Source: Amycolatopsis cihanbeyliensis
Lineage (GTDB): Bacteria; Actinomycetota; Actinomycetes; Mycobacteriales; Pseudonocardiaceae
NCBI RefSeq assembly: GCF_006715045.1
Contig: NZ_VFML01000001.1
Span: forward strand, 5,614,001 to 5,678,000
Direction: 5' to 3'
DNA: 64,000 nt
Positions within the stretch are counted from its first letter, which is position 1, and the number at the start of each line of letters is the position of its first letter. Under the pieces are notes generated by a model. The model was not told the origin of the DNA. It worked only from the letters and a program-made list of their open reading frames with translations, and searched no databases. Below, in pieces: positions 1-64,000 of the stretch. A program made the position numbers and the translations under genes.

Positions 1-29
1 TCGTCCTCTACCAGCAGTACTCGTGGCAT
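1..29 (-). CDS. Response regulator, N-terminal fragment (runs off left edge)
   Basis: Read leftwards on the minus strand, an ATG at 29-27 opens MPRVLLVED, the usual start of a CheY-type receiver domain: a beta-1 strand of hydrophobic residues followed by the acidic pair that binds Mg2+. Only about nine codons are inside the window, so nothing can be said about the output domain. It lies 20 bp downstream of the acyl-CoA synthetase stop on the same strand. It could be a chance ORF, but the motif match is good. Confidence 0.5.
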
Positions 30-48
30 CCCGGCCACGATAGCGCGA

Positions 49-1644
49 TCATGCGCGGGGCAGCTCCCGCCGCAGCAGCTTGCCGGTCGGGTTGCGTGGT
101 AGCTGGTCGAGAAACACCACCGCGCGGGGAACCTTGTACCTGGCCAGGTTGTCCCGCACGTGTTGGCGCAGTTCCTCCTCGGTCGGCGCGTGGCCCGGTT
201 CGGCGACCACGTAGGCGACCAGGCGCTGCCCGAACTCCTCGTCCGCGACCCCCAGCACGGCGGCGTCGCCGACCTGCTGGTGCCGGGACAGCACGTCCTC
301 GACCTCCTGCGGGTACACGTTCTCCCCACCGGAGACGATCATGTCGTCGGCCCTGCCGTCGATGTACAGTCTGCCCTCGCGGTCGAAATGTCCCCGGTCC
401 CCTGTGCTCATCAGCCCGCGCACGGTGCCCTTGCTCCCGCCGCCGGTGTAGCCGCCGAACACCTGCCTGCCGCCGACGTGCACCGTCCCGATCTCCCCTT
501 CGGGTACCTGCTTGCCGTGCTCGTCCAGGATCGCCACCGGGACGCCGAGGGTCGGCCTGCCTACGGTGGCCGGTGCGGCCCGCAGGTCCGCCGGACCGGC
601 GATGGCCGCGATCCCGATCTCGCTGGAGCCGTAGCCGTTGCACAGCACCTCGCCGAGTTCGTCCAGCGCCCTGGTGGCCAGCGCGGGCGGGAGCGGAGCC
701 GCTCCGGACAGCACGCAGCGCAGGCCGGCCGGCAGGGTAGGGTCGCGGTCTTCCCTCGGCAGCGCGAGGATGCGGTGCAGCATCGCCGGAACCACGGCAA
801 GGCAACGGATCCGGTGCTCGCCGAGCGCGGCCACCGTGGCCGCCGCGTCGAACTTCCTGCGCAGCACGATGGGGGAGCGCAGGAAGGCGGCGAGGCCGAA
901 CATGGCGAAACCGAAGCCGTGGAACAGCGGGGGCGCCACCAGCACCGGGTCCCCGAGGCGCAGCCCGCCACGGTCCAGGATGGTGGCCAGCGGTCCGGCG
1001 AACGCGAGCGCGTCCGCGCTGCGCGGTGCCCCCTTCGGCGTACCGGTGGTTCCGGAGGTCAGCAGGGTGATCCGGCCCTGCCCGCGGGGCCGGGGCGGCC
1101 GCGGACCCGTGAGGGCGTCCAGGGTCGGCTCGCCGGGATCGCCCTCGTGCCAGGCGAGCACGGTACGCACGCCGTCCAGCAGCGGCAGGTACTCCTCGTC
1201 GGCGATCACCACATCGGGCCGGTGCCGCTCCAGCACCGTGCGCAGTTGCGGCCCGGAGAACTCGGTGTTCAGCAGCACCACGTCGGCGCCGAGCCGCGCG
1301 GCGGCCACGGTCGCGAGCACGAAACCACGGTGGTTGCGGCAGAGCACGCCGACCGTGGAGCCGGAGCCGAGGCCGTACTCGGTGCGCAGGGCCCCGGCGA
1401 TCGCGGTGGTGCGCTCGCGCAGTTGCGCGTAGCTGAGCGGGCCGCGCTCATCGATCACGGCGGGGGTGTCCGGGGCGTGTACCGCGGCCAGCGCGGTGAT
1501 CGTGGCCAGCGAGGCCCCGGAATCGAGATAGGCCCGCAGTGCGGGCAGCAGGTGGCCGGGCCGGGTGGCGGTGAGCACGCCCGCGCGGCCGATCGCGGTG
1601 GCGGTCCGCGCCAGCAGTCCCGCGTCGGCCAGCAGCCGGTTCAC
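49..1644 (-). CDS. Acyl-CoA synthetase (AMP-dependent, FadD-like)
   Basis: A 531-residue ANL-superfamily ligase that would activate a carboxylic acid to the acyl-AMP and then the acyl-CoA. The Thr/Ser/Gly-rich AMP loop LLTSGTTGTPKGAPR is near residue 190, NGYGSSEIG near 335, the STGDRGHFD adenylate motif near 415, and the C-terminal catalytic lysine in PRNPTGKLLRREL near 520. Its ATG overlaps the stop of the upstream SDR gene by 4 bp, so the two are translationally coupled. With the SDR and the divergent TetR gene this looks like a small lipid or steroid degradation unit. The substrate cannot be read from the sequence. Confidence 0.9.
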   Translation of the reverse strand: MNRLLADAGLLARTATAIGRAGVLTATRPGHLLPALRAYLDSGASLATITALAAVHAPDTPAVIDERGPLSYAQLRERTTAIAGALRTEYGLGSGSTVGVLCRNHRGFVLATVAAARLGADVVLLNTEFSGPQLRTVLERHRPDVVIADEEYLPLLDGVRTVLAWHEGDPGEPTLDALTGPRPPRPRGQGRITLLTSGTTGTPKGAPRSADALAFAGPLATILDRGGLRLGDPVLVAPPLFHGFGFAMFGLAAFLRSPIVLRRKFDAAATVAALGEHRIRCLAVVPAMLHRILALPREDRDPTLPAGLRCVLSGAAPLPPALATRALDELGEVLCNGYGSSEIGIAAIAGPADLRAAPATVGRPTLGVPVAILDEHGKQVPEGEIGTVHVGGRQVFGGYTGGGSKGTVRGLMSTGDRGHFDREGRLYIDGRADDMIVSGGENVYPQEVEDVLSRHQQVGDAAVLGVADEEFGQRLVAYVVAEPGHAPTEEELRQHVRDNLARYKVPRAVVFLDQLPRNPTGKLLRRELPRA

Positions 1645-2528
1645 CGGGCCGATCCTTTCTCGCCGCGCCGGAAGACGGTGCCCAGCATCGTCTCGATCGG
1701 TCTACTGAGGAGGGTGTTGCCCACCGAGACGGCAGGGGACCACCACGGGGTGATCGACCTGGGTTTGCGCACGATCGCGTCGCACACCAGCCGGGCGGCG
1801 TCCTGCGGGGTGAGCCCCGGAAGCCTGCTCAGGGACGGGGTCGGCGCGCTCATCCTGGTGTGTACGAGTCCCATGTAGACATTGCTGGCGGTGACGCCGT
1901 CGCCGCGCACCTCCAGTGCCATGCTGCGCATCCACACCTCGAACGCGGTCTTGGACGCGAGGTAGGCACTCCACCCCGGTGCCACCGGGAACGGGCGAAC
2001 TCCCTGGGTGGACACGTTGACGATATGCCCGCGGCCGCGGGCCCGCATGGCAGGCAGCAGCCCCATGGTGAGCCGTACCGGACCGAGGTAGTTCACGTCG
2101 ATGGTGCGCTCGAAGTCCTGTGGCCGGTCGTAGGACCGGGCCAGTGAGCGGCGGATCGACTTGCCCGCGTTGTTCACCAGCACGTCGACCTGCCCGTGCT
2201 CGTCGATCAGCCGCTTGACCAACGTGTCCACCTCGGTGGGCTCGGTCAGATCGGTGGGATAGGCATGGGCGGTGCCGCCCTCGGCGTTGATCGCGTCCGC
2301 GACCGCCTGCAGCGGTTCACTCGATCGGGCGGCAATCAGCACGGTGGCTCCGGCCGCGCCGAGCCTGCGGGCGGTGGCCTCGCCGATCCCGAAGGAGGCG
2401 CCGGTGACCAGCACCGTGCGGCCGCCGACGGCGTCGCGCAGCTTGTTCTGGCTGGTCCGGCCGTAGCCGTGGATCAGAAGGCCGAGGTTGCGCCAGGCGC
2501 GCGCCCGGAGTGAGTGCGTTGCCACCAT
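1641..2528 (-). CDS. SDR family oxidoreductase
   Basis: An NAD(P)-dependent short-chain dehydrogenase/reductase. The Rossmann motif TGASFGIGEA is near residue 45 and NNAGKS near 120; the catalytic Ser is in NVSTQGV and the Tyr-x3-Lys in YLASKTAFE. The C-terminal extension (SRPIETMLGTVFRRGEK) resembles membrane-peripheral mycobacterial SDRs paired with acyl-CoA ligases. The frame is open upstream to 2612, but the ATG at 2528 (MVATHSLRARAW) begins the family-like N-terminus and leaves about 100 bp for the divergent promoters. It is the first gene of an operon with the acyl-CoA synthetase. Confidence 0.85.
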   Translation of the reverse strand: MVATHSLRARAWRNLGLLIHGYGRTSQNKLRDAVGGRTVLVTGASFGIGEATARRLGAAGATVLIAARSSEPLQAVADAINAEGGTAHAYPTDLTEPTEVDTLVKRLIDEHGQVDVLVNNAGKSIRRSLARSYDRPQDFERTIDVNYLGPVRLTMGLLPAMRARGRGHIVNVSTQGVRPFPVAPGWSAYLASKTAFEVWMRSMALEVRGDGVTASNVYMGLVHTRMSAPTPSLSRLPGLTPQDAARLVCDAIVRKPRSITPWWSPAVSVGNTLLSRPIETMLGTVFRRGEKGSAR

Positions 2529-2629
2529 TGCCTCCACTGCCCTCCGCGTCCAGCAAGTCGGATAATGATAATATCTGAATGCTAACGTAATCCGGATAGT
2601 ACTGGCTGTCAACGTTTACGATCGGGACC
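2529..2629. promoter_or_regulatory. Divergent promoter region between SDR operon and TetR gene
   Basis: A 101-bp AT-rich island (GATAATGATAATATC at 2561-2575) in otherwise GC-rich DNA lies between two divergent starts. The pentamer GGATA occurs twice and facing TATC elements are present, but I see no clean long palindrome. It probably holds both promoters and the TetR site; this is inferred from position and composition only. Confidence 0.35.
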
Positions 2630-3256
2630 ATGTCGAGACTGACCCGCGCCGAGAGCCAGGCTCGCACCCGCGACTCCCTGGTCGCGACCGCGCGCGAGCT
2701 GTTCCTGCGGGACGGGTACAGCGCCACCTCGCTGGCGAAGGTGGCCGATGAGGCCGGGTTCTCCACCGGCGCCGTGTACTCCAACTTCCAGGGCAAGAGC
2801 GCACTCGCGCTGGTGGTGCTGGACCAGATCCACGCCGAGCAGCTGGACGAGGTCCGGGCGATCTTCCTCGGCGACCGCCCGGTCGAGGACAAGCTGGCGG
2901 CCTTCGAGAAGTGGGCGAACACCGCGATGAGCAGCGGCTGGCCGCGACTGGAGCTGGAGTTCGCGCTGGAGGCCCGGCAGGAGCCGGAGCTGGTGAACGC
3001 GCTGGCCAACCGCGAGCGCGTGGCCGTGGAGCTGATCGCGGAGTCCTTCGAGCGGCAGCTACACGGCCTCGGGCTTACCGGGCTGCTGCCGGCGAAGGCA
3101 CTGGCCGGCGCCGTGGTCAGCCTCGGTATCGGCATCGCGATCCAGCGTCTCGTCGACCCGAAGGTCTCGGTCAGCGGGATCATCGACCTGCTGCGCGCGG
3201 CGTGGCAGGTGGCCGGCAGGGGAGGGCCTGGAACGGGAGGGCACAGCGGTGAGTGA
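2630..3256 (+). CDS. TetR/AcrR family transcriptional regulator
   Basis: A 208-residue regulator with an N-terminal TetR helix-turn-helix: TRDSLVATARELFLRDGYSATSLAKVADEAGF, then STGAVYSNFQGK (residues about 13-58). The C-terminal ligand domain is not diagnostic. It is divergent from the SDR/acyl-CoA synthetase operon, which it most likely represses, with an acyl-CoA or related lipid as candidate inducer (inference). Its stop overlaps the GTG of the decarboxylase by 8 bp, so the two are probably co-transcribed. Confidence 0.88.
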   Translation: MSRLTRAESQARTRDSLVATARELFLRDGYSATSLAKVADEAGFSTGAVYSNFQGKSALALVVLDQIHAEQLDEVRAIFLGDRPVEDKLAAFEKWANTAMSSGWPRLELEFALEARQEPELVNALANRERVAVELIAESFERQLHGLGLTGLLPAKALAGAVVSLGIGIAIQRLVDPKVSVSGIIDLLRAAWQVAGRGGPGTGGHSGE

Positions 3257-4712
3257 GCACATGACGCCGGAGGAGTTCCGCGCGCACGGCAAGCGCGTGG
3301 TGGACTGGATCGCCGACTACCTCACCCGGGTCGAGTCCTATCCGGTGCGCTCGCCCTCCCGGCCCGGCGAGGTGCGGGCGGCGCTGCCAGGGCACCCGCC
3401 CGAGCACGGTGAGCCCTTCGACGCCGTGCTGGCCGACCTGGAGCACACGATCCTGCCCGGGGTCACGCACTGGCAGCACCCGAGCTTCTTCGCCTACTTC
3501 CCGTGCAGTTCCTCCGGTCCCGGCATCCTCGGCGACCTGCTTTCCGCCGGGCTGGGCGTGCAGGGCATGGTCTGGGCCACCAGCCCCGCGTGCACCGAGT
3601 TGGAGACCGTCGTGGTGGACTGGCTCGCCGAACTCCTCGGCCTGCCGACAGGTTTCCGCACCGACTCGGCGGGCGGCGGGGTGATCCAGGACTCCGCGTC
3701 CAGCGCGAGCCTGGTCGCCCTGCTGGCCGCCCTGCACCGGGCGAGCGGTGGCAAGATCGCCACCGAGGGGATCACCGGGCGGTACACGGTCTACGTCTCC
3801 TCGCAGACCCATTCCTCGCTGGAGAAGGCGGGCCGGATCGTCGGCATCGGCTCGAACAACGTGCGGGTGGTCGAGGCCGACCCGGACACGCTGGCGATGG
3901 ACCCGGCGCAGCTGCGCGCGCTGATCGGCGCGGACGTGGCCGCCGGTGCGGTGCCCGCGATGGTCTGCGCCACCGTGGGAACCACCTCGACCACCGCGAT
4001 CGACCCGGTGGCCGCGCTGGGCGAGGTGTGCCGGGAGTACGGGGCGTGGCTGCATGTGGACGCCGCCTACGCGGGGGTGGCGGCGGTCTGCCCCGAGCTG
4101 CGCTGGATCAACGAGGGGGTGCACGAGTACGCCGACTCCTACGTGACCAACCCGCACAAGTGGCTGCTGACCAACTTCGACTGCACCGTGCTCTGGCTGG
4201 CCGACCGGGAACCGATGATCGACGCGCTCGCCATCCTCCCGGAGTACCTGCGCAACTCGGCGACCGAGTCCGGCGAGGTGATCGACTACCGGGACTGGCA
4301 GGTACCGCTGGGTCGTAGGTTCCGCGCGCTCAAGCTGTGGTCGGTGCTGCGCTGGTACGGCGCGGAGGGGTTGCGCGCGCACATCCGGCGCGGGGTCGCG
4401 CTGGCCGCCGAGTTCGCCGACCTGGTCCGCGCCGACGCCGACTTCGCGTTGCTGGAACACCACCCGCTCGGTCTGGTGTGCTTCCGCCCGCGCTGGCCGG
4501 GACTGTCCGATGCGGACGCCGGCGCGGCGACGATGGCGGTGCTGGAGCGGCTGAACGACTCCGGCGAGCTGTACCTGAGCCACACCAAGGTACGCGGCGA
4601 GGTGTGGCTGCGGCTGGCCATCGGCGGGCCGGCCACCGAGCGCGGGCACGTGCTGGACGCACTCGCGGCGATCCGCCGGTTCACACGTGCAGTACGAGAT
4701 GGGCGATCGTGA
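3249..4712 (+). CDS. Pyridoxal-dependent decarboxylase (aromatic-L-amino-acid type)
   Basis: A 487-residue group II PLP decarboxylase. It opens with the family pattern MTPEEFRAHGKRVVDWIADYL, has HPSFFAYFP near residue 80, the cofactor-binding HVDAAYAG near 265 and the Schiff-base lysine in NPHKWLLTNFDC near 300. The likely reaction is loss of CO2 from tyrosine, tryptophan or DOPA; which one is not visible. GTG 3249 has GGGAGG eight bases upstream; ATG 3261 is an alternative. The gene overlaps the TetR gene by 8 bp, and its 3' end overlaps the convergent mgtE by 32 bp. Confidence 0.88.
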   Translation: MSEHMTPEEFRAHGKRVVDWIADYLTRVESYPVRSPSRPGEVRAALPGHPPEHGEPFDAVLADLEHTILPGVTHWQHPSFFAYFPCSSSGPGILGDLLSAGLGVQGMVWATSPACTELETVVVDWLAELLGLPTGFRTDSAGGGVIQDSASSASLVALLAALHRASGGKIATEGITGRYTVYVSSQTHSSLEKAGRIVGIGSNNVRVVEADPDTLAMDPAQLRALIGADVAAGAVPAMVCATVGTTSTTAIDPVAALGEVCREYGAWLHVDAAYAGVAAVCPELRWINEGVHEYADSYVTNPHKWLLTNFDCTVLWLADREPMIDALAILPEYLRNSATESGEVIDYRDWQVPLGRRFRALKLWSVLRWYGAEGLRAHIRRGVALAAEFADLVRADADFALLEHHPLGLVCFRPRWPGLSDADAGAATMAVLERLNDSGELYLSHTKVRGEVWLRLAIGGPATERGHVLDALAAIRRFTRAVRDGRS

Positions 4713-6012
4713 AGTAGATGATCAACCCGGTGGCGTCCACCAGGGTGGTGACCAGCGGCGCGGAGATCACGGCGGGGTCGATGCGCAGGCGCTTGGCCAG
4801 CAGCGGCATGGTCGAGCCGATCATGGCGGCCCAGGCGCAGATCAGCACCAGGGAGAGCGCGACCGTGGTCGCCACCGGCACGCTCACCAGCAGCGAGCCC
4901 ACCACGAAGCCCACGGCGGCCAGCATCGCCCCGAGCAGCAGCCCCACCCGGCACTCCCGCCAGGCGACCCGCAGCACGTCCCCGCTGCGCACCTCGCCGA
5001 CGGCCAGCGCGCGCACCGCGGAGGTGGCCGCCTGCGCGCCCGCGTTCCCCCCGGTGCCCACGAGTAGTGGGATGAACAGCGCCAGCGCGGTGACCTCGGC
5101 CAGCGTGGCCTCGAAGAACTGCAGCACGTTCACGGTCAGCGTCGCGGCCACGATGAGCAGCAGCAACCAGATCGCCCGGGACCTGGCGAGTTGCGCGACG
5201 CCCGCGGACATGTAGTGCCCGCTCCACGGCTGCGCGGCGGACTGGCGGGCGATGTCCTCGGTGTCGGCCGCCTCGATCACCTCGATCGCGTCGTCGACGG
5301 TGAGCAACCCGACCACCCGGTCCTCGTTGTCCACCACCGGCAGCGCCAGCAGGTTGGTCTCCTGTAGCAGGCGGGCCGCGCCCTCCACGTCGTCCACCGC
5401 GCGCACGGTGGGGCTGTCGGCGTCGGTCAGCTCGGCGACCGGGGTGTCCTGGTCGCTCAGTACCAGGTCCCGCAGCCGCATCCGGCCGAGGTAGCGGCGC
5501 TCGTCGTCCACCACCGGCAAGGTGTAGATCGTCTCCGCGTCCGCCCCCTTGGCCCGCACCACCCGCAGTGCCTCGCCCGCGGTGAGCACATGGCGGATCG
5601 CCACGGTCTCCGGGCTCATGTACCGGCCGACCGAGTTGTCCGGGTAGCCGAGCAGCTCGGCGGTCATCCGCTGCTCCGGCGCGCTCAGCCCGGTCAGCAC
5701 CCGGTGCGCGAACTTCGCCGGTGCCTCGCCGAGCAGCCGGGCCCGGTCGTCCGGGTCCATCCGCTCGACCAGCTCGCGGAAGGCACTGTCCCGCAACCCG
5801 GAGAGCAGTTTCTGCTGGGTCGGCGGGTCGAGCTCCTCGAACGCCTCCAGCGCCCGGTTCTTGCCCAGCAATCGCAGCAGCAGCGCCGCACCGACCGGAT
5901 CGGCGCGGGCCATCTCGTCGGCGATCTCGTGCGGTGGGTGTTCCGCCAGCCATAGCTGCAGCCCGGCGATGTCGTTCTCCTCCAGCAGCTGCGGCAGGAC
6001 CTCGACCGCCAT
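4681..6012 (-). CDS. mgtE: Magnesium transporter MgtE
   Basis: A 443-residue Mg2+ channel/transporter. The N-terminal MgtE_N helical domain (MAVEVLPQLLEENDIAGLQLWLAEH) is followed by two CBS domains (about residues 130-255, with VVDDERRYLG and VVDNEDRVVGLLTVDDAIE) that sense cytosolic Mg2+. Five C-terminal membrane helices follow (about 285-443), including the pore region PLLVGTGGNAGAQAA. Length and domain order match the family. Single gene, convergent with the decarboxylase. Confidence 0.93.
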   Translation of the reverse strand: MAVEVLPQLLEENDIAGLQLWLAEHPPHEIADEMARADPVGAALLLRLLGKNRALEAFEELDPPTQQKLLSGLRDSAFRELVERMDPDDRARLLGEAPAKFAHRVLTGLSAPEQRMTAELLGYPDNSVGRYMSPETVAIRHVLTAGEALRVVRAKGADAETIYTLPVVDDERRYLGRMRLRDLVLSDQDTPVAELTDADSPTVRAVDDVEGAARLLQETNLLALPVVDNEDRVVGLLTVDDAIEVIEAADTEDIARQSAAQPWSGHYMSAGVAQLARSRAIWLLLLIVAATLTVNVLQFFEATLAEVTALALFIPLLVGTGGNAGAQAATSAVRALAVGEVRSGDVLRVAWRECRVGLLLGAMLAAVGFVVGSLLVSVPVATTVALSLVLICAWAAMIGSTMPLLAKRLRIDPAVISAPLVTTLVDATGLIIYFTIAHLVLHV

Positions 6013-6148
6013 GCGACTCCCTCCCGATGGTGGACAAGCGCCCCGATGGGGACGTTAGAGCATCGTGACCGAGGTGTCTCGCCGGCGCGGCGCATGGCAC
6101 AGTAGGCCCCGATCGATCGGGATACCGAACGATTCTTTCGGCGAAAGC

Positions 6149-6164
6149 GTACGCTTTACCGAAC
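6149..6164. promoter_or_regulatory. Putative operator of the hydroxyproline regulator (copy 1)
   Basis: GTACGCTTTACCGAAC at 6149-6164 matches 14 of 16 positions with GTTCGCTTTAACGAAC at 6851-6866, in front of the catabolic operon. It also overlaps a perfect 14-bp palindrome (AAAGCGTACGCTTT, 6144-6157). It lies 17 bp before the GTG of the XRE-cupin gene, which suggests autoregulation. The match is seen; binding is inferred. Confidence 0.55.
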
Positions 6165-6180
6165 GGGAGGATGGGAGACG

Positions 6181-6780
6181 GTGAACGGTACCGGTGAGTC
6201 GGTGCGGGACCTGCTGGCGGCCAACCTGCGGCGGGCGCGGGCAGAGCGAGGGCTCTCGCTTTCCGAGCTGTCCCGGCGCTCCATGATCGGCAAGGCCACC
6301 CTTTCCCAGCTCGAGGCCGGCGCGGGCAACCCGACCATCGAGACGGTGTTCAGCCTGTCCAGGGCGTTGGAACTGCCGATAACGGACCTGCTGGACCACC
6401 GCCAACCCGCCGGGATGACCGTGGTGCGGGCCGATGAGGTCGAGGTGCTCAGCGGGGAGGCCGTCGACCTGCGGCCGTTGCGCCGGATCGAGACCGAGGA
6501 CGCCATCTTCGAGGTCTACGACCAGCAGGTCCGGCCGGGCGGCAGGCAGTCCTCGCTGGGTCATGTCGGGGTCGAGCACACCATCGTGCAGGCAGGCAGG
6601 CTGCGGGTGGAGGTCGACGGCGGTTCGGCGGAGCTGGGGCCGGGCGACTGTGTGGCGTTCGACGCGGTGCTACCGCACGCCTACACCGCGGTCGAGGGTC
6701 CGGTGCGCTCGGTCCTGCTGCTGCAGTACCGCCCAGGGAACCGGCTCGACCTGGACAGCGGGCACTCCGGCGCGGAGTGA
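6181..6780 (+). CDS. XRE family regulator with C-terminal cupin sensor
   Basis: A 199-residue protein. An N-terminal XRE helix-turn-helix (residues about 10-65, RRARAERGLSLSELSRRSMI then GKATLSQLEAGAGNP) is joined to a cupin beta-barrel (about 120-185) containing GPGDCVAFDAVLPHAY. Such fusions usually regulate amine or amino acid catabolism by sensing a small molecule in the cupin. It sits immediately upstream of the hydroxyproline operon and shares a candidate operator with it, so it is probably the pathway regulator. GTG start with GGGAGG seven to twelve bases upstream. Confidence 0.85.
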   Translation: MNGTGESVRDLLAANLRRARAERGLSLSELSRRSMIGKATLSQLEAGAGNPTIETVFSLSRALELPITDLLDHRQPAGMTVVRADEVEVLSGEAVDLRPLRRIETEDAIFEVYDQQVRPGGRQSSLGHVGVEHTIVQAGRLRVEVDGGSAELGPGDCVAFDAVLPHAYTAVEGPVRSVLLLQYRPGNRLDLDSGHSGAE

Positions 6781-6815
6781 TCCAGTAGCGAGCCAGTAGT
6801 GAGCCCTGGTGACCG

Positions 6816-6866
6816 TTGACACCTCCCGCGGGCCTGCCTAGCCTGACACCGTTCGCTTTAACGAAC
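6816..6866 (+). promoter_or_regulatory. Promoter and operator of the hydroxyproline operon
   Basis: TTGACA at 6816-6821, a 17-bp spacer and TAGCCT at 6839-6844 make a good sigma-70-type promoter. The inverted repeat GTTCG-N6-CGAAC (6851-6866) lies at the expected transcription start. It is the second copy of the site found before the XRE-cupin gene. A repressor bound there would block initiation or clearance. GGAGG and the ATG at 6880 follow directly. Confidence 0.6.
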
Positions 6867-6879
6867 ACCGGAGGGTTCG

Positions 6880-8049
6880 ATGTCCAGAACGCGGGTGCTG
6901 GTGGTGGGTGCCGGGATCATCGGCGCCGCCTGTGCCCGCGAGCTGGCCGAGTCCGGGCTGGAGGTCATCGTCCTGGACCGCGACCGGCCAGGGGGTGCCA
7001 CCACCGCCCACGGGGAGGGCAATGTCCTGGTCTCCGACAAGGGCCCCGGTCCCGAGCTGGAACTCGCCAAGCTGTCCAGGACGTTGTGGCCGCAAACGCT
7101 TGCCTCGATCGGTGCGAGGGCCGGTGCGGAGGTGGAATGGGATCCCAAGGGCGGGATCGTCGTGGCCACCACCGAGGAGGGCGCGCGGGAGCTGGCCGCC
7201 TTCGTCGAGCGGCAGCGCGCGGCCGGGGTGGTCGTGGAACGGCTGGACGCCACCGAGCTCGCCGCCGCCGAACCGCACCTGACGCCCGCGGTGACCGCGG
7301 CCTTCCACTACCCGGAGGACGCCCAGGTGCAGCCGGTGGCGGCGGCCACCACCCTGCTGTCCGCGGCACTGGACGCGGGCGCCACCCTGCGCACCGGCTG
7401 CCGGGTGCTCGGGGCACATACCGAGGGCGGGCGGCTGACCGGGATCCGCACCAGCCAGGGCGTGCTCGGCGCCGACGCCTTCGTGAACGCGGCGGGGCCG
7501 TGGGCGGGGGAGCTCTCCGCGCTGCTCGGCGCGCCCGTGGACGTGCGGCCGCGGCGCGGAGAGGTGCTGGTGACCACCCCGATGCCGCCCACCGTGTTCC
7601 ACAAGGTCTATGACGCGGGTTATGTGGGTGCGGTCGGCAGCGACAGCGCGGAGCTGCGGACCTCGGCGGTGGTCGAGTCCACAAAGGCCGGAACGATCCT
7701 GCTCGGTTCCTCGCGCCGGCAGGTCGGCTTCGACGCGAGCCTGCGGGTGGACGTGCTTTCCGCGATAGCGGGCAACGCGCTGCGGCTGTTCCCGGGACTC
7801 GGTGCCGCCACGGTGATGCGGGCGTACGGCGGCTTCCGCCCCTACGTGCCGGACCACCTGCCGATCATCGGCGCGGACCCCCGCCGGCCCGGCCTCTGGC
7901 ACGCCAGCGGGCACGAGGGCGCCGGGATCGGCCTCGCCGCGGGCACCGCCAGGCTGCTGCGCAACCTGCTGCTCGACGAGCCGGCCGCGATCGAGCCCGA
8001 GCCGTTCCGGGTGGGCCGGGCCGGAGTCATGGTGGAAGGAGACGCATGA
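6880..8049 (+). CDS. D-hydroxyproline dehydrogenase, FAD subunit (DAO family)
   Basis: A 389-residue FAD oxidoreductase of the DAO/glycine-oxidase family. The dinucleotide-binding motif VVGAGIIGAACARELAESG is at residues 6-24, and the C-terminal FAD signature (YGGFRPYVPDHLPIIG, then ASGHEGAGIGLA) is near 325-360. In the hydroxyproline pathway this subunit oxidises cis-4-hydroxy-D-proline to 1-pyrroline-4-hydroxy-2-carboxylate, acting with a 2Fe-2S subunit and a second FAD subunit encoded next to it. It is the first gene of a tightly overlapping operon. Alone it could be read as a D-amino acid or sarcosine oxidase subunit; the operon makes hydroxyproline the best call. Confidence 0.85.
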   Translation: MSRTRVLVVGAGIIGAACARELAESGLEVIVLDRDRPGGATTAHGEGNVLVSDKGPGPELELAKLSRTLWPQTLASIGARAGAEVEWDPKGGIVVATTEEGARELAAFVERQRAAGVVVERLDATELAAAEPHLTPAVTAAFHYPEDAQVQPVAAATTLLSAALDAGATLRTGCRVLGAHTEGGRLTGIRTSQGVLGADAFVNAAGPWAGELSALLGAPVDVRPRRGEVLVTTPMPPTVFHKVYDAGYVGAVGSDSAELRTSAVVESTKAGTILLGSSRRQVGFDASLRVDVLSAIAGNALRLFPGLGAATVMRAYGGFRPYVPDHLPIIGADPRRPGLWHASGHEGAGIGLAAGTARLLRNLLLDEPAAIEPEPFRVGRAGVMVEGDA

Positions 8050-8411
8050 GTCGTCCTGTGTCAAGCCGCGGTACCCATGGCGACCGCAGCGCGCGGAGCC
8101 GCGGAGGAGACGGTATGAGCCCTCGAATGGTTCCGGCCGCGGCCGACCGCGCCGGGCGCACCGACCGGCCGCTGGCGATCACAGTGGACGGTGCGCCGGT
8201 TTCCGGGATCGAGGGCCAGAGCATCGCCGGGGTGCTGCTCGGGGCGGGCCGGCTGTCCTGGCGCCGCGGCCCTTCCGGGCCACGCGGCGTGTTCTGCGGG
8301 ATCGGCGCCTGCTTCGACTGCCTGGTGACGGTGAACGGTGAGCCCGACGTGCGGGCCTGCCGCCGAACCGCCCGCGAGGGGGACGCCGTGCTGACCCGGG
8401 AGCGGGAATGA
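8046..8411 (+). CDS. D-hydroxyproline dehydrogenase, small 2Fe-2S subunit
   Basis: A 121-residue (2Fe-2S)-binding protein with the plant-type ferredoxin cluster motif CGIGACFDC followed by a fourth Cys in VRACRR, residues about 83-110. It matches the small subunit of hydroxyproline and octopine-type dehydrogenases and would carry electrons between the two FAD subunits. Two starts are plausible: ATG 8046, overlapping the previous stop and preceded by GGAAGGAG, and ATG 8115, preceded by GGAGGAG. The first 23 residues are low-complexity and unlike the family, so 8115 may be the main start. It overlaps the next gene by 4 bp. Confidence 0.85.
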   Translation: MSRPVSSRGTHGDRSARSRGGDGMSPRMVPAAADRAGRTDRPLAITVDGAPVSGIEGQSIAGVLLGAGRLSWRRGPSGPRGVFCGIGACFDCLVTVNGEPDVRACRRTAREGDAVLTRERE

Positions 8412-9808
8412 CCAGGGTGGTGGTGATCGGCGCCGGGCCGGCCGGGCTCGCCGCCGCGGAACACGCCCTGCGTGCGGGGGCCACGGTGACCGTGCTGGAC
8501 GAGGCCGAACGTCCCGGCGGGCAGTACCATCGGATGTTGCCGCGGGCCTACGCCGCCCGTAGCCAGCATCGGTTGCAGCACGGCTGGCGTGCCTTCGACC
8601 GGCGGCAACGCCGGGTACGGGAGCACCCCCGCTGCACCTTCTCGGCCCGGACCTCGGTATGGGCGCTGGAACCCCGCGCGGACCTGCCGCCGCTGGTGCA
8701 CCTGCTGCGCGGTGCGGCGGACGCGGCGGGCGGGCGTGCCGTGCTGGACCCGGACGCGCTGGTGCTGGCCACCGGCGCGCACGACCGGGTGCTGCCCTTT
8801 CCCGGCTGGGACCTGCCGGGGGTGTTCACCGCGGGCGCCGCGCAGGCGCTGGCCAAGGGGGAGCGGGTACTGGTCGGGGAGCGGGCGGTGGTCTGCGGCA
8901 CCGGGCCGTTCCTGCTGCCGGTGGCCGCGTCCCTGCTGGAGGCGGGTGGCCGGGTGCCGGCCGTGCTGGAGGCCAACCCGGCGGCCACCCTGCTGCGTGG
9001 CTGGGCCGCCCGCGGCTGGGAACTGGTGCCACAGGCGGGAAAGGCCATCGAGCTGGCCGGGTATGCCACCGGCCAGCTACGGCACCGGACCCCGTACCGG
9101 ACCGGGCGCGCGGTGGTGGAGGCCCGCGGCGACGGCCGGGTGGAGGAGGTCGTCAGCGCGCGGCTGCGGCCGGACTGGTCGCCCGTTCCCGGCACCGAAC
9201 AGGTGCTGCCGGTGGACGCGGTGTGTGTCGGGCATGGGTTCAGCCCGCGGCTGGAACTTCCGGTGGCGGCCGGATGTGCCCTGGATCGTGGGGAGTTCGT
9301 GCTGGTCGACGGGGACCAGCGGACCAGCGTGGCCGGGGTGTACGCCGCCGGGGAGATCACCGGGGTCGCCGGCGCGCCCGCCGCCGCGACCGAGGGCGCG
9401 GTGGCCGGCTGGGTCGCCGGTGGTGGCGATCCGGCCGGGATCACCCGGCTGCGGCGTCGGCGGGACCGGGGCCGCGCCTTCGCCGCCCGGCTGGCCCGCG
9501 CGCACCCGACCGGCAGCGGCTGGCCGGGCTGGCTGCGCCCGGACACCGTGCTGTGCCGCTGCGAGGGCACCGACTACCGGACCCTGCGCCGGGCGCTCGA
9601 GCGTCCGGCTCGCAGCGGCGCTCGTGCCGTCCGCCTGGGCACCAGGGCCGGGCTCGGCCCGTGCCAGGGGCGGATCTGCGGCCCGACCGTGGCCGAGCTC
9701 ACCGCCCGCTCCGGCGGCGAAGTGTGCACGGTGCACCACCGCCCGATCGCGCAGCCCATCCGGCTCGCGGATCTCGCGGGCACACCGGAGAAGGAGAGGG
9801 ACAGATGA
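8408..9808 (+). CDS. D-hydroxyproline dehydrogenase, large subunit (FAD/2Fe-2S)
   Basis: A 466-residue pyridine-nucleotide-disulfide-type oxidoreductase. The N-terminal GAGPAGLAAAEHALRAG binds the FAD, and a second nucleotide-binding region (VVCGTGPFLLPVAASLLEAG) is near residue 160. A C-terminal cysteine cluster domain (LCRCEG near 382 and GPCQGRICGP near 418) matches the BFD-like 2Fe-2S domain of hydroxyproline, opine and sarcosine dehydrogenase large subunits. It is coupled by 4-bp overlaps to both neighbours, which fits a three-subunit enzyme made in fixed ratio. Confidence 0.86.
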   Translation: MTRVVVIGAGPAGLAAAEHALRAGATVTVLDEAERPGGQYHRMLPRAYAARSQHRLQHGWRAFDRRQRRVREHPRCTFSARTSVWALEPRADLPPLVHLLRGAADAAGGRAVLDPDALVLATGAHDRVLPFPGWDLPGVFTAGAAQALAKGERVLVGERAVVCGTGPFLLPVAASLLEAGGRVPAVLEANPAATLLRGWAARGWELVPQAGKAIELAGYATGQLRHRTPYRTGRAVVEARGDGRVEEVVSARLRPDWSPVPGTEQVLPVDAVCVGHGFSPRLELPVAAGCALDRGEFVLVDGDQRTSVAGVYAAGEITGVAGAPAAATEGAVAGWVAGGGDPAGITRLRRRRDRGRAFAARLARAHPTGSGWPGWLRPDTVLCRCEGTDYRTLRRALERPARSGARAVRLGTRAGLGPCQGRICGPTVAELTARSGGEVCTVHHRPIAQPIRLADLAGTPEKERDR

Positions 9809-10725
9809 GCGTACCGACCGGTCTCGGCGGCGTCGTGGTGGCGACCGCCCTTCCCTACGCCGAGGACCCCGGCGCCCCGGCCGGGCTGACCGTGGATCAC
9901 GACCGCTACGCCGAGCACTGCCGGTGGTTGCTCGAGAACGGTTGCCGCGGGGTCGGCCCGAACGGCTCGCTCGGCGAGTACTCCTCGCTGACCGATGCCG
10001 AGCGCAGGGCCGTGGCCCGCACCGCGATCGAGACCGTCGGCGCGGACGGCGTCGTGGTGGTCGGGGTGCACGGGGTCGGCGCGCACCAGGCCAGGCACTG
10101 GGCCGAGCTGGCCGCCGAGGACGGGGCGCACGGCGTGCTGTGCCTCCCACCGACGGTGTACCGGGCCAACCGCGGCGAGATCCTCGCGCACTACGAGGCG
10201 GTGGCCTCGGTCGGCCTGCCGGTGATGATCTACAACAACCCGCTGGACACCAAGGTGGACCTGGATCCGGGACTGGTGGCCGAGATCGCGCAACTGGACA
10301 ACGTGGTCGCGGTCAAGGAGTTCTCCGGGGATGTGCGGCGGGTGCTGGAGATCAGGGAGCGCGCGCCGGGGCTGGACGTGATCAGCGGCGCCGACGATGT
10401 GGCGCTGGAGTCGCTGCTGATGGGCGCCACCGGCTGGTTCGCCGGGTTCCCCAACGTGTTCCCCGCGGAGTCGGTGCGGCTGTTCGAGCTGGCCACCTCC
10501 GGCAGGCTGGAGCAGGCCCGCGCACTGTACGAGCCGCTGGTGCCCGCGTTCCGCTGGGACTCCCGAACCGAGTTCGTGCAGGCGATCAAGCTGGGCATGG
10601 AAATGGTCGGCAGGTATGGCGGTCCCTGCCGACCGCCGCGCGGTCCGCTGATCGAGGAGCACCGCGAGCGGGTCCGGGCCGATATGGCCCGCGCGATCGA
10701 GGCACTCGAGGGCGGGGCGGGCTGA
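9805..10725 (+). CDS. 1-pyrroline-4-hydroxy-2-carboxylate deaminase (DHDPS family)
   Basis: A 306-residue class I aldolase-fold protein of the dihydrodipicolinate synthase family. It has the GxxGE-like NGSLGEYSSL near residue 53, the catalytic Tyr in MIYNNPLDTK near 142 and the Schiff-base Lys in NVVAVKEFSGD near 171. In this operon it would deaminate and dehydrate the pyrroline product of the dehydrogenase to 2-oxoglutarate semialdehyde plus ammonia. The ATG overlaps the preceding stop (ATGA) and GGAGAGG precedes it. Confidence 0.85.
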   Translation: MSVPTGLGGVVVATALPYAEDPGAPAGLTVDHDRYAEHCRWLLENGCRGVGPNGSLGEYSSLTDAERRAVARTAIETVGADGVVVVGVHGVGAHQARHWAELAAEDGAHGVLCLPPTVYRANRGEILAHYEAVASVGLPVMIYNNPLDTKVDLDPGLVAEIAQLDNVVAVKEFSGDVRRVLEIRERAPGLDVISGADDVALESLLMGATGWFAGFPNVFPAESVRLFELATSGRLEQARALYEPLVPAFRWDSRTEFVQAIKLGMEMVGRYGGPCRPPRGPLIEEHRERVRADMARAIEALEGGAG

Positions 10726-11726
10726 TGCGCTCGGTCCGCACCCTCACCGCCGTGGACTCGCACACCGAGGGGATGCCGACCAGGGTGGTCACCGGCGGGG
10801 TGCGCCCGATCCCCGGCGAGACCATGGCGCAGCGGCGCCGCTACTTCATCGAGAACCTGGACGAGCTGCGGCGGTTCCTTGTCGACGAGCCACGCGGGCA
10901 CCCGGCGATGAGCGGGGCGATCCTGCAGCCCGCCACCCGCGCGGATGCCGACTGGGGCGTGCTGTACATCGAGGTCAGCGGCCTGCTGCCGATGTGCGGG
11001 CACGGCACCATCGGGGTGGCGACCGTGCTGGTGGAGACCGGGATGGTGCCGGTGACCGAACCGGAGACCGTGGTGCGGCTGGACACCCCGGCCGGGCTGG
11101 TCGAGGCCAGGGTGACCGTGCGGGACGGCGTCGCCGAGCGGGTGACCCTGCGCAATGTGGACGCCTTCGTGCTGGAGCCGGACGCGGTGGTGGACGTCCC
11201 CAGCCTCGGCGAGATCCGCTACGACATGGCCTACGGCGGGAACTTCTACGCCATTGTGGACTGCGAGCGGCTGGGCATTCCGTTCGATCGGGCGGAGAAG
11301 GACCGGATCATGGCCGCGGGACTGGGCATCATGGCCGCGATCAACGAGCGGAACCCGCCCGCGCATCCGGTGGACGAGGCGATCTCCGGGTGCAAGCACG
11401 TGCACGTGGTGGCGCCGGGTTCCACCGCGCGACACTCCCGGCATGCCATGGCGATCCACCCCGGCTGGTTCGACCGCTCGCCCTGCGGCACCGGGACCTG
11501 CGCGCGGATGGCCCAGTTGCATGCGCGCGGCGAGTTACCGCTGCATACCGAGTTCGTCAACGAATCCTTCATCGGCACCCGGTTTACCGGGCGCCTGCTC
11601 GAGGAAACCACGGTCGGCACCCTGGCCGGCGTGGTGCCCGAGTTCTCCGGCCGCGCCTGGATCACCGGCACCGCGAACTACCTGCTCGACCCGCGTGATC
11701 CGTTCCCGGCCGGTTTCGTTCTCTGA
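10725..11726 (+). CDS. 4-hydroxyproline 2-epimerase (proline racemase family)
   Basis: A 333-residue cofactor-independent racemase. Both catalytic cysteines are present: PMCGHGTIG near residue 89 and SPCGTGTCARMAQL near 250. Two cysteines argue for epimerase or racemase rather than the trans-3-hydroxyproline dehydratase branch, where one is Thr. It would convert trans-4-hydroxy-L-proline to cis-4-hydroxy-D-proline, the first step of the pathway. The ATG shares one base with the preceding TGA. Confidence 0.88.
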   Translation: MRSVRTLTAVDSHTEGMPTRVVTGGVRPIPGETMAQRRRYFIENLDELRRFLVDEPRGHPAMSGAILQPATRADADWGVLYIEVSGLLPMCGHGTIGVATVLVETGMVPVTEPETVVRLDTPAGLVEARVTVRDGVAERVTLRNVDAFVLEPDAVVDVPSLGEIRYDMAYGGNFYAIVDCERLGIPFDRAEKDRIMAAGLGIMAAINERNPPAHPVDEAISGCKHVHVVAPGSTARHSRHAMAIHPGWFDRSPCGTGTCARMAQLHARGELPLHTEFVNESFIGTRFTGRLLEETTVGTLAGVVPEFSGRAWITGTANYLLDPRDPFPAGFVL

Positions 11727-11749
11727 TCCGTTCACGGCAAGGGAGACAC

Positions 11750-13120
11750 ATGATCGACCGCACGGCAGCCAGAGGCTGGGCGCGGACCTCGCCCACCGAG
11801 CGGGCCACCGCGCTGGAGGCGATGGCCGACGCGCTGGACGCCGAGCGCGAGGACCTGGTGCCGCTGGCCGACACCGAGACACACCTCGGCACGCCCCGGC
11901 TGAACGGGGAGCTGACCCGCACGGTGTTCCAGTTGCGGCTGTTCGCCGAGCAGGTACGGGCCGGGGACTTCCTGGATGTCCGGATTGACGCGGCCGACCC
12001 GGACTGGCCGTCCGGCCCGCGCCCCGAGCTGCGCCGCTACCGCACGGCGCTGGGCCCGGTGCTGGTGTTCGCCGCGAGCAACTTCCCGTTCGCCTTCAGC
12101 GTGGCTGGCGGGGACACCGCCTCGGCGCTGGCCGCGGGCTGCCCGGTGGTGGTGAAGGCGCATCCGGGGCACCCGGAGCTGTCCCGCCGCACCGCCGCCG
12201 TGGTGGAGCGTGCGCTGGGCAGGCCGGGAGTGTTCGCCCTGATCGAGGGGGAGCAGGCGGGGGTGGATGCCTTGCGCGATCCCGATATCCGGGCCGCGGC
12301 GTTCACCGGTTCGGTGCGTGGCGGGCTCGCGCTCGCCCGGATCGCGGCGGAGCGGCCGGAGCCGATCCCGTTCTACGGCGAGCTCGGCAGCGTCAACCCG
12401 GTGGTGGTCACCCCTGGCGCCGCGCGGGCCCGTACCGCCGATATCGCGGCGGGCTACGTGGGTTCGCTGACCCAGGGCGCGGGGCAGTTCTGTACCAACC
12501 CCGGGCTGCTGTTCGCGCCGGCCGGCAGCGAGCTGGTTTCCCGGATCGCGGAGACGCTCCGGGATGTCGCGCCCGCGCCGATGTTGAACGAGCGGATCGC
12601 CGCGGGCTACCTGGACGGCGCCCGCAGGTTCGGCGAACGTCCCGATGTGCGCACGCTGGTATGGCCGGACGCGGAGGACTCGCTCGCGCCACGGCTGCTG
12701 GAAATGAGCATCGCCGACTTCGACGCCACCGCGGCCGAGGAGTGTTTCGGCCCGTTCGGCCTGGTGGTGACCTACTCCGATCCCGCGGATCTGCCGGGGG
12801 CGTTGGCGGCCTTGCCGGGGCAGCTCACCGGCACCCTGCATGCCGAGGAGAGGGAAGAGGTCACCGTGCTTGCGGAGGCGCTGGCCGAGCGCAGCGGCCG
12901 GGTGATCTGGAACGGTTGGCCCACCGGGGTCGCGGTGACCCACGCGATGCAGCACGGCGGCCCGTTCCCCGCCACCACGGCGCCGCTGTCCACCTCGGTC
13001 GGAACGGCCGCCATGGAACGCTTCCTGCGCCCGGTCAGCTACCAGTCCTGGCCCGACCACCTGCTGCCCACGCCCCTGCGCGAGGCCAACCCCTGGAACA
13101 TCCCCCAGCACCGCTCCTGA
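11750..13120 (+). CDS. 2-oxoglutarate semialdehyde (2,5-dioxovalerate) dehydrogenase
   Basis: A 456-residue aldehyde dehydrogenase of the NADP-dependent KGSADH type. FAASNFPFAFSVAGGDTASA (about 105-124) binds the nucleotide, the glutamate is in YGELGSVNPVVV near 211 and the nucleophilic Cys in TQGAGQFCTNPG near 248. It lacks about 30 residues at the N-terminus compared with typical members, starting directly in the TERATALEAMADAL helix. It completes hydroxyproline breakdown to 2-oxoglutarate. GGGAGA lies before the ATG; a hairpin terminator follows the stop immediately. Confidence 0.88.
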   Translation: MIDRTAARGWARTSPTERATALEAMADALDAEREDLVPLADTETHLGTPRLNGELTRTVFQLRLFAEQVRAGDFLDVRIDAADPDWPSGPRPELRRYRTALGPVLVFAASNFPFAFSVAGGDTASALAAGCPVVVKAHPGHPELSRRTAAVVERALGRPGVFALIEGEQAGVDALRDPDIRAAAFTGSVRGGLALARIAAERPEPIPFYGELGSVNPVVVTPGAARARTADIAAGYVGSLTQGAGQFCTNPGLLFAPAGSELVSRIAETLRDVAPAPMLNERIAAGYLDGARRFGERPDVRTLVWPDAEDSLAPRLLEMSIADFDATAAEECFGPFGLVVTYSDPADLPGALAALPGQLTGTLHAEEREEVTVLAEALAERSGRVIWNGWPTGVAVTHAMQHGGPFPATTAPLSTSVGTAAMERFLRPVSYQSWPDHLLPTPLREANPWNIPQHRS

Positions 13121-14142
13121 CTGCTGCGAGTGGGCCACTCACAGCAGCGGGGTGTGGAGTGAAGGCCTGGTCGAGTTACTTGGATTCGACGCGTCCGAGC
13201 GGAGGGGGGGCCGGTCGTGAGCTCGTCGCGCGCCGCCTGCCACGCCGGGTCCCCGGGGGAGAGCGCGGTGCGGAGGTAGGCCCAGGTGAGCCGCTGGATC
13301 GCGGCAACTCGCTCAGGGTTCTCGTCGGTGGTCTCGGCGACGTCGTACCCGGAGATCCCGCCGAGCCCGTGCTCCGCGTCGAACAGGGTGACGAGGGCCT
13401 TGGGGGCCGGGGAGAGGAAGTACGGATCGGTGTGCCAGTCCGCGCCCCGGACCGTCAGGTGGGCAGAGGTGTCCTTCTCCCCGGCGACCACGAGCGCGGG
13501 GGTCGTCATCGTGGAGAAGTCGATGGTCGAGAGGAAGGCGTAGTTCTCGAGCACGAACTCGGTGAGCGCATCGCCGCCTCGGCCTGGCGAGGCAAGCAGC
13601 ACACCCGCCGCGATCCGGGGCTCGGCCAGGTTCACTTCCGTTCCGTCGTGGGGATCGGTGAACCGCGCGCCCAGCAGCAGGCTCGCGGTGTGCCCGCCCA
13701 TCGAGTGCCCGGCTACGGCGACCTTGCCGCGGTCGAGGCGCCCGCGGAGTTGCGGGACGGCGTTCTCGATCTCGCCGAGCCGGTCGAGGATGATCGTCAT
13801 GTCCTCGGCCCGCGATCGGTAGTACAGCGGCGCCTCGGGATGGTCGGCGTTCAGGTCCAGCGTCCTCGAGCTCAGATGGGTGGGCTGGAGCACGACGAAG
13901 CCGTGCGCCGCCCAGAAGTTGGCGAGCGGGGCGTAGCCATTCAGCGAGGACAGGTTGTTCGAGGGGCCTTGGCCGTGCGAGAGCAGGATGATCGGCAGCT
14001 CGCTTCCGGTCACGGGCGCGGAGACTCGCAGCTGTAGATCCACGGGCCGACCGGGAGCCGACAGCACCACCGGGCTGACCGAAAGGACAGCGGCGGGTGC
14101 GTCTGCGCTGGTGGTGTCGGCTGCGTACGTCGATGCACTCAT
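13039..14142 (-). CDS. Alpha/beta hydrolase
   Basis: A 367-residue alpha/beta hydrolase. The oxyanion strand LLSHGQGPSNN is near residue 54, the nucleophile elbow GHSMGGHTAS near 170, VVAGEKDTSAH near 255 and a late catalytic His in DAEHGLGG near 287. It resembles chlorophyllase or dienelactone-hydrolase-like esterases; the substrate is unknown. The last 45 residues are Arg/Ser/Cys-rich, run through the terminator hairpin and overlap the aldehyde dehydrogenase gene by 82 bp, so the C-terminus looks like a recent read-through extension. It is divergent from a TetR gene that probably controls it. Confidence 0.8.
   Translation of the reverse strand: MSASTYAADTTSADAPAAVLSVSPVVLSAPGRPVDLQLRVSAPVTGSELPIILLSHGQGPSNNLSSLNGYAPLANFWAAHGFVVLQPTHLSSRTLDLNADHPEAPLYYRSRAEDMTIILDRLGEIENAVPQLRGRLDRGKVAVAGHSMGGHTASLLLGARFTDPHDGTEVNLAEPRIAAGVLLASPGRGGDALTEFVLENYAFLSTIDFSTMTTPALVVAGEKDTSAHLTVRGADWHTDPYFLSPAPKALVTLFDAEHGLGGISGYDVAETTDENPERVAAIQRLTWAYLRTALSPGDPAWQAARDELTTGPPSARTRRIQVTRPGLHSTPRCCEWPTRSSQERCWGMFQGLASRRGVGSRWSGQDW
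13121..13147. terminator. Hairpin terminator after the hydroxyproline operon
   Basis: A 13-base arm (13121-13133) faces a 13-base arm (13135-13147) with one mismatch, starting directly after the aldehyde dehydrogenase stop. The outer CTGCTG(C/T)GAGTGG sequence recurs in the hairpin at 15684. It probably works in both directions, although the convergent hydrolase frame reads through it. Confidence 0.6.
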
Positions 14143-14194
14143 GGTGTGGGCTTCCTCCCAAGGGCTGGCGACCGGCGTCGACTATGCTCGAACC

Positions 14195-14230
14195 GGAACG
14201 ATGTTCCACAAATATACGGAACACTGTTCC
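14195..14230. promoter_or_regulatory. Twin palindromic operators between hydrolase and TetR genes
   Basis: GGAAC-N3-GTTCC occurs twice, at 14195-14207 and 14218-14230, with centres 23 bp apart and both in the short divergent promoter region. Two helical turns of spacing on one DNA face suit two TetR dimers. The repeats are seen directly; assignment to the adjacent TetR protein is inference. Confidence 0.65.
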
Positions 14231-14262
14231 GTTTCGTCAACCGTCGCCGGAAGGAGCACGTG

Positions 14263-14859
14263 GTGACCCCTGAAAGCCAGCCCGGGGAGGCGCAGGCGCG
14301 AAGCAAGCGGGCCGACGCGCGGCGCAACCAGCAGGCGCTGCTTGCCGCCGCCGCGGAGGTCTTCGTCACCTCCGGTGTCGACGCCCCGATCCGGGAGATC
14401 GCGGCCAGGGCCGGCGTCGGGATGGGGACGATCTACCGCCACTTCCCGACGCGGGCGGATCTCGTCGTCGCCGTCTACCGGCACCAGGTGGAAGCCTGCG
14501 CCGAGGCCGGTCCGGCCCTGCTGGCCAGCGCCGGCTCTCCGCTCGCGGCACTCCGTCAGTGGGTCGACCTCTTCGTCGACTTCCTGGTCACCAAGCACGG
14601 ACTGGCCAACGCGCTGCAATCCGACAGCAGCGGCTTCGAGGCGCTGCACACCTACTTCCTCGACCGCCTGGTGCCCGTCTGCGCGCAGTTGCTCGACGCC
14701 GCGGTCGACGCCGACGAGGCCACGCCCGGTACGCAGGCCTACGAACTGATGCGCGGCATCGGCAACCTCTGCATTGGGCGGGACGATGATCCCCGCTACG
14801 ACCCTCGCCGGTTGATCGAACTGCTCCTCAACGGGCTACAGCGGCCGCCATCATCCTGA
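14263..14859 (+). CDS. TetR/AcrR family transcriptional regulator
   Basis: A 198-residue regulator. The helix-turn-helix spans about residues 18-62, with IREIAARAGVGMGTIYRHFP. GTG 14263 is chosen because AAGGAG lies six bases upstream; the frame is open further upstream but would cross the operator palindromes. It is divergent from the alpha/beta hydrolase and probably represses both genes through the twin GGAAC-N3-GTTCC sites. Confidence 0.85.
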   Translation: MTPESQPGEAQARSKRADARRNQQALLAAAAEVFVTSGVDAPIREIAARAGVGMGTIYRHFPTRADLVVAVYRHQVEACAEAGPALLASAGSPLAALRQWVDLFVDFLVTKHGLANALQSDSSGFEALHTYFLDRLVPVCAQLLDAAVDADEATPGTQAYELMRGIGNLCIGRDDDPRYDPRRLIELLLNGLQRPPSS

Positions 14860-14972
14860 TCCCGACCTCGGCTGACCGGCTGAGGGGGTGTAGGGCGAAT
14901 ACTCCGGTTGACGGCTGGGCGGGGTGCGCGGGGCTGCTTACCGTGAAAGCCCCTGCGAATGAGGAGAATGTC

Positions 14973-15677
14973 ATGCGGAAACGTTTTCTGCCCCGCATTG
15001 TCACGATGGTCGTCGCGCTGGTCGCCGCCGGTCTCACCGGCTCGCTGACCGCCGCGGCCGAAGCCCCATCCCGCCCGCTGATGGGCGGGATGGAGCTGAA
15101 CGCCGATCCGACCGGCCCGGTCCACCGGCCGTGTGTGTCGGCGTTCAACGTGCGTAGCGGAAAGGTCGGCTACGTACTCACCCACGGCGCTTGCGGAAAG
15201 GTCGGGCAGAAGGTGTACGGCCCGGACGGGACGTTGATCGGGACGATCGCCTTCGCGAGCACGGTCGGCCCGGATGCCGCGCTGGTCGAGGTGAGCAACA
15301 CCCGGCAATGGGAGCAAGGTCCCTGGATCGCGCTGCCGGAGACCCGCCAGCCGCTGACGGTGGCCGGTGCCAAGGAGGCCCCTGTCGGCGACAAGGTCTG
15401 CATCTCCAGCCCGGTCAGCGGCAGGAAGTGCGGCACCATCACCGCAAGGGACCGCACGGTGACCCTGCCCGACCGCACCCTGCGCGGCGTTATCCAGACC
15501 GACATTTGCGTGCGCGACGGTGACCGCGGTGCCCCGCTGTTCACGCTGGACTCCCGGGGCCGGGCCCACGCACAGGGCCACCTCGTCGCCGCGACCCGCT
15601 GGTATCCCTGCGCCAGCTACTTCCAGCCGATCAACGCCGTCCTGTCCCACTACCGCCTGACCCTGCTCACCGGCTGA
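14973..15677 (+). CDS. Secreted S1-family protease-like protein, active serine missing
   Basis: A 234-residue protein with a signal peptide (MRKRF, then a hydrophobic stretch [22 protein letters not shown]) and a streptogrisin-like body. The order of family landmarks is kept: VGYVLTHGACG where TAGHC is expected, PDAALVEV around the Asp, and DGDRGAPLF where GDSGGPLF is expected. The catalytic Ser is Arg and the His is displaced, so it is probably not a protease but a pseudo-enzyme or binding protein. Four Cys could form two disulfides. GAGGAGA precedes ATG 14973. Single gene followed by a strong hairpin. Confidence 0.7.
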   Translation: MRKRFLPRIVTMVVALVAAGLTGSLTAAAEAPSRPLMGGMELNADPTGPVHRPCVSAFNVRSGKVGYVLTHGACGKVGQKVYGPDGTLIGTIAFASTVGPDAALVEVSNTRQWEQGPWIALPETRQPLTVAGAKEAPVGDKVCISSPVSGRKCGTITARDRTVTLPDRTLRGVIQTDICVRDGDRGAPLFTLDSRGRAHAQGHLVAATRWYPCASYFQPINAVLSHYRLTLLTG

Positions 15678-15683
15678 AGCCAA

Positions 15684-15740
15684 CTGCTGTGAGTGGCTCG
15701 TTCCCTGCGTTTTTCGCAGGGAACGGGCCCTTCACAGCAG
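15684..15740. terminator. Bidirectional terminator, two-part hairpin
   Basis: An outer stem (CTGCTGTGA, 15684-15692, with TCACAGCAG, 15732-15740) encloses an 11-bp perfect inner stem (15699-15709 with 15715-15725) around a TTTTT loop. It lies between two convergent genes, 7 bp and 4 bp from their stops, and shares the outer sequence with the hairpin at 13121. Confidence 0.75.
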
Positions 15741-15743
15741 GGG

Positions 15744-16055
15744 TCAGTGGCCGGCGAGGTCGTAGTCGTCGGCGGTGGGTGGGTGCGGGTCGGTGAGCCA
15801 GACCAGGCGAGCCTCGCTGTGCCAGGTGTGGTGGTCGAGAATCCCGGCGGCCGAGTGCGCCCAGTGCGTGCTGCCGTCCGGGAACCACAGGATCGCCTTG
15901 CCGAGCTCGGTGAACTCCATGCCCCAGCCCAGGTAGCCGTCCTCGTCTTCGGGGAACAGGTGCTCCCGGTACACCCCGTACAGGGCGAAAAGGCGGGGCG
16001 CGTACTCTCGCGCTTCGTCGGCGAGTACCGACAGCGTGATCTGATCAATATCCAT
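15744..16055 (-). CDS. Hypothetical protein divergent from the XRE/DUF397 pair
   Basis: A 103-residue acidic, Trp-rich protein beginning MDIDQITLSVLADEAREYAP. I recognise no family. It has no signal peptide or membrane segment, so it is probably cytosolic. ATG 16055 is preceded by CAGGAGGC, a good ribosome site. Its promoter contains a perfect inverted repeat between the -35 and -10 boxes, so it is likely the target of the adjacent XRE regulator. It might be the effector of that module. Confidence 0.7.
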   Translation of the reverse strand: MDIDQITLSVLADEAREYAPRLFALYGVYREHLFPEDEDGYLGWGMEFTELGKAILWFPDGSTHWAHSAAGILDHHTWHSEARLVWLTDPHPPTADDYDLAGH

Positions 16056-16072
16056 GCAAGCCTCCTGGTGAG

Positions 16073-16101
16073 AAACTATGCGAGACATCTCGCAGTGACA
16101 A
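16073..16101 (-). promoter_or_regulatory. Promoter with embedded operator for the 103-residue gene
   Basis: On the minus strand TTGTCA (16101-16096) and TAGTTT (16078-16073) are 17 bp apart. The spacer contains the perfect palindrome TGCGAGA-CA-TCTCGCA (16079-16094). A dimeric repressor there would block RNA polymerase. The divergent XRE protein is the obvious candidate. Confidence 0.6.
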
Positions 16102-16153
16102 TTGCACGATTGTGTGACTCCCAGACCTGCTCTGGATGCGCGAGGATTGGCGC

Positions 16154-16999
16154 ATGACCACCAGGAGTGATCCGTCGGCGATGCGCTGGCTGCTCGGCGT
16201 GGAGCTGGCACACGTCCGCAAGCACGCCAGGATGACCATCGCGCAGGCCGCCGAGGCGTCCGGGCTCACCCGCGCCAAGGTCAGCTACATGGAAACCGGC
16301 CGGTACCAGCAGTACCCGGACGACGTGGCACACGTGCTGAACACCTACGGCGCACCGCGGCAGGAGGTGGACCGGCTGGTCTCGCTGTGCGCGCAGACCG
16401 AGGGCAAGAGCTGGTGGGCGCCCTGGTCGCATGTGATGCCGGACTGGTTCAAGACCTTCGTCGGGCTGGAGGGGCTGGCCGCGGCCGAGTTCGTCTTCGA
16501 GCCGATGGTGCTGCCAGGGCTGCTGCAGACCGAGGAGTACGCGCAGGCGATCACCGAGGCCACCGGGTTCGTCCGGCGGGACCACGGCGAGCGGTTCGTC
16601 TCCTTCCGGCTGGCCAGGGCGAACCGGCTGACCGAGGAGGAGCCGCTGCAGCTGCACACGGTGATCGGCGAGGCGGCGCTGCGGTTGCAGGTCGGGACGC
16701 CGGAGGTACGCGAGGCGCAGTTCCGGCACCTGCTGAAGCTGGCCCGGCAGCCGAACGTCACCATCCAGGTGCTGCGGCCGGAGGACGGACCACACACGGC
16801 CACGATGGGCAAGTTCTCGGTGCTGGACTTCGAGCGGGCCCAGTCGATCGCCTATAACGAGCACCTGGACGGTGCGGTGTACGTGCAGGACCAGGACGCG
16901 GTACGGACCTATAAAATGGCGGTGGAGAACCTGCGGTCGGTGGCGTCCGCGCCGACCAGGTCGCTCACGTTGATCAGAGGGATGATCGACGGGACCTAG
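16154..16999 (+). CDS. XRE family regulator with DUF5753 domain
   Basis: A 281-residue protein with an N-terminal helix-turn-helix (LGVELAHVRKHARMTIAQAA, then TRAKVSYMETGRYQ, about residues 14-55). The DUF5753 domain covers about 95-275 and includes EPMVLPGLLQTEEYAQAI and VGTPEVREAQ. These proteins are very common in actinomycetes, usually next to a DUF397 gene, and several (WhiJ type) affect development. ATG 16154 is preferred because GAGG lies nine bases upstream. It probably binds the 16079-16094 palindrome. Confidence 0.88.
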   Translation: MTTRSDPSAMRWLLGVELAHVRKHARMTIAQAAEASGLTRAKVSYMETGRYQQYPDDVAHVLNTYGAPRQEVDRLVSLCAQTEGKSWWAPWSHVMPDWFKTFVGLEGLAAAEFVFEPMVLPGLLQTEEYAQAITEATGFVRRDHGERFVSFRLARANRLTEEEPLQLHTVIGEAALRLQVGTPEVREAQFRHLLKLARQPNVTIQVLRPEDGPHTATMGKFSVLDFERAQSIAYNEHLDGAVYVQDQDAVRTYKMAVENLRSVASAPTRSLTLIRGMIDGT

Positions 17000-17014
17000 C
17001 CTTGGAGGTCAGCC

Positions 17015-17203
17015 GTGCCAGCACAGGACCTGCGCGCAACCCAGTGGATCAAGAGCAGTCACAGCGCGAACAACGGCGATTGCGTCGAGGTGGCCTTCGG
17101 GACGGATCGGGTGGCCGCCAGGGACTCGAAGGACCCGGACGGCGGCGCGCTGCTGCTGTCCCCGGAAGCCTTCCGCGCCTTCCTGCACCGCGTACGCGGC
17201 TGA
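17015..17203 (+). CDS. DUF397 domain-containing protein
   Basis: A 62-residue protein with the complete DUF397 pattern: WIKSSHSANNGDCVEVAF, then VAARDSKDPDGGALLLSPEAF. It starts at a GTG 15 bp after the XRE stop with GGAGG upstream, so it is co-transcribed with the regulator. DUF397 proteins are thought to act with their XRE partners, possibly as an inhibitor or antitoxin-like unit; the biochemical role is not known. Confidence 0.9.
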   Translation: MPAQDLRATQWIKSSHSANNGDCVEVAFGTDRVAARDSKDPDGGALLLSPEAFRAFLHRVRG

Positions 17204-17246
17204 AATTCGATCGCGCGCCCGCCCGCCGCCCGGCTACACAGGCAGG

Positions 17247-18470
17247 GTGACCGATCCTTACCCGCTGCGTCCCATCACCGACGGCGAGTTCGCGGCCTGG
17301 GCGCGCATGATCGCCGACACCTACGGCATCGACCGGACCGAGGCGGAGATCGCCAACCAGCGCGCCGCCACCGAGCTGGAGCGGACCGTGGCCGCCTTCG
17401 ACGGGGACGCACCCGTCGGCGGTGCCTCGCTCTACCGCCGCCTGTTGACCGTGCCCGGCGCCGTCCTGCCGGTCGCGGGGGTGGCCACGGTCGGGGTGAC
17501 CCCGACACATCGGCGCCGCGGCATCCTCACCTCGATGATGCGCAGGCAGCTCACCGACCTGCACGAGCAGGGCGCCGAGCCGGTGGCCGCGCTGCGCCCC
17601 GCCGAGGCCCCGATCTACGGCCGCTACGGCTACGGCCCCGCCACCCGGGGCAACCAGTTCCGCTGCGACAAGTCGGCGATGAGCTTCCGCCCTGGCGTGG
17701 ACTTCGGGGAAGGGTCGATCCGGCTGCTGGACGCCGAACGGGCGCGGCCGGTGCTGGAGCGGGTCTACGACGAGGTCCGGACCCTCATGGTGGGCTGGCC
17801 CGATCGCCAGGACGCGCACTGGAACGTGCGGCTGTTCGACGAGCCGGAGGCGCGCGACGGCGCGAGCGGGTTCCGCTTCGCCGTGCACCGGGAACCGGAC
17901 GGCCGGGCCACCGGGTACGCCCTGTACCGGCACCACGAGGGCACGGTGCGAGTCGAGGAGCTGGCGGCGGTCTCCCGCACCGCGTACGCGGCGCTGTGGC
18001 GCTACCTCGCCGGGATCGACCTTGCGGGGTGGATCGAGTACGAGGGCGCGCCCGACGAGCCGCTGCCGCACCTGCTCACCGATCCGCGGGCGGCACGCTC
18101 CTGCCCGGTCGACCGGATCTGGGTGCGGCTGGTCGATGTCGAGCGGGCACTGGCCGGGCGCCGGTACTCGGTCCCGCTGGAGGTGGTGCTGGCCGTGCGA
18201 GACGCCTTCTGCCCGTGGAACACCGGCCGCTACCGGCTGCGGGCCGAGGGTGAGGAGGTCAGCTGCGAGCGAGCACAGGCCGCCGCCGACCTCGAACTGA
18301 CCTCCACCGAGCTGGGAGCCGCGTACCTCGGCGGGACATCCCTGGCCTCCCTCGGGGCCGCGGGTCTGGTACGGGAACGGCGGCCTGGAACGTTGGCCCG
18401 CGCCTCGATCGCGTTCCGGCACGACCGGGAACCGTTCTACCCGGGTGGCTGGGCCTTCCCGCTCTACTGA
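17247..18470 (+). CDS. GNAT N-acetyltransferase, Eis-like
   Basis: A 407-residue protein with the three-part Eis architecture: a GNAT domain (acetyl-CoA loop VGVTPTHRRRGILTSMMR near residue 85), a central second GNAT fold (about 155-290) and a C-terminal SCP2-like domain (about 295-407). It ends on a free carboxylate segment (GGWAFPLY) that acts as general base in this family. Relatives acetylate amines such as aminoglycosides or lysine side chains. A GTG start is used. It is a monocistronic gene just upstream of the lasso peptide cluster, with no evidence that it belongs to it. Confidence 0.88.
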   Translation: MTDPYPLRPITDGEFAAWARMIADTYGIDRTEAEIANQRAATELERTVAAFDGDAPVGGASLYRRLLTVPGAVLPVAGVATVGVTPTHRRRGILTSMMRRQLTDLHEQGAEPVAALRPAEAPIYGRYGYGPATRGNQFRCDKSAMSFRPGVDFGEGSIRLLDAERARPVLERVYDEVRTLMVGWPDRQDAHWNVRLFDEPEARDGASGFRFAVHREPDGRATGYALYRHHEGTVRVEELAAVSRTAYAALWRYLAGIDLAGWIEYEGAPDEPLPHLLTDPRAARSCPVDRIWVRLVDVERALAGRRYSVPLEVVLAVRDAFCPWNTGRYRLRAEGEEVSCERAQAAADLELTSTELGAAYLGGTSLASLGAAGLVRERRPGTLARASIAFRHDREPFYPGGWAFPLY

Positions 18471-18557
18471 CGGACTCCGCAAAGGACTGACGCGGGTTTT
18501 CCTGTTCCGGAAGCGCATTCGGCTATCGGCCATTCGCCGATCTTGTTATGTTCAATG

Positions 18558-18569
18558 GTGTGCGCACAC
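18558..18569. promoter_or_regulatory. Perfect palindrome upstream of the lasso precursor
   Basis: GTGTGCGCACAC is a perfect 12-bp palindrome ending 35 bp before the precursor ATG. A small hairpin (TCGGC at 18526-18530 with GCCGA at 18536-18540) lies just upstream and may end the Eis transcript. The palindrome is a plausible site for the LuxR-type protein at the end of the cluster, by position only. Confidence 0.45.
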
Positions 18570-18604
18570 GAATATGAGGATCGAATGCGCGAAAGGTGGA
18601 AATG

Positions 18605-18712
18605 ATGAAGTCTTACGAGGCCCCGATGCTGGTCGAGCTGGGCTCCTTCCAGGAGGCAACCGGACTGCTGCAGTTCTCCGGCAACGACCGGCTGATCCTC
18701 AGCAAGAACTGA
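18605..18712 (+). CDS. Lasso peptide precursor, citrulassin family
   Basis: A 35-residue precursor. The leader (residues 1-20) has the actinobacterial recognition pattern Tyr-x2-Pro-x-Leu-x3-Gly-x-Phe (YEAPMLVELGSF), which binds the RRE protein, and the conserved Thr at position -2 (EATG). The core, residues 21-35, is LLQFSGNDRLILSKN. Leu1 would be joined to the Asp8 side chain, giving an 8-residue ring and a 7-residue tail. It matches citrulassin A (LLGLAGNDRLVLSKN) at 11 of 15 positions, including GNDRL and SKN. Arg9 is the residue citrullinated in that family. AAAGGTGG lies five bases before the ATG at 18605; an overlapping ATG at 18602 adds one Met. Confidence 0.92.
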   Translation: MKSYEAPMLVELGSFQEATGLLQFSGNDRLILSKN

Positions 18713-18733
18713 TTTCGACGACCCACGTTGCCC

Positions 18734-20581
18734 ATGCCTGATTCAGGTGGCACCCCGAGTCACGGCGAAGCGTATTTCGCGGTTCTACCGGATCGCGATG
18801 CCGCTCTCGCCGTGGCTTCGCGGGTACGCGCGCACGGTGCCAGGACGCTGAACCACCCCTCGGGCCGCCCGTGGCTCGTCGGCCGGTGGCGGGACGACGA
18901 GATGACGGTTGCCGGGGCGGGCGAGGCGCGGATCGCGGTGATCGGCTGCTGCCCGGTCACTCCCGCCGAGTTGGCGCGCAGGGCGGAGCACCTCACCGAC
19001 CTGGCACGACTCGACGAGGTCGTTCGTGGACTGCCGGGGAGTTTCCACCTCGTGGCCACACTGCGCGGCGGATTCCGCGTCTACGGCACGGCCTCGGGGC
19101 TGCGGCTGGTGTTCCACGCCGAGGTGGGTGGAGTGACGGTCGCCGCCGACCGTGCCGACCTGCTGGCTGCGCTCGCGGGATCCGAAGTGGACGAGCGGCA
19201 ACTGGCCGCGCGGCTGCTCTTCCCGGTGCCGCATCCGGTACCGGAGACACCGATGTGGCGCGGGGTGCGGGCGGTTCCACCGGGAAGCGTCGTGACGGTG
19301 GCCCCGGACGGCAGGGCGAGCACGGTGACCCGGTGGTGGGAGCCGCCCCGGCCGGTGCGTGCACTCGCCGATGCGGCACCGTCCATCCGGGAGGCACTCG
19401 CGGCCGCGGTGGACGCGCGTACCCGCGCGGGCGGCGTCGTCGGCTGCGACCTTTCCGGCGGCCTCGACTCCACCTCGCTGTGCTTCCTCGCCGCCCGCGG
19501 CCCGGCCAGGGTGGTGGCGAGTACGTGGCCCGGCATCGACCCCGCGGACGACGACCGCGCCTGGGCCGAGCGGGCGGCCGGGCACCTGCCGGACGTCGAG
19601 CACGTCGTATGGCGGGCGGAGGCGTCCCCGCTGGTCTACGAGAAACTGCTGGAGATCGACGACCCCCTCGACGAGCCGACGATCGGAATGCTGGACAGGG
19701 CGCGCCTGCTCAGCGACCTCGAAGGACTCGCGGCCAGGGGCTGCCGTGTCCGCCTGACCGGGATCGGCGGCGATCACGTGGCGTGGTGCTCGGAGGCGCA
19801 TTACCACACGCTGCTGCGCAGGCGGCCGCTGCTCGCGATCAACAGGGCCCGCGGTTCCCGTGCCCTGTTCCACTGGTCGCTCGGTGGGATGGTCCGGGCG
19901 CTTGCCGACCGCCGTTCCTACCGCGGCTGGCTCGCCGAGGCGGCAGGCGATCTCGGCGGGCCGGCGGCGCCCCCGGTCGCCACCGCACTCGGGTGGAGCG
20001 CACCCCCTCGGTGCGCGGAGTGGGTGACCGGCCACGCGCGGAGCGCGGCGGCGGAGGTGGTCGCCGCGGCGGCCCGGGACGCCGAACCGCTGGGGCCCAC
20101 CAGGGGCGAGCACGCCGACCTCGAGCAGATCCGCTCCTGCACCCGCATCATTCGCCAGTGGGAGCAGATGAGCGCCCGCGCCGGCCTTCCCATCCAGTCG
20201 CCGTACTTCGACGACCGGGTGATCGAGGCATGCCTCTCGGTGCGCCCGGAGGACAGGGTGACGCCGTGGCGGTACAAGCCCGCGCTCGTCGCCGCCATGC
20301 GCGGCGTCGTGCCGGACGAGTGCCTCGCGCGGTCCAGCAAGGCGCAGGCCGCGCTGGACGCCGCGGCGGGCCTTCGGGAGAACCGCGGCGACCTGGCCGC
20401 GCTCTGGTCACAGTCGCGGCTGGCCGAGCTCGGGCTGGTCGACCGCGACCGGCTGCTCGACCTGGCCGCGCGACCGGCGACGCCCGAGTTGCGCACCGCC
20501 GTGCTGTACCCGGCCATCGGCTGCGAGATCTGGCTGCGGACGCTCGCGGCCCCGAAACCCCTCAATGCCAATGCCTCATGA
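18734..20581 (+). CDS. Lasso peptide macrolactam synthetase (asparagine synthase-like)
   Basis: A 615-residue asparagine-synthetase homologue that adenylates the Asp8 side chain and closes the lactam with the core N-terminus. The N-terminal half (about 1-210) is a glutamine-amidotransferase-like fold without the N-terminal catalytic Cys, as in all lasso cyclases. The ATP pyrophosphatase motif CDLSGGLDSTSL is near residue 240. A conserved C-terminal region (IQSPYFDDRVIEACLSV) is near 490. ATG 18734 is preferred; a TTG at 18728 is in frame and neither has a strong ribosome site. It lies 21 bp after the precursor stop. Confidence 0.92.
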   Translation: MPDSGGTPSHGEAYFAVLPDRDAALAVASRVRAHGARTLNHPSGRPWLVGRWRDDEMTVAGAGEARIAVIGCCPVTPAELARRAEHLTDLARLDEVVRGLPGSFHLVATLRGGFRVYGTASGLRLVFHAEVGGVTVAADRADLLAALAGSEVDERQLAARLLFPVPHPVPETPMWRGVRAVPPGSVVTVAPDGRASTVTRWWEPPRPVRALADAAPSIREALAAAVDARTRAGGVVGCDLSGGLDSTSLCFLAARGPARVVASTWPGIDPADDDRAWAERAAGHLPDVEHVVWRAEASPLVYEKLLEIDDPLDEPTIGMLDRARLLSDLEGLAARGCRVRLTGIGGDHVAWCSEAHYHTLLRRRPLLAINRARGSRALFHWSLGGMVRALADRRSYRGWLAEAAGDLGGPAAPPVATALGWSAPPRCAEWVTGHARSAAAEVVAAAARDAEPLGPTRGEHADLEQIRSCTRIIRQWEQMSARAGLPIQSPYFDDRVIEACLSVRPEDRVTPWRYKPALVAAMRGVVPDECLARSSKAQAALDAAAGLRENRGDLAALWSQSRLAELGLVDRDRLLDLAARPATPELRTAVLYPAIGCEIWLRTLAAPKPLNANAS

Positions 20582-20593
20582 CGGGAGCGGGAA

Positions 20594-20851
20594 ATGACCT
20601 TCCAGTTGCGCCAGGATGTGTCCCTCGCGGACACCGAGTACGGCACGGTGCTGCTCGACGAGCGCAGCGGCCGCTACTGGCAGCTCAATCCGAGCGGAGT
20701 GCTCGTGGTCAACACGTTGCTGGCCGGCGATGACACCGAGCAGGCCGTCACCGCGCTCACCGAGGAGTACCAGGTCGACGCGGCCAAGGCGCGCGCGGAC
20801 GTGCGCACCCTGGTGGACGGGCTCCGCTCGGCGGGCCTGGTGAGCTCATGA
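20594..20851 (+). CDS. Lasso peptide RRE protein (PqqD-like, B1)
   Basis: An 85-residue PqqD-family protein: YGTVLLDERSGRYWQLNPSG, then helices with DTEQAVTALTEEYQVD and VRTLVDGLRSAGLV. It is the RiPP recognition element that binds the leader peptide and presents it to the leader peptidase. The gene has GGGA before the ATG, is 12 bp after the cyclase, and overlaps the B2 gene by 4 bp, fitting the split B1/B2 protease of actinobacterial clusters. Confidence 0.92.
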   Translation: MTFQLRQDVSLADTEYGTVLLDERSGRYWQLNPSGVLVVNTLLAGDDTEQAVTALTEEYQVDAAKARADVRTLVDGLRSAGLVSS

Positions 20852-21282
20852 CCACGCCGAGCGCGCTCAGCAGGCCGTCCGAGGTTCCGTTCCGCCGCCG
20901 GGTCGCGGCCCGCGCCGCGGTGGCTGTCGCCAGGGCGCTCGCCACGCTGCCGCCGCAACGTGTCCGCCGGGTACTCGTGGTGCTGCGCCGGGGTGCCCGG
21001 CAGGCGACCCACCGGGAGGCCAGGTCCGCGCGGGACGCGGTGCTCGCGGTCAGCCTGACCTGCCTCGGCCCGCAGGGATGCCTGCCCCGCTCGCTCGCGG
21101 TCACCGTGCTGTGCCGGATGCGGGGGAGCTGGCCGACGTGGTGCGTCGGCGTCCGTGCCATGCCCCCGTTCGGTGCGCATGCCTGGGTGGAAGCCGGGGG
21201 CGAGCCGGTCGACGAGAACGTCCCCGCGGACTACTTCCGCAGGCTGATCGCCGTCGAGCCCGCCGGACCGGCGCGTTCATGA
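20848..21282 (+). CDS. Lasso peptide leader peptidase (transglutaminase-like, B2)
   Basis: A 144-residue cysteine peptidase of the lasso B2 family that removes the leader after the conserved Thr-Gly. The catalytic Cys is in GPQGCLPRSLA near residue 76, His in FGAHAWVE near 113 and Asp in EPVDENVP near 124. The N-terminal 50 residues form a helical arm. It is coupled to B1 and to the exporter by ATGA overlaps on both sides. Confidence 0.92.
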   Translation: MTTPSALSRPSEVPFRRRVAARAAVAVARALATLPPQRVRRVLVVLRRGARQATHREARSARDAVLAVSLTCLGPQGCLPRSLAVTVLCRMRGSWPTWCVGVRAMPPFGAHAWVEAGGEPVDENVPADYFRRLIAVEPAGPARS

Positions 21283-23072
21283 GTGAACCCGCGACCCGGC
21301 GCGACCGGGCGAGCGTGCCGGAACTGGTGCGACTGGCATCCGGCCACTCCCGGGTTCTCGCCGCCGCGATCGCACTGACGGTGCTGGCCTCCGGGCTCGG
21401 CCTGCTGCAGCCGCTGCTGGTGCGGCACGCCATCGACTCGGTGGGCCCGCAACCGCTGCACTGGACGATCCCCGCCGCGCTCGCGACGCTGTTCGCCGCG
21501 CAGGCCTGCGTGGACGCGTTCGGTCTCTTCCTGCTCGAACGCACCGGTGAGGCGGTGGTACTCGGCGTGCGGCGCGGGCTCATCGCCCGGCTGCTGCGGC
21601 TGCGGATGCGGGTGTACGACGAGCACCGACTCGGCGACCTGATGTCCAGGGTCAGCGTGGACACCACGGTGCTGCGCGAGGTGGTCACCACGGCGTCGGT
21701 GCAGCTCGTCACCGGAGCGCTGACCGGACTCGGCACGATTGCCCTGATGGTGTGGATAGACCCCATGCTGTTCCTCGTCGTCGCGGCCACCGTCGCGGCC
21801 GCGGCCGTGGTGGTGGCCGCGCTGCTCGGCAGGCTGCGGGCTGCGAGCGAGCGGGCCCAGCGCAGTGTCGGCGCGATGACCGCCGACCTGGAGCGGGCGC
21901 TCGGCGCGATCCGGACCGTGCGGGCCAGCGGGGCGGAGGAGAGGGAGGCCGAGCGGACCGGGCGCAGCGCCGAGTCGGCCTACGCCGCCGGGGTCCGTGC
22001 CGCGAAGCTCACCTCCGTGATGAGCCCCGCGGTGGAGCTGGCCCTGCGCGGCTCGCTCGTGCTCGTGCTGCTCATCGGTGGCACGATGGTCGCGCGGGAC
22101 GCCACCTCGCTCGGCAACCTGGTCGCCTTCATGCTGTACGCCACCTACCTCGTGATGCCGCTGGCTTCCGTGTTGCAGGGCGTCGGACTCGTCCAAAGAG
22201 GAATGGGCGCGTTGCAGCGCGTGCACGAGGTCACCGGGTTTCCGGTCGAGGACACCGGTGGCGGCGTGAGCGGCGGGGTTCACCGCAACGGGGCTCCGGT
22301 ATTGGAGTTCCGGGACGTCCGGTTCGCCTACCAGGACCGGCCGGTGCTGGAAGGCGTGTCGTTCGAGGTTCCGGCGCGCTCGCATGTCGCGCTGGTCGGC
22401 AGGTCCGGCGCAGGCAAGTCGACGATCTTCTCGCTGGCCGAACGTTTCTACGATCCGGCGGGAGGGTCGATCCTGCTGAACGGCAGCCGGGAAGGTGACC
22501 TGAGCCGCGCCGAATGGCGTTCCCGGATCGCGCTGGTCGACCAGAATTCCCCCGTCCTACACGGAACGCTCCGGGACAACCTGTGCTACGCCGCCCCTGA
22601 CGCCGGTCCCGATGAACTGCGCTGGGTGGTGGATCTGGTCAATTTGCGGGAACTGGTCGACCGGCTGCCGCTCGGGTTGGACACCCCGGTCGGTGAGCGC
22701 GGATGCCGCCTTTCCGGTGGCGAGAGCCAGCGGGTCGCGATCGCGCGCGCGTTGCTGAGCAAGCCCGACCTGCTGCTGCTCGATGAACCGACCGCACATC
22801 TCGACGCCATCAACGAGGCGGCGCTCGCCGCGGCCATCGACCAGGTCAGGACCGAGTGCGCGTTGCTGGTCATCGCGCACCGGTTGTCCACCGTGCGCAG
22901 GGCAGGGCATGTCGTGCTGCTGGACTCCGGAAGGGTGGTGGCAACCGGGGAACACGATAAACTGTTGGACAGAAATTCACAGTATCGCGATCTTGTCGCA
23001 GTGCGGTTTGACGGAGGTCGCCGTTATTCGAAAAACGCGAAGCACTTTCGTGCGACCGAGGTTACGGACTGA
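21279..23072 (+). CDS. Lasso peptide ABC exporter (fused membrane and ATPase domains)
   Basis: A 597-residue type IV ABC half-exporter. Six membrane helices lie in about residues 25-310. The nucleotide-binding domain follows from about 335, with Walker A GRSGAGKST, signature LSGGESQRVAIARALL, Walker B LLLLDEPTAHLD and switch His in VIAHRLSTV. It would export the mature lasso peptide and give self-protection. The start at the ATG overlapping the B2 stop is chosen over longer open sequence upstream, which is a shadow of B2. Confidence 0.92.
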   Translation: MSEPATRRDRASVPELVRLASGHSRVLAAAIALTVLASGLGLLQPLLVRHAIDSVGPQPLHWTIPAALATLFAAQACVDAFGLFLLERTGEAVVLGVRRGLIARLLRLRMRVYDEHRLGDLMSRVSVDTTVLREVVTTASVQLVTGALTGLGTIALMVWIDPMLFLVVAATVAAAAVVVAALLGRLRAASERAQRSVGAMTADLERALGAIRTVRASGAEEREAERTGRSAESAYAAGVRAAKLTSVMSPAVELALRGSLVLVLLIGGTMVARDATSLGNLVAFMLYATYLVMPLASVLQGVGLVQRGMGALQRVHEVTGFPVEDTGGGVSGGVHRNGAPVLEFRDVRFAYQDRPVLEGVSFEVPARSHVALVGRSGAGKSTIFSLAERFYDPAGGSILLNGSREGDLSRAEWRSRIALVDQNSPVLHGTLRDNLCYAAPDAGPDELRWVVDLVNLRELVDRLPLGLDTPVGERGCRLSGGESQRVAIARALLSKPDLLLLDEPTAHLDAINEAALAAAIDQVRTECALLVIAHRLSTVRRAGHVVLLDSGRVVATGEHDKLLDRNSQYRDLVAVRFDGGRRYSKNAKHFRATEVTD

Positions 23073-23170
23073 TATCCCCTGGATGGACCTTTGAGGACAT
23101 CGGTTGACCTGATACAAAATACGATGTGCGAAGCCGATGACCAGATGGATTCAAGGGAGCGAATTCGACC

Positions 23171-23851
23171 GTGCCTAGTATTCCATCGGAGTCCACCCGT
23201 TTTCGGGCTCACGGGGAATTCGTCGACATCCTGCGGGATCGTTCCGACGTGCTGCATCGGCTGCGGCGGCTCGCCTGCCGGGCGACCTCGGTGGACGCGG
23301 CGCTGTCCGGGCATGGGGTGCGGTTGCCGAGCCATGACTCCTCCCTGCTCGAGTTGCTGGCCGTCGCCGGAAGGCGGCGGCGCCTGCTCGTCGACACCCA
23401 GTTCGCGCGGAGCGAGCTGATGGCGGGCGATGCGGTAACGCGACCCCGCCGGGTCCGGGTGCACGAGCACTCGCTGCGACGCATGCTGATCTTCGACGAC
23501 CGCTGCGCGATCCTCCCGCTCGACCAGGCCGGCTGGGATGCGGGCGCGGTCCTGCTGCGCGCACCGCTCGCCGGACCCTGCGGGCAGCTCTTCGACTTCC
23601 TGTGGTCCGAGGCGCGTCCGCTCACCGATGACCTCCGGTGCGACGCCGGCCTTTCGGACCGCCAACTCGAGGTGGTGTACCTCCTGCTGCAGGGCGCGAC
23701 CGACCAGCAGGTCGCCGACCGGATCGGAGTGAGCAGCCGCACCGTACGCAGCATGGTGTCGACGTTGCAGCGGCGGTTCGGCACCAGCTCGCGGATGGCG
23801 CTCGGCTTCCGGCTCGCCCGTGCCGTCACCAGCGGATCGGAGCAGCACTAG
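23171..23851 (+). CDS. LuxR-type regulator of the lasso cluster
   Basis: A 226-residue protein with a C-terminal LuxR helix-turn-helix (GLSDRQLEVVYLLLQGATDQ, then GVSSRTVRSMVSTLQRRFG, about 160-215). The N-terminal 150 residues form a phospholipase-D-like/TrmB-type sensor fold seen in orphan LuxR proteins near RiPP clusters, without a receiver Asp. It starts at GTG 23171 with GGGAG about 11 bases before. It lies 98 bp after the exporter on the same strand, with a TTGACC promoter-like element at 23104, so it probably has its own promoter. Confidence 0.82.
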   Translation: MPSIPSESTRFRAHGEFVDILRDRSDVLHRLRRLACRATSVDAALSGHGVRLPSHDSSLLELLAVAGRRRRLLVDTQFARSELMAGDAVTRPRRVRVHEHSLRRMLIFDDRCAILPLDQAGWDAGAVLLRAPLAGPCGQLFDFLWSEARPLTDDLRCDAGLSDRQLEVVYLLLQGATDQQVADRIGVSSRTVRSMVSTLQRRFGTSSRMALGFRLARAVTSGSEQH

Positions 23852-23902
23852 CGGTTCCCGGCCGCACGGAAACCTTCCGAGCAGGCGAGGCCGATCGCCG
23901 AA

Positions 23903-23926
23903 TTGACCTCAAGTATGATTTAGGTC
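23903..23926. promoter_or_regulatory. Promoter with inverted repeat before the ABC transporter
   Basis: GACCTCAA (23905-23912) and TTTAGGTC (23919-23926) form an inverted repeat with 6-bp spacer and one mismatch per arm. A near-consensus -10 box TATGAT (23914-23919) sits inside it; no good -35 box is visible. The arrangement suggests a repressed or activator-dependent promoter for the downstream transporter. Confidence 0.5.
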
Positions 23927-24016
23927 TTACGGTTGCTGTCGGTGGCTCGTCGTAGAGTCATCGTCGCGCCGACAGCACGGCTCGCACACGCCCTACCGAG
24001 ACGGGGGAACCGCGCC

Positions 24017-25912
24017 ATGGACATGGAAACCACCGCATGGATGTCGCTCTACCATTCCATGCACGCACAGCAGGACCGGCGGCCGTTCTCCAAACAGACC
24101 CTGCGCCGGATCGGCGGGTTCGCCCAGCCGCATCGCAAGAAGCTCGGCTGGTTCCTGGTGCTCAGCGTCGCCATGGCGTTCCTCGCGGTCGCCACACCGG
24201 TGCTCGCGGGCCAGGTGGTGGACGCCATCGTCGGGGATGCGCAGACCAGCGTGGTGGTCGGGATCGCCGTGCTGATCGCCGCGATCGCGCTGGCCGAGGC
24301 AGGGATCGGGCTGCTGAACCGTTGGCTGTCCGCGCGGATCGGTGAGGGGCTGATCGTCGACCTGCGTACCTCCGTGTTCGACCACGTACAGCGGATGCCG
24401 GTCGCCTTCTTCACCCGTACCCGCACCGGTGCGCTGGTCAGCAGGCTGAACAACGATGTGATCGGCGCGCAGCGGGCGTTCAGCGACACGCTGTCCGGGG
24501 TGGTCAGCAACCTGGTGATGCTGGTGCTCACCGGCGTGGTGATGCTCGGGATCTCCTGGCAGGTCACCCTGCTCGCGCTGGCGATGCTCCCCCTGTTCGT
24601 GTACCCGGCGCGGCGGATGGGCACCAGGCTGGCCCGGCTGGAGCGCGAGGCGGCCAACCACGATGCCGCGATGGGCACCCAGATGACCGAGCGGTTCTCC
24701 GCCCCGGGCGCGACCCTGGTGAAGCTGTTCGGCAAGCCCGAGCGGGAGTCGGCCGCGTTCGCCACCAGGGCCCGCCGGGTGCGGGACATCGGGGTGCGCA
24801 CCGCGATGGTGCAGCACGTCTTCATCACGGCGCTCACTCTGGTCTCGGCGTTGGCCTTGGCGCTGGTGTACGGGTTCGGCGGGTACTACGCGCTGGTGGG
24901 GGAGCTGGACGCAGGCTCGGTCGTGGCCCTGGCCATGCTGCTGACCCGGCTGTACGCCCCGCTGACCGCGCTGGCCAGCGCCCGGGTCGAGGTGATGAGC
25001 GCGCTGGTGAGCTTCTCCCGCGTGTTCGAGGTGCTGGACCTGAAGCCGCTGGTGGCCGAGAAGCCAGAACCCAAGCCCGTGCCGGACGGCGGGATCTCGG
25101 TGGAGTTCGAGGGAGTGCGCTTCGCCTACCCCTCGGCGGACAAGGTGTCGCTGGCCTCGCTGGAGGAGGTCGCCACCCTGGACAACCGGGGCGGGGTGGA
25201 CGTGCTGCACGAGGTGTCCTTCCGCGCGGAGCCGGGGCAGATGGTGGCGCTGGTCGGCTCCAGCGGTGCGGGCAAGTCGACCATCGCGCAGCTGGTACCG
25301 CGGCTGTACGACGTGGACGAGGGCACCATTCGACTGTCCGGTGTGGACGTACGGGACCTTTCCCTGCAATCGATCAGGGACACGATCGGCATGGTGACCC
25401 AGGACGGGCACCTGTTCCACGATTCCGTGCGGGAGAACCTGTTGCTCGCCCGCCCCGAGGCGTCCGAGGAGGACCTGTGGGAGGTGCTGCGCAGGGCGCG
25501 GTTGGACGGCCTGATCGCCGGCCTGCCGGAGGGGCTGGACACTATCGTCGGCGAGCGTGGCTACCGGCTCTCCGGTGGCGAGCGGCAACGGCTGACGATC
25601 GCGCGCCTGCTGCTGGCCCGGCAGCGGGTGGTGATCCTGGACGAGGCGACCGCGCACCTGGACTCCACCTCGGAGGCCGCCGTGCAGGAGGCGCTGACCG
25701 AGGCGCTGGAGGGTCGGACCGCCGTGGTGATCGCGCACCGGCTGTCCACCGTGCGGGCGGCGGACCAGATCCTGGTGGTCGAGGCGGGACACATCGTGGA
25801 GCGGGGCACGCATGAGGAACTGCTCGCGGCCGGTGGCCGGTACGAGGAGCTGTACCGCACCCAGTTCGAGCAGCCGGGAACCGCGGAACCCGCTCCGGTG
25901 GCGAGCGCGTAA
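24017..25912 (+). CDS. ABC transporter, fused permease and ATPase (multidrug-exporter type)
   Basis: A 631-residue half-transporter. Six membrane helices occupy about residues 35-320. The ATPase domain from about 360 has Walker A GSSGAGKST, Q-loop GMVTQDGHLF, signature LSGGERQRLTIARLLL, Walker B RVVILDEATAHLD and VIAHRLSTVR. An insert of about 20 residues follows RFAYPSADKVSLASLEEV. ATG 24017 is preferred; the frame is open 28 codons upstream but those residues are Arg-rich and unlike the family. It is separated from the lasso LuxR gene by its own promoter, so it is probably not part of the cluster. Confidence 0.88.
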   Translation: MDMETTAWMSLYHSMHAQQDRRPFSKQTLRRIGGFAQPHRKKLGWFLVLSVAMAFLAVATPVLAGQVVDAIVGDAQTSVVVGIAVLIAAIALAEAGIGLLNRWLSARIGEGLIVDLRTSVFDHVQRMPVAFFTRTRTGALVSRLNNDVIGAQRAFSDTLSGVVSNLVMLVLTGVVMLGISWQVTLLALAMLPLFVYPARRMGTRLARLEREAANHDAAMGTQMTERFSAPGATLVKLFGKPERESAAFATRARRVRDIGVRTAMVQHVFITALTLVSALALALVYGFGGYYALVGELDAGSVVALAMLLTRLYAPLTALASARVEVMSALVSFSRVFEVLDLKPLVAEKPEPKPVPDGGISVEFEGVRFAYPSADKVSLASLEEVATLDNRGGVDVLHEVSFRAEPGQMVALVGSSGAGKSTIAQLVPRLYDVDEGTIRLSGVDVRDLSLQSIRDTIGMVTQDGHLFHDSVRENLLLARPEASEEDLWEVLRRARLDGLIAGLPEGLDTIVGERGYRLSGGERQRLTIARLLLARQRVVILDEATAHLDSTSEAAVQEALTEALEGRTAVVIAHRLSTVRAADQILVVEAGHIVERGTHEELLAAGGRYEELYRTQFEQPGTAEPAPVASA

Positions 25913-25925
25913 CCTGTAGCGTATG

Positions 25926-25938
25926 CTGTACGGTACAG
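25926..25938. promoter_or_regulatory. Palindromic site before the NTF2-like gene
   Basis: CTGTAC-G-GTACAG is a perfect 6+1+6 palindrome, directly after a TATGCT (-10-like) element and 30 bp before the GTG start. It has the form of a TetR-type operator. No regulator gene is adjacent. Confidence 0.45.
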
Positions 25939-25968
25939 TCGAAATTACCGTGAGGCGAGGAGCCGCCC

Positions 25969-26403
25969 GTGACCGAACAGTCCACCCTTCCCACCGGCAG
26001 CGCGGGGTTCGTTCCCACCGACGAGGACATCCGGAGCGTCCTGGACTGGTTCGCCGCCTATGACGCGGCGGCCACCGAGGGGGATGTGGCGGCCATGGCC
26101 GATATGGCGCTCTTCCCGATCAACGTGGTGACCAACGACGGGGGCGGTGACGGCTCGGCCGAGTCCTGGGATCGGGAGCGGTTCCTGGCTCGCATGGAAG
26201 AGATGAGTGGCTCCGGGGATGTCTCGATGGAGTCCACCCGTACCCCGGTCTTCCTCACCAGGGATCTGGTGTTCGTGGTCACCGATGCCCGGATCACGGT
26301 CGGCGGCCACACCACGGAGGTCCGCTACGGGGACCTGCTGGTGAAGGCGGACGGCCGGTGGGTGTTCCAGACCATGGTGCAGGGCGGCTGGGGCGCGAAC
26401 TGA
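25969..26403 (+). CDS. NTF2-like / SnoaL-fold protein
   Basis: A 144-residue small alpha+beta protein with an N-terminal helix (TDEDIRSVLDWFAAYDAAATEGDVAAMADMALFPINVVT) and strands ending VKADGRWVFQTMVQGGWG, typical of the NTF2/SnoaL-like superfamily. No catalytic residues can be assigned; members include isomerases, cyclases and binding proteins. It starts at a GTG with a good GCGAGGAG site. It stands alone, with a palindromic site in its promoter, and is convergent with the SGNH hydrolase gene. Confidence 0.7.
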   Translation: MTEQSTLPTGSAGFVPTDEDIRSVLDWFAAYDAAATEGDVAAMADMALFPINVVTNDGGGDGSAESWDRERFLARMEEMSGSGDVSMESTRTPVFLTRDLVFVVTDARITVGGHTTEVRYGDLLVKADGRWVFQTMVQGGWGAN

Positions 26404-26419
26404 GCTGCTCGCGCCCGGC

Positions 26420-27193
26420 TCACCGGGTCGTGACCGGCAGCAGTTCGGGGCGCTTGGGTAGGAAGCCGTCGCCGGGGGACCGGCCGATGATCCGGTTGCG
26501 CAGCCGGGTCCGGGCCGCGGGCAGTACCTCGCGCAGCAGCCAGTCGGCCTGCGCACGCGGCCCTGGCCTGGCGGGTGCGCCGGCCAGCGGGTCCAGCCAC
26601 GGTCGCGCGTAGGGCAGGCCGAGGCGGTCCAGCACGTGCGCGGCCACCCGCCGGTGCCCGTGCTCGCCGAGGTGCAGCCGGTCCCGGCCGAAGTACCGCA
26701 GGTCCCTGGCCGCCTGGTCCGGCCACAGGTCCACCAGTATCGCACCGTAGGTCCCGGCGGCGGCGCGAATGGCCTCGTTGAGTGCCTCGATGCGCGGGCG
26801 CAGCCGCCGGCCGAACGGCATCCGGTCGGAGATGTCGCTGAGTGTAAAGGTGACCACGGTGGGTGCGGAGTCGGCCAGCCTGCGCACCGCGGTGTCCACC
26901 CGTGCGGCCACGGTGGTCGCGTTCCAGCCAGGGGTCAGCACGTCGTTGCCACCACCGAACAGGGCGGCCAGGTCGGGGCGCAGCCGCTCGGCGTCCGGGA
27001 GCTGCTCGGTACTGATCTGGTCCAGCCTGCGACCCCGCACGGCGAGGTTGGCGTAACGAACGGCCCGGTTGTGTTCGGCGAGCCCGTCCGCGACCAGGTC
27101 GGCCCAGCCCCGGTACTGCCCGCCGCCCGGGTAGGGGTCGTCCAGCCCCTCGGCGCAACTGTCCCCGACCACGACGAACCGTTCGTAGCTCAT
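26420..27193 (-). CDS. SGNH/GDSL-type esterase
   Basis: A 257-residue SGNH hydrolase. Block I (VVVGDSCAEGLDD) carries the nucleophile Ser near residue 12. LFGGGNDVL (block III, Asn) is near 82 and DRLHLGEHGHR (block V, Asp and His) near 173. It is probably a cytosolic acyl esterase or lipase, since no signal peptide is present. It is divergent from the MOSC gene and 16 bp from the convergent NTF2-like gene. Confidence 0.87.
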   Translation of the reverse strand: MSYERFVVVGDSCAEGLDDPYPGGGQYRGWADLVADGLAEHNRAVRYANLAVRGRRLDQISTEQLPDAERLRPDLAALFGGGNDVLTPGWNATTVAARVDTAVRRLADSAPTVVTFTLSDISDRMPFGRRLRPRIEALNEAIRAAAGTYGAILVDLWPDQAARDLRYFGRDRLHLGEHGHRRVAAHVLDRLGLPYARPWLDPLAGAPARPGPRAQADWLLREVLPAARTRLRNRIIGRSPGDGFLPKRPELLPVTTR

Positions 27194-27298
27194 TCAGGAT
27201 TCCTTCACCGCTGATTCACCAGGTAGCTACTGTTTAGCAAATCCCGAGCGAGGGGTCCACGTCCCGAACAGAACGAACGATCGTGCTATAACGTCGCC

Positions 27299-27973
27299 GT
27301 GGAGCTGACCGTTTCCGGTGTTTACACCGGTGAGCCCAGCGTGCTCGGTACCCGGCGGGACGGGGACGTGTACAGCGCGATCAGCAAGGCCAGGGTCATC
27401 GAACCGGAGATCGGGTTGGGCCCCGCCAACCTGGACGGCGATCGGCAGGCCGACCAGCGCGTGCACGGCGGGCCGGACAAGGCCGTGTACGCCTATCCCG
27501 TCGAGCACTACCGTGCCTGGGCGGCGAACGGTTTCGCGCTGGAGGCCGGTTCGGTGGGGGAGAACCTCTCGATCGCCGGTGCGGACGAGCAGCGGGTGCG
27601 GATCGGCGACGTGTGGGAGTGGGGCACCGCGCTGCTGCGGGTGAGCCAGCCGCGCACCCCCTGCTACAAGCTCGGCATGAAAGCCGGGCGTAAGGACGTG
27701 CTCACCGCGATGATCGACTCCGGGCGTTGCGGCTGGTACCTGGGCGTGGTTCGCCCCGGCCTGGTACCCACCTCGGGCCCGATCCGGCTGGTGGAGCGGG
27801 ACCTGAGCAGCCCCACCGTCGCCGAGGTCTTCCTGCTCACCTTCGCCTCCCCGGCCACGCTGGACGAGCCGCGCGGGCAGGCCTGTCGCGAGCTCGCCGA
27901 ACGGGTGCTCGCGGCGCCCTGGCTCGCCGAGCGGTACCGCGCCACGCTGCGCAGGAAACTCGGCGGCGAATGA
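27299..27973 (+). CDS. MOSC domain protein (YiiM-like)
   Basis: A 224-residue protein with the MOSC beta-fold: HGGPDKAVYAYPVEHY near residue 60, GENLSIAG near 85 and the conserved Cys in RTPCYKLGMKAGRK near 122. Members bind molybdenum cofactor; YiiM-type proteins reduce N-hydroxylated compounds. It starts at a GTG in a 105-bp divergent region shared with the SGNH gene. A dispersed repeat and a terminator hairpin follow. Confidence 0.85.
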   Translation: MELTVSGVYTGEPSVLGTRRDGDVYSAISKARVIEPEIGLGPANLDGDRQADQRVHGGPDKAVYAYPVEHYRAWAANGFALEAGSVGENLSIAGADEQRVRIGDVWEWGTALLRVSQPRTPCYKLGMKAGRKDVLTAMIDSGRCGWYLGVVRPGLVPTSGPIRLVERDLSSPTVAEVFLLTFASPATLDEPRGQACRELAERVLAAPWLAERYRATLRRKLGGE

Positions 27974-28011
27974 CCGGAAACGGACCGAAAAAGGGCTGTG
28001 TCTTATTCCAT

Positions 28012-28120
28012 AGTCGGGCTATTCAGATCCGCAGTATGCCTCGCCAGCGTCGTGGCCTGCAACGACCGCTCGCACGGGCCTGGCGGCCCGCGGTCGCTGG
28101 GTCGTTCTGAACAGCCCTCC
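28012..28120 (-). repeat. Dispersed intergenic repeat, short copy
   Basis: The reverse complement of 28012-28120 matches 56850-57006. A 45-base block (28076-28120) agrees at 42 positions, with 32 identical in a row. A second block GGTCGTTGCAG (28057-28067) and a third near 28014-28032 (19 bases, three differences) follow in the same order. This copy lacks about 50 bases present between blocks one and two of the other copy. No ORF is shared. Confidence 0.8.
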
Positions 28121-28155
28121 TGGGCCACCTCGACTCGGGGATCGAGGTGGCCCAG
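28120..28155. terminator. Bidirectional hairpin terminator
   Basis: A perfect 14-bp stem (28120-28133 with 28142-28155) closes an 8-base loop. It sits between the convergent MOSC and hexosaminidase genes, directly abutting the end of the dispersed repeat. Confidence 0.7.
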
Positions 28156-28187
28156 TTACTCGGCGGATTCCTACTTCCGCACGGCGA

Positions 28188-29795
28188 TCACTTCCAGGGC
28201 ACCAGTGGCGAGCGGTAGAAGTTGACGCCCCGCAGTTCCCAGCGCGGACCGTGCGCGGCGAGCCGCTCCCGGAACGACTCCCAGTCGTGCGTGGCCCGTG
28301 GCGACCAGCCGTTCTCCGCGATGGCCGGAAGCCGGGGGAACGCCATGAACTCGATGTCGTCGAGCGTGCGCAGGGTCTCCGACCACAGCGGAGCCTCGAC
28401 ACCGAGAACCGCGCTCTCCGGCACATCCTTGATGTGCGTGCCGGGATCCCAGTCGTAGGCGTCGTCCACCTCGGTGAAGCCGGCCCAGCTCAGACCCAAC
28501 TCGGTGTTCTCGTCGTACTTCATGTCCAGGTACGCCTTGGTGGCGGGGGAGAGCAGGATCTTGTTGCCCCGCGCGGCGGCCTCGGCCACATCGGCGTCCT
28601 CACCATCGGTGTCCCAGAACTGCGGCACCGCCGAGGTCGGCGGGTCCACCTGGGCGATCTCGTCCCAGCCGGAGATCCTCTTGCCGTACTTGCCGACCAT
28701 CGGCAGCACCCGGTCCATGAAGGTGCGGTACTCCTCGTCGGTGGTGGCGTGTGCCTCGTCGCCACCGATGTGCAGGTACGGCCCCGGGGTCATCGCGGCG
28801 ACCTCGCGGATCACGTCCTCCACGAACTCGTAGGTGATCTCCTTGTCGATGCACAGCGAGCTGTAGCCGACCTCGATGTCCGTCCGCGGCGGCGGTGCGA
28901 CGCCGTCGCAGTTCAGTTCGGCGTAGGTGGACAGCGCGGCGTTCGTGTGCCCCGGCATGTCGATCTCCGGGACGATGGTGACGTGCCGCGCGGCGGCGTA
29001 GCGGTTCAGCTCGGCGTACTCGGCCTTGGTCAGGTAGCCGCCGCCTTCCCCGTCCACCCCGGTGCCCGGGCCACCGCCGACCGTGGTGAGCTCGGGCCAG
29101 CTGTCGATCTGGATCCGCCAGCCCTGGTCGTCGGTGAGGTGCAGGTGCAGGTAGTTCACCTTGTACGCGGCGATCTCGTCGATGTATGCCTTGACCTCGT
29201 CCACGTCGTGGAAGTGGCGGGCGAGGTCGAGCATCGCGCCGCGGTAGCCGAACCGCGGGTAGTCCAGGATGCTGCCGCCGGGAACGGTCCAGATCCGCCG
29301 CTGCGGCTCGTTCGCCTCGATCTGGGCCGGGAGCAACTGGCGCAGGGTCTGCACACCGGCGAACAGCCCGTCGCCGGTGTTCGCCCGGATCCGCACGCCC
29401 TTGCGCGTGACATCGAGCTGGTAACCCTGCTCACCGACGCGCTCGTCGGCCTTCCCCAGTGACAGCGAGATGTTCGGCAGGAACGAGTGCCGGGTCGAGA
29501 CGACCGGGAGCGGATACCCGGTGGCCGGTCGCAGCTGCTCGGCGAGGTACTTGCCGACCTGCTTGGCCTCCGCGGACCCCGGCTGGGTACGGATGAACGT
29601 GAACGGGCTGAGCCAGAACTTCTCCTTCGGGTCGGGCTCGGCTTCGACCGGCGCCGGGATCACCTTGTCGAAACCGTGCTGGCCGCCGCTCGGCACCGCC
29701 GGTTCGGCGGCTGCCGTCCCGGCGGACATGCCCACCGCGGGCAGGCAGAGCACCGCCGCGGCAAGCATGGTGGTCAAGGGCTTGCGCTTGCGCAC
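28188..29795 (-). CDS. Secreted beta-N-acetylhexosaminidase (GH20)
   Basis: A 535-residue enzyme. A signal peptide (VRKRKPLTTMLAAAVLCL, cleaved near AGTAAA) is followed by a GH20b domain and the catalytic TIM barrel from about residue 180. Landmarks are HFHDVDEVKAYIDEIAAYK, HLHLTDDQGWRI and the catalytic Asp-Glu pair in LHIGGDEAHAT near 345. It would release terminal GlcNAc from chitin or peptidoglycan fragments outside the cell. GTG 29795 is chosen because GGAGG stands six bases upstream; an ATG eight codons earlier lacks this. A dre-like site lies 36-51 bp upstream, suggesting GlcNAc-responsive DasR control. Confidence 0.92.
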   Translation of the reverse strand: MRKRKPLTTMLAAAVLCLPAVGMSAGTAAAEPAVPSGGQHGFDKVIPAPVEAEPDPKEKFWLSPFTFIRTQPGSAEAKQVGKYLAEQLRPATGYPLPVVSTRHSFLPNISLSLGKADERVGEQGYQLDVTRKGVRIRANTGDGLFAGVQTLRQLLPAQIEANEPQRRIWTVPGGSILDYPRFGYRGAMLDLARHFHDVDEVKAYIDEIAAYKVNYLHLHLTDDQGWRIQIDSWPELTTVGGGPGTGVDGEGGGYLTKAEYAELNRYAAARHVTIVPEIDMPGHTNAALSTYAELNCDGVAPPPRTDIEVGYSSLCIDKEITYEFVEDVIREVAAMTPGPYLHIGGDEAHATTDEEYRTFMDRVLPMVGKYGKRISGWDEIAQVDPPTSAVPQFWDTDGEDADVAEAAARGNKILLSPATKAYLDMKYDENTELGLSWAGFTEVDDAYDWDPGTHIKDVPESAVLGVEAPLWSETLRTLDDIEFMAFPRLPAIAENGWSPRATHDWESFRERLAAHGPRWELRGVNFYRSPLVPWK

Positions 29796-29830
29796 AGGAC
29801 ACCTCCGATGGGTCGACATATGCGACCCGT

Positions 29831-29846
29831 AAAGGTATAGACCAAT
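29831..29846. promoter_or_regulatory. dre-like site (DasR operator candidate)
   Basis: On the minus strand ATTGGTCTATACCTTT contains TGGTCTATACCT, which matches the DasR core TGGTCTAGACCA at 10 of 12 positions. It is in the promoter position of the GH20 gene, a typical DasR target in streptomycetes. No DasR gene is in the window. Confidence 0.45.
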
Positions 29847-30009
29847 ACTTTCGTCCTAGTCATCCACCGTTCGGAGTAGCTACCCGGGGGAATCCGCTGG
29901 TTACCGGGTGCCGCGTAGCGTCGACCGAAGCGCGTCCAGCATGCCGGGATCCTCGATGGTGGAGGCTACCGGCTCGTCGTTGCCGTCGGCGATCCCGCTC
30001 GGTGGGGTA

Positions 30010-31074
30010 TCAGCGGCGGGTTTCGATCTTCAGGTCGCCCGCGGTCACAGTGCGTATGTGGTCACTGGCGAGCAGGTCGTGCGGGTAGCCAAGGTCGATC
30101 GCACTGACCGTGTCGAGGCGGGCCAGTTGATCGGCGGTGAAGTCGATCTCCAGGGCGCCCAGATTCCCCGCAAGCTGCTCGGGGGTGCGAGCGCCGATGA
30201 CGGGTGCCGTCACGCCCGGGTTCCGCAGGGTCCAGGCCAGCCCGACCTGGGCGGGTGTGCGTCCCACCTCCGCGGCGACCTCCCGCACGACGTCGGCGAT
30301 GGTGAGGGTGCGTTCGGTGACCATGCCCAAGCCGGCGTTGAAGCTCTTGCGGTTGCTTTCACCGGAGTCAGTGCTCGTCGCGGTCAGGTCGGCGCGGCTG
30401 TACTTGCCGGAAAGCACGCCGCCGCCCAGCGGTGAGTACGGGGTCACCCCCAGCCCCATCGCCCGTGCCATCGGGATCAGGTCACGTTCTCCGCCCCGGT
30501 TGATAAGGCTGTATTCGATCTGCAGCGCGACCAGCGGCGACCAGCCGCGCAGGTCGGCGATCGCCTGCATGCGCGAGATCTCCCAGGCCGGAGCGTTGGA
30601 CATCGCCACGTACAGGACCTTGCCCTGCCGGACCAGGTCGTCCAGGCCGCGCAGGATCTCCTCGACCGGTGTCGTGAAGTCCCACACGTGCAGGAAGAGC
30701 AGATCGATGTAGTCCGTGTTCAGCTGCCGCAGGCTGGTCTCCACCGACGCGAGGAGGCTCTTGCGGTGAGCGCCCCCGGAGTTCGGGTCGCCGGGCCGGC
30801 GCAGCGTCGTGTATTTCGTCGCCAGCACCAGGCTCTCGCGGTGGTCGCGGGTGAATTCGCCCAGCATGCGCTCGGAGCTGCCGCCTGTGTAGGTGCTGGC
30901 GGTGTCGATGAAGTTGCCGCCGCGCTCGACGTAGGTGTCGAACAGCTTGCGCGCATCGTCCTGCTCGGCGCCCCAGCCCCACTCGGTGCCGAAGGTCGCC
31001 GTGCCCAGCGCCAGCGGTGAGACCCGCAGCCCGGAGCGGCCCAGCAGCCGGTAGGTGTCGAGGGTGAGCGACAT
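30010..31074 (-). CDS. Aldo/keto reductase
   Basis: A 354-residue NADPH-dependent (beta/alpha)8 reductase. The catalytic tetrad is visible: Asp in NFIDTAS near residue 57, Tyr in TYTGGSSE near 62, Lys in LVLATKYTT near 88 and His in LLFLHVWDF near 129. The NADPH-binding GARTPEQLAGNLGAL is near 312. It resembles YajO/PdxI-type general AKRs; the substrate is unknown. It is divergent from the MmyB-like regulator, which probably controls it. Confidence 0.88.
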   Translation of the reverse strand: MSLTLDTYRLLGRSGLRVSPLALGTATFGTEWGWGAEQDDARKLFDTYVERGGNFIDTASTYTGGSSERMLGEFTRDHRESLVLATKYTTLRRPGDPNSGGAHRKSLLASVETSLRQLNTDYIDLLFLHVWDFTTPVEEILRGLDDLVRQGKVLYVAMSNAPAWEISRMQAIADLRGWSPLVALQIEYSLINRGGERDLIPMARAMGLGVTPYSPLGGGVLSGKYSRADLTATSTDSGESNRKSFNAGLGMVTERTLTIADVVREVAAEVGRTPAQVGLAWTLRNPGVTAPVIGARTPEQLAGNLGALEIDFTADQLARLDTVSAIDLGYPHDLLASDHIRTVTAGDLKIETRR

Positions 31075-31127
31075 CGTGTCCTCCTGTGTTCGTGATCGTC
31101 GTCGAGCACCAGCCTGCGACCACCGTG

Positions 31128-31178
31128 AGCCAGGGGTAAGGGAAGGAAGTTCCTGGGAACACCAGTCCTACCCTGGCT
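31128..31178. promoter_or_regulatory. Inverted repeat in the AKR/regulator divergent promoter
   Basis: AGCCAGGGGTA (31128-31138) and TACCCTGGCT (31169-31178) are inverted with one extra G, about 40 bp apart centre to centre, and flank the start of the regulator gene. Such widely spaced arms suggest two half-sites for the MmyB-like regulator. Confidence 0.45.
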
Positions 31179-31190
31179 GTTGGACCGAAC

Positions 31191-32024
31191 ATGATGACCC
31201 GCAGCGTGGACACGACACAGGAGTTGGCCGCGTTCCTGCGGACCCGGCGCGAACGCCTGGATCCGCAGGATTTCGGCCTGCCGTCGCGTCGCCAGTCCCG
31301 GCGGACCCCGGGATTGCGCCGCGAAGAGGTCGCCGAGCTGGCCGGGGTCAGCATCGATTACATCGTGCGGTTGGAACAGGCCCGCGGGCTGCGGCCCTCA
31401 GCGGAGGTGGTGGAGGCGCTGGCCCGGGCGCTGCGCCTGGTCCCCGACGAGCGCGCCTACCTCTTCGACCTGACACAGCAGCGACCCTGTAACACCGACA
31501 AGCTCGCCACCACTGCGGCGCCCTCGCTGGCCCGGCTGGTCGCCGACCTGTCGCCACTGCCGGCCATGCTGATGAACCACCGCTACGACATCCTGGCCTG
31601 GAACGGCGAAATGGCGAGGCTGCTCCTGGATTTCGACGACCTGCCGGTGTCGCAGCGCAATGCGATGTGGTTATGCCTGATGCGTCCGGAGATGCGCGAT
31701 TTCTATGTCGACCGCGAACGCGTCGTGCGGGAAGGGGTCGCCCACCTGCGCGCCGCGTGGGCCGCGCATCCGGAGGATCAGGCGTTGACCGACCTCATCG
31801 CCGAATTCATCACTCGTGACCAGGAATTCGCGCGATTGTGGGACGAGCGAGACGTCAGGGTCAACGGCCGGGGGCGCAAGGTGATGCGGCATCCTGACGT
31901 CGGTTCGATCGCAGTGCATTTCGAAACGCTTACGCCATTGCAAGATCCGGACCAGGTGTTGGTGATCTACCGCGCCGCGGATGATGAGAGCCAGTCGGCA
32001 TTGGACCGGTTGCCCGCACGGTGA
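31191..32024 (+). CDS. XRE family regulator, MmyB-like
   Basis: A 277-residue protein. The N-terminal helix-turn-helix (TPGLRREEVAELAGVSIDYI, about residues 37-90) and the C-terminal MmyB ligand-binding PAS-like domain (about 110-270, with LMNHRYDILAWNGEMARLL and DPDQVLVIYRA) are the standard arrangement. These regulators are thought to sense a lipid or other small ligand and usually control the adjacent divergent oxidoreductase, here the AKR. Start at ATG 31191 or 31194. Confidence 0.87.
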   Translation: MMTRSVDTTQELAAFLRTRRERLDPQDFGLPSRRQSRRTPGLRREEVAELAGVSIDYIVRLEQARGLRPSAEVVEALARALRLVPDERAYLFDLTQQRPCNTDKLATTAAPSLARLVADLSPLPAMLMNHRYDILAWNGEMARLLLDFDDLPVSQRNAMWLCLMRPEMRDFYVDRERVVREGVAHLRAAWAAHPEDQALTDLIAEFITRDQEFARLWDERDVRVNGRGRKVMRHPDVGSIAVHFETLTPLQDPDQVLVIYRAADDESQSALDRLPAR

Positions 32025-32137
32025 TGTCGAACCACCATGCCACCGAGGACCGTGGTAAGGGCAGGACCGTGCGTCGCGCGAGCTGGGTCACGCCCGCCGA
32101 GGGCACAGTCACCCATGGCTCCATGACGTCCCGCGGA

Positions 32138-32506
32138 TCAGCCAGGTCCGAACAACTGATTCAACTGCTCGCTGATCCGCACCACCGGCTCGCCTGCCTG
32201 GCTGACCTGGGTGAGCAGGCCCTTGACCCGCTCCCACCTGCTCAGCACGGCCGCGGGCTCGACGGCCTCGCCCGCCCGCGCCGCGCGCACGTCCTCGGCG
32301 AGCCCCTCCAGGTGCCGCTCGATGTCCTGCTGCCCGGCCTGCTCGGCCCGCAGCCGGTCGAGCAGGGTCAGCAGCTCCGCGGACGTCTGGTGGACCGTGG
32401 CCCCGCTCATCGGTCCGTGGGTGGTGCCGCCGACGTTGACGGCGCCGTAGTTGTTCCCGGTGATGTTGATCTGGTACCCGGGATTGGCCGGGTTGTCCGA
32501 GGTCAT
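32138..32506 (-). CDS. Hypothetical protein with N-terminal GGTTHGPMSGAT motif
   Basis: A 122-residue soluble protein. Residues 11-36 hold a Gly/Asn-rich strand-forming motif (INITGNNYGAVNVGGTTHGP, then MSGAT). The rest is a charged helical region likely to form a coiled coil (SAELLTLLDRLRAEQAGQQD and following). The same motif ends the protein encoded just upstream, so the two probably assemble through it. The ATG overlaps that gene's stop by 4 bp. I do not recognise the family. Confidence 0.7.
   Translation of the reverse strand: MTSDNPANPGYQINITGNNYGAVNVGGTTHGPMSGATVHQTSAELLTLLDRLRAEQAGQQDIERHLEGLAEDVRAARAGEAVEPAAVLSRWERVKGLLTQVSQAGEPVVRISEQLNQLFGPG
32400..32467 (-). repeat. Duplicated 68-bp coding segment, copy 1
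   Basis: This segment encodes the GGTTHGPMSGAT motif at the N-terminus of the 122-residue protein. It is identical at 60 of 68 positions to 32531-32598 at the 3' end of the adjacent gene, in the same orientation and 131 bp apart. Confidence 0.8.
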
Positions 32507-34197
32507 GGGATTCGCTCCTTACCGGCGGTCGCCCCGCTCATCGGCCCGTGGGTGGTGCCACCGGCGTTGAAGGCGCCGTAGTTGGTGCCGTGGATGTTCA
32601 CCGAGTTGTGCACCACCGTGGACACCTGGCGTTCGAACTCGGCCGGGGAGTAGCCGGCGTCCCGCATCAGCGCGATGATCGCGGGGAGCAGCCTGCTTTC
32701 CATGATCTTGTCGTACCGCTCGATGTCCAGTAACTGGAAGTAGTTCTGTACCTCCGGGGCGGCGGCCAACTCGCGCAGGCTGTGCAGCGAGCCGTACCGG
32801 TCGGCGACCAGCACGCTCGGATCGTGCGGCAGCGGCCGGATCCAGCTCAGCGTGTGCCGCAGCCGGGCGAGGATGGTCACCGGGAGCTTGAGCCAGCGCA
32901 GCAGGCCCTGCCCGACCGGGACCAGCGAGTTGCGTGCCATCGTGTCGATCGCCTGGTACTCCGGTTTGATCGGCGGCAGCACGCAGGGTGTCCACTCCAG
33001 GTACAGGGTGCTGGGATCCACCGCCGCGTGGAGGTGCATCGACATCACCAGGTCGCGGTCCCAGGTCTCCACCCGGAAGCGAAGGTAGTAGCGAGCCCAC
33101 TCGCGGGGCTGCGTCCGCAGCGGGTCGACCTCCTCGGCAGGCAGCCGGTCGGCAGGCGGGGCGTCGAGTCGCGGGAGGTAACTCCGGGCGACCGGGTTGT
33201 TCACGTTGTCGATCAGCTCGTCCGACGAGGCGAACACGACCCCGGTGCTCCGCAGCTCGCGCAGCCTGCGGTCGGGGGAGAGCGCCGTGCTCTCGGGCAG
33301 CACCGCCATCGCCTCGCGTACCCGCTGGTACAGCAGCTCGGTGCTCAGCTCCTCGAACGGCGAGCCGTCCGGCTTGGTGTCCTCGGGGAGCTTCTCCAGC
33401 GGTACGGCGACCGACCACGGATGGCGCGCGTGGCCCGCACCGACGAACGGGTCGAACCCGCGGTACACCACCAGCGGTGCGCCCGGGGTGGCACTGCCCG
33501 CGGGCGCCTCCTCCTGGTACCGGCGTACCTGGTGGAGGAATCGCGGCGGGCTGATCCCGAACAGCGGCCGCTCGGTCGCGAACGGGTCGGCGGGCCGCCT
33601 GCCTGCCAGCCTGCCGAACCACACGGTCACCAGCCGCCAGACGACCATCCGGTCGGCGACCAGCACCGCCGGCATCAGCACCAGGGTCACCAACCCGATC
33701 ACGTCCCAGGTGTCGGTGATCCAGTAGTCGAACGCCACGCCCGCTTCCATCTCCTCGGCGAACTCCAGCAGGGTGTCGGTGAGCGAGACCGCCAGCACGA
33801 CAGCGAGCAGGGCGAACACGATCAGCACCCGGGTCGTGCGTGCCGCGACGCTGCGGTCGCCGCGCTTGCCGCGGACCATGGCGGGCAGGCAGATCAGCAC
33901 GGCCAGCAGTACCCACGTTCCCAGCAGGCCGACGCCGCCGGAGAGCAGGAACAGCAGCATCAGCACGGCGAGCACGCCGTCCCGCAGCTTGCGCCGGGTC
34001 CGCGCGGCGACCGCCTCGGCCAGTACCGAGGCCGCGTGCACGCCTGGTGACGGCGGTACCGGACGGGTGGGTTCCACCAGGAACTCACGGATGGCGCCGT
34101 CGGCGTAGTCGGAGTCCAGGTGCGCGGCCGCGCACAGGTACCGCGTGGTGTCGTCCCGCCCCGGCTCGGCCGGTACCTGGGCATTCCACTGGGTCAT
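32503..34197 (-). CDS. Hypothetical multi-pass membrane protein with C-terminal THGPMSGAT motif
   Basis: A 564-residue protein. After a short cytosolic start it has two close hydrophobic hairpins (about 68-105 and 122-142) and another pair near 165-195, then a large hydrophilic region to residue 530. The C-terminus (VNIHGTNYGAFNAGGTTHGP, then MSGAT) repeats the N-terminal motif of the next protein in the operon. No enzyme motif is visible. It is the second gene of three on the minus strand, 12 bp after the Thr-rich membrane-anchored protein gene. It may be a membrane platform for the small partner. Confidence 0.72.
   Translation of the reverse strand: MTQWNAQVPAEPGRDDTTRYLCAAAHLDSDYADGAIREFLVEPTRPVPPSPGVHAASVLAEAVAARTRRKLRDGVLAVLMLLFLLSGGVGLLGTWVLLAVLICLPAMVRGKRGDRSVAARTTRVLIVFALLAVVLAVSLTDTLLEFAEEMEAGVAFDYWITDTWDVIGLVTLVLMPAVLVADRMVVWRLVTVWFGRLAGRRPADPFATERPLFGISPPRFLHQVRRYQEEAPAGSATPGAPLVVYRGFDPFVGAGHARHPWSVAVPLEKLPEDTKPDGSPFEELSTELLYQRVREAMAVLPESTALSPDRRLRELRSTGVVFASSDELIDNVNNPVARSYLPRLDAPPADRLPAEEVDPLRTQPREWARYYLRFRVETWDRDLVMSMHLHAAVDPSTLYLEWTPCVLPPIKPEYQAIDTMARNSLVPVGQGLLRWLKLPVTILARLRHTLSWIRPLPHDPSVLVADRYGSLHSLRELAAAPEVQNYFQLLDIERYDKIMESRLLPAIIALMRDAGYSPAEFERQVSTVVHNSVNIHGTNYGAFNAGGTTHGPMSGATAGKERIP
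32531..32598 (-). repeat. Duplicated 68-bp coding segment, copy 2
   Basis: The partner of the segment at 32400-32467, encoding the C-terminal NYGAFNAGGTTHGPMSGAT of the 564-residue membrane protein. The eight differences keep the peptide motif, so protein-level selection is likely. Confidence 0.8.
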
Positions 34198-34209
34198 GCT
34201 GCTCCTCGG

Positions 34210-34866
34210 TCAGGGGCGCGAGTGCTCGATCATCGCGGTGAGGATCGGTTCGGTGTCCGGCCAGTCCCGTACCCGGGAGGCGGCGTAGACGAAGTACTCG
34301 ATCCCGCCGGTGCGCCAGTACATCGAGCGGGTGTGCCTGCGGCCCTCCGGCGCGTCCCACTCGAACTCCCAGACGACGGCGGGGAAACCACGCAGGGTGG
34401 TCTCGTTCAGCTCGAGTAGTCGGTAGCCCTCCCGCTGCTCGGACACCTGCCGCTCGTAGTCGGTGTGCCACTCCAGGATCCCGGCGGCGGGATGCGCGGC
34501 GCCGCCGTAGCGCAGGGTCCTGGTGCCGTCCTCGGGGTCGGCGGCCTGCACGGCGCCCGGACCGCTCAGTGGCTCGGTCGGCCAGCCCCGTGGAACGACC
34601 GTGCTGAATCCGTTCGGGCCGGGGGTGCGCTCCAGGCCGGCGGGCACGCCCGTGGTCGTGGTGTTCGTCGTGGTGGGGGGCGTGGTGCCGGGGACGGTGG
34701 CGGACTCGGTGGTCCCCGGGGTGCGGATGGGGAGCGCGGTCCCCGTCCGCACCTCCCCTGGTGCGGAGACCACGAGCAGGGTGGTTCCGACCGCGGCGCA
34801 GACGGTCAGGTTGGCGACCGCGGCGACCAGGGCGAGCCGACTGGAACTCCACTGTCCCCCAGGCAC
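34210..34866 (-). CDS. Membrane-anchored extracytoplasmic protein with Thr/Pro-rich linker
   Basis: A 218-residue protein. One N-terminal membrane segment (LALVAAVANLTVCAAVGTTL, residues 10-29) is followed by a Thr/Pro-rich stretch (TTPPTTTNTTTT near 60-71) and a globular domain of about 140 residues (FSTVVPRGWPTEPLSGPGAV to the end) with alternating strands. It looks like a cell-surface sensor or binding domain tethered to the membrane. GTG 34866 has GGGAGGA upstream. It is the first gene of the three-gene unknown operon. Confidence 0.7.
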   Translation of the reverse strand: MPGGQWSSSRLALVAAVANLTVCAAVGTTLLVVSAPGEVRTGTALPIRTPGTTESATVPGTTPPTTTNTTTTGVPAGLERTPGPNGFSTVVPRGWPTEPLSGPGAVQAADPEDGTRTLRYGGAAHPAAGILEWHTDYERQVSEQREGYRLLELNETTLRGFPAVVWEFEWDAPEGRRHTRSMYWRTGGIEYFVYAASRVRDWPDTEPILTAMIEHSRP

Positions 34867-34960
34867 CGGATTCCTCCCGCGCGGCAGGCGTTCGTGTTGA
34901 ATCGGGCACACAACGTAGCATCTACCCCGGGTAGGGCGAGGGTGTTTCGGGAGGATCGAG

Positions 34961-35482
34961 ATGCGGGATCCGGGTACGGGCGGCGAGGTGCCGCCCGCGG
35001 TGGCCGAGCTGGAACGCGAGCTGGCCGCGGACCCGGAGAACGCGGAGATCCGGCGGCGGCTTGCCGCCGCCTTGGAGGCGTTCGCCGTCGAGGCGCGCAG
35101 CCTGACCAGGGACGAGGTCCGGGTGATCACCAGCGGGCGGCAGCGGCAGGCCTGCTGGTACGCGGCCACCCGGATGCTGCGGGTGGCGCCGGAGGATCCG
35201 CGGCTGGTAGCCATGGCCGGGGACCTGCTCGCCGAGATCGAGGCCGGTGGCCGGTGGGTCTGGCGGAAGCCGGGCGTGGCGGGAACGCTCGCCACGGTAC
35301 TGTCGATCCTCGGACTGCTGGCGGTGGTCCTCGGCGCACTGGCCGAGAGCGTCGTGCTGGTCGTGGTGGCCGCCGTGTTCAGCAGCGTGGCGTTGGCCGG
35401 TGTGGTGCTGTACTACCGGCGGGAGCGCTGGCGTGTGGAGGCCGAGCGGGCACTGCCGGTGGTGTGGCAACCGGGCCTGTGA
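34961..35482 (+). CDS. Hypothetical membrane protein with N-terminal helical domain
   Basis: A 173-residue protein. About 95 residues form an amphipathic helical, TPR-like region (VAELERELAADPENAEIRRR, then LAAALEAF). Two membrane helices follow (about 107-126 and 129-149) and a short basic tail. It is divergent from the membrane operon and upstream of the kinase on the same strand; it might be functionally linked to either. No known family recognised. Confidence 0.7.
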   Translation: MRDPGTGGEVPPAVAELERELAADPENAEIRRRLAAALEAFAVEARSLTRDEVRVITSGRQRQACWYAATRMLRVAPEDPRLVAMAGDLLAEIEAGGRWVWRKPGVAGTLATVLSILGLLAVVLGALAESVVLVVVAAVFSSVALAGVVLYYRRERWRVEAERALPVVWQPGL

Positions 35483-35605
35483 TCCGCCGGTTGCGAACGG
35501 GTGGCGAAGCCGACGGGCGGGCAACCTCGCCGGGATGCCAACCGACATACTTGGTGACGGCCGCCCGACCGGGCGCGCGCACGGGACACGACGAAGGAGC
35601 GAGGG

Positions 35606-37321
35606 GTGGAGTCATTCGCTAGCTCGTTGTTGTCCCTGGCGCACGAGCTGTTCGGACCGGGATTCTGCCCTGGTGACTGGGTGTGGGCCACCAGCACCGC
35701 CGGTGCCCTGATCGCCCTGTTCCCCGTGCTCGGCGCGGTGCTCGTCGCGCTGATCCGCAAGGGCACCGGCAACCGCTACGACGCGGTGGTGGTCTCGGTG
35801 ATCGGCGCCGTCGGCGTCGTCTCGGTGTTCCTGCTGCCGTGGCTGCTGGCCAACGGGGTGTCCGGCGTGTACCGGGCGGTCAACGCGGGCGGCACCGGCG
35901 GGCTCTCCGGGCCCGAGCGGTCGACGATGACCACCGAGTACTGCTTCGTCGGGGCGCAGTCGAGCTACCTCGGCGGTGGGCAGAACGTGTACGAGACCCT
36001 GTTCTACCCCTCCGCCGGCGCGCTGGCCTACGGCTACTACCTCGGCGCGCTGGTCGGTTTGCCGCTGCTGTCCCTGCTGTTCGTCAAGCTGCAGGCGCGC
36101 TCGGCGCTGCGGCGTGGCCCGGGTTGGCCCGGCCGGTTCTTCTGGATCTCTTTCATCGCGCTGGTCCTGTTCACCGCAGGGGTCGAGGCCAACACGGCCG
36201 TGCACCTGTGGCTCGGGTTCCTGCCGGTCAGCGTGCTGGGCATCATCCCGGTGTCGCTGGTGGGACCGCCGAGCCGGTCGGTGCTGCAACGTTCGGAGCG
36301 CAAGCCGGAGCCGCGCCGGGAACCGGACCCGCCGCCCTATGTCCCCCCTGCGGAACAGCAGCGGCAGCCGCCCCCGCCACCGGACAAGCAGTACCCGGCG
36401 ACCTCGGTCGCGCCCGCGCAGGAGTCGGCCGGCGCGCTGGCCGCCGTGCCCGGGCCGGTCCCGGTGCCGCCGGGGTCCGGCCAGGCGGGCAGCAGCAGGT
36501 ACCGCAGGCTGCGCAGGCTCGGCCACGGTGGGTTCGGCACCGTGTGGCAGGCGGTGGACAACCAGCTCGGCCGCACGGTGGCGTTGAAGATCGCGCATGC
36601 CCCGGATCCGGATACCGAGGAGCGGATGCAGCGCGAGGCGCGTGCCCTGGCCACCATCAACCACCCGAACTGTGTCCGGGTGTACGACCTGGTGGAGGAG
36701 CCGGACGGGCTGGCGCTGGTGATGGAGTACCTGGAGGGGCAGCCGCTCGGCGCCGTGGTGGACAACGGCGGCCCGCTGGACGACGTGGCCGCGGGCAGGC
36801 TGTGGGCCACCATGGCAGGCGCGCTGACCGCCGCGCACGAGAAGGGCGTGCTGCACCGCGACGTGAAGCCGTCCAACGTGATCCTGGATCCCGGCGGGCT
36901 GGCGCACCTGATCGACTTCGGGATCGCCCGCAGCAAGGGCGACTCCACGATGACGGCGACCGGGATGATGATCGGCACGCCGGATTTCGTGGCCCCGGAA
37001 GCCGCCGCGGGCGCGGCGGCCAGCCCCGCCTCGGACGCCTGGCAACTGGCCGCCACGGTCAGCTACGCGCTGTCCGGCTCACCCCCGCGGGGAACCCGCG
37101 AGACCCCGATGGCCGCGCTGATGGCCGCAGCCCGCGCCGAGCCGCCCGCGCAACTGCCCCGCCGCAGCGTGCACGCCAAGCTGCTGATGGCCTCCCTCGA
37201 CCCGCAACCGCGCAACCGACCCACGTTGAACGCCGTGCGCAAGGAGGTCGAGGGCTGGCTCTCCCGCAGCGGCGCCGCCCCGGACGGCCCGGTCACCCGC
37301 CTGGTCCCCCGCGTCCGCTGA
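35606..37321 (+). CDS. Serine/threonine protein kinase with N-terminal membrane domain
   Basis: A 571-residue protein. Residues 20-220 contain about five or six membrane helices; 230-290 is a Pro-rich linker; the kinase domain runs from about 297 to 560. Kinase landmarks are LGHGGFGTVWQAVD (P-loop), VALKIAHAP (Lys), HRDVKPSNVILD (catalytic loop), LIDFGIARSKGD (DFG) and GTPDFVAPEAA. The order is reversed from the common actinobacterial layout (kinase first, one membrane helix, PASTA repeats). GTG start with AAGGAG upstream. A terminator follows. Confidence 0.88.
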   Translation: MESFASSLLSLAHELFGPGFCPGDWVWATSTAGALIALFPVLGAVLVALIRKGTGNRYDAVVVSVIGAVGVVSVFLLPWLLANGVSGVYRAVNAGGTGGLSGPERSTMTTEYCFVGAQSSYLGGGQNVYETLFYPSAGALAYGYYLGALVGLPLLSLLFVKLQARSALRRGPGWPGRFFWISFIALVLFTAGVEANTAVHLWLGFLPVSVLGIIPVSLVGPPSRSVLQRSERKPEPRREPDPPPYVPPAEQQRQPPPPPDKQYPATSVAPAQESAGALAAVPGPVPVPPGSGQAGSSRYRRLRRLGHGGFGTVWQAVDNQLGRTVALKIAHAPDPDTEERMQREARALATINHPNCVRVYDLVEEPDGLALVMEYLEGQPLGAVVDNGGPLDDVAAGRLWATMAGALTAAHEKGVLHRDVKPSNVILDPGGLAHLIDFGIARSKGDSTMTATGMMIGTPDFVAPEAAAGAAASPASDAWQLAATVSYALSGSPPRGTRETPMAALMAAARAEPPAQLPRRSVHAKLLMASLDPQPRNRPTLNAVRKEVEGWLSRSGAAPDGPVTRLVPRVR

Positions 37322-37366
37322 CACACCCAGCATCCGCGCGCAGGCGGCCAACTCGCCCGCGTGGGG

Positions 37367-37397
37367 AGCAAACACGCCGGGGCCGGGCGTGTTTGCT
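37367..37397. terminator. Bidirectional hairpin terminator
   Basis: A perfect 12-bp stem (AGCAAACACGCC, 37367-37378, with GGCGTGTTTGCT, 37386-37397) and a 7-base loop lie between the convergent kinase and mannosyltransferase genes. Confidence 0.7.
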
Positions 37398-37463
37398 GCT
37401 CACGTAACCGTGTTGGCCATTCATGTAGGCGAGTTTGCTGTTTGCGTACGGTCAACAAGCGGG

Positions 37464-39038
37464 TCAGCGCCAGGAAGGGAGCCAGAGTTCGGACTGCCAG
37501 CGTTCGTTGGTGATCGAGTCGCCGTTCAGGATGGGCCACAGCCAGACGAAGTTGGCCACCACCAGGCCGACGTAGAGGGCCACCACGAGCAGGCCGGTTC
37601 CTCTTCGTTCGAAACCGCTCGCCGCTCGCCCGAGGATGTGTCCCAGCCCGAGGGTCAGCCCGAGGATCAGGAACGGCGCGAGCGGGGCGGCGTAGAAGAA
37701 GTACATCTGCCGGTCGAGGTTGACGAACCAGGGCAGCAGGCCGGCGAAGTACGCGGTGAGCACGGCGGCGTAACGCCAGTCCGCGCGGAACACCGACCGC
37801 CACAGGCCCCAGCCCAGCACCGGCAGCGCGAGCCACCACATGGCCGGGGTGCCGATCAGCATCGTCGCCCGCACGCAGTTCGTCTGTCCGCACCCCGCGG
37901 CCGCGTCGCCCGACTCGTAGTAGTACAGCATCGGGCGCAGCCCCATCGGCCAGGTCCACGGCTTGGACTCCCAGGGGTGCGGGTCGCCGTCCGGGGTGGC
38001 GAGCCCTTCGTGGAAGTCCAGCACGGCGAAGGTGTACGACACCAGCGAGCGCAGCGCGTCCGGCACGAAACCGAACGGCCCGCCGCCCTCGTTGTGGATC
38101 TGCACGTAGTTGCGGTCGGTGGCGGTCTCGCTGGCGAACCAGGCCCACCAGCTACTCAGGTAGACCAGCACCGCGATCGCCCCGATGCCCCACAGCGCGG
38201 GCGCGAGGTCCCTGCGCAGCACGCCGACCCACGGGCGCCGCACCCCGGCCGCCCGCCGCGCGGCGATATCGAAGGCGACGCACAGCAGGCCGAAGGCCAG
38301 CACGTAGTACGCCCCCGACCACTTGACCGCCGTGGCCAGGCCGAGCAGCACCCCGGCACCGAACCGCCACCAGCGGAAACCGAGCCGCGGGCCGTAGGGC
38401 GTTTCGTCGATCCAGCCGTGCCGCACCGCGACCGCGAGCCGTTCCCGCACCTGCTCGCGATCCATCAGCAGGCAGCCGAACGCGCCGAGGACGAACACGA
38501 CGAGGAAGATGTCCAGCATCCCCATCCGCGACTGCAGGTGCAGCACGCCATCGCAGATCACCAGGATGCCCGCGATCCCGCCGAGCAGGGTGGAGCGGGT
38601 GAGCCTGCGGGCGATCCGGATGGTCAGCAGGATGATCACCGTGCCGGCGATGGCCGCGCTGAACCGCCATCCCCACCCGTTGTAGCCGAACAGCCACTCC
38701 CCGATGGCGATGAGCTGCTTGGCCAGCGGCGGGTGCACCACCAGCTCGTAGCCCGCGTTGTCCTCGTAGCCGCCGTTGCGCAGCATCTGCCACGCCTGCG
38801 GTACGTAGTGCTTCTCGTCGAAGACCGGGGTGCCCTTGTCGGTGGGGACCCCGAGGTTCTGCAGCCGGACGAAGCCGCCGATGACGACCAGCACCAGCGT
38901 CAGCACGAGCGCGCGTACCCGGTCGCCGGGCATGGGCCTGCCGAGCAGCGCCGTCTCCCGATCGGTCGGCGGCTGTCCCGGCCGCCCCTGCTCCGGATAT
39001 GGACCGTCCCCGGACGGTCGGGTCAGCAGCGCGGTCAC
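37464..39038 (-). CDS. pmt: Dolichyl-phosphate-mannose--protein mannosyltransferase
   Basis: A 524-residue PMT-family (GT39) membrane enzyme transferring mannose from polyprenyl-phosphate-mannose to Ser/Thr of secreted proteins. The DE-type motif is in FDEKHYVPQAWQML near residue 55, VHPPLAKQLIAIGEWLFG near 83, and there are about ten membrane helices and the C-terminal PMT_4TMC domain. GTG 39038 gives the usual family length; the longer upstream frame is low-complexity. The divergent arrangement with rsmI is the same as Rv1002c-Rv1003 of M. tuberculosis. Confidence 0.93.
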   Translation of the reverse strand: MTALLTRPSGDGPYPEQGRPGQPPTDRETALLGRPMPGDRVRALVLTLVLVVIGGFVRLQNLGVPTDKGTPVFDEKHYVPQAWQMLRNGGYEDNAGYELVVHPPLAKQLIAIGEWLFGYNGWGWRFSAAIAGTVIILLTIRIARRLTRSTLLGGIAGILVICDGVLHLQSRMGMLDIFLVVFVLGAFGCLLMDREQVRERLAVAVRHGWIDETPYGPRLGFRWWRFGAGVLLGLATAVKWSGAYYVLAFGLLCVAFDIAARRAAGVRRPWVGVLRRDLAPALWGIGAIAVLVYLSSWWAWFASETATDRNYVQIHNEGGGPFGFVPDALRSLVSYTFAVLDFHEGLATPDGDPHPWESKPWTWPMGLRPMLYYYESGDAAAGCGQTNCVRATMLIGTPAMWWLALPVLGWGLWRSVFRADWRYAAVLTAYFAGLLPWFVNLDRQMYFFYAAPLAPFLILGLTLGLGHILGRAASGFERRGTGLLVVALYVGLVVANFVWLWPILNGDSITNERWQSELWLPSWR

Positions 39039-39127
39039 GGGAGACGATCCTAAAGGCGACGATGTGAGTTCGTCGTCCGCGCCGCCGGTTACGCTGGGCC
39101 GGAGTCGAGACCAGCAGGGGGTTCGGG

Positions 39128-39985
39128 ATGGCCAGCAGTGCGGCCGGGGGCCGATTGGTGCTGGCCGCGACCCCGCTGGGGGATCCGCGGGACGCCTCGG
39201 CCCGGCTGCTGGACGCGCTGGCCGAGGCGGAGGTGATCGCCGCGGAGGACACCAGGAAGCTGCGCGCACTGACCACCGCGCTCGAGGTCACCCCGCGTGG
39301 CCGGGTGATCAGCTTCTACGAGGACGTCGAGACCGCGCGGCTGCCGCGGCTGCTCGACGCGCTGCGCGCCGGCGAGACCGTGCTGCTGGTGACCGACGCC
39401 GGGATGCCGAGCGTCTCCGACCCCGGCTACCGGCTGGTGGCCGCCTGCGTCGCCGAGGATCTGCCGATCAGCTGCCTACCCGGCCCGTCCGCGGTGACCA
39501 CCGCGCTGGCGCTGTCCGGGCTGGCCGCCGACCGGTTCTGCTTCGAGGGGTTCGCGCCACGCAAACCGGGGGAGCGGGGCCGGTGGCTGCGCGAGCTGGC
39601 TGGCGAGCGGCGGACCACGGTGTTCTTCGAATCCCCGCACCGGCTGGCCGGCACCCTCGCCGACGCCGTGGAGGCGCTCGGCCCGCGGCGCGCGGCCGCC
39701 GTGTGCCGCGAGCTGACCAAGACGCACGAGGAGGTCCGCCGCGGCACCCTCGGCGAGCTGGCCGAGTGGACCAGCTCGTCGAAGGTGCGCGGCGAGATCA
39801 CCGTCGTACTGGCCGGGGCCGAGCCACCCGCGGCACCGGTGGCCGAGCTGGTCGACGAGGTGGCCGAACGGGCGGCGACCGGCGAGCGGCTGAAGGTCGC
39901 GGCCGCCGCGGTGGCCGAAGCCGCGGGCGTGTCCAAGAAGGAGCTGTACGACGCGGTGATCGCGCGCCGGGCCGGCGGCGGCTGA
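39128..39985 (+). CDS. rsmI: 16S rRNA (cytidine(1402)-2'-O)-methyltransferase
   Basis: A 285-residue SAM-dependent tetrapyrrole-methylase-fold enzyme that 2'-O-methylates C1402 in the ribosomal P site. Motifs are LVLAATPLGDPRDAS, AAEDTRKLRALT, VTDAGMPSVSDPGYRLV and CLPGPSAVTTALALSG. Length and start fit the family. Monocistronic, divergent from pmt, and 10 bp from the convergent pabB. Confidence 0.95.
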   Translation: MASSAAGGRLVLAATPLGDPRDASARLLDALAEAEVIAAEDTRKLRALTTALEVTPRGRVISFYEDVETARLPRLLDALRAGETVLLVTDAGMPSVSDPGYRLVAACVAEDLPISCLPGPSAVTTALALSGLAADRFCFEGFAPRKPGERGRWLRELAGERRTTVFFESPHRLAGTLADAVEALGPRRAAAVCRELTKTHEEVRRGTLGELAEWTSSSKVRGEITVVLAGAEPPAAPVAELVDEVAERAATGERLKVAAAAVAEAAGVSKKELYDAVIARRAGGG

Positions 39986-39995
39986 CCGGCACCGG

Positions 39996-41312
39996 TCACG
40001 CGGGAACGCTGCGCGGGAAGGTGCGGGCGGCGAGCAACTGCTCGAGCGGGGCCGCCTTGTGCAGGCATTCCCGCCACTCGGCTGCCGGGTCGGAGTCGGC
40101 GGTGATGCCGCCCCCGACCCCGAGCTCGAGCCTTCCGGCGTGCAGCTCCAGCGTCCGGATGGCGACGTTCAGCTCCATCCCGGCCACCGGCGAGGCGAGC
40201 CCGATGGCACCGGTGTAGACACCGCGCGGCCGGTGCTCCAGCTCCGCGATGAGGTCGAGCGCGCGCAGCTTGGGCGCTCCGGTCACCGAACCGGGTGGGA
40301 ACGTGGCCCGCAGCAGGTCCGCGTCGTCCACCTCACCCCGCAACTGTCCTTCCACTGTGGACTCAAGATGCCAGACCCCGGGTGCGGGCTTCACGGCGAG
40401 CAGTTCGGGTACCCGGACACTGCCCACCTGGCACACCCGGCCGAGATCGTTACGCACCAGGTCGGTGATCATCACGTTTTCCGCGACATCCTTTGTGGAC
40501 TCCCGCAACCTCGCCGCGAGCGGGTCGTCGGCGGGACCCCTGCGGGGCAGGGTCCCCTTGATCGGCGTGGAGTGCACCCGGCTGCCCCCGCGGGCGAGGA
40601 AAAGCTCCGGCGACATCGAGGCCACCGCGCCCCATTCGCCCGCGAGGTAGGCCGCCCGGCGCGGCAGCAGGCCGCGCACGCCCTCCGCGAACAGCTCGGC
40701 GGGCCGTCCGTCGAAAGCACCGTCGAACCGGGTGCAGATGTTGGCCTGGAACAGCTCGCCGGCCCGGATCGCCTGAACGCATTCGGACACCGCGGCGTGG
40801 TGCCCTGCCGCGGCCGGGCGGCGCAACTCCACCGGCGTCCAACCCGCTCGCCGCGGTGGCGGCGCGGCAAGCAGTTCGTCGAGCTCGGTGGCGAGATCGG
40901 CGGGATCGGGCGCGCCCTCGGGGACCAGCGCCTCGAACCACCAGTGCGCGTCCGTGTCCTGGCGCAGGACATGATCGGCCCAACCCCAGACCGCTTTCGG
41001 CAGTGCGGATCCGGCCCCGGCCGGGTCGCTGAGCTGGTAGGAGAGATAGCCGAACCAGCCGCCGCCCACCGCGCCTGCGGGGTAGGTCCCCTTCGGCATC
41101 ACGGGTTGCCGGGTCGGGATCGCGAAGGCCTGCTCGATCTCGTGCACCGGCGTGCCGCCCAGGGTGGGCGCGAGGATCGCGCGTGAGCCGAACCAGTCAC
41201 CACACAGCGCCGCCGGTGCGGGCAGGCCGAGGGATCGGGCGCGCGCGTCCAGCGCCAGCAACGCCCGTTCCGGGGAGACCTCCGAGCGCAGCAACCTGCG
41301 CACCAACCGCAT
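39996..41312 (-). CDS. pabB: Aminodeoxychorismate synthase component I
   Basis: A 438-residue chorismate-binding enzyme making 4-amino-4-deoxychorismate for folate. Conserved segments are GELFQANICTRFDG, HSTPIKGTLPRRG, ENVMITDLVRNDLGRVC and ATFPPGSVTGAPKLRAL. No glutaminase or lyase domain is fused. The same gene, in the same orientation and place, is Rv1005c in mycobacteria. ATG 41312 (MRLVRRLL) is preferred over an upstream ATG. Confidence 0.92.
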   Translation of the reverse strand: MRLVRRLLRSEVSPERALLALDARARSLGLPAPAALCGDWFGSRAILAPTLGGTPVHEIEQAFAIPTRQPVMPKGTYPAGAVGGGWFGYLSYQLSDPAGAGSALPKAVWGWADHVLRQDTDAHWWFEALVPEGAPDPADLATELDELLAAPPPRRAGWTPVELRRPAAAGHHAAVSECVQAIRAGELFQANICTRFDGAFDGRPAELFAEGVRGLLPRRAAYLAGEWGAVASMSPELFLARGGSRVHSTPIKGTLPRRGPADDPLAARLRESTKDVAENVMITDLVRNDLGRVCQVGSVRVPELLAVKPAPGVWHLESTVEGQLRGEVDDADLLRATFPPGSVTGAPKLRALDLIAELEHRPRGVYTGAIGLASPVAGMELNVAIRTLELHAGRLELGVGGGITADSDPAAEWRECLHKAAPLEQLLAARTFPRSVPA

Positions 41313-41375
41313 GTCGCCATTGTCGCCCCAGCACGCGGGGTTACCGGCCGCGCCCTCGTGCGTGTGGTGCGGCAC

Positions 41376-41957
41376 TCACAGCAGCAGGTCGGCGAGGGTG
41401 AACGGGTAGACGACGGCGTCCCGGCCGGACTCGTGCTGGTGCAGGCTCAGTCTGGAGTGGAACCAACCCGGCCTGCCGGGAATACCGTTGTGCCGGGTGA
41501 GCCAGAGCATCACCTCGTCGTCCACCCACTTGGCGGGACGCAGCCGATGCAGCCAGTCCTCGTACTCCGCGTAGACCAGTACCCTGCGTAGCTGGCTCGC
41601 CCCGCGAACGGCCTTGATCCAGGACCGGATGAAGCGGTCGTCCACGGCCGCCACCCGGACGTCCAGCGCGGGCGCGAGGGCGCCGGGAGCGAACGCGCCA
41701 AGGGGTCGAGCCGTGCGCACGAAGTGTTCCGCCTGCTCGTTCGCCGCTCCGGGGCGGGCGAAGTGGCGTGCCCCGGTATGCATGCCGACCCGTTGTGCCA
41801 GGCCGAGTTGCTTGCAGGCCGCTGGATCGGTCCAGTTCATGCCCTCGGTGATCGTGATGCTGGCGAATCGGATCCCGGCGGCGCGCGCGGCTCCCCAGTC
41901 GCGCACGGTCTCGTGGTGCGACAGGTTGATCCCGCCCGCGGCGTCCTGTTCGTCCAT
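41376..41957 (-). CDS. GH25 (lysozyme)-like protein with altered catalytic residues
   Basis: A 193-residue protein with the GH25 beginning GINLSHHETVRDWGAARAAG, then FASITITEGMNW, TGARHFARPGAANEQAEHF and ALAPALDVRV. In active GH25 enzymes the first motif is G-I-D-V-S and the last is L-D-x-E; here they read Asn and Arg, so both acidic residues are changed. There is no signal peptide. It is likely a non-catalytic cytosolic relative. It lies between pabB and the ABC/PadR operon on the same strand. Confidence 0.65.
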   Translation of the reverse strand: MDEQDAAGGINLSHHETVRDWGAARAAGIRFASITITEGMNWTDPAACKQLGLAQRVGMHTGARHFARPGAANEQAEHFVRTARPLGAFAPGALAPALDVRVAAVDDRFIRSWIKAVRGASQLRRVLVYAEYEDWLHRLRPAKWVDDEVMLWLTRHNGIPGRPGWFHSRLSLHQHESGRDAVVYPFTLADLLL

Positions 41958-42077
41958 GACCGGCGAGGCTAACCCGCCGGTCGCCTCCGACGTGGGACGA
42001 CAAGGGGCAGGCGCGTCCGGCGGCATGCGGCCCGGGCAGGCGGTCGGTGCCCGCCCGGGCCGGTCGTCGGTGCGGTG

Positions 42078-42845
42078 TCAGGCGTTCTCGCGCTGGAAGG
42101 TGCGAGCGCCCCACAGCACGGCGAGTACGGTCATCGCCAGCAGTACGACTCCGCCGGTGAACAGCGTGTCCATGCTGAAGTCGCCGAGGAACACGCCGCG
42201 CTGCGCCTCCACCACGTGACTGAACGGGTTGATCCGCGAAATGGTGTAGAGCCAGTCGGGCGCCAGCCCGGTGGTGATCGGGATCAGGATTCCGGACAGC
42301 AGCAGCAAGGGCAGCAGGATGGCGTTCAGCAGCGCGGGGAAGGCCTCCTCGCTCTTGAGTCGCAGCGCGAGGGCGTAGGACGAGGACGCGAGGGTGATCG
42401 CCAGCAGGGCCACGATCACCAGGCTGAGCAACACCCCGCCGACCGGAGCGTTCAGCCCGAACGCGACGTAGGCCAGCACGATGAGCAGCGCGGCCTGGAC
42501 GACAGCCTGGATCGCGTTCATCACGACCTTGCCCAACAACAGCGCGAGCCTGCTGACCGGCGTGACCCGCAGCCGCTCGACCACCCCGGTGCGGTAGTCG
42601 GCCAGCAGGGCGAAGCCGACGAACGAGCTGCCGAACAGCGCGATCATCACGATCAGCGCCGGGGTGAAGATCTGCCAGGCGTTGCCGGGCGGGAAGCCCG
42701 GCGTGTTCTGCACCATCTTCTCCATCAGCGGCCCGAACAGGACCAGGTACAGCAAGGGCTGCATGATCTGGATGATCAGCCAGGTCGGGTTGCGGGTGCT
42801 GAGGATCAGGTCCCTGCGGAAGATCAGCCAACTGTCACGCAACAT
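42078..42845 (-). CDS. ABC-2 type transporter permease
   Basis: A 255-residue ABC-2 membrane protein (DrrB-like) with six membrane helices: LVLFGPLMEK, ALIVMIALFGSSFVGFAL, VVMNAIQAVVQAALLIVLAY, LLSLVIVALLAITLASSSYA and others, plus the characteristic RTGVVERLRVTPVSRLALLLGK loop. The ATG at 42845 overlaps the ATPase gene by 11 bp. It forms a drug or lipid exporter with that ATPase. Confidence 0.9.
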   Translation of the reverse strand: MLRDSWLIFRRDLILSTRNPTWLIIQIMQPLLYLVLFGPLMEKMVQNTPGFPPGNAWQIFTPALIVMIALFGSSFVGFALLADYRTGVVERLRVTPVSRLALLLGKVVMNAIQAVVQAALLIVLAYVAFGLNAPVGGVLLSLVIVALLAITLASSSYALALRLKSEEAFPALLNAILLPLLLLSGILIPITTGLAPDWLYTISRINPFSHVVEAQRGVFLGDFSMDTLFTGGVVLLAMTVLAVLWGARTFQRENA

Positions 42846-43833
42846 GGGCGGCCTCCTCGGGCTCCGCGGCCTCGCCGGTGCGTTCCTCGGCATCGCGCAG
42901 GGTGCGGCCGGTCAGGGTGAGGAACACGTCGTCCAGGGTCGGGCGGTGCACCTGCATCGCGGTCATGCCGATATCGGCGGCGTCCAACGCCCTGAGCAGT
43001 TCCGGCATCGCGGTGTCCCCGCGCGGCACCCGGAACCGCACGGTGTCCTCGAGGCAGGTCACTTCGTGCGCGCCCTCGAGTCTCCCGGCGATCTCGGCGG
43101 CCGCGGCCACCGACTCCGCAGGCACGCCGATCTCGACCCCGTCGCCGGAGACCCGGGACTTCAGCGAGTTCGGGCTGCCCTCCGCCACGATCTCACCGTT
43201 GTCGATCACCAGGATGCGGTCGCACAGCGAATCGGCCTCGTCCAGGTAATGGGTGGTCAGGAACAACGTCACACCGTGCTCGGCGCGCAACCGCCGGATG
43301 TGCTCCCACAGGTTCGCCCTGCTCTGCGGATCGAGCCCGGTGGTCGGCTCGTCGAAGAAGACCAGCTTCGGATCGTGGATGAGCCCCAGTGCGATGTCCA
43401 GCCGGCGCCGCTGGCCGCCGGAGAGTGTCTTGGTGAGCCGGTGGTCCAGATTGGCGAGATCGAGCTGCTCGGTGAGCGTGGCGCCACGCCTGCGCGCGTC
43501 GGCCTTGCTCAGCCCGTACAGCATCCCCTGGAGCTCGATCTCCTCGGCCACCTTGTACTCCGGGGCGGTGCCGCCGCCCTGCGCGACGTACCCGATGCGC
43601 CTGCGTACGCCCACCGGATCCTTCCGCAGGTCGCAGCCGGCCACCGTCGCCTCGCCCGAGGTCGGGCGCAGCAGCGTGGTGAGCATGCGCAGGGTGGTGG
43701 TCTTGCCGGCGCCGTTCGGGCCGAGGAAGCCGAGGAGCTCGCCCTCGGCCACATCGAGGTCGACGCCCTTGACCGCGTCGACGGTGCGGCCGCGGGCGGC
43801 GAACCGCCTGGCGAGGCCGCGTGCCTTGATCAT
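42835..43833 (-). CDS. ABC transporter ATP-binding protein, DrrA-like
   Basis: A 332-residue ATPase. Walker A GPNGAGKTTTL, Q-loop YVAQGGG, signature LSGGQRRRLDIALGL, Walker B LVFFDEPTTGLD and switch His in LTTHYLDEADSL are all intact; the C-terminal DrrA-type domain follows from about 235. ATG 43833 has GAGGGG upstream. It is probably repressed by the adjacent PadR protein through palindromes just upstream. Confidence 0.92.
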   Translation of the reverse strand: MIKARGLARRFAARGRTVDAVKGVDLDVAEGELLGFLGPNGAGKTTTLRMLTTLLRPTSGEATVAGCDLRKDPVGVRRRIGYVAQGGGTAPEYKVAEEIELQGMLYGLSKADARRRGATLTEQLDLANLDHRLTKTLSGGQRRRLDIALGLIHDPKLVFFDEPTTGLDPQSRANLWEHIRRLRAEHGVTLFLTTHYLDEADSLCDRILVIDNGEIVAEGSPNSLKSRVSGDGVEIGVPAESVAAAAEIAGRLEGAHEVTCLEDTVRFRVPRGDTAMPELLRALDAADIGMTAMQVHRPTLDDVFLTLTGRTLRDAEERTGEAAEPEEAAHVA

Positions 43834-43850
43834 GGGATTCCCCTCTTCGG

Positions 43851-43916
43851 TAGTCAAACTTGACTAACTAGCGATGTCACTCTGCCGGGTCAGTCGTAGG
43901 TAGTCAAATTTGATTA
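43851..43916. promoter_or_regulatory. Two palindromic operators before the ABC operon
   Basis: TAGTCAA-AC-TTGACTA (43851-43866) is a perfect 7+2+7 inverted repeat, and TAGTCAA-AT-TTGATTA (43901-43916) repeats it with one change, 50 bp away (about five helical turns). The second covers the stop codon of the PadR gene. They are likely PadR sites controlling the ABC genes. Confidence 0.65.
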
Positions 43917-44507
43917 TTCGGCGCCACCGGGCTCGCCGAAGGCGTGGTCGGAGTCGTCGGCCAGCACGTACTCGCCGGCCCGCAACCGCTCGATGAGCTC
44001 TCGTAGCCAGCTCGCCCTGGCCTCGGCGGTGCGCTGCCACAGCCGGTACAGCTCGGTGACATGCGCGGGGTGCCCCCAGCTCGTGCCCTCCTCGAGTAGC
44101 AGCCGGGAGCTCTCCTCGTCGCCTTCCAGCCGGATCAGCTGCTGCTTGAGCAGGCCGATCAGCCGCTGCCTCGGCTGCGTGGTGAGCAGCACCAGCGCCG
44201 CGGGCAACTCGAACCCGGTCGCGCTGGGCCGGGCCAGCGCCTGCGCGATCAGGATCTGGAACTCGGCCTCGCCGGTCTCGGTGATCCGGTACGCCACCCG
44301 TTCCGGCCCTGACCCGCCCTGCTCGGTCTCCACCTGCTCGAGCAGGCCTTCGGTGGTCATCTTCTTCAGCGCGTGGTAGATCGACCCCGGCTGGATGTTG
44401 GCCCACTTGTCGGCGGACCAGGTCTGCAGCTCACGGCGCACCTGATAGCCGTGTGCCTTGCCGTACATCCGCACGACTCCGAGCACCAGCAGTCTGGTCG
44501 CGGACAA
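43914..44507 (-). CDS. PadR family transcriptional regulator
   Basis: A 197-residue PadR protein: LSATRLLVLGVVRMYGKAHG and YQVRREL, winged helix ADKWANIQPGSIYHALKKM with TEGLLEQVETEQ, and a C-terminal helical domain with ALVLLTTQPRQRLIGLLKQQ. The start is TTG 44507, with GGGAGGA six bases upstream, and gives the normal family N-terminus. It lies directly upstream of the ABC genes on the same strand, and the two palindromes lie between it and them. Confidence 0.87.
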   Translation of the reverse strand: MSATRLLVLGVVRMYGKAHGYQVRRELQTWSADKWANIQPGSIYHALKKMTTEGLLEQVETEQGGSGPERVAYRITETGEAEFQILIAQALARPSATGFELPAALVLLTTQPRQRLIGLLKQQLIRLEGDEESSRLLLEEGTSWGHPAHVTELYRLWQRTAEARASWLRELIERLRAGEYVLADDSDHAFGEPGGAE

Positions 44508-44558
44508 CGATCCTCCCGAGATGAGATAGGCGAGACGCCCTCCGTAGGCTAAACAGCC

Positions 44559-46355
44559 ATGAGCACCCCCGTGTTGACAGCGGTGGCCTGGCCCTATGCC
44601 AACGGCCCCCGGCACATCGGCCACGTCTCCGGTATCGGCGTCCCCTCGGACGTGTTCGCGCGGTACCAGCGAATGGCGGGCAACCGGGTGCTGATGGTCT
44701 CCGGCAGCGATGAGCACGGCACGCCGATCCTGGTGCAGGCCGACAAGGAGGGGCTCACCCCGCGGCAGACGGCCGACAAGTACCACCGGGTGATCGCCGA
44801 GGACCTGCGCGGGCTCGGCGTGACCTACGACCTCTACACCCGCACCACCACCGGCAACCACGAGCAGGTGGTGCAGGAGATCTTCCTTGCCCTGTACCGC
44901 AACGGCTACGTGGTGCCGAGAACGACGACCGGCGCGATCAGCCCGTCCACCGGCCGGACCCTGCCGGACCGCTACATCGAGGGCACCTGCCCGATCTGCG
45001 GCTACGACGGCGCCCGCGGCGACCAGTGCGACAACTGCGGCAACCAACTCGACGCCGCCGAGCTGATCAACCCGGTGTCCAGGGTCAACGGGGAGAAGCC
45101 GAAGTTCATCGAGACCGAGCACCTGTTCCTCGACCTGCCCGCGTTCACCGACTCGCTCGGCAAGTGGCTGGCCACCAGGACCGGCTGGCGGTCCAACGTC
45201 CTGAACTTCACCCGCAACCTGGTGGACGACATGCGCCCCCGGCCGATCACCCGCGATCTGGACTGGGGCGTGAAGATCCCGCTGGACGGCTGGCGGGACG
45301 AGCCGCTGAAGCGGTTCTACGTGTGGTTCGACGCGGTGATCGGGTACTTCTCGGCCAGTGTCGAATGGGCCCGCCGCAGCGGTGAGCCGGACGCCTGGCG
45401 GCAGTGGTGGAACGACCCGGAAGCCGAGCTCGTGTACTTCATGGGCAAGGACAACATCACCTTCCACGCCCAGATCTGGCCCGCGCTGCTGCTCGGGCAC
45501 AACGGGCAGGGCGACAGGGGCGGCGAGCCGGGTCCCTACGACGCGCTGAACCTGCCGACCGAGATCGCCTCCAGCGAGTTCCTCACGATGAGCGGCTCGA
45601 AGTTCTCCACCTCCCGCGGGACGGTCATCTACCTGCACGACTTCCTGCGCGAGTTCGGCCCGGACACTCTGCGCTACTTCATCTCGGCGGCCGGCCCCGA
45701 GACCCAGGACGTGGACTTCACCTGGGACGAGTTCACCCGCCGGATCAACTTCGAGCTGGCCAACGAGTGGGGCAACCTGGTCAACCGGTCCATCTCGATG
45801 GCGCACAAGAACAACGGGGCGGTACCCCGGCCGCAGGTCCCGCGGGCCGCCGACGAGGAGCTGAAGGCGCTGTCCCGGCAGGCCTTCGAGACCGTCGGCG
45901 AGAACCTGCGCCGCTCCCGGTTCCGGGCCGGGATCGGCGAGGCCATGCGCGTGGTGTCGGCGGCCAACAAGTACCTCTCCGAGCAGGAGCCGTGGAAGCT
46001 GAAGGACGACCCCGAGCGTAGGGACACGGTGCTGCATACCGCGTTGCAGGTGGTCTCGGATGCCAACACCCTGCTCACGCCGTTCCTGCCGCATTCGGCG
46101 CAGAAGGTGCACGAGGCGATGGGCGGCACCGGGGTGTGGGCGGCGCAGCCGGAGCTGACCGACGCCGAGGACCTCGACGTACCCGGCCGGATCAACCCGA
46201 TCCTCACCGGTGACTACACCGGCGAGCAGGCGCGCTGGGAGTCGATGCCGGTCGAGGTGGGCAGGCCACTGGCCAAGCCGAGCCCCCTGTTCGCCAAGCT
46301 GGACCCGAAGCTGGCCGAGACCGGACCGGAGTGGGCCCCCATTGTCCAAGCGTGA
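44559..46355 (+). CDS. metG: Methionine--tRNA ligase
   Basis: A 598-residue class I synthetase charging tRNA-Met. The HIGH motif is in [12 protein letters not shown], the zinc knuckle [18 protein letters not shown] near residue 147, and the KMSKS loop reads [11 protein letters not shown] near 346. The anticodon-binding helical domain follows from about 385. No C-terminal tRNA-binding extension. It is followed directly by tatD, as in mycobacteria. Confidence 0.96.
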
Positions 46356-47187
46356 ACAGTCCAAGCGTGAACTGCCGCCGATCCCGGAGACCCTTCCGGT
46401 ACCGGCCGTCGACTCGCACACTCATCTGGACGCCTGCGGCGCGGCGACCGCCGCGGACGTCGCCGGGATGGCCGACCGGGCCGAGCGGGCCGGGATCGCC
46501 AGGATGGTGACCGTCGCGGACGACCTCACCGCGGCCCGCTGGGCCGTACGGGCGTCTACATGGGACGAACGAGTGTTCGCCGCGGTGGCGATACATCCCA
46601 CGCGTACCAAGGATTTCGGCGAGACCGAGAAATCCGAAGTGGAACGACTGGCCGCCGAGGAGCGAGTGGTCGCCGTCGGGGAGACCGGCCTGGACTACTA
46701 CTGGGACTACTCGCCGCCCGAGGCGCAGCGGGAGGCTTTTCGCTGGCATATCGACCTGGCCAAGCGGGTGGGCAAGCCGCTGATGATCCACGACCGGGAC
46801 GCGCACGAGGACGTGCTGCGCGTCCTGGACGAGGAGGGCGCACCGGACGAGGTGATCTTCCACTGCTTCTCCGGGGACACCGGGATGGCCCGGCGGTGTG
46901 TCGACGCCGGCTGGGTCCTTTCCTTCGCGGGCACCGTGACCTTCCGCAACGCGCGGGAGCTGCACGAGGCGGCCAAGCTGGTTCCGGCCGACCAGTTCCT
47001 GGTGGAGACCGACGCGCCGTACCTCACCCCGCACCCGTTCCGCGGCAGGCCGGGGGAGCCGTACTGCGCCGCCTACACCGTGCGGGGCCTTGCCGAGCTG
47101 CGGGAACAGCCCGTCGAGGAGATCGCCGCCGCGGCGGACGCCAATGCCGATCGCGTGTTCCGCCTGCGCGCAGTCACGGTGGGTTGA
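46342..47187 (+). CDS. tatD: TatD family deoxyribonuclease
   Basis: A 281-residue metal-dependent hydrolase. Metal ligands are in [10 protein letters not shown] near residue 25, [13 protein letters not shown] near 112 and [15 protein letters not shown] near 223; [11 protein letters not shown] carries another His. Members are 3'-5' exonucleases in DNA repair and quality control. The start is uncertain: TTG 46342 inside the end of metG is in frame. The start region contains a 15-bp tandem duplication. Order metG-tatD-rpfB-ksgA is conserved. Confidence 0.9.
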
Positions 47188-47572
47188 ACACATTGCGACA
47201 TTCGAGCGAAGGCAAGCGGCCACCCGGTTGGGACAGTGACGCGAAGCGTCGCCGTTTGGGCGGCGAAGGGAGACGGGTGGGTGTGATGAGCGTCACGACA
47301 ATCCGGGGGGTGTTTGCGCAACCCGGCAGGCTTCGTTACTGTCCCGTGATCGTGCCGGTTGGTAGCTCAGCGTGGAGCTTCGGCGGGTACGCCCACAGTC
47401 ACGTCAGTGCACGTCGGGGATCGCGGTGCGGGGTTCGCCCCGGGCCGCTGGGGATGGCGCTGACTGCGGGAGCCGGACATAACGGTGCGCTCGACGAGCG
47501 GGCCGAGATGAAGGCAGTAGCTCAGGTGAGCTCATCGGGCTTTTGGGCTTTTTCGCGAAAGGGATCGACCCT
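47188..47572 (+). promoter_or_regulatory. Structured leader and promoter region of rpfB
   Basis: A 385-bp gene-free stretch. At its start CACCCG (47221-47226) faces CGGGTG (47274-47279) around two small hairpins (GACGC-GAA-GCGTC and CCG-N6-CGG). A promoter-like TTGCGC (47314), 17-bp spacer and TACTGT (47337) follow. The next 170 bases are rich in stems. The palindrome AGCTCAGGTGAGCT (47519-47532) and two T-tracts (GGGCTTTT, GGGCTTTTT) lie just before the rpfB start and resemble an intrinsic terminator. This suggests attenuation or a riboswitch, as known for other rpf genes; no class can be assigned by eye. Confidence 0.5.
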
Positions 47573-49054
47573 GTGACTGGTAGATACGGGCACGCTGGTG
47601 CGGGCTCCGGGGGCCTCGCGACACTGGAGCGCCCGGACGGCGGCGACTCGGGTGATTTCGACTACTTCGGCTACTCGCCGAACCCCGACATCACGCCACA
47701 GGACGTGTTCGCCGCGCTCGGGCCGGACGCCGACGACCTGATGGCCGAGGCCTCGGTCGACGTGGACGAGCTGATCCGGCTGGTCAACGCCGAGACCACC
47801 ATGCTGCCGCCGATCGTCCTTCCGGACGAGGTCGGCGAGGACCGGGTGGGCAAAAAGGCCGGTAAGCAGGCCAAGGCCAGGACCGAGGAAGCCGCGGACG
47901 ATCTCGAGGACGGCCTGGTCGCCGCCACCAAGAGCTGGAAGAAGCGCTTCCTCAAGGGCACCATCCTCGCCGTACTGATCACGCTGACCGGCGGTGGCGC
48001 CGCCGCGCTGGCGATGAACAAGAACGTCACCGTCAACGTCGACGGTGAGAACCAGACCGTGCGCAGCTTCGGCGACACCGTCGGCGAGGTGCTCGACGAC
48101 GCCGGTCTCTCGGTCGGGGCGCACGACGCGCTCTCGCCCTCCCCGCAGACCGCGGTCGGCGATGGCGGGGTCATCAAGCTGGAGCGGGGGCGCAAGCTCA
48201 ACGTCATCGTGGACGGCACCGCGCGCGAGTCCTGGGTGCGCGCGACGAGCGTCGGCGAGGCATTGCAGCAACTCGAGCTGTCCCACGTGCTCGAGGGCGG
48301 CAACACCTGGATGTCGGCCCCCGCGGACGGCGAGGTCCCGCTGGACGGGATGACCCTCGAGGTCAAGACGCTGAAGAACATCACCCTCTACGACGGCGGC
48401 AACCAGCCTCGCGAGCTGACCACGCACGCGGTCACCACCAAGGAGTTGCTCGGCGAGCTGCAGCTGACCCTCGGTCCGGAGGACGAGGCCGAAGGCGGCC
48501 TCGACTACAAGCTGCTGGACGGTGCCGAGGTGCACATCAGCCGTACCGGCGTCTCGGTGGTGAACGAGACCGAGACGATCGAACCGCCTGTCCAGACGAT
48601 CAACGACTCGACCATGGAGAAGGGCACCGAAGAGGTCGAGGAAGAGGGCGAAGCGGGCGAGCGGATCGTCACCTACCGGGTGACCAAGAAGAACGACAAG
48701 GAAGTCGCCCGCGAGGAGCTCTCCACCAAGATCGTCAAGGAGGCCGAGCCCAAGGTCGTCCGGGTCGGCACCAAGGAGCCCGAGGTCCCGCCGGTGACCG
48801 GCGGCGCGGTGTGGGACCGGCTGGCGGAGTGCGAGTCCGGTGGCAACTGGTCCATCAACACCGGCAACAGCTACTACGGCGGTCTGCAGTTCAACAAGGG
48901 CACCTGGGACGCCTACGGCGGCAGCCAGTACGCGGCCTACCCGCACCAGGCGAGCAGGGAGCAGCAGATCGCCATCGCCACCAAGCTGCGCGACGACCGC
49001 GGCGGCTACGGCGCCTGGCCCAAGTGCTCCCGCGAACTGGGCCTGCCGCGCTGA
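47573..49054 (+). CDS. rpfB: Resuscitation-promoting factor RpfB
   Basis: A 493-residue cell-wall lytic protein that cleaves peptidoglycan to promote regrowth. A hydrophilic N-terminal region of about 120 residues precedes one membrane helix (FLKGTILAVLITLTGGGAAA). Three DUF348 repeats (KNVTVNVDGENQTVRSFGDT and two more) and a G5 domain (VVNETETIEPPVQTINDSTM region) follow, then the C-terminal Rpf lysozyme-like domain with catalytic Glu in AECESGGNWSINTG near 424. GTG 47573 is chosen (AAAGGGA upstream); a TTG at 47543 is also in frame. Confidence 0.94.
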   Translation: MTGRYGHAGAGSGGLATLERPDGGDSGDFDYFGYSPNPDITPQDVFAALGPDADDLMAEASVDVDELIRLVNAETTMLPPIVLPDEVGEDRVGKKAGKQAKARTEEAADDLEDGLVAATKSWKKRFLKGTILAVLITLTGGGAAALAMNKNVTVNVDGENQTVRSFGDTVGEVLDDAGLSVGAHDALSPSPQTAVGDGGVIKLERGRKLNVIVDGTARESWVRATSVGEALQQLELSHVLEGGNTWMSAPADGEVPLDGMTLEVKTLKNITLYDGGNQPRELTTHAVTTKELLGELQLTLGPEDEAEGGLDYKLLDGAEVHISRTGVSVVNETETIEPPVQTINDSTMEKGTEEVEEEGEAGERIVTYRVTKKNDKEVAREELSTKIVKEAEPKVVRVGTKEPEVPPVTGGAVWDRLAECESGGNWSINTGNSYYGGLQFNKGTWDAYGGSQYAAYPHQASREQQIAIATKLRDDRGGYGAWPKCSRELGLPR

Positions 49055-49083
49055 GTTCCTGGCCGGGAGCCTAGGCTTGGCCG

Positions 49084-49941
49084 GTGGTTGAACCGTCGGA
49101 AACCGCCCTGCTCGGGCCGTCCGAGATCCGGGGACTCGCCGACGAGCTGCGTATCCGGCCGACCAAGAAGCTCGGGCAGAACTTCGTGCACGACCCGAAC
49201 ACCGTGCGCCGCATCGTCGAGCTCGCCGGGGTCGGCGGCACGGATGTCGTGCTGGAGGTCGGCCCGGGGCTCGGCTCACTGACCCTCGGCCTGCTCGGCA
49301 CCGGTGCGCGGGTCGTCGCCGTTGAGGTGGACCCGGTGCTGGCCACCCGGCTGCCGGACACCGTGCGGCGGCAGGCGCCCGGCGCGTCCGGGCGCCTTTC
49401 CGTGCTCGCGGCCGACGCGCTGCGGCTGGCGGCGGAGGACCTGCCGGAGCGGCCCTCGGTCCTGGTGGCCAACCTGCCCTACAACGTGGCCGTGCCCGTG
49501 CTGCTGCACCTGCTGGCCGAGCTGACCTCGCTGGGTCGCGGGCTGGTGATGGTGCAGACCGAGGTGGCCGACCGGATGGCGGCCGGCCCCGGCAGCAGGG
49601 TCTACGGCGTGCCGAGCGCGAAGCTGGCCTGGTACGGGCGGGCGCGTAAGGTCGCCGCCGTGCCGCGGTCGGTGTTCTGGCCGGTGCCGAACGTCGACTC
49701 CTCGCTGGTGGCCTTCGAACGCGCCGCGCCCCCCGCCGGGCCGGACCGGGACACCGTGTTCGCCGCCGTCGACGCCGCGTTCGCGCAGCGGCGCAAGACG
49801 TTGCGTGCCGCGCTCGCCGGCTGGGCCGGTTCGTCCGCCCGCGCCGAGGCCCTCCTCACGGCGGCCGGTATCGACCCGCGTACCCGCGGTGAGCAGCTCA
49901 CCATCCACGACTTCACCCGCCTGGCAGCGGGGGATGTGTGA
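49084..49941 (+). CDS. rsmA: 16S rRNA dimethyladenosine transferase
   Basis: A 285-residue SAM-dependent enzyme (KsgA) that dimethylates A1518 and A1519 of 16S rRNA. Motifs are [32 protein letters not shown], the catalytic [11 protein letters not shown] and [17 protein letters not shown] start 29 bp after rpfB; probably co-transcribed with it. The gene usually followed by ispE is here followed by an unrelated insertion. Confidence 0.95.
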
Positions 49942-49995
49942 TGTCGGTCAAGAGGCTTGCGTTGCCGGGGGCTTTTCCGGTCTACTCATAACGTA

Positions 49996-50082
49996 TCCAT
50001 CCCGAGCGGCTGAGAGACCTGGATCGCAGATGCCGCAGCAACCACCCGCGGGCGGGCAGGTGCTACAGCCAGGACCGATGGA
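49996..50082 (+). promoter_or_regulatory. S-box-type (SAM) riboswitch candidate
   Basis: Nested pairings fit a SAM-I or SAM-I/IV fold: P1 TCCATC (49996-50001) with GATGGA (50077-50082), P2 GCGGC (50006-50010) with GCCGC (50032-50036), and CCTGG (50018-50022) with CCAGG (50069-50073). The class hallmarks GCAACC (50038) and GGTGCTA (50059) flank a GC stem. The 3' strand of P1 overlaps the Shine-Dalgarno GGAGGA (50080-50085) of the leader ORF, so ligand binding would hide it. The downstream gene is MetN-like, which fits methionine control. Confidence 0.7.
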
Positions 50083-50089
50083 GGAATCC

Positions 50090-50182
50090 GTGTACAGGTC
50101 CCGAATGCTCACCCGGCGCCGAGTCGTCGACGAGTGCCGCCGCACGGTCAGCGCATGTCGTCGGCGCACCGTCTTCGCCTGA
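50090..50182 (+). CDS. Short Arg/Cys-rich leader peptide
   Basis: A 30-residue ORF starting GTG (MYRSRMLTRRR, then VVDECRRTVSACRRRTVFA), with GGAGGA four bases before. It resembles the small putative leader peptides of streptomycetes (LTRRRHVDLLR...C pattern) placed before sulfur-assimilation genes. It contains two Cys and eleven Arg, so slow translation at Cys codons could control the downstream gene. It sits between the riboswitch and the MetN-like gene; an in-frame ATG at 50078 would add four residues. Confidence 0.6.
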   Translation: MYRSRMLTRRRVVDECRRTVSACRRRTVFA

Positions 50183-50278
50183 TTCCGTTTCCCGTTCGTT
50201 GTCGCGCCGCCCACCGCGAGCGGCGCACCCGGTGGCGGTGGCGCGCCTGATCAGGCAGCGCCCGTGTTTGGAGCATCC

Positions 50279-51289
50279 GTGATCACAGTCGAGAACCTCA
50301 GCAAGTCCTTCCGCAGCGGCAACGCACCCGTGGTGGCGTTGCGCGATATCAGCCTCGAGATCGGAGCGGGCTCGCTCTACGGCGTCGTCGGCCCCGAAGG
50401 TGCCGGCAAGTCGACCCTCGCGCGGTGCGTGGCCCTCCAGGAGCGGCCGGACCGGGGCACGGTCCGGCTGGACGGGCTGAACACCGGCACGCTGGACGGG
50501 CGGCGGTTACGCGAGTTACGACGGCAGGTCGGCGTGGTGGACACCCAGGCCGCGCTGCACGCCGAGCGCACCGTGGCCGGGAACGTCGCCGCGCCGCTTG
50601 AGCGGCTCCGGGTCGACGGCCCCGGTCGCCGGGACCGGGTGGGCAAGCTGCTCGACCTGGCCGGGCTCACCCGGCGGGCCACGCAGAGCCCTGGCGAGCT
50701 CTCCGCGGGCCAGCGCAGGCGGACCGAGATCGCCAGGGCACTCGTCACCGGCCCTTCCGTGTTGCTCGCCGACGACCCGACCGAGGGTGTCGGCGCGGAG
50801 GAGTCCGCCGCCGTGCTGACCGTGCTCGACCGGGCCCGTGCCGAGCTCGGCGTCACGGTGGTGCTCACCACCAAGGACGGGAACGTGGCGCGCCGGGTCT
50901 GCGAGGACGTGGCACTGCTGGAACAGGGTGCGCTGGTGGAGAGCGGCAACCTGCTCGGCCTGCTGTCCGATCCGGGCAGCAGGGCCGCGCGGCAGCTACT
51001 GCCCGCCATCGACACGAGCCCGGCGCAGGCCGCTTCCTACGACCGCGTCGCGGACGTGGTGCTGGTGGGCTTCGCGGCCGTGGGTGCGCTGCTGCCGGAA
51101 GCCGCGGGCCGGTTCGGTACCGAGTTCGCCACCATCGGCGGCGGGCTCACCAGGGTCGGTGACACCCCGGTCGCCCGCTTCCGGCTCGGCCTGCGCGGTG
51201 ACCAGGCCGACGCGGCGCTGTCCTGGATCGCCGAGCGCGGTGCGCGGGTCACCCATGCGGCGCGTGGCCCGCAGGGGGTCGCGGCCTGA
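50279..51289 (+). CDS. MetN-like ABC ATPase with NIL domain, degraded catalytic motifs
   Basis: A 336-residue protein with MetN layout: ATPase (about 1-225) and C-terminal NIL ligand-sensing domain (about 260-330). Walker A GPEGAGKST is intact. The other motifs are altered relative to MetN: the Q-loop Gln is Thr (VGVVDTQAAL), the signature is LSAGQRRR, Walker B ends in Asp-Asp (VLLADDPTEGVG) with no SALD, and the switch His is Lys (VLTTKDGNV). It would bind but hardly hydrolyse ATP. No MetI or MetQ gene follows. GTG 50279 has GGAG five bases upstream. It may be a methionine-sensing regulator rather than a transporter part (inference). Confidence 0.78.
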   Translation: MITVENLSKSFRSGNAPVVALRDISLEIGAGSLYGVVGPEGAGKSTLARCVALQERPDRGTVRLDGLNTGTLDGRRLRELRRQVGVVDTQAALHAERTVAGNVAAPLERLRVDGPGRRDRVGKLLDLAGLTRRATQSPGELSAGQRRRTEIARALVTGPSVLLADDPTEGVGAEESAAVLTVLDRARAELGVTVVLTTKDGNVARRVCEDVALLEQGALVESGNLLGLLSDPGSRAARQLLPAIDTSPAQAASYDRVADVVLVGFAAVGALLPEAAGRFGTEFATIGGGLTRVGDTPVARFRLGLRGDQADAALSWIAERGARVTHAARGPQGVAA

Positions 51290-51296
51290 GCATCCC

Positions 51297-51321
51297 GGTA
51301 GCGGCGGGTGCCCCGCCTACC
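51297..51321. terminator. Hairpin between MetN-like gene and convergent operon
   Basis: GGTAG-C-GGCGGG (51297-51308) faces CCCGCC-TACC (51312-51321) with one bulged region. It overlaps the stop codon of the convergent gene and lies 8 bp after the MetN-like stop. Confidence 0.45.
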
Positions 51322-51763
51322 AGCCGTTGCGGAGGAAGCTGCGCTGGCTGAAGTCCTCGTCGTCGTGGTCCTCGGCCTCGGCGGCGCGCCGGGTGCCAGG
51401 CCGGGGGGTTTCCTCGGCCGGCGCCTCCTCGGCCGCAGAGTCAGCCTCGGCCTCAGCCATGCCGCGGGCGATGCCGGGGCCACTCGCGGCGAACAGCTCC
51501 CGCACCTCGGGGGCGACCTCGGTGCGGCCCATGGCGACGTCCGTCCAGGTGGCCCGGCCATCCTCGACGGCACGCGCCACCGCTTTCAGCTTCTCCGGGG
51601 CGTCCTCGCGCTGGGCCGCCTCGGCGAGCTGCTTGGGGTCGACCGCGGGGGTGTCCGGGACCTCCAGCTGCTCGACCCGGATTCGCTGCGTGCGGAAGTC
51701 GGCGAGGGCGGACTCGAAGGAGTCCAGCGCCGACCGCATGTGCGGCGGAATGTAGTCAGGCAC
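51317..51763 (-). CDS. Hypothetical acidic protein, partner of the WXG100-like gene
   Basis: A 148-residue hydrophilic protein. A helical N-terminal 100 residues (MRSALDSFESALADFRTQRI and QLAEAAQREDAPEKLKAVAR) precedes a disordered Ala/Glu-rich tail. Its ATG overlaps the stop of the upstream WXG100-like gene by 8 bp, so the two are made together; it may be its chaperone or co-substrate. Similar helical proteins accompany type VII secretion substrates in actinomycetes. I cannot name the family. Confidence 0.65.
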   Translation of the reverse strand: MPDYIPPHMRSALDSFESALADFRTQRIRVEQLEVPDTPAVDPKQLAEAAQREDAPEKLKAVARAVEDGRATWTDVAMGRTEVAPEVRELFAASGPGIARGMAEAEADSAAEEAPAEETPRPGTRRAAEAEDHDDEDFSQRSFLRNGW

Positions 51764-52904
51764 CGGGCCTCCTCGGGTTGGGGCCGACGCTGTAGTCCTC
51801 CTCGGGAACCTCGCTCAGCGCATCGGCATCGGAGAGCGCGGCCAGATCCTCGGTGATGCTCACCCCGGTCCGCACCTGCTCGACCTTCTCCATGATCGGG
51901 GCCATCTTCTCCTCGACCTTGCCCTCGACGAAGCCCATCGGGTCCTGCGCGGCCTCGACGACGGTCTGGACCTGCTCGATCACGGTGTTCAGGGAGTCAA
52001 TGAGCGCCTTGGCCTCGTTGATGATGTGGATGGCCGCGCGCACCGCGTCGATGATCTTGACCCAGCCATAACCCGGAATCCACGAGGACGCCGCCGCCTG
52101 CGCGATCTTGTCCACCGCGGTCTTGAGCGTGGTGACCATGAACTCGGCGACCCGCTCGACCTCGCCCGCAACGGCGGTGTAGACGTGGCCGACCAGCCGG
52201 TTGATCGGCCCCTCCAGCTCGATCGCTTGGGCGATCTTGTTCGCATGGTCCTGGAAGGCGGCCGCCGCGCCACCGCTCCAGTTCGCGTCCAGCTTGCCGA
52301 GCTGCGTGGCGAGGTTGCCCGCGACAACCTCCGCCCCGTTGCCGGTCTGAGTGAGCACCTCACCGGCGCGGGTCAACTCGGTCCAGTTGCCGGACATGGG
52401 CTCGACCAGCTCGCTGACCGGGCTCCAGTTGGTGAGGAAGGCGATCGCGTCGTCGATGCTGTTGATCAGCCCGCCCACCTCGTCGAGCAGGCCACGGATA
52501 TTCGCGTCCTCGTGCGCGGGCGCATCGAGCGCGGGTTCCTCGCCTGGCGAGTGGGAAACAGGATCAGGGAAGTCCTTGTACCCGGTGGGCCGGCCGGGAA
52601 AGGTCGGATCATTGAACTCCTGGTACGCCGACTCCTCCTGGCCGGTGTACATCCAGGCAGCGCGATTGAGCTCAGTGGACATACCGTTGAACAGGTCCAC
52701 CCGGTTGGCGAGCCGGACCGCGGTCTCGTGCGCGTAGGTGTCCACCGGCGTCTTGAGCCAGCTCATCACCCCGGTGAATCCGACGTCCGGCCGCGCCTCC
52801 TTGTGGACGTGCCCCATCAACGAAGCCGTCTGATCCGCGAGTTCGCCGGCAAGGACCGAAAATCCGGCCAAATGCCCTTCTTTTACCGAGAATCCATCCG
52901 GCAT
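51756..52904 (-). CDS. WXG100/type VII secretion substrate-like protein
   Basis: A 382-residue largely helical protein. The central part has a WXG hairpin, LDANWSGGAAAAFQDHANKI, near residue 218, preceded by AGEVLTQTGNGAEVVAGNLA, which is the layout of ESX-type substrates. A hydrophobic stretch (IPGYGWVKIIDAVRAAIHII) and a coiled-coil region follow, then an acidic tail. No signal peptide. No secretion machinery genes are in the window, so an ESX system elsewhere would be needed. Confidence 0.7.
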   Translation of the reverse strand: MPDGFSVKEGHLAGFSVLAGELADQTASLMGHVHKEARPDVGFTGVMSWLKTPVDTYAHETAVRLANRVDLFNGMSTELNRAAWMYTGQEESAYQEFNDPTFPGRPTGYKDFPDPVSHSPGEEPALDAPAHEDANIRGLLDEVGGLINSIDDAIAFLTNWSPVSELVEPMSGNWTELTRAGEVLTQTGNGAEVVAGNLATQLGKLDANWSGGAAAAFQDHANKIAQAIELEGPINRLVGHVYTAVAGEVERVAEFMVTTLKTAVDKIAQAAASSWIPGYGWVKIIDAVRAAIHIINEAKALIDSLNTVIEQVQTVVEAAQDPMGFVEGKVEEKMAPIMEKVEQVRTGVSITEDLAALSDADALSEVPEEDYSVGPNPRRPGA

Positions 52905-53039
52905 GTTCCCCCCTGTTAATGCGTCCGCCCCGATCGGCCGACCGAGCTGATTTACTGGGACCGTACCGGGCCTTAGCCGACGGTTACCCCGGGTGCCCGG
53001 CGAACATCAGAAGATCTGAACACAGGGGGATGGAGAAAG

Positions 53040-53588
53040 GTGACGACGAGGCGAGCAGGAAAACTCCTTACCGTAATCGCGATCGCGGGGGCTTTCGGGC
53101 TCGCCGGCTGCGGTGGTGACGAGGGTGGAGCGTCCGATCAGGACTCGAGCACCGAACAGTCCACATCAGGCGGACCGCCACCGGCGGGGCAGGCGTCCTG
53201 GCAGCAACAGGACCCGTGCGGCCTGCTGACGCCGGAGGAGACGGCCAAGTACCTCGGTGCCGGCGCCGGCGAAGGCCGGCGGACCGACGACATGGGTAGG
53301 CCGCGCTGCGAGTGGAGTGGTGCGGGTGCGAGCCGGATCAAGCTCACCCTCTGGCAACCGCCCGCCCCGGACATCGTCACCGGCGGGGGCAAGGACACGG
53401 TGCCGGTCGGGGATACCACCGGCTACATCACCTCGGAGACCGAGCTGAGTTGCCATATGGACGTCCAGGCCGAACCCGCGTACGTGCAGTTCGATGTGCG
53501 CACCTCGGATACCGAGGCCGGCCAGCCGAACTTCTGCGCGAAGGTGGCCGAGACCGCGCGGCAGGCGCTGGGCACGCTCGGCTGGTGA
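53040..53588 (+). CDS. DUF3558 domain lipoprotein
   Basis: A 182-residue lipoprotein. The signal peptide ends in the lipobox GLAGC (Cys near residue 23). A Ser/Gln-rich spacer leads into the DUF3558 domain: DPCGLLTPEETAKYLG, PRCEWSG and a late Cys pair (LSCHMD, NFCAKV) likely forming disulfides. GTG start with GGAGAAAGG upstream. It is divergent from the WXG100-like pair and probably sits on the outer membrane face; function unknown. Confidence 0.85.
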   Translation: MTTRRAGKLLTVIAIAGAFGLAGCGGDEGGASDQDSSTEQSTSGGPPPAGQASWQQQDPCGLLTPEETAKYLGAGAGEGRRTDDMGRPRCEWSGAGASRIKLTLWQPPAPDIVTGGGKDTVPVGDTTGYITSETELSCHMDVQAEPAYVQFDVRTSDTEAGQPNFCAKVAETARQALGTLGW

Positions 53589-53596
53589 GCCCGAGG

Positions 53597-53627
53597 GCGG
53601 GGAGCCACGGCGGTGGTGGCTCCCCGC
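53597..53627. terminator. Bidirectional hairpin terminator
   Basis: A perfect 12-bp GC-rich stem (53597-53608 with 53616-53627) and 7-base loop lie between the convergent lipoprotein and MFS genes. Confidence 0.7.
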
Positions 53628-53631
53628 TCGC

Positions 53632-55065
53632 TCAGTTCCCCCGCGTGCGGCCCGCGAGCAGCGCGACGCCCAGTGCCGCCGCCACGAGCACCGCGGCACC
53701 CCAGCCACTGGCCACGGCGTAACCGTGCACGGTCGCGGCGGCCGGGCTCCCCGACCCGGTGACCGCGCCGGTGGCCGCCGCCGCGATCGCGTTCAGGGTC
53801 GCGGTGCCGAGTGAGGCACCCACCTGCTGCGAGGTGGTGATGAACGCCGAAGCCGCGCCGGTCTCGCTCGCCGCGACCCCGCTGGTCGCGGTGTTCAGCA
53901 CGGTCGGCATGGCAAGGCCCGCTCCGCAGCCGAGCGCCACCTCGGCGGGCAGCACCAGGCCGAGATACGAGCTGTCCGGGGTCAGCCGGGTCAGCAGCAG
54001 CAACCCGATGGCGAGCAGCAGCAGCCCACCGGCCAGCAGGGGCCGCGGCCCGGTGCGTGGCAGCAGCCTTCCGGACAGCTGCGTCGCGACCAGGATGTTC
54101 GCCCCCACCAGCGGCAGGAAGGCCAGGCCCGCCACCAGCGGTCCATAGCCCATGATCGCCTGGAACTGGAAGGTGAGGAACAGGAACATCCCGAACATCC
54201 CGAACGCGGCGAGCCCGACGGTCAGGAACGCGGCCGCCCGGGACCGGTGGGCGACCACCCCGAGCGGCAGCAGCGGGTGCGCGGCCCGCCGCTGCCGGAA
54301 GGTGAAGGCCACCAGCAGCACGACGGCCAGCACGAGCGGCCCCAGTACGGACGCCGATCCCCAGCCGTACTCGCCGGCCTCGGCCAGCCCGTAGACCAGC
54401 GCGACGATCCCGCCACCGCCCAGGACCGCGGAGGCCCAGTCCAGCCGGGTCTCCCGGTGCCCGCTCACCCCGGGCACCAGCACCCAGGCCGTGACGAAGG
54501 CGATGGCGGCGATCGGCAGGTTGATGTACAGGCACCAGCGCCAGTCCAGATACTCCGCCAGCGCCCCGCCCGCGACGAGGCCCAGCGCGGCGCCGGACAT
54601 CATGATCGCGCCGAAGACCCCGAACGCCCGTGCCCGCTCGCGCGGCTCGGTGAAAGTCAGGGTCAGCAAGGACATCGTGGAAGGGGCCAGCAGCGCGGCG
54701 AAGACACCCTGCCCGGCCCGTGCCGCGATCAGTAGCTCGGTGCTGCCCGCGGCGCCGCCGGCTGCCGAGGCGAGGGCGAACCCCGCCATGCCGACGAGCA
54801 GGGTGGTCCGCCTGCCGAGCCGATCGGCCAGCCGCCCGCCGAGCAGCAGCAGGCCACCGAAGGCCACGGTGTAGGCGGTGATGGTCCACTGCCGTGCGGT
54901 GTCGGACATCCCCAGGTCCCGCTGGGCGGAGGGCAGGGCGATGGTCACGACGGTCATGTCGATGACGACGAGCAGCTGCGCGAGGCCGAGCGCGGCCAGG
55001 GTCAGCCACCGTCGCCTGGCCTGCTCCCGGTCGGGAGCGGGCGCGCCGGTGGTCAGCACGGTCAA
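53632..55065 (-). CDS. MFS drug exporter (DHA2, EmrB/QacA-like)
   Basis: A 477-residue proton antiporter with about 14 membrane helices. Features are the first helix LGLAQLLVVIDMTVVTIALP, motif A GRLADRLGRRTTLLVGMAGF, and the antiporter motif C-like stretch GVFGAIMMSGAALGLVAGGA. It probably exports toxic compounds or a natural product. It is divergent from a TetR gene, with a near-perfect 26-bp operator in between. Confidence 0.9.
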   Translation of the reverse strand: MTVLTTGAPAPDREQARRRWLTLAALGLAQLLVVIDMTVVTIALPSAQRDLGMSDTARQWTITAYTVAFGGLLLLGGRLADRLGRRTTLLVGMAGFALASAAGGAAGSTELLIAARAGQGVFAALLAPSTMSLLTLTFTEPRERARAFGVFGAIMMSGAALGLVAGGALAEYLDWRWCLYINLPIAAIAFVTAWVLVPGVSGHRETRLDWASAVLGGGGIVALVYGLAEAGEYGWGSASVLGPLVLAVVLLVAFTFRQRRAAHPLLPLGVVAHRSRAAAFLTVGLAAFGMFGMFLFLTFQFQAIMGYGPLVAGLAFLPLVGANILVATQLSGRLLPRTGPRPLLAGGLLLLAIGLLLLTRLTPDSSYLGLVLPAEVALGCGAGLAMPTVLNTATSGVAASETGAASAFITTSQQVGASLGTATLNAIAAAATGAVTGSGSPAAATVHGYAVASGWGAAVLVAAALGVALLAGRTRGN

Positions 55066-55127
55066 GACGGATCCCCTCTACGGCATGAGTGGAGCACGGC
55101 ACAGCGGGTAAGCTGCGAGACGAGAGC

Positions 55128-55153
55128 CATTACTTACCGGCCGGCAAGTAATG
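55128..55153. promoter_or_regulatory. Operator between MFS and TetR genes
   Basis: CATTACTT and AAGTAATG arms with the centre CGGCCG form a 26-bp palindrome broken at a single pair. A further CAAGTAAG half-site lies at 55183-55190. It is typical of QacR/TetR operators and lies in the short divergent promoter region. Confidence 0.7.
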
Positions 55154-55227
55154 GCAGGGCCAGGTTAGCGAAACCCAGCCGGTCGTCAAGTAAGTTCGGG
55201 CGTTCGAGCGTGCGGGAGAAGGTGGCG

Positions 55228-55806
55228 ATGGCTGGGCGGCGCACCGACACCAGGGAGAACATTCAGCGGATCGCGCTCGAGCTGTTCACCGAGCAGGGCT
55301 ATGAACGCACCTCGCTGCGGGAGATCGCCGACCGGCTCGGCGTCACCAAGGCCGCGCTCTATTACCACTACCGCACCAAGGACGACATCATCCTCGGCCT
55401 GATCGACAACCTCGGCGCGCAGCTGGACGAGGTGATCGCCTGGGGGCGTGCCCAGCGGGACCCGGCCGGGATGCGGGTCGGTGTGCTGCGGCGGTTCGCC
55501 GCACTGGTGGAGAGTGGGATGGGCGCGCTGATGCGTTGCATGCAGCAGAACCAGGCCGCCATGCGCGAGCTCGACGTCAAGCGCGTGCTGAGCAGTCGGC
55601 TGAGCGAGCTGTTCGAGCTGCTCTGCGCAGGCGAGACCGACCAGGCGACGCAGTTGCGCATCCGGCTCTCGCTGGTCGCCGTGCTGTTCGGGCACGACAT
55701 GATGTTCGGCGGCGGGGTCAGCGTGCCCTACGACTCCGGCATCGTTCTCGGTGTCGCCATGGACCTGGCCTCGGTGCCTGCTCCGCAACAGGCTCTCGAC
55801 ACGTGA
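55228..55806 (+). CDS. TetR/AcrR family transcriptional regulator
   Basis: A 192-residue repressor with helix-turn-helix at about residues 10-55 (TRENIQRIALELFTEQGYER, then LGVTKAALYYHYRTKDDI). ATG 55228 is preferred (GGAGAAGG five bases upstream) over GTG 55210. It is divergent from the MFS exporter, which it very likely represses through the 26-bp palindrome, with an exported drug as inducer. Confidence 0.87.
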   Translation: MAGRRTDTRENIQRIALELFTEQGYERTSLREIADRLGVTKAALYYHYRTKDDIILGLIDNLGAQLDEVIAWGRAQRDPAGMRVGVLRRFAALVESGMGALMRCMQQNQAAMRELDVKRVLSSRLSELFELLCAGETDQATQLRIRLSLVAVLFGHDMMFGGGVSVPYDSGIVLGVAMDLASVPAPQQALDT

Positions 55807-55840
55807 ATCGGCGCCGCCGGCAGCCACGTAGGCTGGACTC

Positions 55841-56806
55841 GTGCTTGCCGTCGTCCCGCCACCAGTCACCGTCCGGGTGCCCTCGAAGGTCAACCTGCAC
55901 CTCTCGGTCGGCGACGCGCGCGCGGACGGCTTCCACGAGCTGACCACGATCTTCCAGGCACTGTCGCTGAGCGACGAGGTGACCGTGGCCGCCACCGAGG
56001 AGCCCGGGGTCGAGGTGTACGGCGAGGGGCAGGACTCCGTGCCGACCGGCGGCAACAACCTCGCCTGGCGGGCCGTGCGGGCACTGGCCGCGCGGGTGGG
56101 CAGGCCGGAGGATGAGCTGAAGGTTCGCGTCGTCCTGCGCAAGGGGATCCCGGTCGCCGGGGGCATGGCTGGTGGCAGCGCCGACGCCGCGGCCACCCTG
56201 GTCGGGCTCGCCTCGCTGTGGCGCCTCGAGCTCACCAGGGACGAGCTCGCCGAGGTCGGTGCCACACTCGGCAGCGATGTGCCGTTCGCGCTGTACGGCG
56301 GTACCGCGCTGGGCACGGGGCGGGGCGAGCAGCTTGTCCCGGTGCTGGCGAGGCACACCTTCCACTGGGTGCTCGCCTTCGACCAGCGCGGGCTTTCCAC
56401 CCCGCGGGTGTTCGGCGAGCTGGACCGGCTGCGGTCCGCGGGTGACCCGCCGCGGGTCGGCTCGCACGATCCCGTGGTGGAGGCGCTTGCCTCCGGTGAC
56501 CCGCGCCAGCTCGCCCTGCTGCTCGGGAACGACCTGCAGGCCGCCGCGGTGTCCCTGCGCCCGGGGCTGCGCCGCACGCTGCGGGCCGGGGTCAGCGCGG
56601 GGGCGCTGGCCGGCACGGTGTCCGGTTCCGGGCCGACCTGCGCGTTCCTGTGCGTGGACGCCGAGTCGGCGTTGGCGGTGGCGGCCGAGCTCTCCGGAGC
56701 CGGGGTGTGCCGGACGGTCCGGGTGGCACACGGCCCGGTGCCCGGTGCCCGCATGGTGGGCGGCGACGAGTCACCGCGGCCCGTGCCGCCCCAGGCGCAC
56801 GCCTGA
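55841..56806 (+). CDS. ispE: 4-diphosphocytidyl-2-C-methyl-D-erythritol kinase
   Basis: A 321-residue GHMP kinase of the MEP isoprenoid pathway. Motifs are [20 protein letters not shown], the ATP loop [17 protein letters not shown] and the C-terminal [17 protein letters not shown] start 34 bp after the TetR gene. In mycobacteria it directly follows ksgA; here about 5.9 kb separates them. A dispersed repeat lies downstream. Confidence 0.94.
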
Positions 56807-56849
56807 GCGCTGTGGGCGACGCGGAACGACGGACGACTTCCCCATACCT

Positions 56850-57006
56850 GGAGGGTTATTCGGAACGACCCAGCGACCGCGGGCCGCCAGGCCCATGGGT
56901 CACCGCGGCGCGCAGCGCCACCGGTTGGGCGGCGGTGGGCGACGGGCGGGAGGTCGTTGCAGTTCACAGCAGTGGTGACACACGCTACGGACCTGAACAA
57001 CCCGAC
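56850..57006 (+). repeat. Dispersed intergenic repeat, long copy
   Basis: This 157-bp element shares three ordered blocks with the element at 28012-28120 on the opposite strand. Block one is 56850-56894 (42 of 45 positions, 32 identical from 56863), block two GGTCGTTGCAG (56952-56962) and block three 56988-57006. The extra central part (56895-56951) contains GGCGCGCAGCGCC and GGTTGGGCGGCGGTGGG stems; the latter resembles part of the rpfB leader. It ends 36 bp before the ABC-F start. Confidence 0.8.
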
Positions 57007-57042
57007 ATTTGATAGAACACCTGGAAAGGTCAAGCGGTTTCG

Positions 57043-58800
57043 ATGGTCAACCTGATCAACCTGGAGTCGGTGAGCAAGTCCTACGGGGTGCGCCCGTTGC
57101 TGGACAAGGTGTCGCTCGGAGTCGGCGAGGGGCAGCGGATCGGTGTGGTCGGCCTCAACGGTGGCGGGAAGACCACGTTGCTCGAGGTGCTCGCCGGGAT
57201 CACCGAGCCGGACTCCGGCAGGGTCAGCCGGGTCGGCGGGCTGCGGCTGGCCGTGGTCACCCAGCGCACCGACCTGCCCGAGGGGAGCACGGTGGGCGAG
57301 GTCGTCCTCGCCGGATATGCCGCCGAGTACGAGTGGGCGGCCGACTCGCGCGTTCGGTCTATTGTAGACGGATTGGGGATTTCCGCGCTGGGGCTGGACA
57401 CCTCGACCTCGGCACTGTCCGGAGGGGAGCGAAGGCGGGTCGCGCTGGCCGCCACGCTGGTGGCCGAGCTCGACCTGGTGGTGCTGGACGAGCCGACCAA
57501 CCACCTCGATGTGGAGGGCGTGCGCTGGCTGGCCGATCACCTGAACGCCCGCAAGACCGCGCTGGTGGTGGTCACCCACGATCGCTGGTTCCTGGACACG
57601 GTATGCGGCCGTACCTGGGAGGTGACCGGTGGCCGGGTCGAGCAGTACGAGGGCGGCTACGCGGACTGGGTCTACGCCCGTGCCGAGCGGGCCCGGCTGG
57701 CCGCGAGCGCGGAGGAGAAGCGCAAGAACCTGGCCCGCAAGGAACTCGCCTGGCTGCAACGCGGAGCCAAGGCCCGTACCTCGAAGCCGCGGTACCGGGT
57801 CGAGTCCGCCGAGGCGTTGATCGCCGACGTGCCGCCGCCGCGGGACACGGTGGAGCTGCTCACCTTCGCCAAGCGCAGGCTGGGCAAGACCGTGCTGGAG
57901 CTGGAGAACGTCACGCTCACCGCGGGCGAGCGTGCCCTGCTGGACAACGCGACCTGGCGGATCGGCCCTGGTGACCGGATCGGTCTGGTCGGGGTGAACG
58001 GTTCGGGCAAGACCACCCTGCTGCGTGTGCTGGCGGGGGAGACCGAGCCCGCCGCGGGCCGCCGCATCGAGGGTAAGACCGTCCGGCTCGCCCACCTGCG
58101 CCAGGAGCTGGACGATCTGCCGGGGGAGCTGCGCGTGTTGCAGGCGGTGGAGGAGATCGCCGGCAGGGTCACTCTCGGCAAGCAGGAGCTTTCCGCCTCC
58201 CAGCTGGCCGAGAAGCTCGGCTTCCCGCCCGCAAGGCAGTGGACGCCGGTGGAGGACCTCTCCGGTGGCGAGCGCAGGCGGCTGCAACTCGTGCGGCTGC
58301 TGATGGCCGAACCGAACGTGTTGCTGCTGGACGAGCCGACCAACGACCTGGACATCGACACCCTGCAGCAACTGGAGGATCTGCTGGATTCCTGGCCGGG
58401 CACGCTGGTGGCGGTATCCCATGACCGCTACCTGGTGGAGCGGGTGTGCGACACGGTGGTCGCGCTGTTCGGTGACGGCGAGGTCACCCACCTGCCGGGC
58501 GGCATCGAGGAGTACCTCTCCCGCCGGTCCGCGGCGGCCGAACCGCGACCGCAGGCCAAGCAGCAGGGCGCGGCGAAGTCGAGCGCCGCCGAGTGGCGGG
58601 TGGCGGCGAAGGAGCTGGCCAGGCTGGAACGGCGGCTGGACACCCTGCACAAGAAGGAGACCGAGCTGCACGACGCCCTCGCCGCGGCGGCCACCGACCC
58701 GGACCGGTTGCAGGAGCTGAACAACGAGCTCAAGACGGTGCTCGCGGAGAAGGACGAGGTGGAGCAACGCTGGCTGGAGACCTCGGAGGCTGTCGAGTAA
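57043..58800 (+). CDS. ABC-F family ATPase
   Basis: A 585-residue protein with two ATPase domains in one chain and no membrane segment. Domain 1 has GLNGGGKTTL, LSGGERRRVALAATL and VVLDEPTNHLDVEGV; domain 2 has GVNGSGKTTL, LSGGERRRLQLVRLL and LLLDEPTNDLDIDTL. Between them is the basic interdomain linker (RARLAASAEEKRKNLARKEL). ABC-F proteins act on the ribosome in translation quality control or antibiotic protection. The C-terminal coiled coil (LARLERRLDTLHKKETELHD) is Uup-like. Confidence 0.93.
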   Translation: MVNLINLESVSKSYGVRPLLDKVSLGVGEGQRIGVVGLNGGGKTTLLEVLAGITEPDSGRVSRVGGLRLAVVTQRTDLPEGSTVGEVVLAGYAAEYEWAADSRVRSIVDGLGISALGLDTSTSALSGGERRRVALAATLVAELDLVVLDEPTNHLDVEGVRWLADHLNARKTALVVVTHDRWFLDTVCGRTWEVTGGRVEQYEGGYADWVYARAERARLAASAEEKRKNLARKELAWLQRGAKARTSKPRYRVESAEALIADVPPPRDTVELLTFAKRRLGKTVLELENVTLTAGERALLDNATWRIGPGDRIGLVGVNGSGKTTLLRVLAGETEPAAGRRIEGKTVRLAHLRQELDDLPGELRVLQAVEEIAGRVTLGKQELSASQLAEKLGFPPARQWTPVEDLSGGERRRLQLVRLLMAEPNVLLLDEPTNDLDIDTLQQLEDLLDSWPGTLVAVSHDRYLVERVCDTVVALFGDGEVTHLPGGIEEYLSRRSAAAEPRPQAKQQGAAKSSAAEWRVAAKELARLERRLDTLHKKETELHDALAAAATDPDRLQELNNELKTVLAEKDEVEQRWLETSEAVE

Positions 58801-58833
58801 GCCGTGGTCACGGCCGATAGGTAGGGTTAACCC

Positions 58834-60531
58834 ATGAGTCGGTTCGTGGAAACGATGGTCGCGTCGGCGGTGGCGTCGGACGAGGACGGTCGGCAACGCG
58901 GCATGGTCACCGGCGAGCCGGACGAGCCCGTCCGGCGGACCTGGGGTGAGGTGCACGAGGAGGCCCGCAGGGCGGCGGGCGCACTGGTCGAGGACGGCCT
59001 CGGCCGGGGAGACGCGGTTGCCGTGCTGGCCGCCGCGCCCGCGCTGATCGCGCCGACCGTGCAGGCGGTCTGGCTGGCCGGCGGCAGCGTCACCATGCTG
59101 CACCAGCCGACCCCGCGTACCGACCTGGCCGAGTGGGCCGAGGACACCGTGCGGGTGCTGGGCATGATCGGTTCCCGGCTGGTGTTGCTGGGCGAGCCCT
59201 TCGACCAGCTGGCGCCGGTGCTCACCGAGCACGGGATCGCCTTCCGGACGATCACCGACCTGCTCGCGGGGGAGCCGCTGCCCGAGCCGGTGCCGACCGA
59301 AGAAGGCGACTCGGCGCTGCTGCAGCTCACCAGCGGCTCGACGGCGGAACCCAAGGCGGTGCGGATCACCCACCGCAACCTGCTGTCGAACATGACCGCG
59401 ATGGCGGAGGCGGCGGAGTTCGTCTTCGCCGAGGACGTGATGGTGTCCTGGCTGCCGACCTTCCACGACATGGGCATGGTCGGCTTCCTGACGCTGCCGA
59501 TGACCTTCGGCGTCGAACTGGTCAAGGTGACCCCGGTCGAGTTCCTCTCCGGGCCGCTGATCTGGCCCACACTGATCAGCAAGTACCGCGGTACCGCCAC
59601 GGCGGCCCCCAACTTCGCCTACGCGATCGTGGGCAGGCGGATGGCGAAGGTCGAGGACGACACCACCTATGACCTTTCCAGCCTGCGCATCGCGCTGAAC
59701 GGCGCCGAGCCGATCGACGAGGGTGCGGTCCGGATGTTCACCGAGGCCGGTGCCCGGTTCGGGCTGGACCCGCGGGCGGTGTTCCCCGCGTACGGCATGG
59801 CCGAGTCGACCCTCGCGGTGTCCTTCGTACCGGTGGGCACGGGCCTTTCCCTCGACGTGGTCGAGGCGCGGGCGCTGGAGGCCGAGCAGCGTGCGGTTCC
59901 GGTGCCCGAGGACGATCCGCGCCGTGGCACCGAGGAGGTGCGCTCCTTCGCCAGGCTGGGCAGGCCGCTGCCCGGGTTGGAAGCCGAGATCGTGGACGAG
60001 CACGGAAACCGGCTGGCCGAACGCGAGGTCGGCGAGATCCGGCTACGCGGGGTGGCGGTGACCCCGGGCTACCTGACCATGGACGGCCCGGCGGTCACTC
60101 AGGATGCCGATGGCTGGCTCGCCACCGGGGATCTCGGTTACCTGGTCGACGGCCAGATCATCATCTGCGGCCGGGCCAAGGACGTGATCATTATGGGCGG
60201 TCGCAACATCTATCCCACAGATATCGAACGCGCCGCCACCTCGGTGGAGGGTGTGCGGGCCGGCAACGCGGTCGCCGTGCGGATCGACGCGGGCACCAAG
60301 CGGGAGCGGTTCGCGGTGGTGCTGGAGTCGAAACTGGCCGGCGACCAGGAGGCCGAGCGCGCACTGGCCAAGGAGGTCTCCGCGCGGGTGCGGGACGCGG
60401 TGGAGATCCGTCCCTACTCCGTGGTCGTGCTGGCGCCGGGCAACCTGCCCAAGACGCCATCGGGCAAGGTGAAGCGGGCGGCGACGGCCAGCCAGTACGC
60501 CGAGCGGGTCGCGGGGGGCTCGGCTTCCTAG
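58834..60531 (+). CDS. Fatty-acyl-AMP ligase / acyl-CoA synthetase (Pks16-like)
   Basis: A 565-residue ANL enzyme of the FAAL-like class. The AMP loop LQLTSGSTAEPKAVRITHRN is near residue 167, SWLPTFHDMGMVG near 207, AYGMAESTLAV near 322, LATGDLGYLVDGQIIICGR near 430 and the lysine in LPKTPSGKVKRAA near 548. Its place between ispE and pth matches Rv1013 (pks16). It would activate fatty acids as acyl-AMPs; whether CoA or a carrier protein accepts them is not visible. Confidence 0.9.
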   Translation: MSRFVETMVASAVASDEDGRQRGMVTGEPDEPVRRTWGEVHEEARRAAGALVEDGLGRGDAVAVLAAAPALIAPTVQAVWLAGGSVTMLHQPTPRTDLAEWAEDTVRVLGMIGSRLVLLGEPFDQLAPVLTEHGIAFRTITDLLAGEPLPEPVPTEEGDSALLQLTSGSTAEPKAVRITHRNLLSNMTAMAEAAEFVFAEDVMVSWLPTFHDMGMVGFLTLPMTFGVELVKVTPVEFLSGPLIWPTLISKYRGTATAAPNFAYAIVGRRMAKVEDDTTYDLSSLRIALNGAEPIDEGAVRMFTEAGARFGLDPRAVFPAYGMAESTLAVSFVPVGTGLSLDVVEARALEAEQRAVPVPEDDPRRGTEEVRSFARLGRPLPGLEAEIVDEHGNRLAEREVGEIRLRGVAVTPGYLTMDGPAVTQDADGWLATGDLGYLVDGQIIICGRAKDVIIMGGRNIYPTDIERAATSVEGVRAGNAVAVRIDAGTKRERFAVVLESKLAGDQEAERALAKEVSARVRDAVEIRPYSVVVLAPGNLPKTPSGKVKRAATASQYAERVAGGSAS

Positions 60532-60540
60532 CCGGGCCAC

Positions 60541-60903
60541 CTACCTGGGTACTACCCGGCGCCAGAGCGGCTTGCGGGCATGGCTGTGCTCCAGCGCGGG
60601 TGCCACGTACGGGCCGCTCGGTCCGGCACCGCCCGCCGGCACGCCGACCTGCTGTGCGACGAGGGTGCTCTCCACCAGCCGGAGGAACGCGTCCACGGCC
60701 GCCTCGTCGTAGCCACGCCTGCCGAGCGGCGTGCGGCTGAAGGAGACCTCGTGGACGACGGCGGCCGAGATGTTGTCCTCGCCCTCCAAGGTGGCGGCCA
60801 CCCGGTCCAGGAACCGGTCGACCTGGACCTCGTTGTAGCCCCTGGTGCCGAGCGCGGCCCTGGGGAAGCGAACGTTGTGGACGTCCTCAGCGGTCACTGC
60901 CAT
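60541..60903 (-). CDS. DivIVA-domain protein (tandem paralogue 2)
   Basis: A 120-residue protein with two copies of the short DivIVA N-terminal motif: RGYNEVQVDRFLDRVAATLE and RGYDEAAVDAFLRLVESTLV, each preceded by VxFxRxxLGxR. This motif targets curved membrane in DivIVA/Wag31, but here there is no long coiled coil, only a basic tail (HARKPLWRRVVPR). ATG 60903. It is 32 bp after its paralogue on the same strand. Role in polar growth is a guess. Confidence 0.78.
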   Translation of the reverse strand: MAVTAEDVHNVRFPRAALGTRGYNEVQVDRFLDRVAATLEGEDNISAAVVHEVSFSRTPLGRRGYDEAAVDAFLRLVESTLVAQQVGVPAGGAGPSGPYVAPALEHSHARKPLWRRVVPR

Positions 60904-60935
60904 GGTGTGCCCCCGGGGGATGGGAGTTGGGCGGG

Positions 60936-61322
60936 TTACAGGTGTTCCCTTTCCGGCGCGGGCCGGGAGTCGCCCCGGTCCGCGTGGCTGGTGTGCTCGT
61001 TGTGCTCGTCCACCGCGGGAGACTGCTCCCTCGCGGCCGGCACGCGGTGCGCGTCCCCGCTCAGGCCGCTGCGGCCGAGCAGTTCCTCCTCGGCGGCGTC
61101 CAGGAACGCGTCGACCTCCCGCTCGTCGTAGCCTCGCCGGCCGATGAGTGGCCGGGAGAACTCGACATGGTGGACCTCGGCCGCGGTCAGGTCGTCCTCC
61201 CCGGACAGCGTCAGCGCGATGCGCCGTAGGAAGGCGTCGACCTCGTCCTTGGCGTAACCGCGGCGACCGATCGGGGCGGTGCCGAAATCCACGCTGCGGG
61301 CATCGTCGGCGGTCAGCGACAT
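60936..61322 (-). CDS. DivIVA-domain protein (tandem paralogue 1)
   Basis: A 128-residue protein with the same doubled motif: [20 protein letters not shown] and [21 protein letters not shown] hydrophilic His/Glu/Arg-rich tail follows, different from the neighbour's. The two genes arose by duplication of the first 80 residues. Both start just after a motif of MxxTAxDxxxV type. No membrane segment. Confidence 0.78.
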
Positions 61323-61522
61323 CGGGGCTCACTTCCAGGCGGGGCTACGTGCGTGCCGCCTTCCGTGGTAGCCGGTCACGGACCGATCACGCCAGGGTCG
61401 AGAACCGTGTCGACTCGAATAGGGGCGTAAATGACCGCGTTTGGGTGAGTGCCCGGACACGTAACGTTAGGCTGACCACACCGCTCGGGGGTGGTCAGGA
61501 TCTCCTTGCGCGAGGTTCCCGG

Positions 61523-62116
61523 TCATGCCGCGTGGAAGGCGTTCTGCGCGGCGGCAAGTCCACTGCCGACCAGGGCCTCGGCCGCGTCAGCAGCGCGATC
61601 GAGGTGCAGCGCGAGCTCCCTGCGCTGCACGGTCGAGAAGTCCTTCAGCACGTGGTCGGCGGGATCCATCCGGCCGGATGGTCGGTCGACGCCGAACCGG
61701 ACCCGGTAGTACTCCTTCGTGCCCAGGGACTTCGTGATGGAGCGGAGTCCATTGTGGCCGTTGTCGCCGCCGCCGAGTTTCAGCCGCAGCGCGCCGAAGG
61801 GCAGGTCCAGCTCGTCGTGGACGACGACCACCGACTCCGGACCGACCTTGAAGAACCGCGCGGTGCCCGCCACCGGGCCGCCGGAGAGGTTCATGAACGA
61901 GCGCGGCTTGACCAGCACCACCTTGCGGCCGGCGAGCCGCCCCTCCAGCACCTCGGCCCCGCCCTTGTGCGCCTTGAACCTGCCGCCGACCCTGGCCGCG
62001 AGCTCGTCGAGCACGAGAAACCCGACGTTGTGCCGGTTGCCCGCGTAGCGGGGCCCCGGATTGCCGAGGCCGACGAGCAGCACCAGCTCGCCGGCCCCGG
62101 GCAGATCCTGTGTCAC
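61523..62116 (-). CDS. pth: Peptidyl-tRNA hydrolase
   Basis: A 197-residue enzyme recycling stalled peptidyl-tRNA. Motifs are [19 protein letters not shown] (catalytic His and Asn), [32 protein letters not shown] and [16 protein letters not shown] start. It is 10 bp after rplY in the conserved rplY-pth pair. Confidence 0.95.
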
Positions 62117-62126
62117 TGGTCCGAGC

Positions 62127-62774
62127 TTACTGCGCGGCGGACTCGCTCTCCGACTTGTCCTCGACCACGCCGGCGCCCTCGGCGTCGACGTCGGCCTCCA
62201 TCGACTCCTCGGTCGGCGACTCGTTCACGCCGACGACCATGTACTCGGGGTCGGTCACCAGCTCGGCACCCGCGGGCAGGGTGACCTGCGCGGCGAGGAT
62301 GTGCGTGCCGATCTCGGCGCCCTCGACGGAGATCTCGAGCTGCTCCGGGATGTGCAGCGCCTCGACCTCGATCTGCAGGGTGTCCAGCTCCTGGTGGACC
62401 AGGGTGCCGGGGGCCGGGTTGCCGGTGAGCACGACCGGGATGTCCACGGTCACCTTCTCGCCCCGCTTCACCACGAGCAGGTCCACGTGCTCGATGTAGT
62501 TCTTCAGCGGGTGCACGGTGATGGTCTTGGTCAGGGCCAGCTCGGTGCCCTTCTCGGCCTTCTCCTTGGCGCCCGCGACATCCAGGGTGAGCACGGCGTT
62601 CTGGCCGTTGTCCCGGATGACCCTGGCGAAGTCCACGGCGGGCAGGGAGAGATGCCGCGGGTCGGCGCCGTGGCCGTAGAGCACCGCGGGGATCTTGCCC
62701 GCGCGGCGGGTGCGGCGCGCAGCGCCCTTGCCGAACTCGGTGCGCGGCTCGACGGTCAGACGTACCTCGGACAC
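62127..62774 (-). CDS. rplY: 50S ribosomal protein L25/general stress protein Ctc
   Basis: A 215-residue long-form L25 binding 5S rRNA: the N-terminal L25 domain ([20 protein letters not shown], then [13 protein letters not shown]) and C-terminal TL5 beta domain ([20 protein letters not shown]), ending in an acidic tail. GTG start with GGAGAG upstream. It is the first gene of the rplY-pth operon; the 199 bp upstream hold its promoter and no RNA gene that I can find. Confidence 0.95.
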
Positions 62775-62973
62775 GGTGGTGCTCTCCTTGCGTGGGGATC
62801 AGGCCTGTTGCGGGTGGTTGTTCGGCGGCGAATCCACGATGCCGCAGGCACGACGTGCGCAGCGGGTGGCAACTCGAGCCGCCGCGTCGATCACGTCGGG
62901 CACCGGGGGAGCCCGCCTCGCCGAGACAACCTGCACAGTCTAGAGCAGGCTTTTTGCCTTCCCGACAGGGGCC

Positions 62974-63852
62974 TTACTCACCGTCCAGTTCCCGGATGAC
63001 CGGAGCGAGGTCCGCCATCGCAGGCTCGAACACGGTCAGGTAGCTGAAGCCGTAGCGCTCGCGGCGTTCCCGCAGCAGGTCGGCCATCCGGGCGGGGTCG
63101 CCGGCCAGCACCTGGGGCGCGTCGAGCAGCTCGTCCGCGCCGAGGTCGAGGTGCGGGATCTCCGCGGCCCAGCGGTCCAACTCGGCCCGCGGGTCCCCGG
63201 TCCGTGCCACGTGCTGGATCAGCAGGTTCGACTCGATCTCCGCCGCGCGCTCGCCTGCCTGCTCGCGGAAGAAGGCCACGCGCTCGTCGAGCTCCGCGGC
63301 GGTGGCCAGGTGGAAGGTGCCCGGCGGGTGGCCCGGCGCCTGGCGCAGCCCGCTGAACCCGGCGATGGCGGCATGCCGGGCGGCCAGCGCCAGCACACCG
63401 TCGCTGTTGCCCGCGATCAGCAGCGGGGGAGCGGGGGTGTCCTCCTCGGCGAACCGGCGGCGCAGCTCGCCGAGCGCCCGCTCGAGGACGTCGATGCGCT
63501 CGCCCGCCGGCAGCCACGGCAGGCCCGCGTCGTCGAACTCCGACTTCATGTGCCCGGCGCCGACGCCGAGCTCCAGGCGGTCGCCGGTGAGCGCCGCGGT
63601 GGTGCGCACCTCGCGCGCCAGCAGTGTCGGGTTGTAGAACGGCACGTTCAGCACGAAGGGGGTGAACCGGATGCGTTCGGTCACCGCGGCCGCCGCGGCG
63701 AACGCCGGAAACGGTGCGGGCCTGCCTGGTCCGATGTGATCCGACACGGCGATGACGTCGTAGCCGAGTTCCTCCGCCCGGCGGCATTTCGCGTACCACT
63801 CCGCAGGGCCGCCGACCGTACGCAGGCTCACCCCGAACCGAAACCCTCGCAT
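62974..63852 (-). CDS. LLM-class (F420-type) flavin-dependent oxidoreductase
   Basis: A 292-residue luciferase-like TIM-barrel oxidoreductase. It has MRGFRFGVSLRTVGGPAEWY, DVIAVSDHIGPGRPAPFPAF, LGVGAGHMKSEFDDAGLPW and GNSDGVLALAARHA, typical of the TIGR03621-like F420-dependent group. The substrate is unknown. It lies between rplY and prs on the same strand and is not in the mycobacterial version of the block. Confidence 0.88.
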   Translation of the reverse strand: MRGFRFGVSLRTVGGPAEWYAKCRRAEELGYDVIAVSDHIGPGRPAPFPAFAAAAAVTERIRFTPFVLNVPFYNPTLLAREVRTTAALTGDRLELGVGAGHMKSEFDDAGLPWLPAGERIDVLERALGELRRRFAEEDTPAPPLLIAGNSDGVLALAARHAAIAGFSGLRQAPGHPPGTFHLATAAELDERVAFFREQAGERAAEIESNLLIQHVARTGDPRAELDRWAAEIPHLDLGADELLDAPQVLAGDPARMADLLRERRERYGFSYLTVFEPAMADLAPVIRELDGE

Positions 63853-63921
63853 GACCGCGAACCTACGCCCCGGCTCGGCACCTCGCCCGCTGTTTCGCTC
63901 CCGGCGTTCAGTGCCTGTTTC

Positions 63922-64000
63922 TCAGGCGCTGCCGTCGAAGAGACTGGTGACGGAGCCGTCCTCGAAGACCTCCTGGATCGCGCGGGCCAGCAGCGGCGCG
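63922..64000 (-). CDS. prs: Ribose-phosphate pyrophosphokinase, C-terminal fragment
   Basis: Read from the right edge on the minus strand, the last 25 codons give APLLARAIQEVFEDGSVTSL and then FDGSA before the stop. This is the characteristic end of actinobacterial PRPP synthetase. Its position after rplY matches Rv1017c in mycobacteria. The rest lies outside the window. Confidence 0.85.
   Translation of the reverse strand, partial: APLLARAIQEVFEDGSVTSLFDGSA

What the first reader, a model, noticed from the sequence alone, without database searches (positions are those of the whole stretch)
18605..23851. New citrulassin-family lasso peptide cluster with core LLQFSGNDRLILSKN
Seen: a 35-codon precursor with the Y-x2-P-x-L-x3-G-x-F leader and Thr at -2, followed by cyclase, RRE protein, leader peptidase and ABC exporter in tight order. 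Established: citrulassins share LLxxxGNDRLxLSKN cores with a Leu1-Asp8 ring. Inference: this variant (Gln3, Phe4, Ser5, Ile11) is a distinct member; differences lie in the ring face and one tail residue. The precursor gene is below usual annotation length and easily missed.
Basis: partly seen in the sequence, partly recalled or inferred. Interest (0 to 1): 0.85.

Follow-up and report, generated by a model that had tools for sequence, protein, structure and literature searches.

The report
Ordinary citrulassin-type lasso peptide cluster
This is a complete gene set for making a small knotted peptide of the already known citrulassin family; a sister species carries the same 15-residue core, and the host shows no sign of the enzyme that would give the peptide the family's signature citrulline.

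Summary
A 35-codon precursor (18605-18712; leader MKSYEAPMLVELGSFQEATG, core LLQFSGNDRLILSKN) is followed on the same strand by lasso cyclase, RRE protein, B2 peptidase, ABC exporter and a LuxR-type regulator. The cyclase lies in a fully supported citrulassin clade. Of 44 distinct cores compiled (this one included), six differ from it by one residue.

Three corrections. (1) The core is not unique: it is also encoded in a sister genome whose chromosome length (7,657,695 bp) equals that published for Amycolatopsis aidingensis, where a citrulassin B-like cluster was listed in 2021. (2) No peptidyl-arginine deiminase (PAD) was found in the host (99.52% complete) or the sister. The same search found one in 7 of 29 citrulassin-cluster genomes and agreed with published calls for five named strains. 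The expected product is des-citrulassin (Arg9; [M+2H]2+ 850.478), not the +0.984 Da form. (3) The precursor is found by Pfam PF19397 and NCBIfam NF033521.

Verdict: new member of a known kind, low interest. The core was not found in the open-access library; supplements and most subscription papers were not searchable.

The parts
18605..18712 (+). lasso precursor A: 20-residue leader, core LLQFSGNDRLILSKN
   Evidence: identical core in sister genome G102
18728..20581 (+). lasso cyclase (C), TTG start listed; in-frame ATG at 18734 also possible
   Evidence: PF00733; 63-70% identical (best segment) to the 24 named loci; inside the 32-row citrulassin clade, support 100/100
20594..20851 (+). RRE / PqqD-like leader-binding protein (E, B1)
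   Evidence: PF05402, NF033530 above cut-off
20848..21282 (+). leader peptidase (B, B2), overlaps the RRE gene by 4 bases
   Evidence: PF13471, NF033537 above cut-off; Cys and His motifs
21279..23072 (+). ABC exporter (D), overlaps B2 by 4 bases
   Evidence: PF00664 and PF00005; 49-73% identical genes at the same place in 19 of 24 named loci (L012 ends inside the cyclase, L023 is fragmentary, L005, L018, L019 have none there)
23171..23851 (+). LuxR-type (GerE) regulator gene, probable part of the cluster in this lineage
   Evidence: PF00196; a homologue (40-63% identity) downstream of the cluster in 11 of 24 named loci, L001-L008, L016, L020, L024

Best explanation
It is a complete, conserved citrulassin-type lasso peptide gene cluster in an Amycolatopsis-type genome, most likely A. 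cihanbeyliensis. The RRE protein binds the leader motif, B2 cuts after Thr(-2)-Gly(-1), the cyclase activates Asp8 with ATP and closes an 8-residue ring from Leu1 to Asp8 around the tail, and the ABC protein exports the product. As the genome has no detectable PAD, Arg9 should stay arginine, so the product is a des-citrulassin of monoisotopic mass 1698.942. Shown here: genes, order, motifs, clade, lack of a PAD match. Inferred from the family: leader binding, cleavage site, ring, threading, export. Not known: expression and biological role.
For: Gene content and families; same gene order in relatives with citrulassin-type cores; cyclase tree, 32-row clade at 100/100; intact copy in the sister at about 90% DNA identity with an unchanged core. 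PAD: 0 matches in the own genome with PF03068 and with a full-length Amycolatopsis xylanica PAD even at E 10. The same PF03068 search agreed with the published table for five named strains (A. xylanica Y, Lechevalieria/Lentzea xinjiangensis Y, Longimycelium tulufanense N, Prauserella shujinwangii N, Yuhushiella/A. arida CGMCC 4.5579 N; four matched by collection number, A. xylanica by species and core). The review passage says that strains lacking pad correlate with the Arg form. Check of the mass arithmetic: my citrulassin N [M+2H]2+ of 820.9519 equals the published calculated value.
Against: Nothing found speaks against the assignment, but the cyclase scores below the one NCBIfam subfamily cut-off. 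The 14 control genomes of the PAD search gave no match, so its sensitivity rests on the positives. An unrelated deiminase, or a PAD in the unassembled part, is not excluded; mentions one citrulassin producer without a pad gene. Production was not observed.
Confidence: 0.93

Rival explanations
1. The host does make the citrulline form, through a PAD that is missing from the assembly or through an unrelated deiminase.
For: One search reports one exception to the pad/citrulassin correlation; the assembly is 99.52% complete, not 100%.
Against: No PF03068 match, and no match to an Amycolatopsis PAD at E 10, in the own genome or in the sister's single-contig chromosome. Other deiminase families were not searched.
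Confidence: 0.06
2. The cluster is a decaying or silent remnant that makes no peptide.
For: No expression data; the citrulassin-type peptide of S. leeuwenhoekii was not detected and not obtained in S. coelicolor (PMC6856326 passages). B2 and RRE show only mild constraint against the sister: 25 synonymous to 21 non-synonymous and 11 to 7 changed codons.
Against: All five genes are open with motifs intact; the core has one synonymous and no non-synonymous change, and the exporter 101 synonymous to 45 non-synonymous changed codons.
Confidence: 0.05
3. A lasso peptide of another, new family that merely resembles citrulassins.
For: The NCBIfam cyclase subfamily score is below cut-off.
Against: The core fits LLxxxGNDRLxLSKN at every fixed position and the cyclase lies inside the citrulassin-linked clade.
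Confidence: 0.01

Closest known systems
Citrulassin N (Streptomyces sp. NAX00255), core LLQSSGNDRLILSKN (PMC12971885)
   Same: 14 of 15 core residues, same gene logic, 8-residue ring and 7-residue tail
   Different: Phe4 instead of Ser4; that strain has a PAD and makes citrulline, none was found in this genome
Amycolatopsis xylanica cluster, core LLGFSGNDRLILSKN (Table 1 of PMC12971885; L003)
   Same: 14 of 15 core residues, same order including the LuxR gene
   Different: Gly3 instead of Gln3; PAD present
   Same: identical core, about 90% DNA identity
   Different: Val for Ala at leader position -3
Citrulassin A, core LLGLAGNDRLVLSKN (quoted in PMC6856326)
   Same: family type member
   Different: Gly3, Leu4, Ala5, Val11; citrullinated

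Membership tests
Lasso peptide clusters of the actinobacterial A-C-E(B1)-B(B2)-D type | precursor, cyclase, RRE, B2 peptidase encoded together | tested here: met
Citrulassin family | core LLxxxGNDRLxLSKN with Asp8 and Arg9 | tested here: met
   compared with 44 distinct cores (this one included)
Citrulassin family | cyclase groups with citrulassin cyclases | tested here: met
   32-row clade at 100/100 in the 44-row tree, midpoint root; the citrulassin A cyclase itself was not in the tree, so this rests on the linked cores
Citrulassin family | PAD gene elsewhere in the genome, giving citrulline at position 9 | tested here: not met
   0 matches in the own genome. Absence is common in the family: 19 of 34 strains in the published table, 22 of 29 genomes here. 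So it is filed as a PAD-less, des-citrulassin member, not as a citrulline-bearing one
Citrulassin family | Leu1-Asp8 macrolactam, threaded tail | not testable with these tools
   needs the peptide

The most novel reading that the evidence does not exclude
In this two-species lineage the unmodified Arg9 peptide is the functional end product, so citrullination is an optional, patchily acquired add-on of the citrulassin family and not its purpose.
Probability: 0.45. Interest if true: 0.25.

Novelty: new member of a known kind. Interest (0 to 1): 0.12.

Why it matters
It adds one core sequence, a ready mass prediction and a pair of sister species without a detectable PAD to a family with many listed members. 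Its one use is as a natural Arg9 control for asking what citrulline does for a citrulassin. It is otherwise ordinary.

Tried and rejected
Does the core predict whether a PAD is present? In the published table PAD was nominally commoner with Arg4 (12 of 20 against 3 of 14, Fisher p 0.038); in my 29 genomes it was not (2 of 9 against 5 of 20, p 1.0). In mine no Gln3 core had a PAD (0 of 13 against 7 of 16, p 0.008), but in the published table Gln3 made no difference (8 of 17 against 7 of 17, p 1.0), and citrulassin N itself has Gln3. Neither holds in both sets, the two sets share at least five strains, and relatedness was not corrected for; both rejected.

Second ABC gene at 23933-25912 as part of the cluster: not supported. 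In the 24 named loci its matches at the cluster are those of the paralogous exporter (26-36%); closer homologues (72-75%) were seen only at the ends of L004 and L023, on the other strand. It is kept in the sister (96%), but so are other neighbouring genes.

One search was a mistaken query: the first 100 codons of L026 belong to a neighbour of the PAD gene, so its matches (6 of 6 genomes) say nothing about PAD. One search repeats it with the PAD itself.

Full report
Observation. The 35-codon gene at 18605-18712 reads MKSYEAPMLVELGSFQEATG-LLQFSGNDRLILSKN. Pfam places all six above its cut-offs; NCBIfam does so for the precursor, RRE and B2, while the cyclase's best NCBIfam subfamily model is below its cut-off (258.6 against 300) and no NCBIfam model listed for the exporter or regulator reaches its own (for the exporter the best 25 of 186 were shown). 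Motifs expected from general knowledge of these enzymes are present.

Relatives. A scan of genome contigs with the cyclase gave 24 loci, 63-70% identical, from Amycolatopsis, Prauserella, Lentzea, Longimycelium, Actinomadura and others. A precursor of this type sits just upstream in 22 of 24, one of them with a diverged core (L005); the two without one are incomplete matches. A family-wide search (390 genomes) found 90 with a match at E 1e-100 or better; 18 of these are at 62% identity or more and the rest, apart from one broken fragment (G245, 60%, left out), at 48% or less. Of the 18 precursors, 16 read [LF]LxxxG[NR]DRLx[LF]SKN and two diverge (G105, G091). An even draw of 394 genomes of the class gave 7 besides the own one at E 1e-190. 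In a tree of 44 cyclases the window lies in a 32-row clade supported at 100/100; it holds the citrulassin-linked rows, the two diverged ones (L005, L047), and L068, for which no precursor was recognised. Left out of the tree: L012, L021-L023, L048 as incomplete or short, and copies of genomes already present.

How new is the core? Among 44 distinct core strings, this one included (34-row published table of PMC12971885, of which I read parts 1-3 of 4, plus 29 genomes here), six differ from this core by one residue. Each of its variable residues is common at its position: Gln3 20, Phe4 8, Ser5 14 and Ile11 34 of 43 fifteen-mers. A full-text search for the whole core found no paper, and one for its last ten residues found two. 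The protein collection holds the identical precursor as one cluster of two member sequences (P0001), whose longest contig, 6,286,745 bases, is the window's own contig length; the other member was not traced.

The sister. Genome G102 encodes the identical core with one leader change. Its single contig is 7,657,695 bp long, exactly the chromosome length published for Amycolatopsis aidingensis YIM 96748 (abstract and passages of PMC8685341). That paper lists two lasso clusters and a citrulassin B-like cluster; G102 has two cyclase matches, of which the second is only 42% identical, so the listed one is probably this. The matching DNA is about 90% identical (pieces of 90-95%); the paper gives 88.97% ANI between A. 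aidingensis and A. cihanbeyliensis. The window is therefore probably A. cihanbeyliensis (inference; no tool gave a name).

Citrulline. The family's signature needs a PAD encoded elsewhere (PMC9266682 passages). Pfam PF03068 found none in the window's genome. The 14 control genomes gave no match either, so I used known positives: among the 18 genomes, A. xylanica and Lentzea xinjiangensis have it and Longimycelium, Prauserella shujinwangii and A. arida do not, as published. 17 of the 24 named loci were given to this search; L012, L014, L015, L018 and L021-L023 were not. A full-length A. xylanica PAD finds nothing in the own or sister genome even at E 10, while it finds its own genome and Lentzea xinjiangensis. 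Over the family, 5 of 18 citrulassin genomes have a PAD above cut-off against 25 of 372 others (30 of 390 over cut-off, 32 at E 0.001; Fisher p 0.008, relatedness not corrected). Together 7 of 29 distinct citrulassin genomes have one (copies of one genome under named and unnamed handles were merged by match coordinates or by precursor and size). So the host should make the Arg9 form: monoisotopic 1698.942, [M+2H]2+ 850.478; the citrulline form would be 850.970.

Neighbourhood. A LuxR-type homologue lies downstream of the cluster in 11 of 24 named loci: in 11 of the 12 from Pseudonocardiaceae-like hosts (one filed as Nocardia sp.; the miss, L023, lacks other cluster genes too) and in 0 of the 12 others, of which L012 and L015 end too early to tell. 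It is likely a lineage-specific regulator. The upstream acetyltransferase is in the sister and in none of the 24 named loci; the helix-turn-helix gene at 16136-16999 is in neither, where the sister alignment has a gap. Neither is likely to belong to the cluster.

Verdict. A genuine but ordinary member of a known and actively mined family.

Noticed in passing
L005 7869-11400 (Amycolatopsis anabasis): A citrulassin-clade cluster whose core has diverged (YLTGRGDDRLVPGKY), with a LuxR gene after B2 and no exporter homologue beside it (only weak ABC matches some 3.6 kb or more downstream on the other strand); the genome has a PAD.
   Followed up: partly
G000:C1:1152500-1163000 (L069 about 2820-5515): The same genome has a second lasso cluster: cyclase 41% identical, RRE and B2 homologues, precursor candidate ending SIVVVIADGTSNRGWF.
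   Followed up: partly
L047 (G091): Citrulassin-clade locus with His instead of Arg at core position 9 (FLGRRGRDHIVLSKH) and one TGA counted inside the cyclase match.
   Followed up: no
L018, L019: Citrulassin clusters of Actinomadura geliboluensis and Planomonospora sp. without an exporter homologue next to B2.
   Followed up: no
L068 (G714): A second citrulassin-clade cyclase (58%) in one genome, for which the precursor pattern found no precursor.
   Followed up: no
window 16136-18470: Upstream helix-turn-helix gene, DUF397-like small gene (both names recalled, not from a call) and GNAT/Eis-like acetyltransferase; the last two are kept in the sister, none of the three was matched in the 24 named loci.
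   Followed up: no
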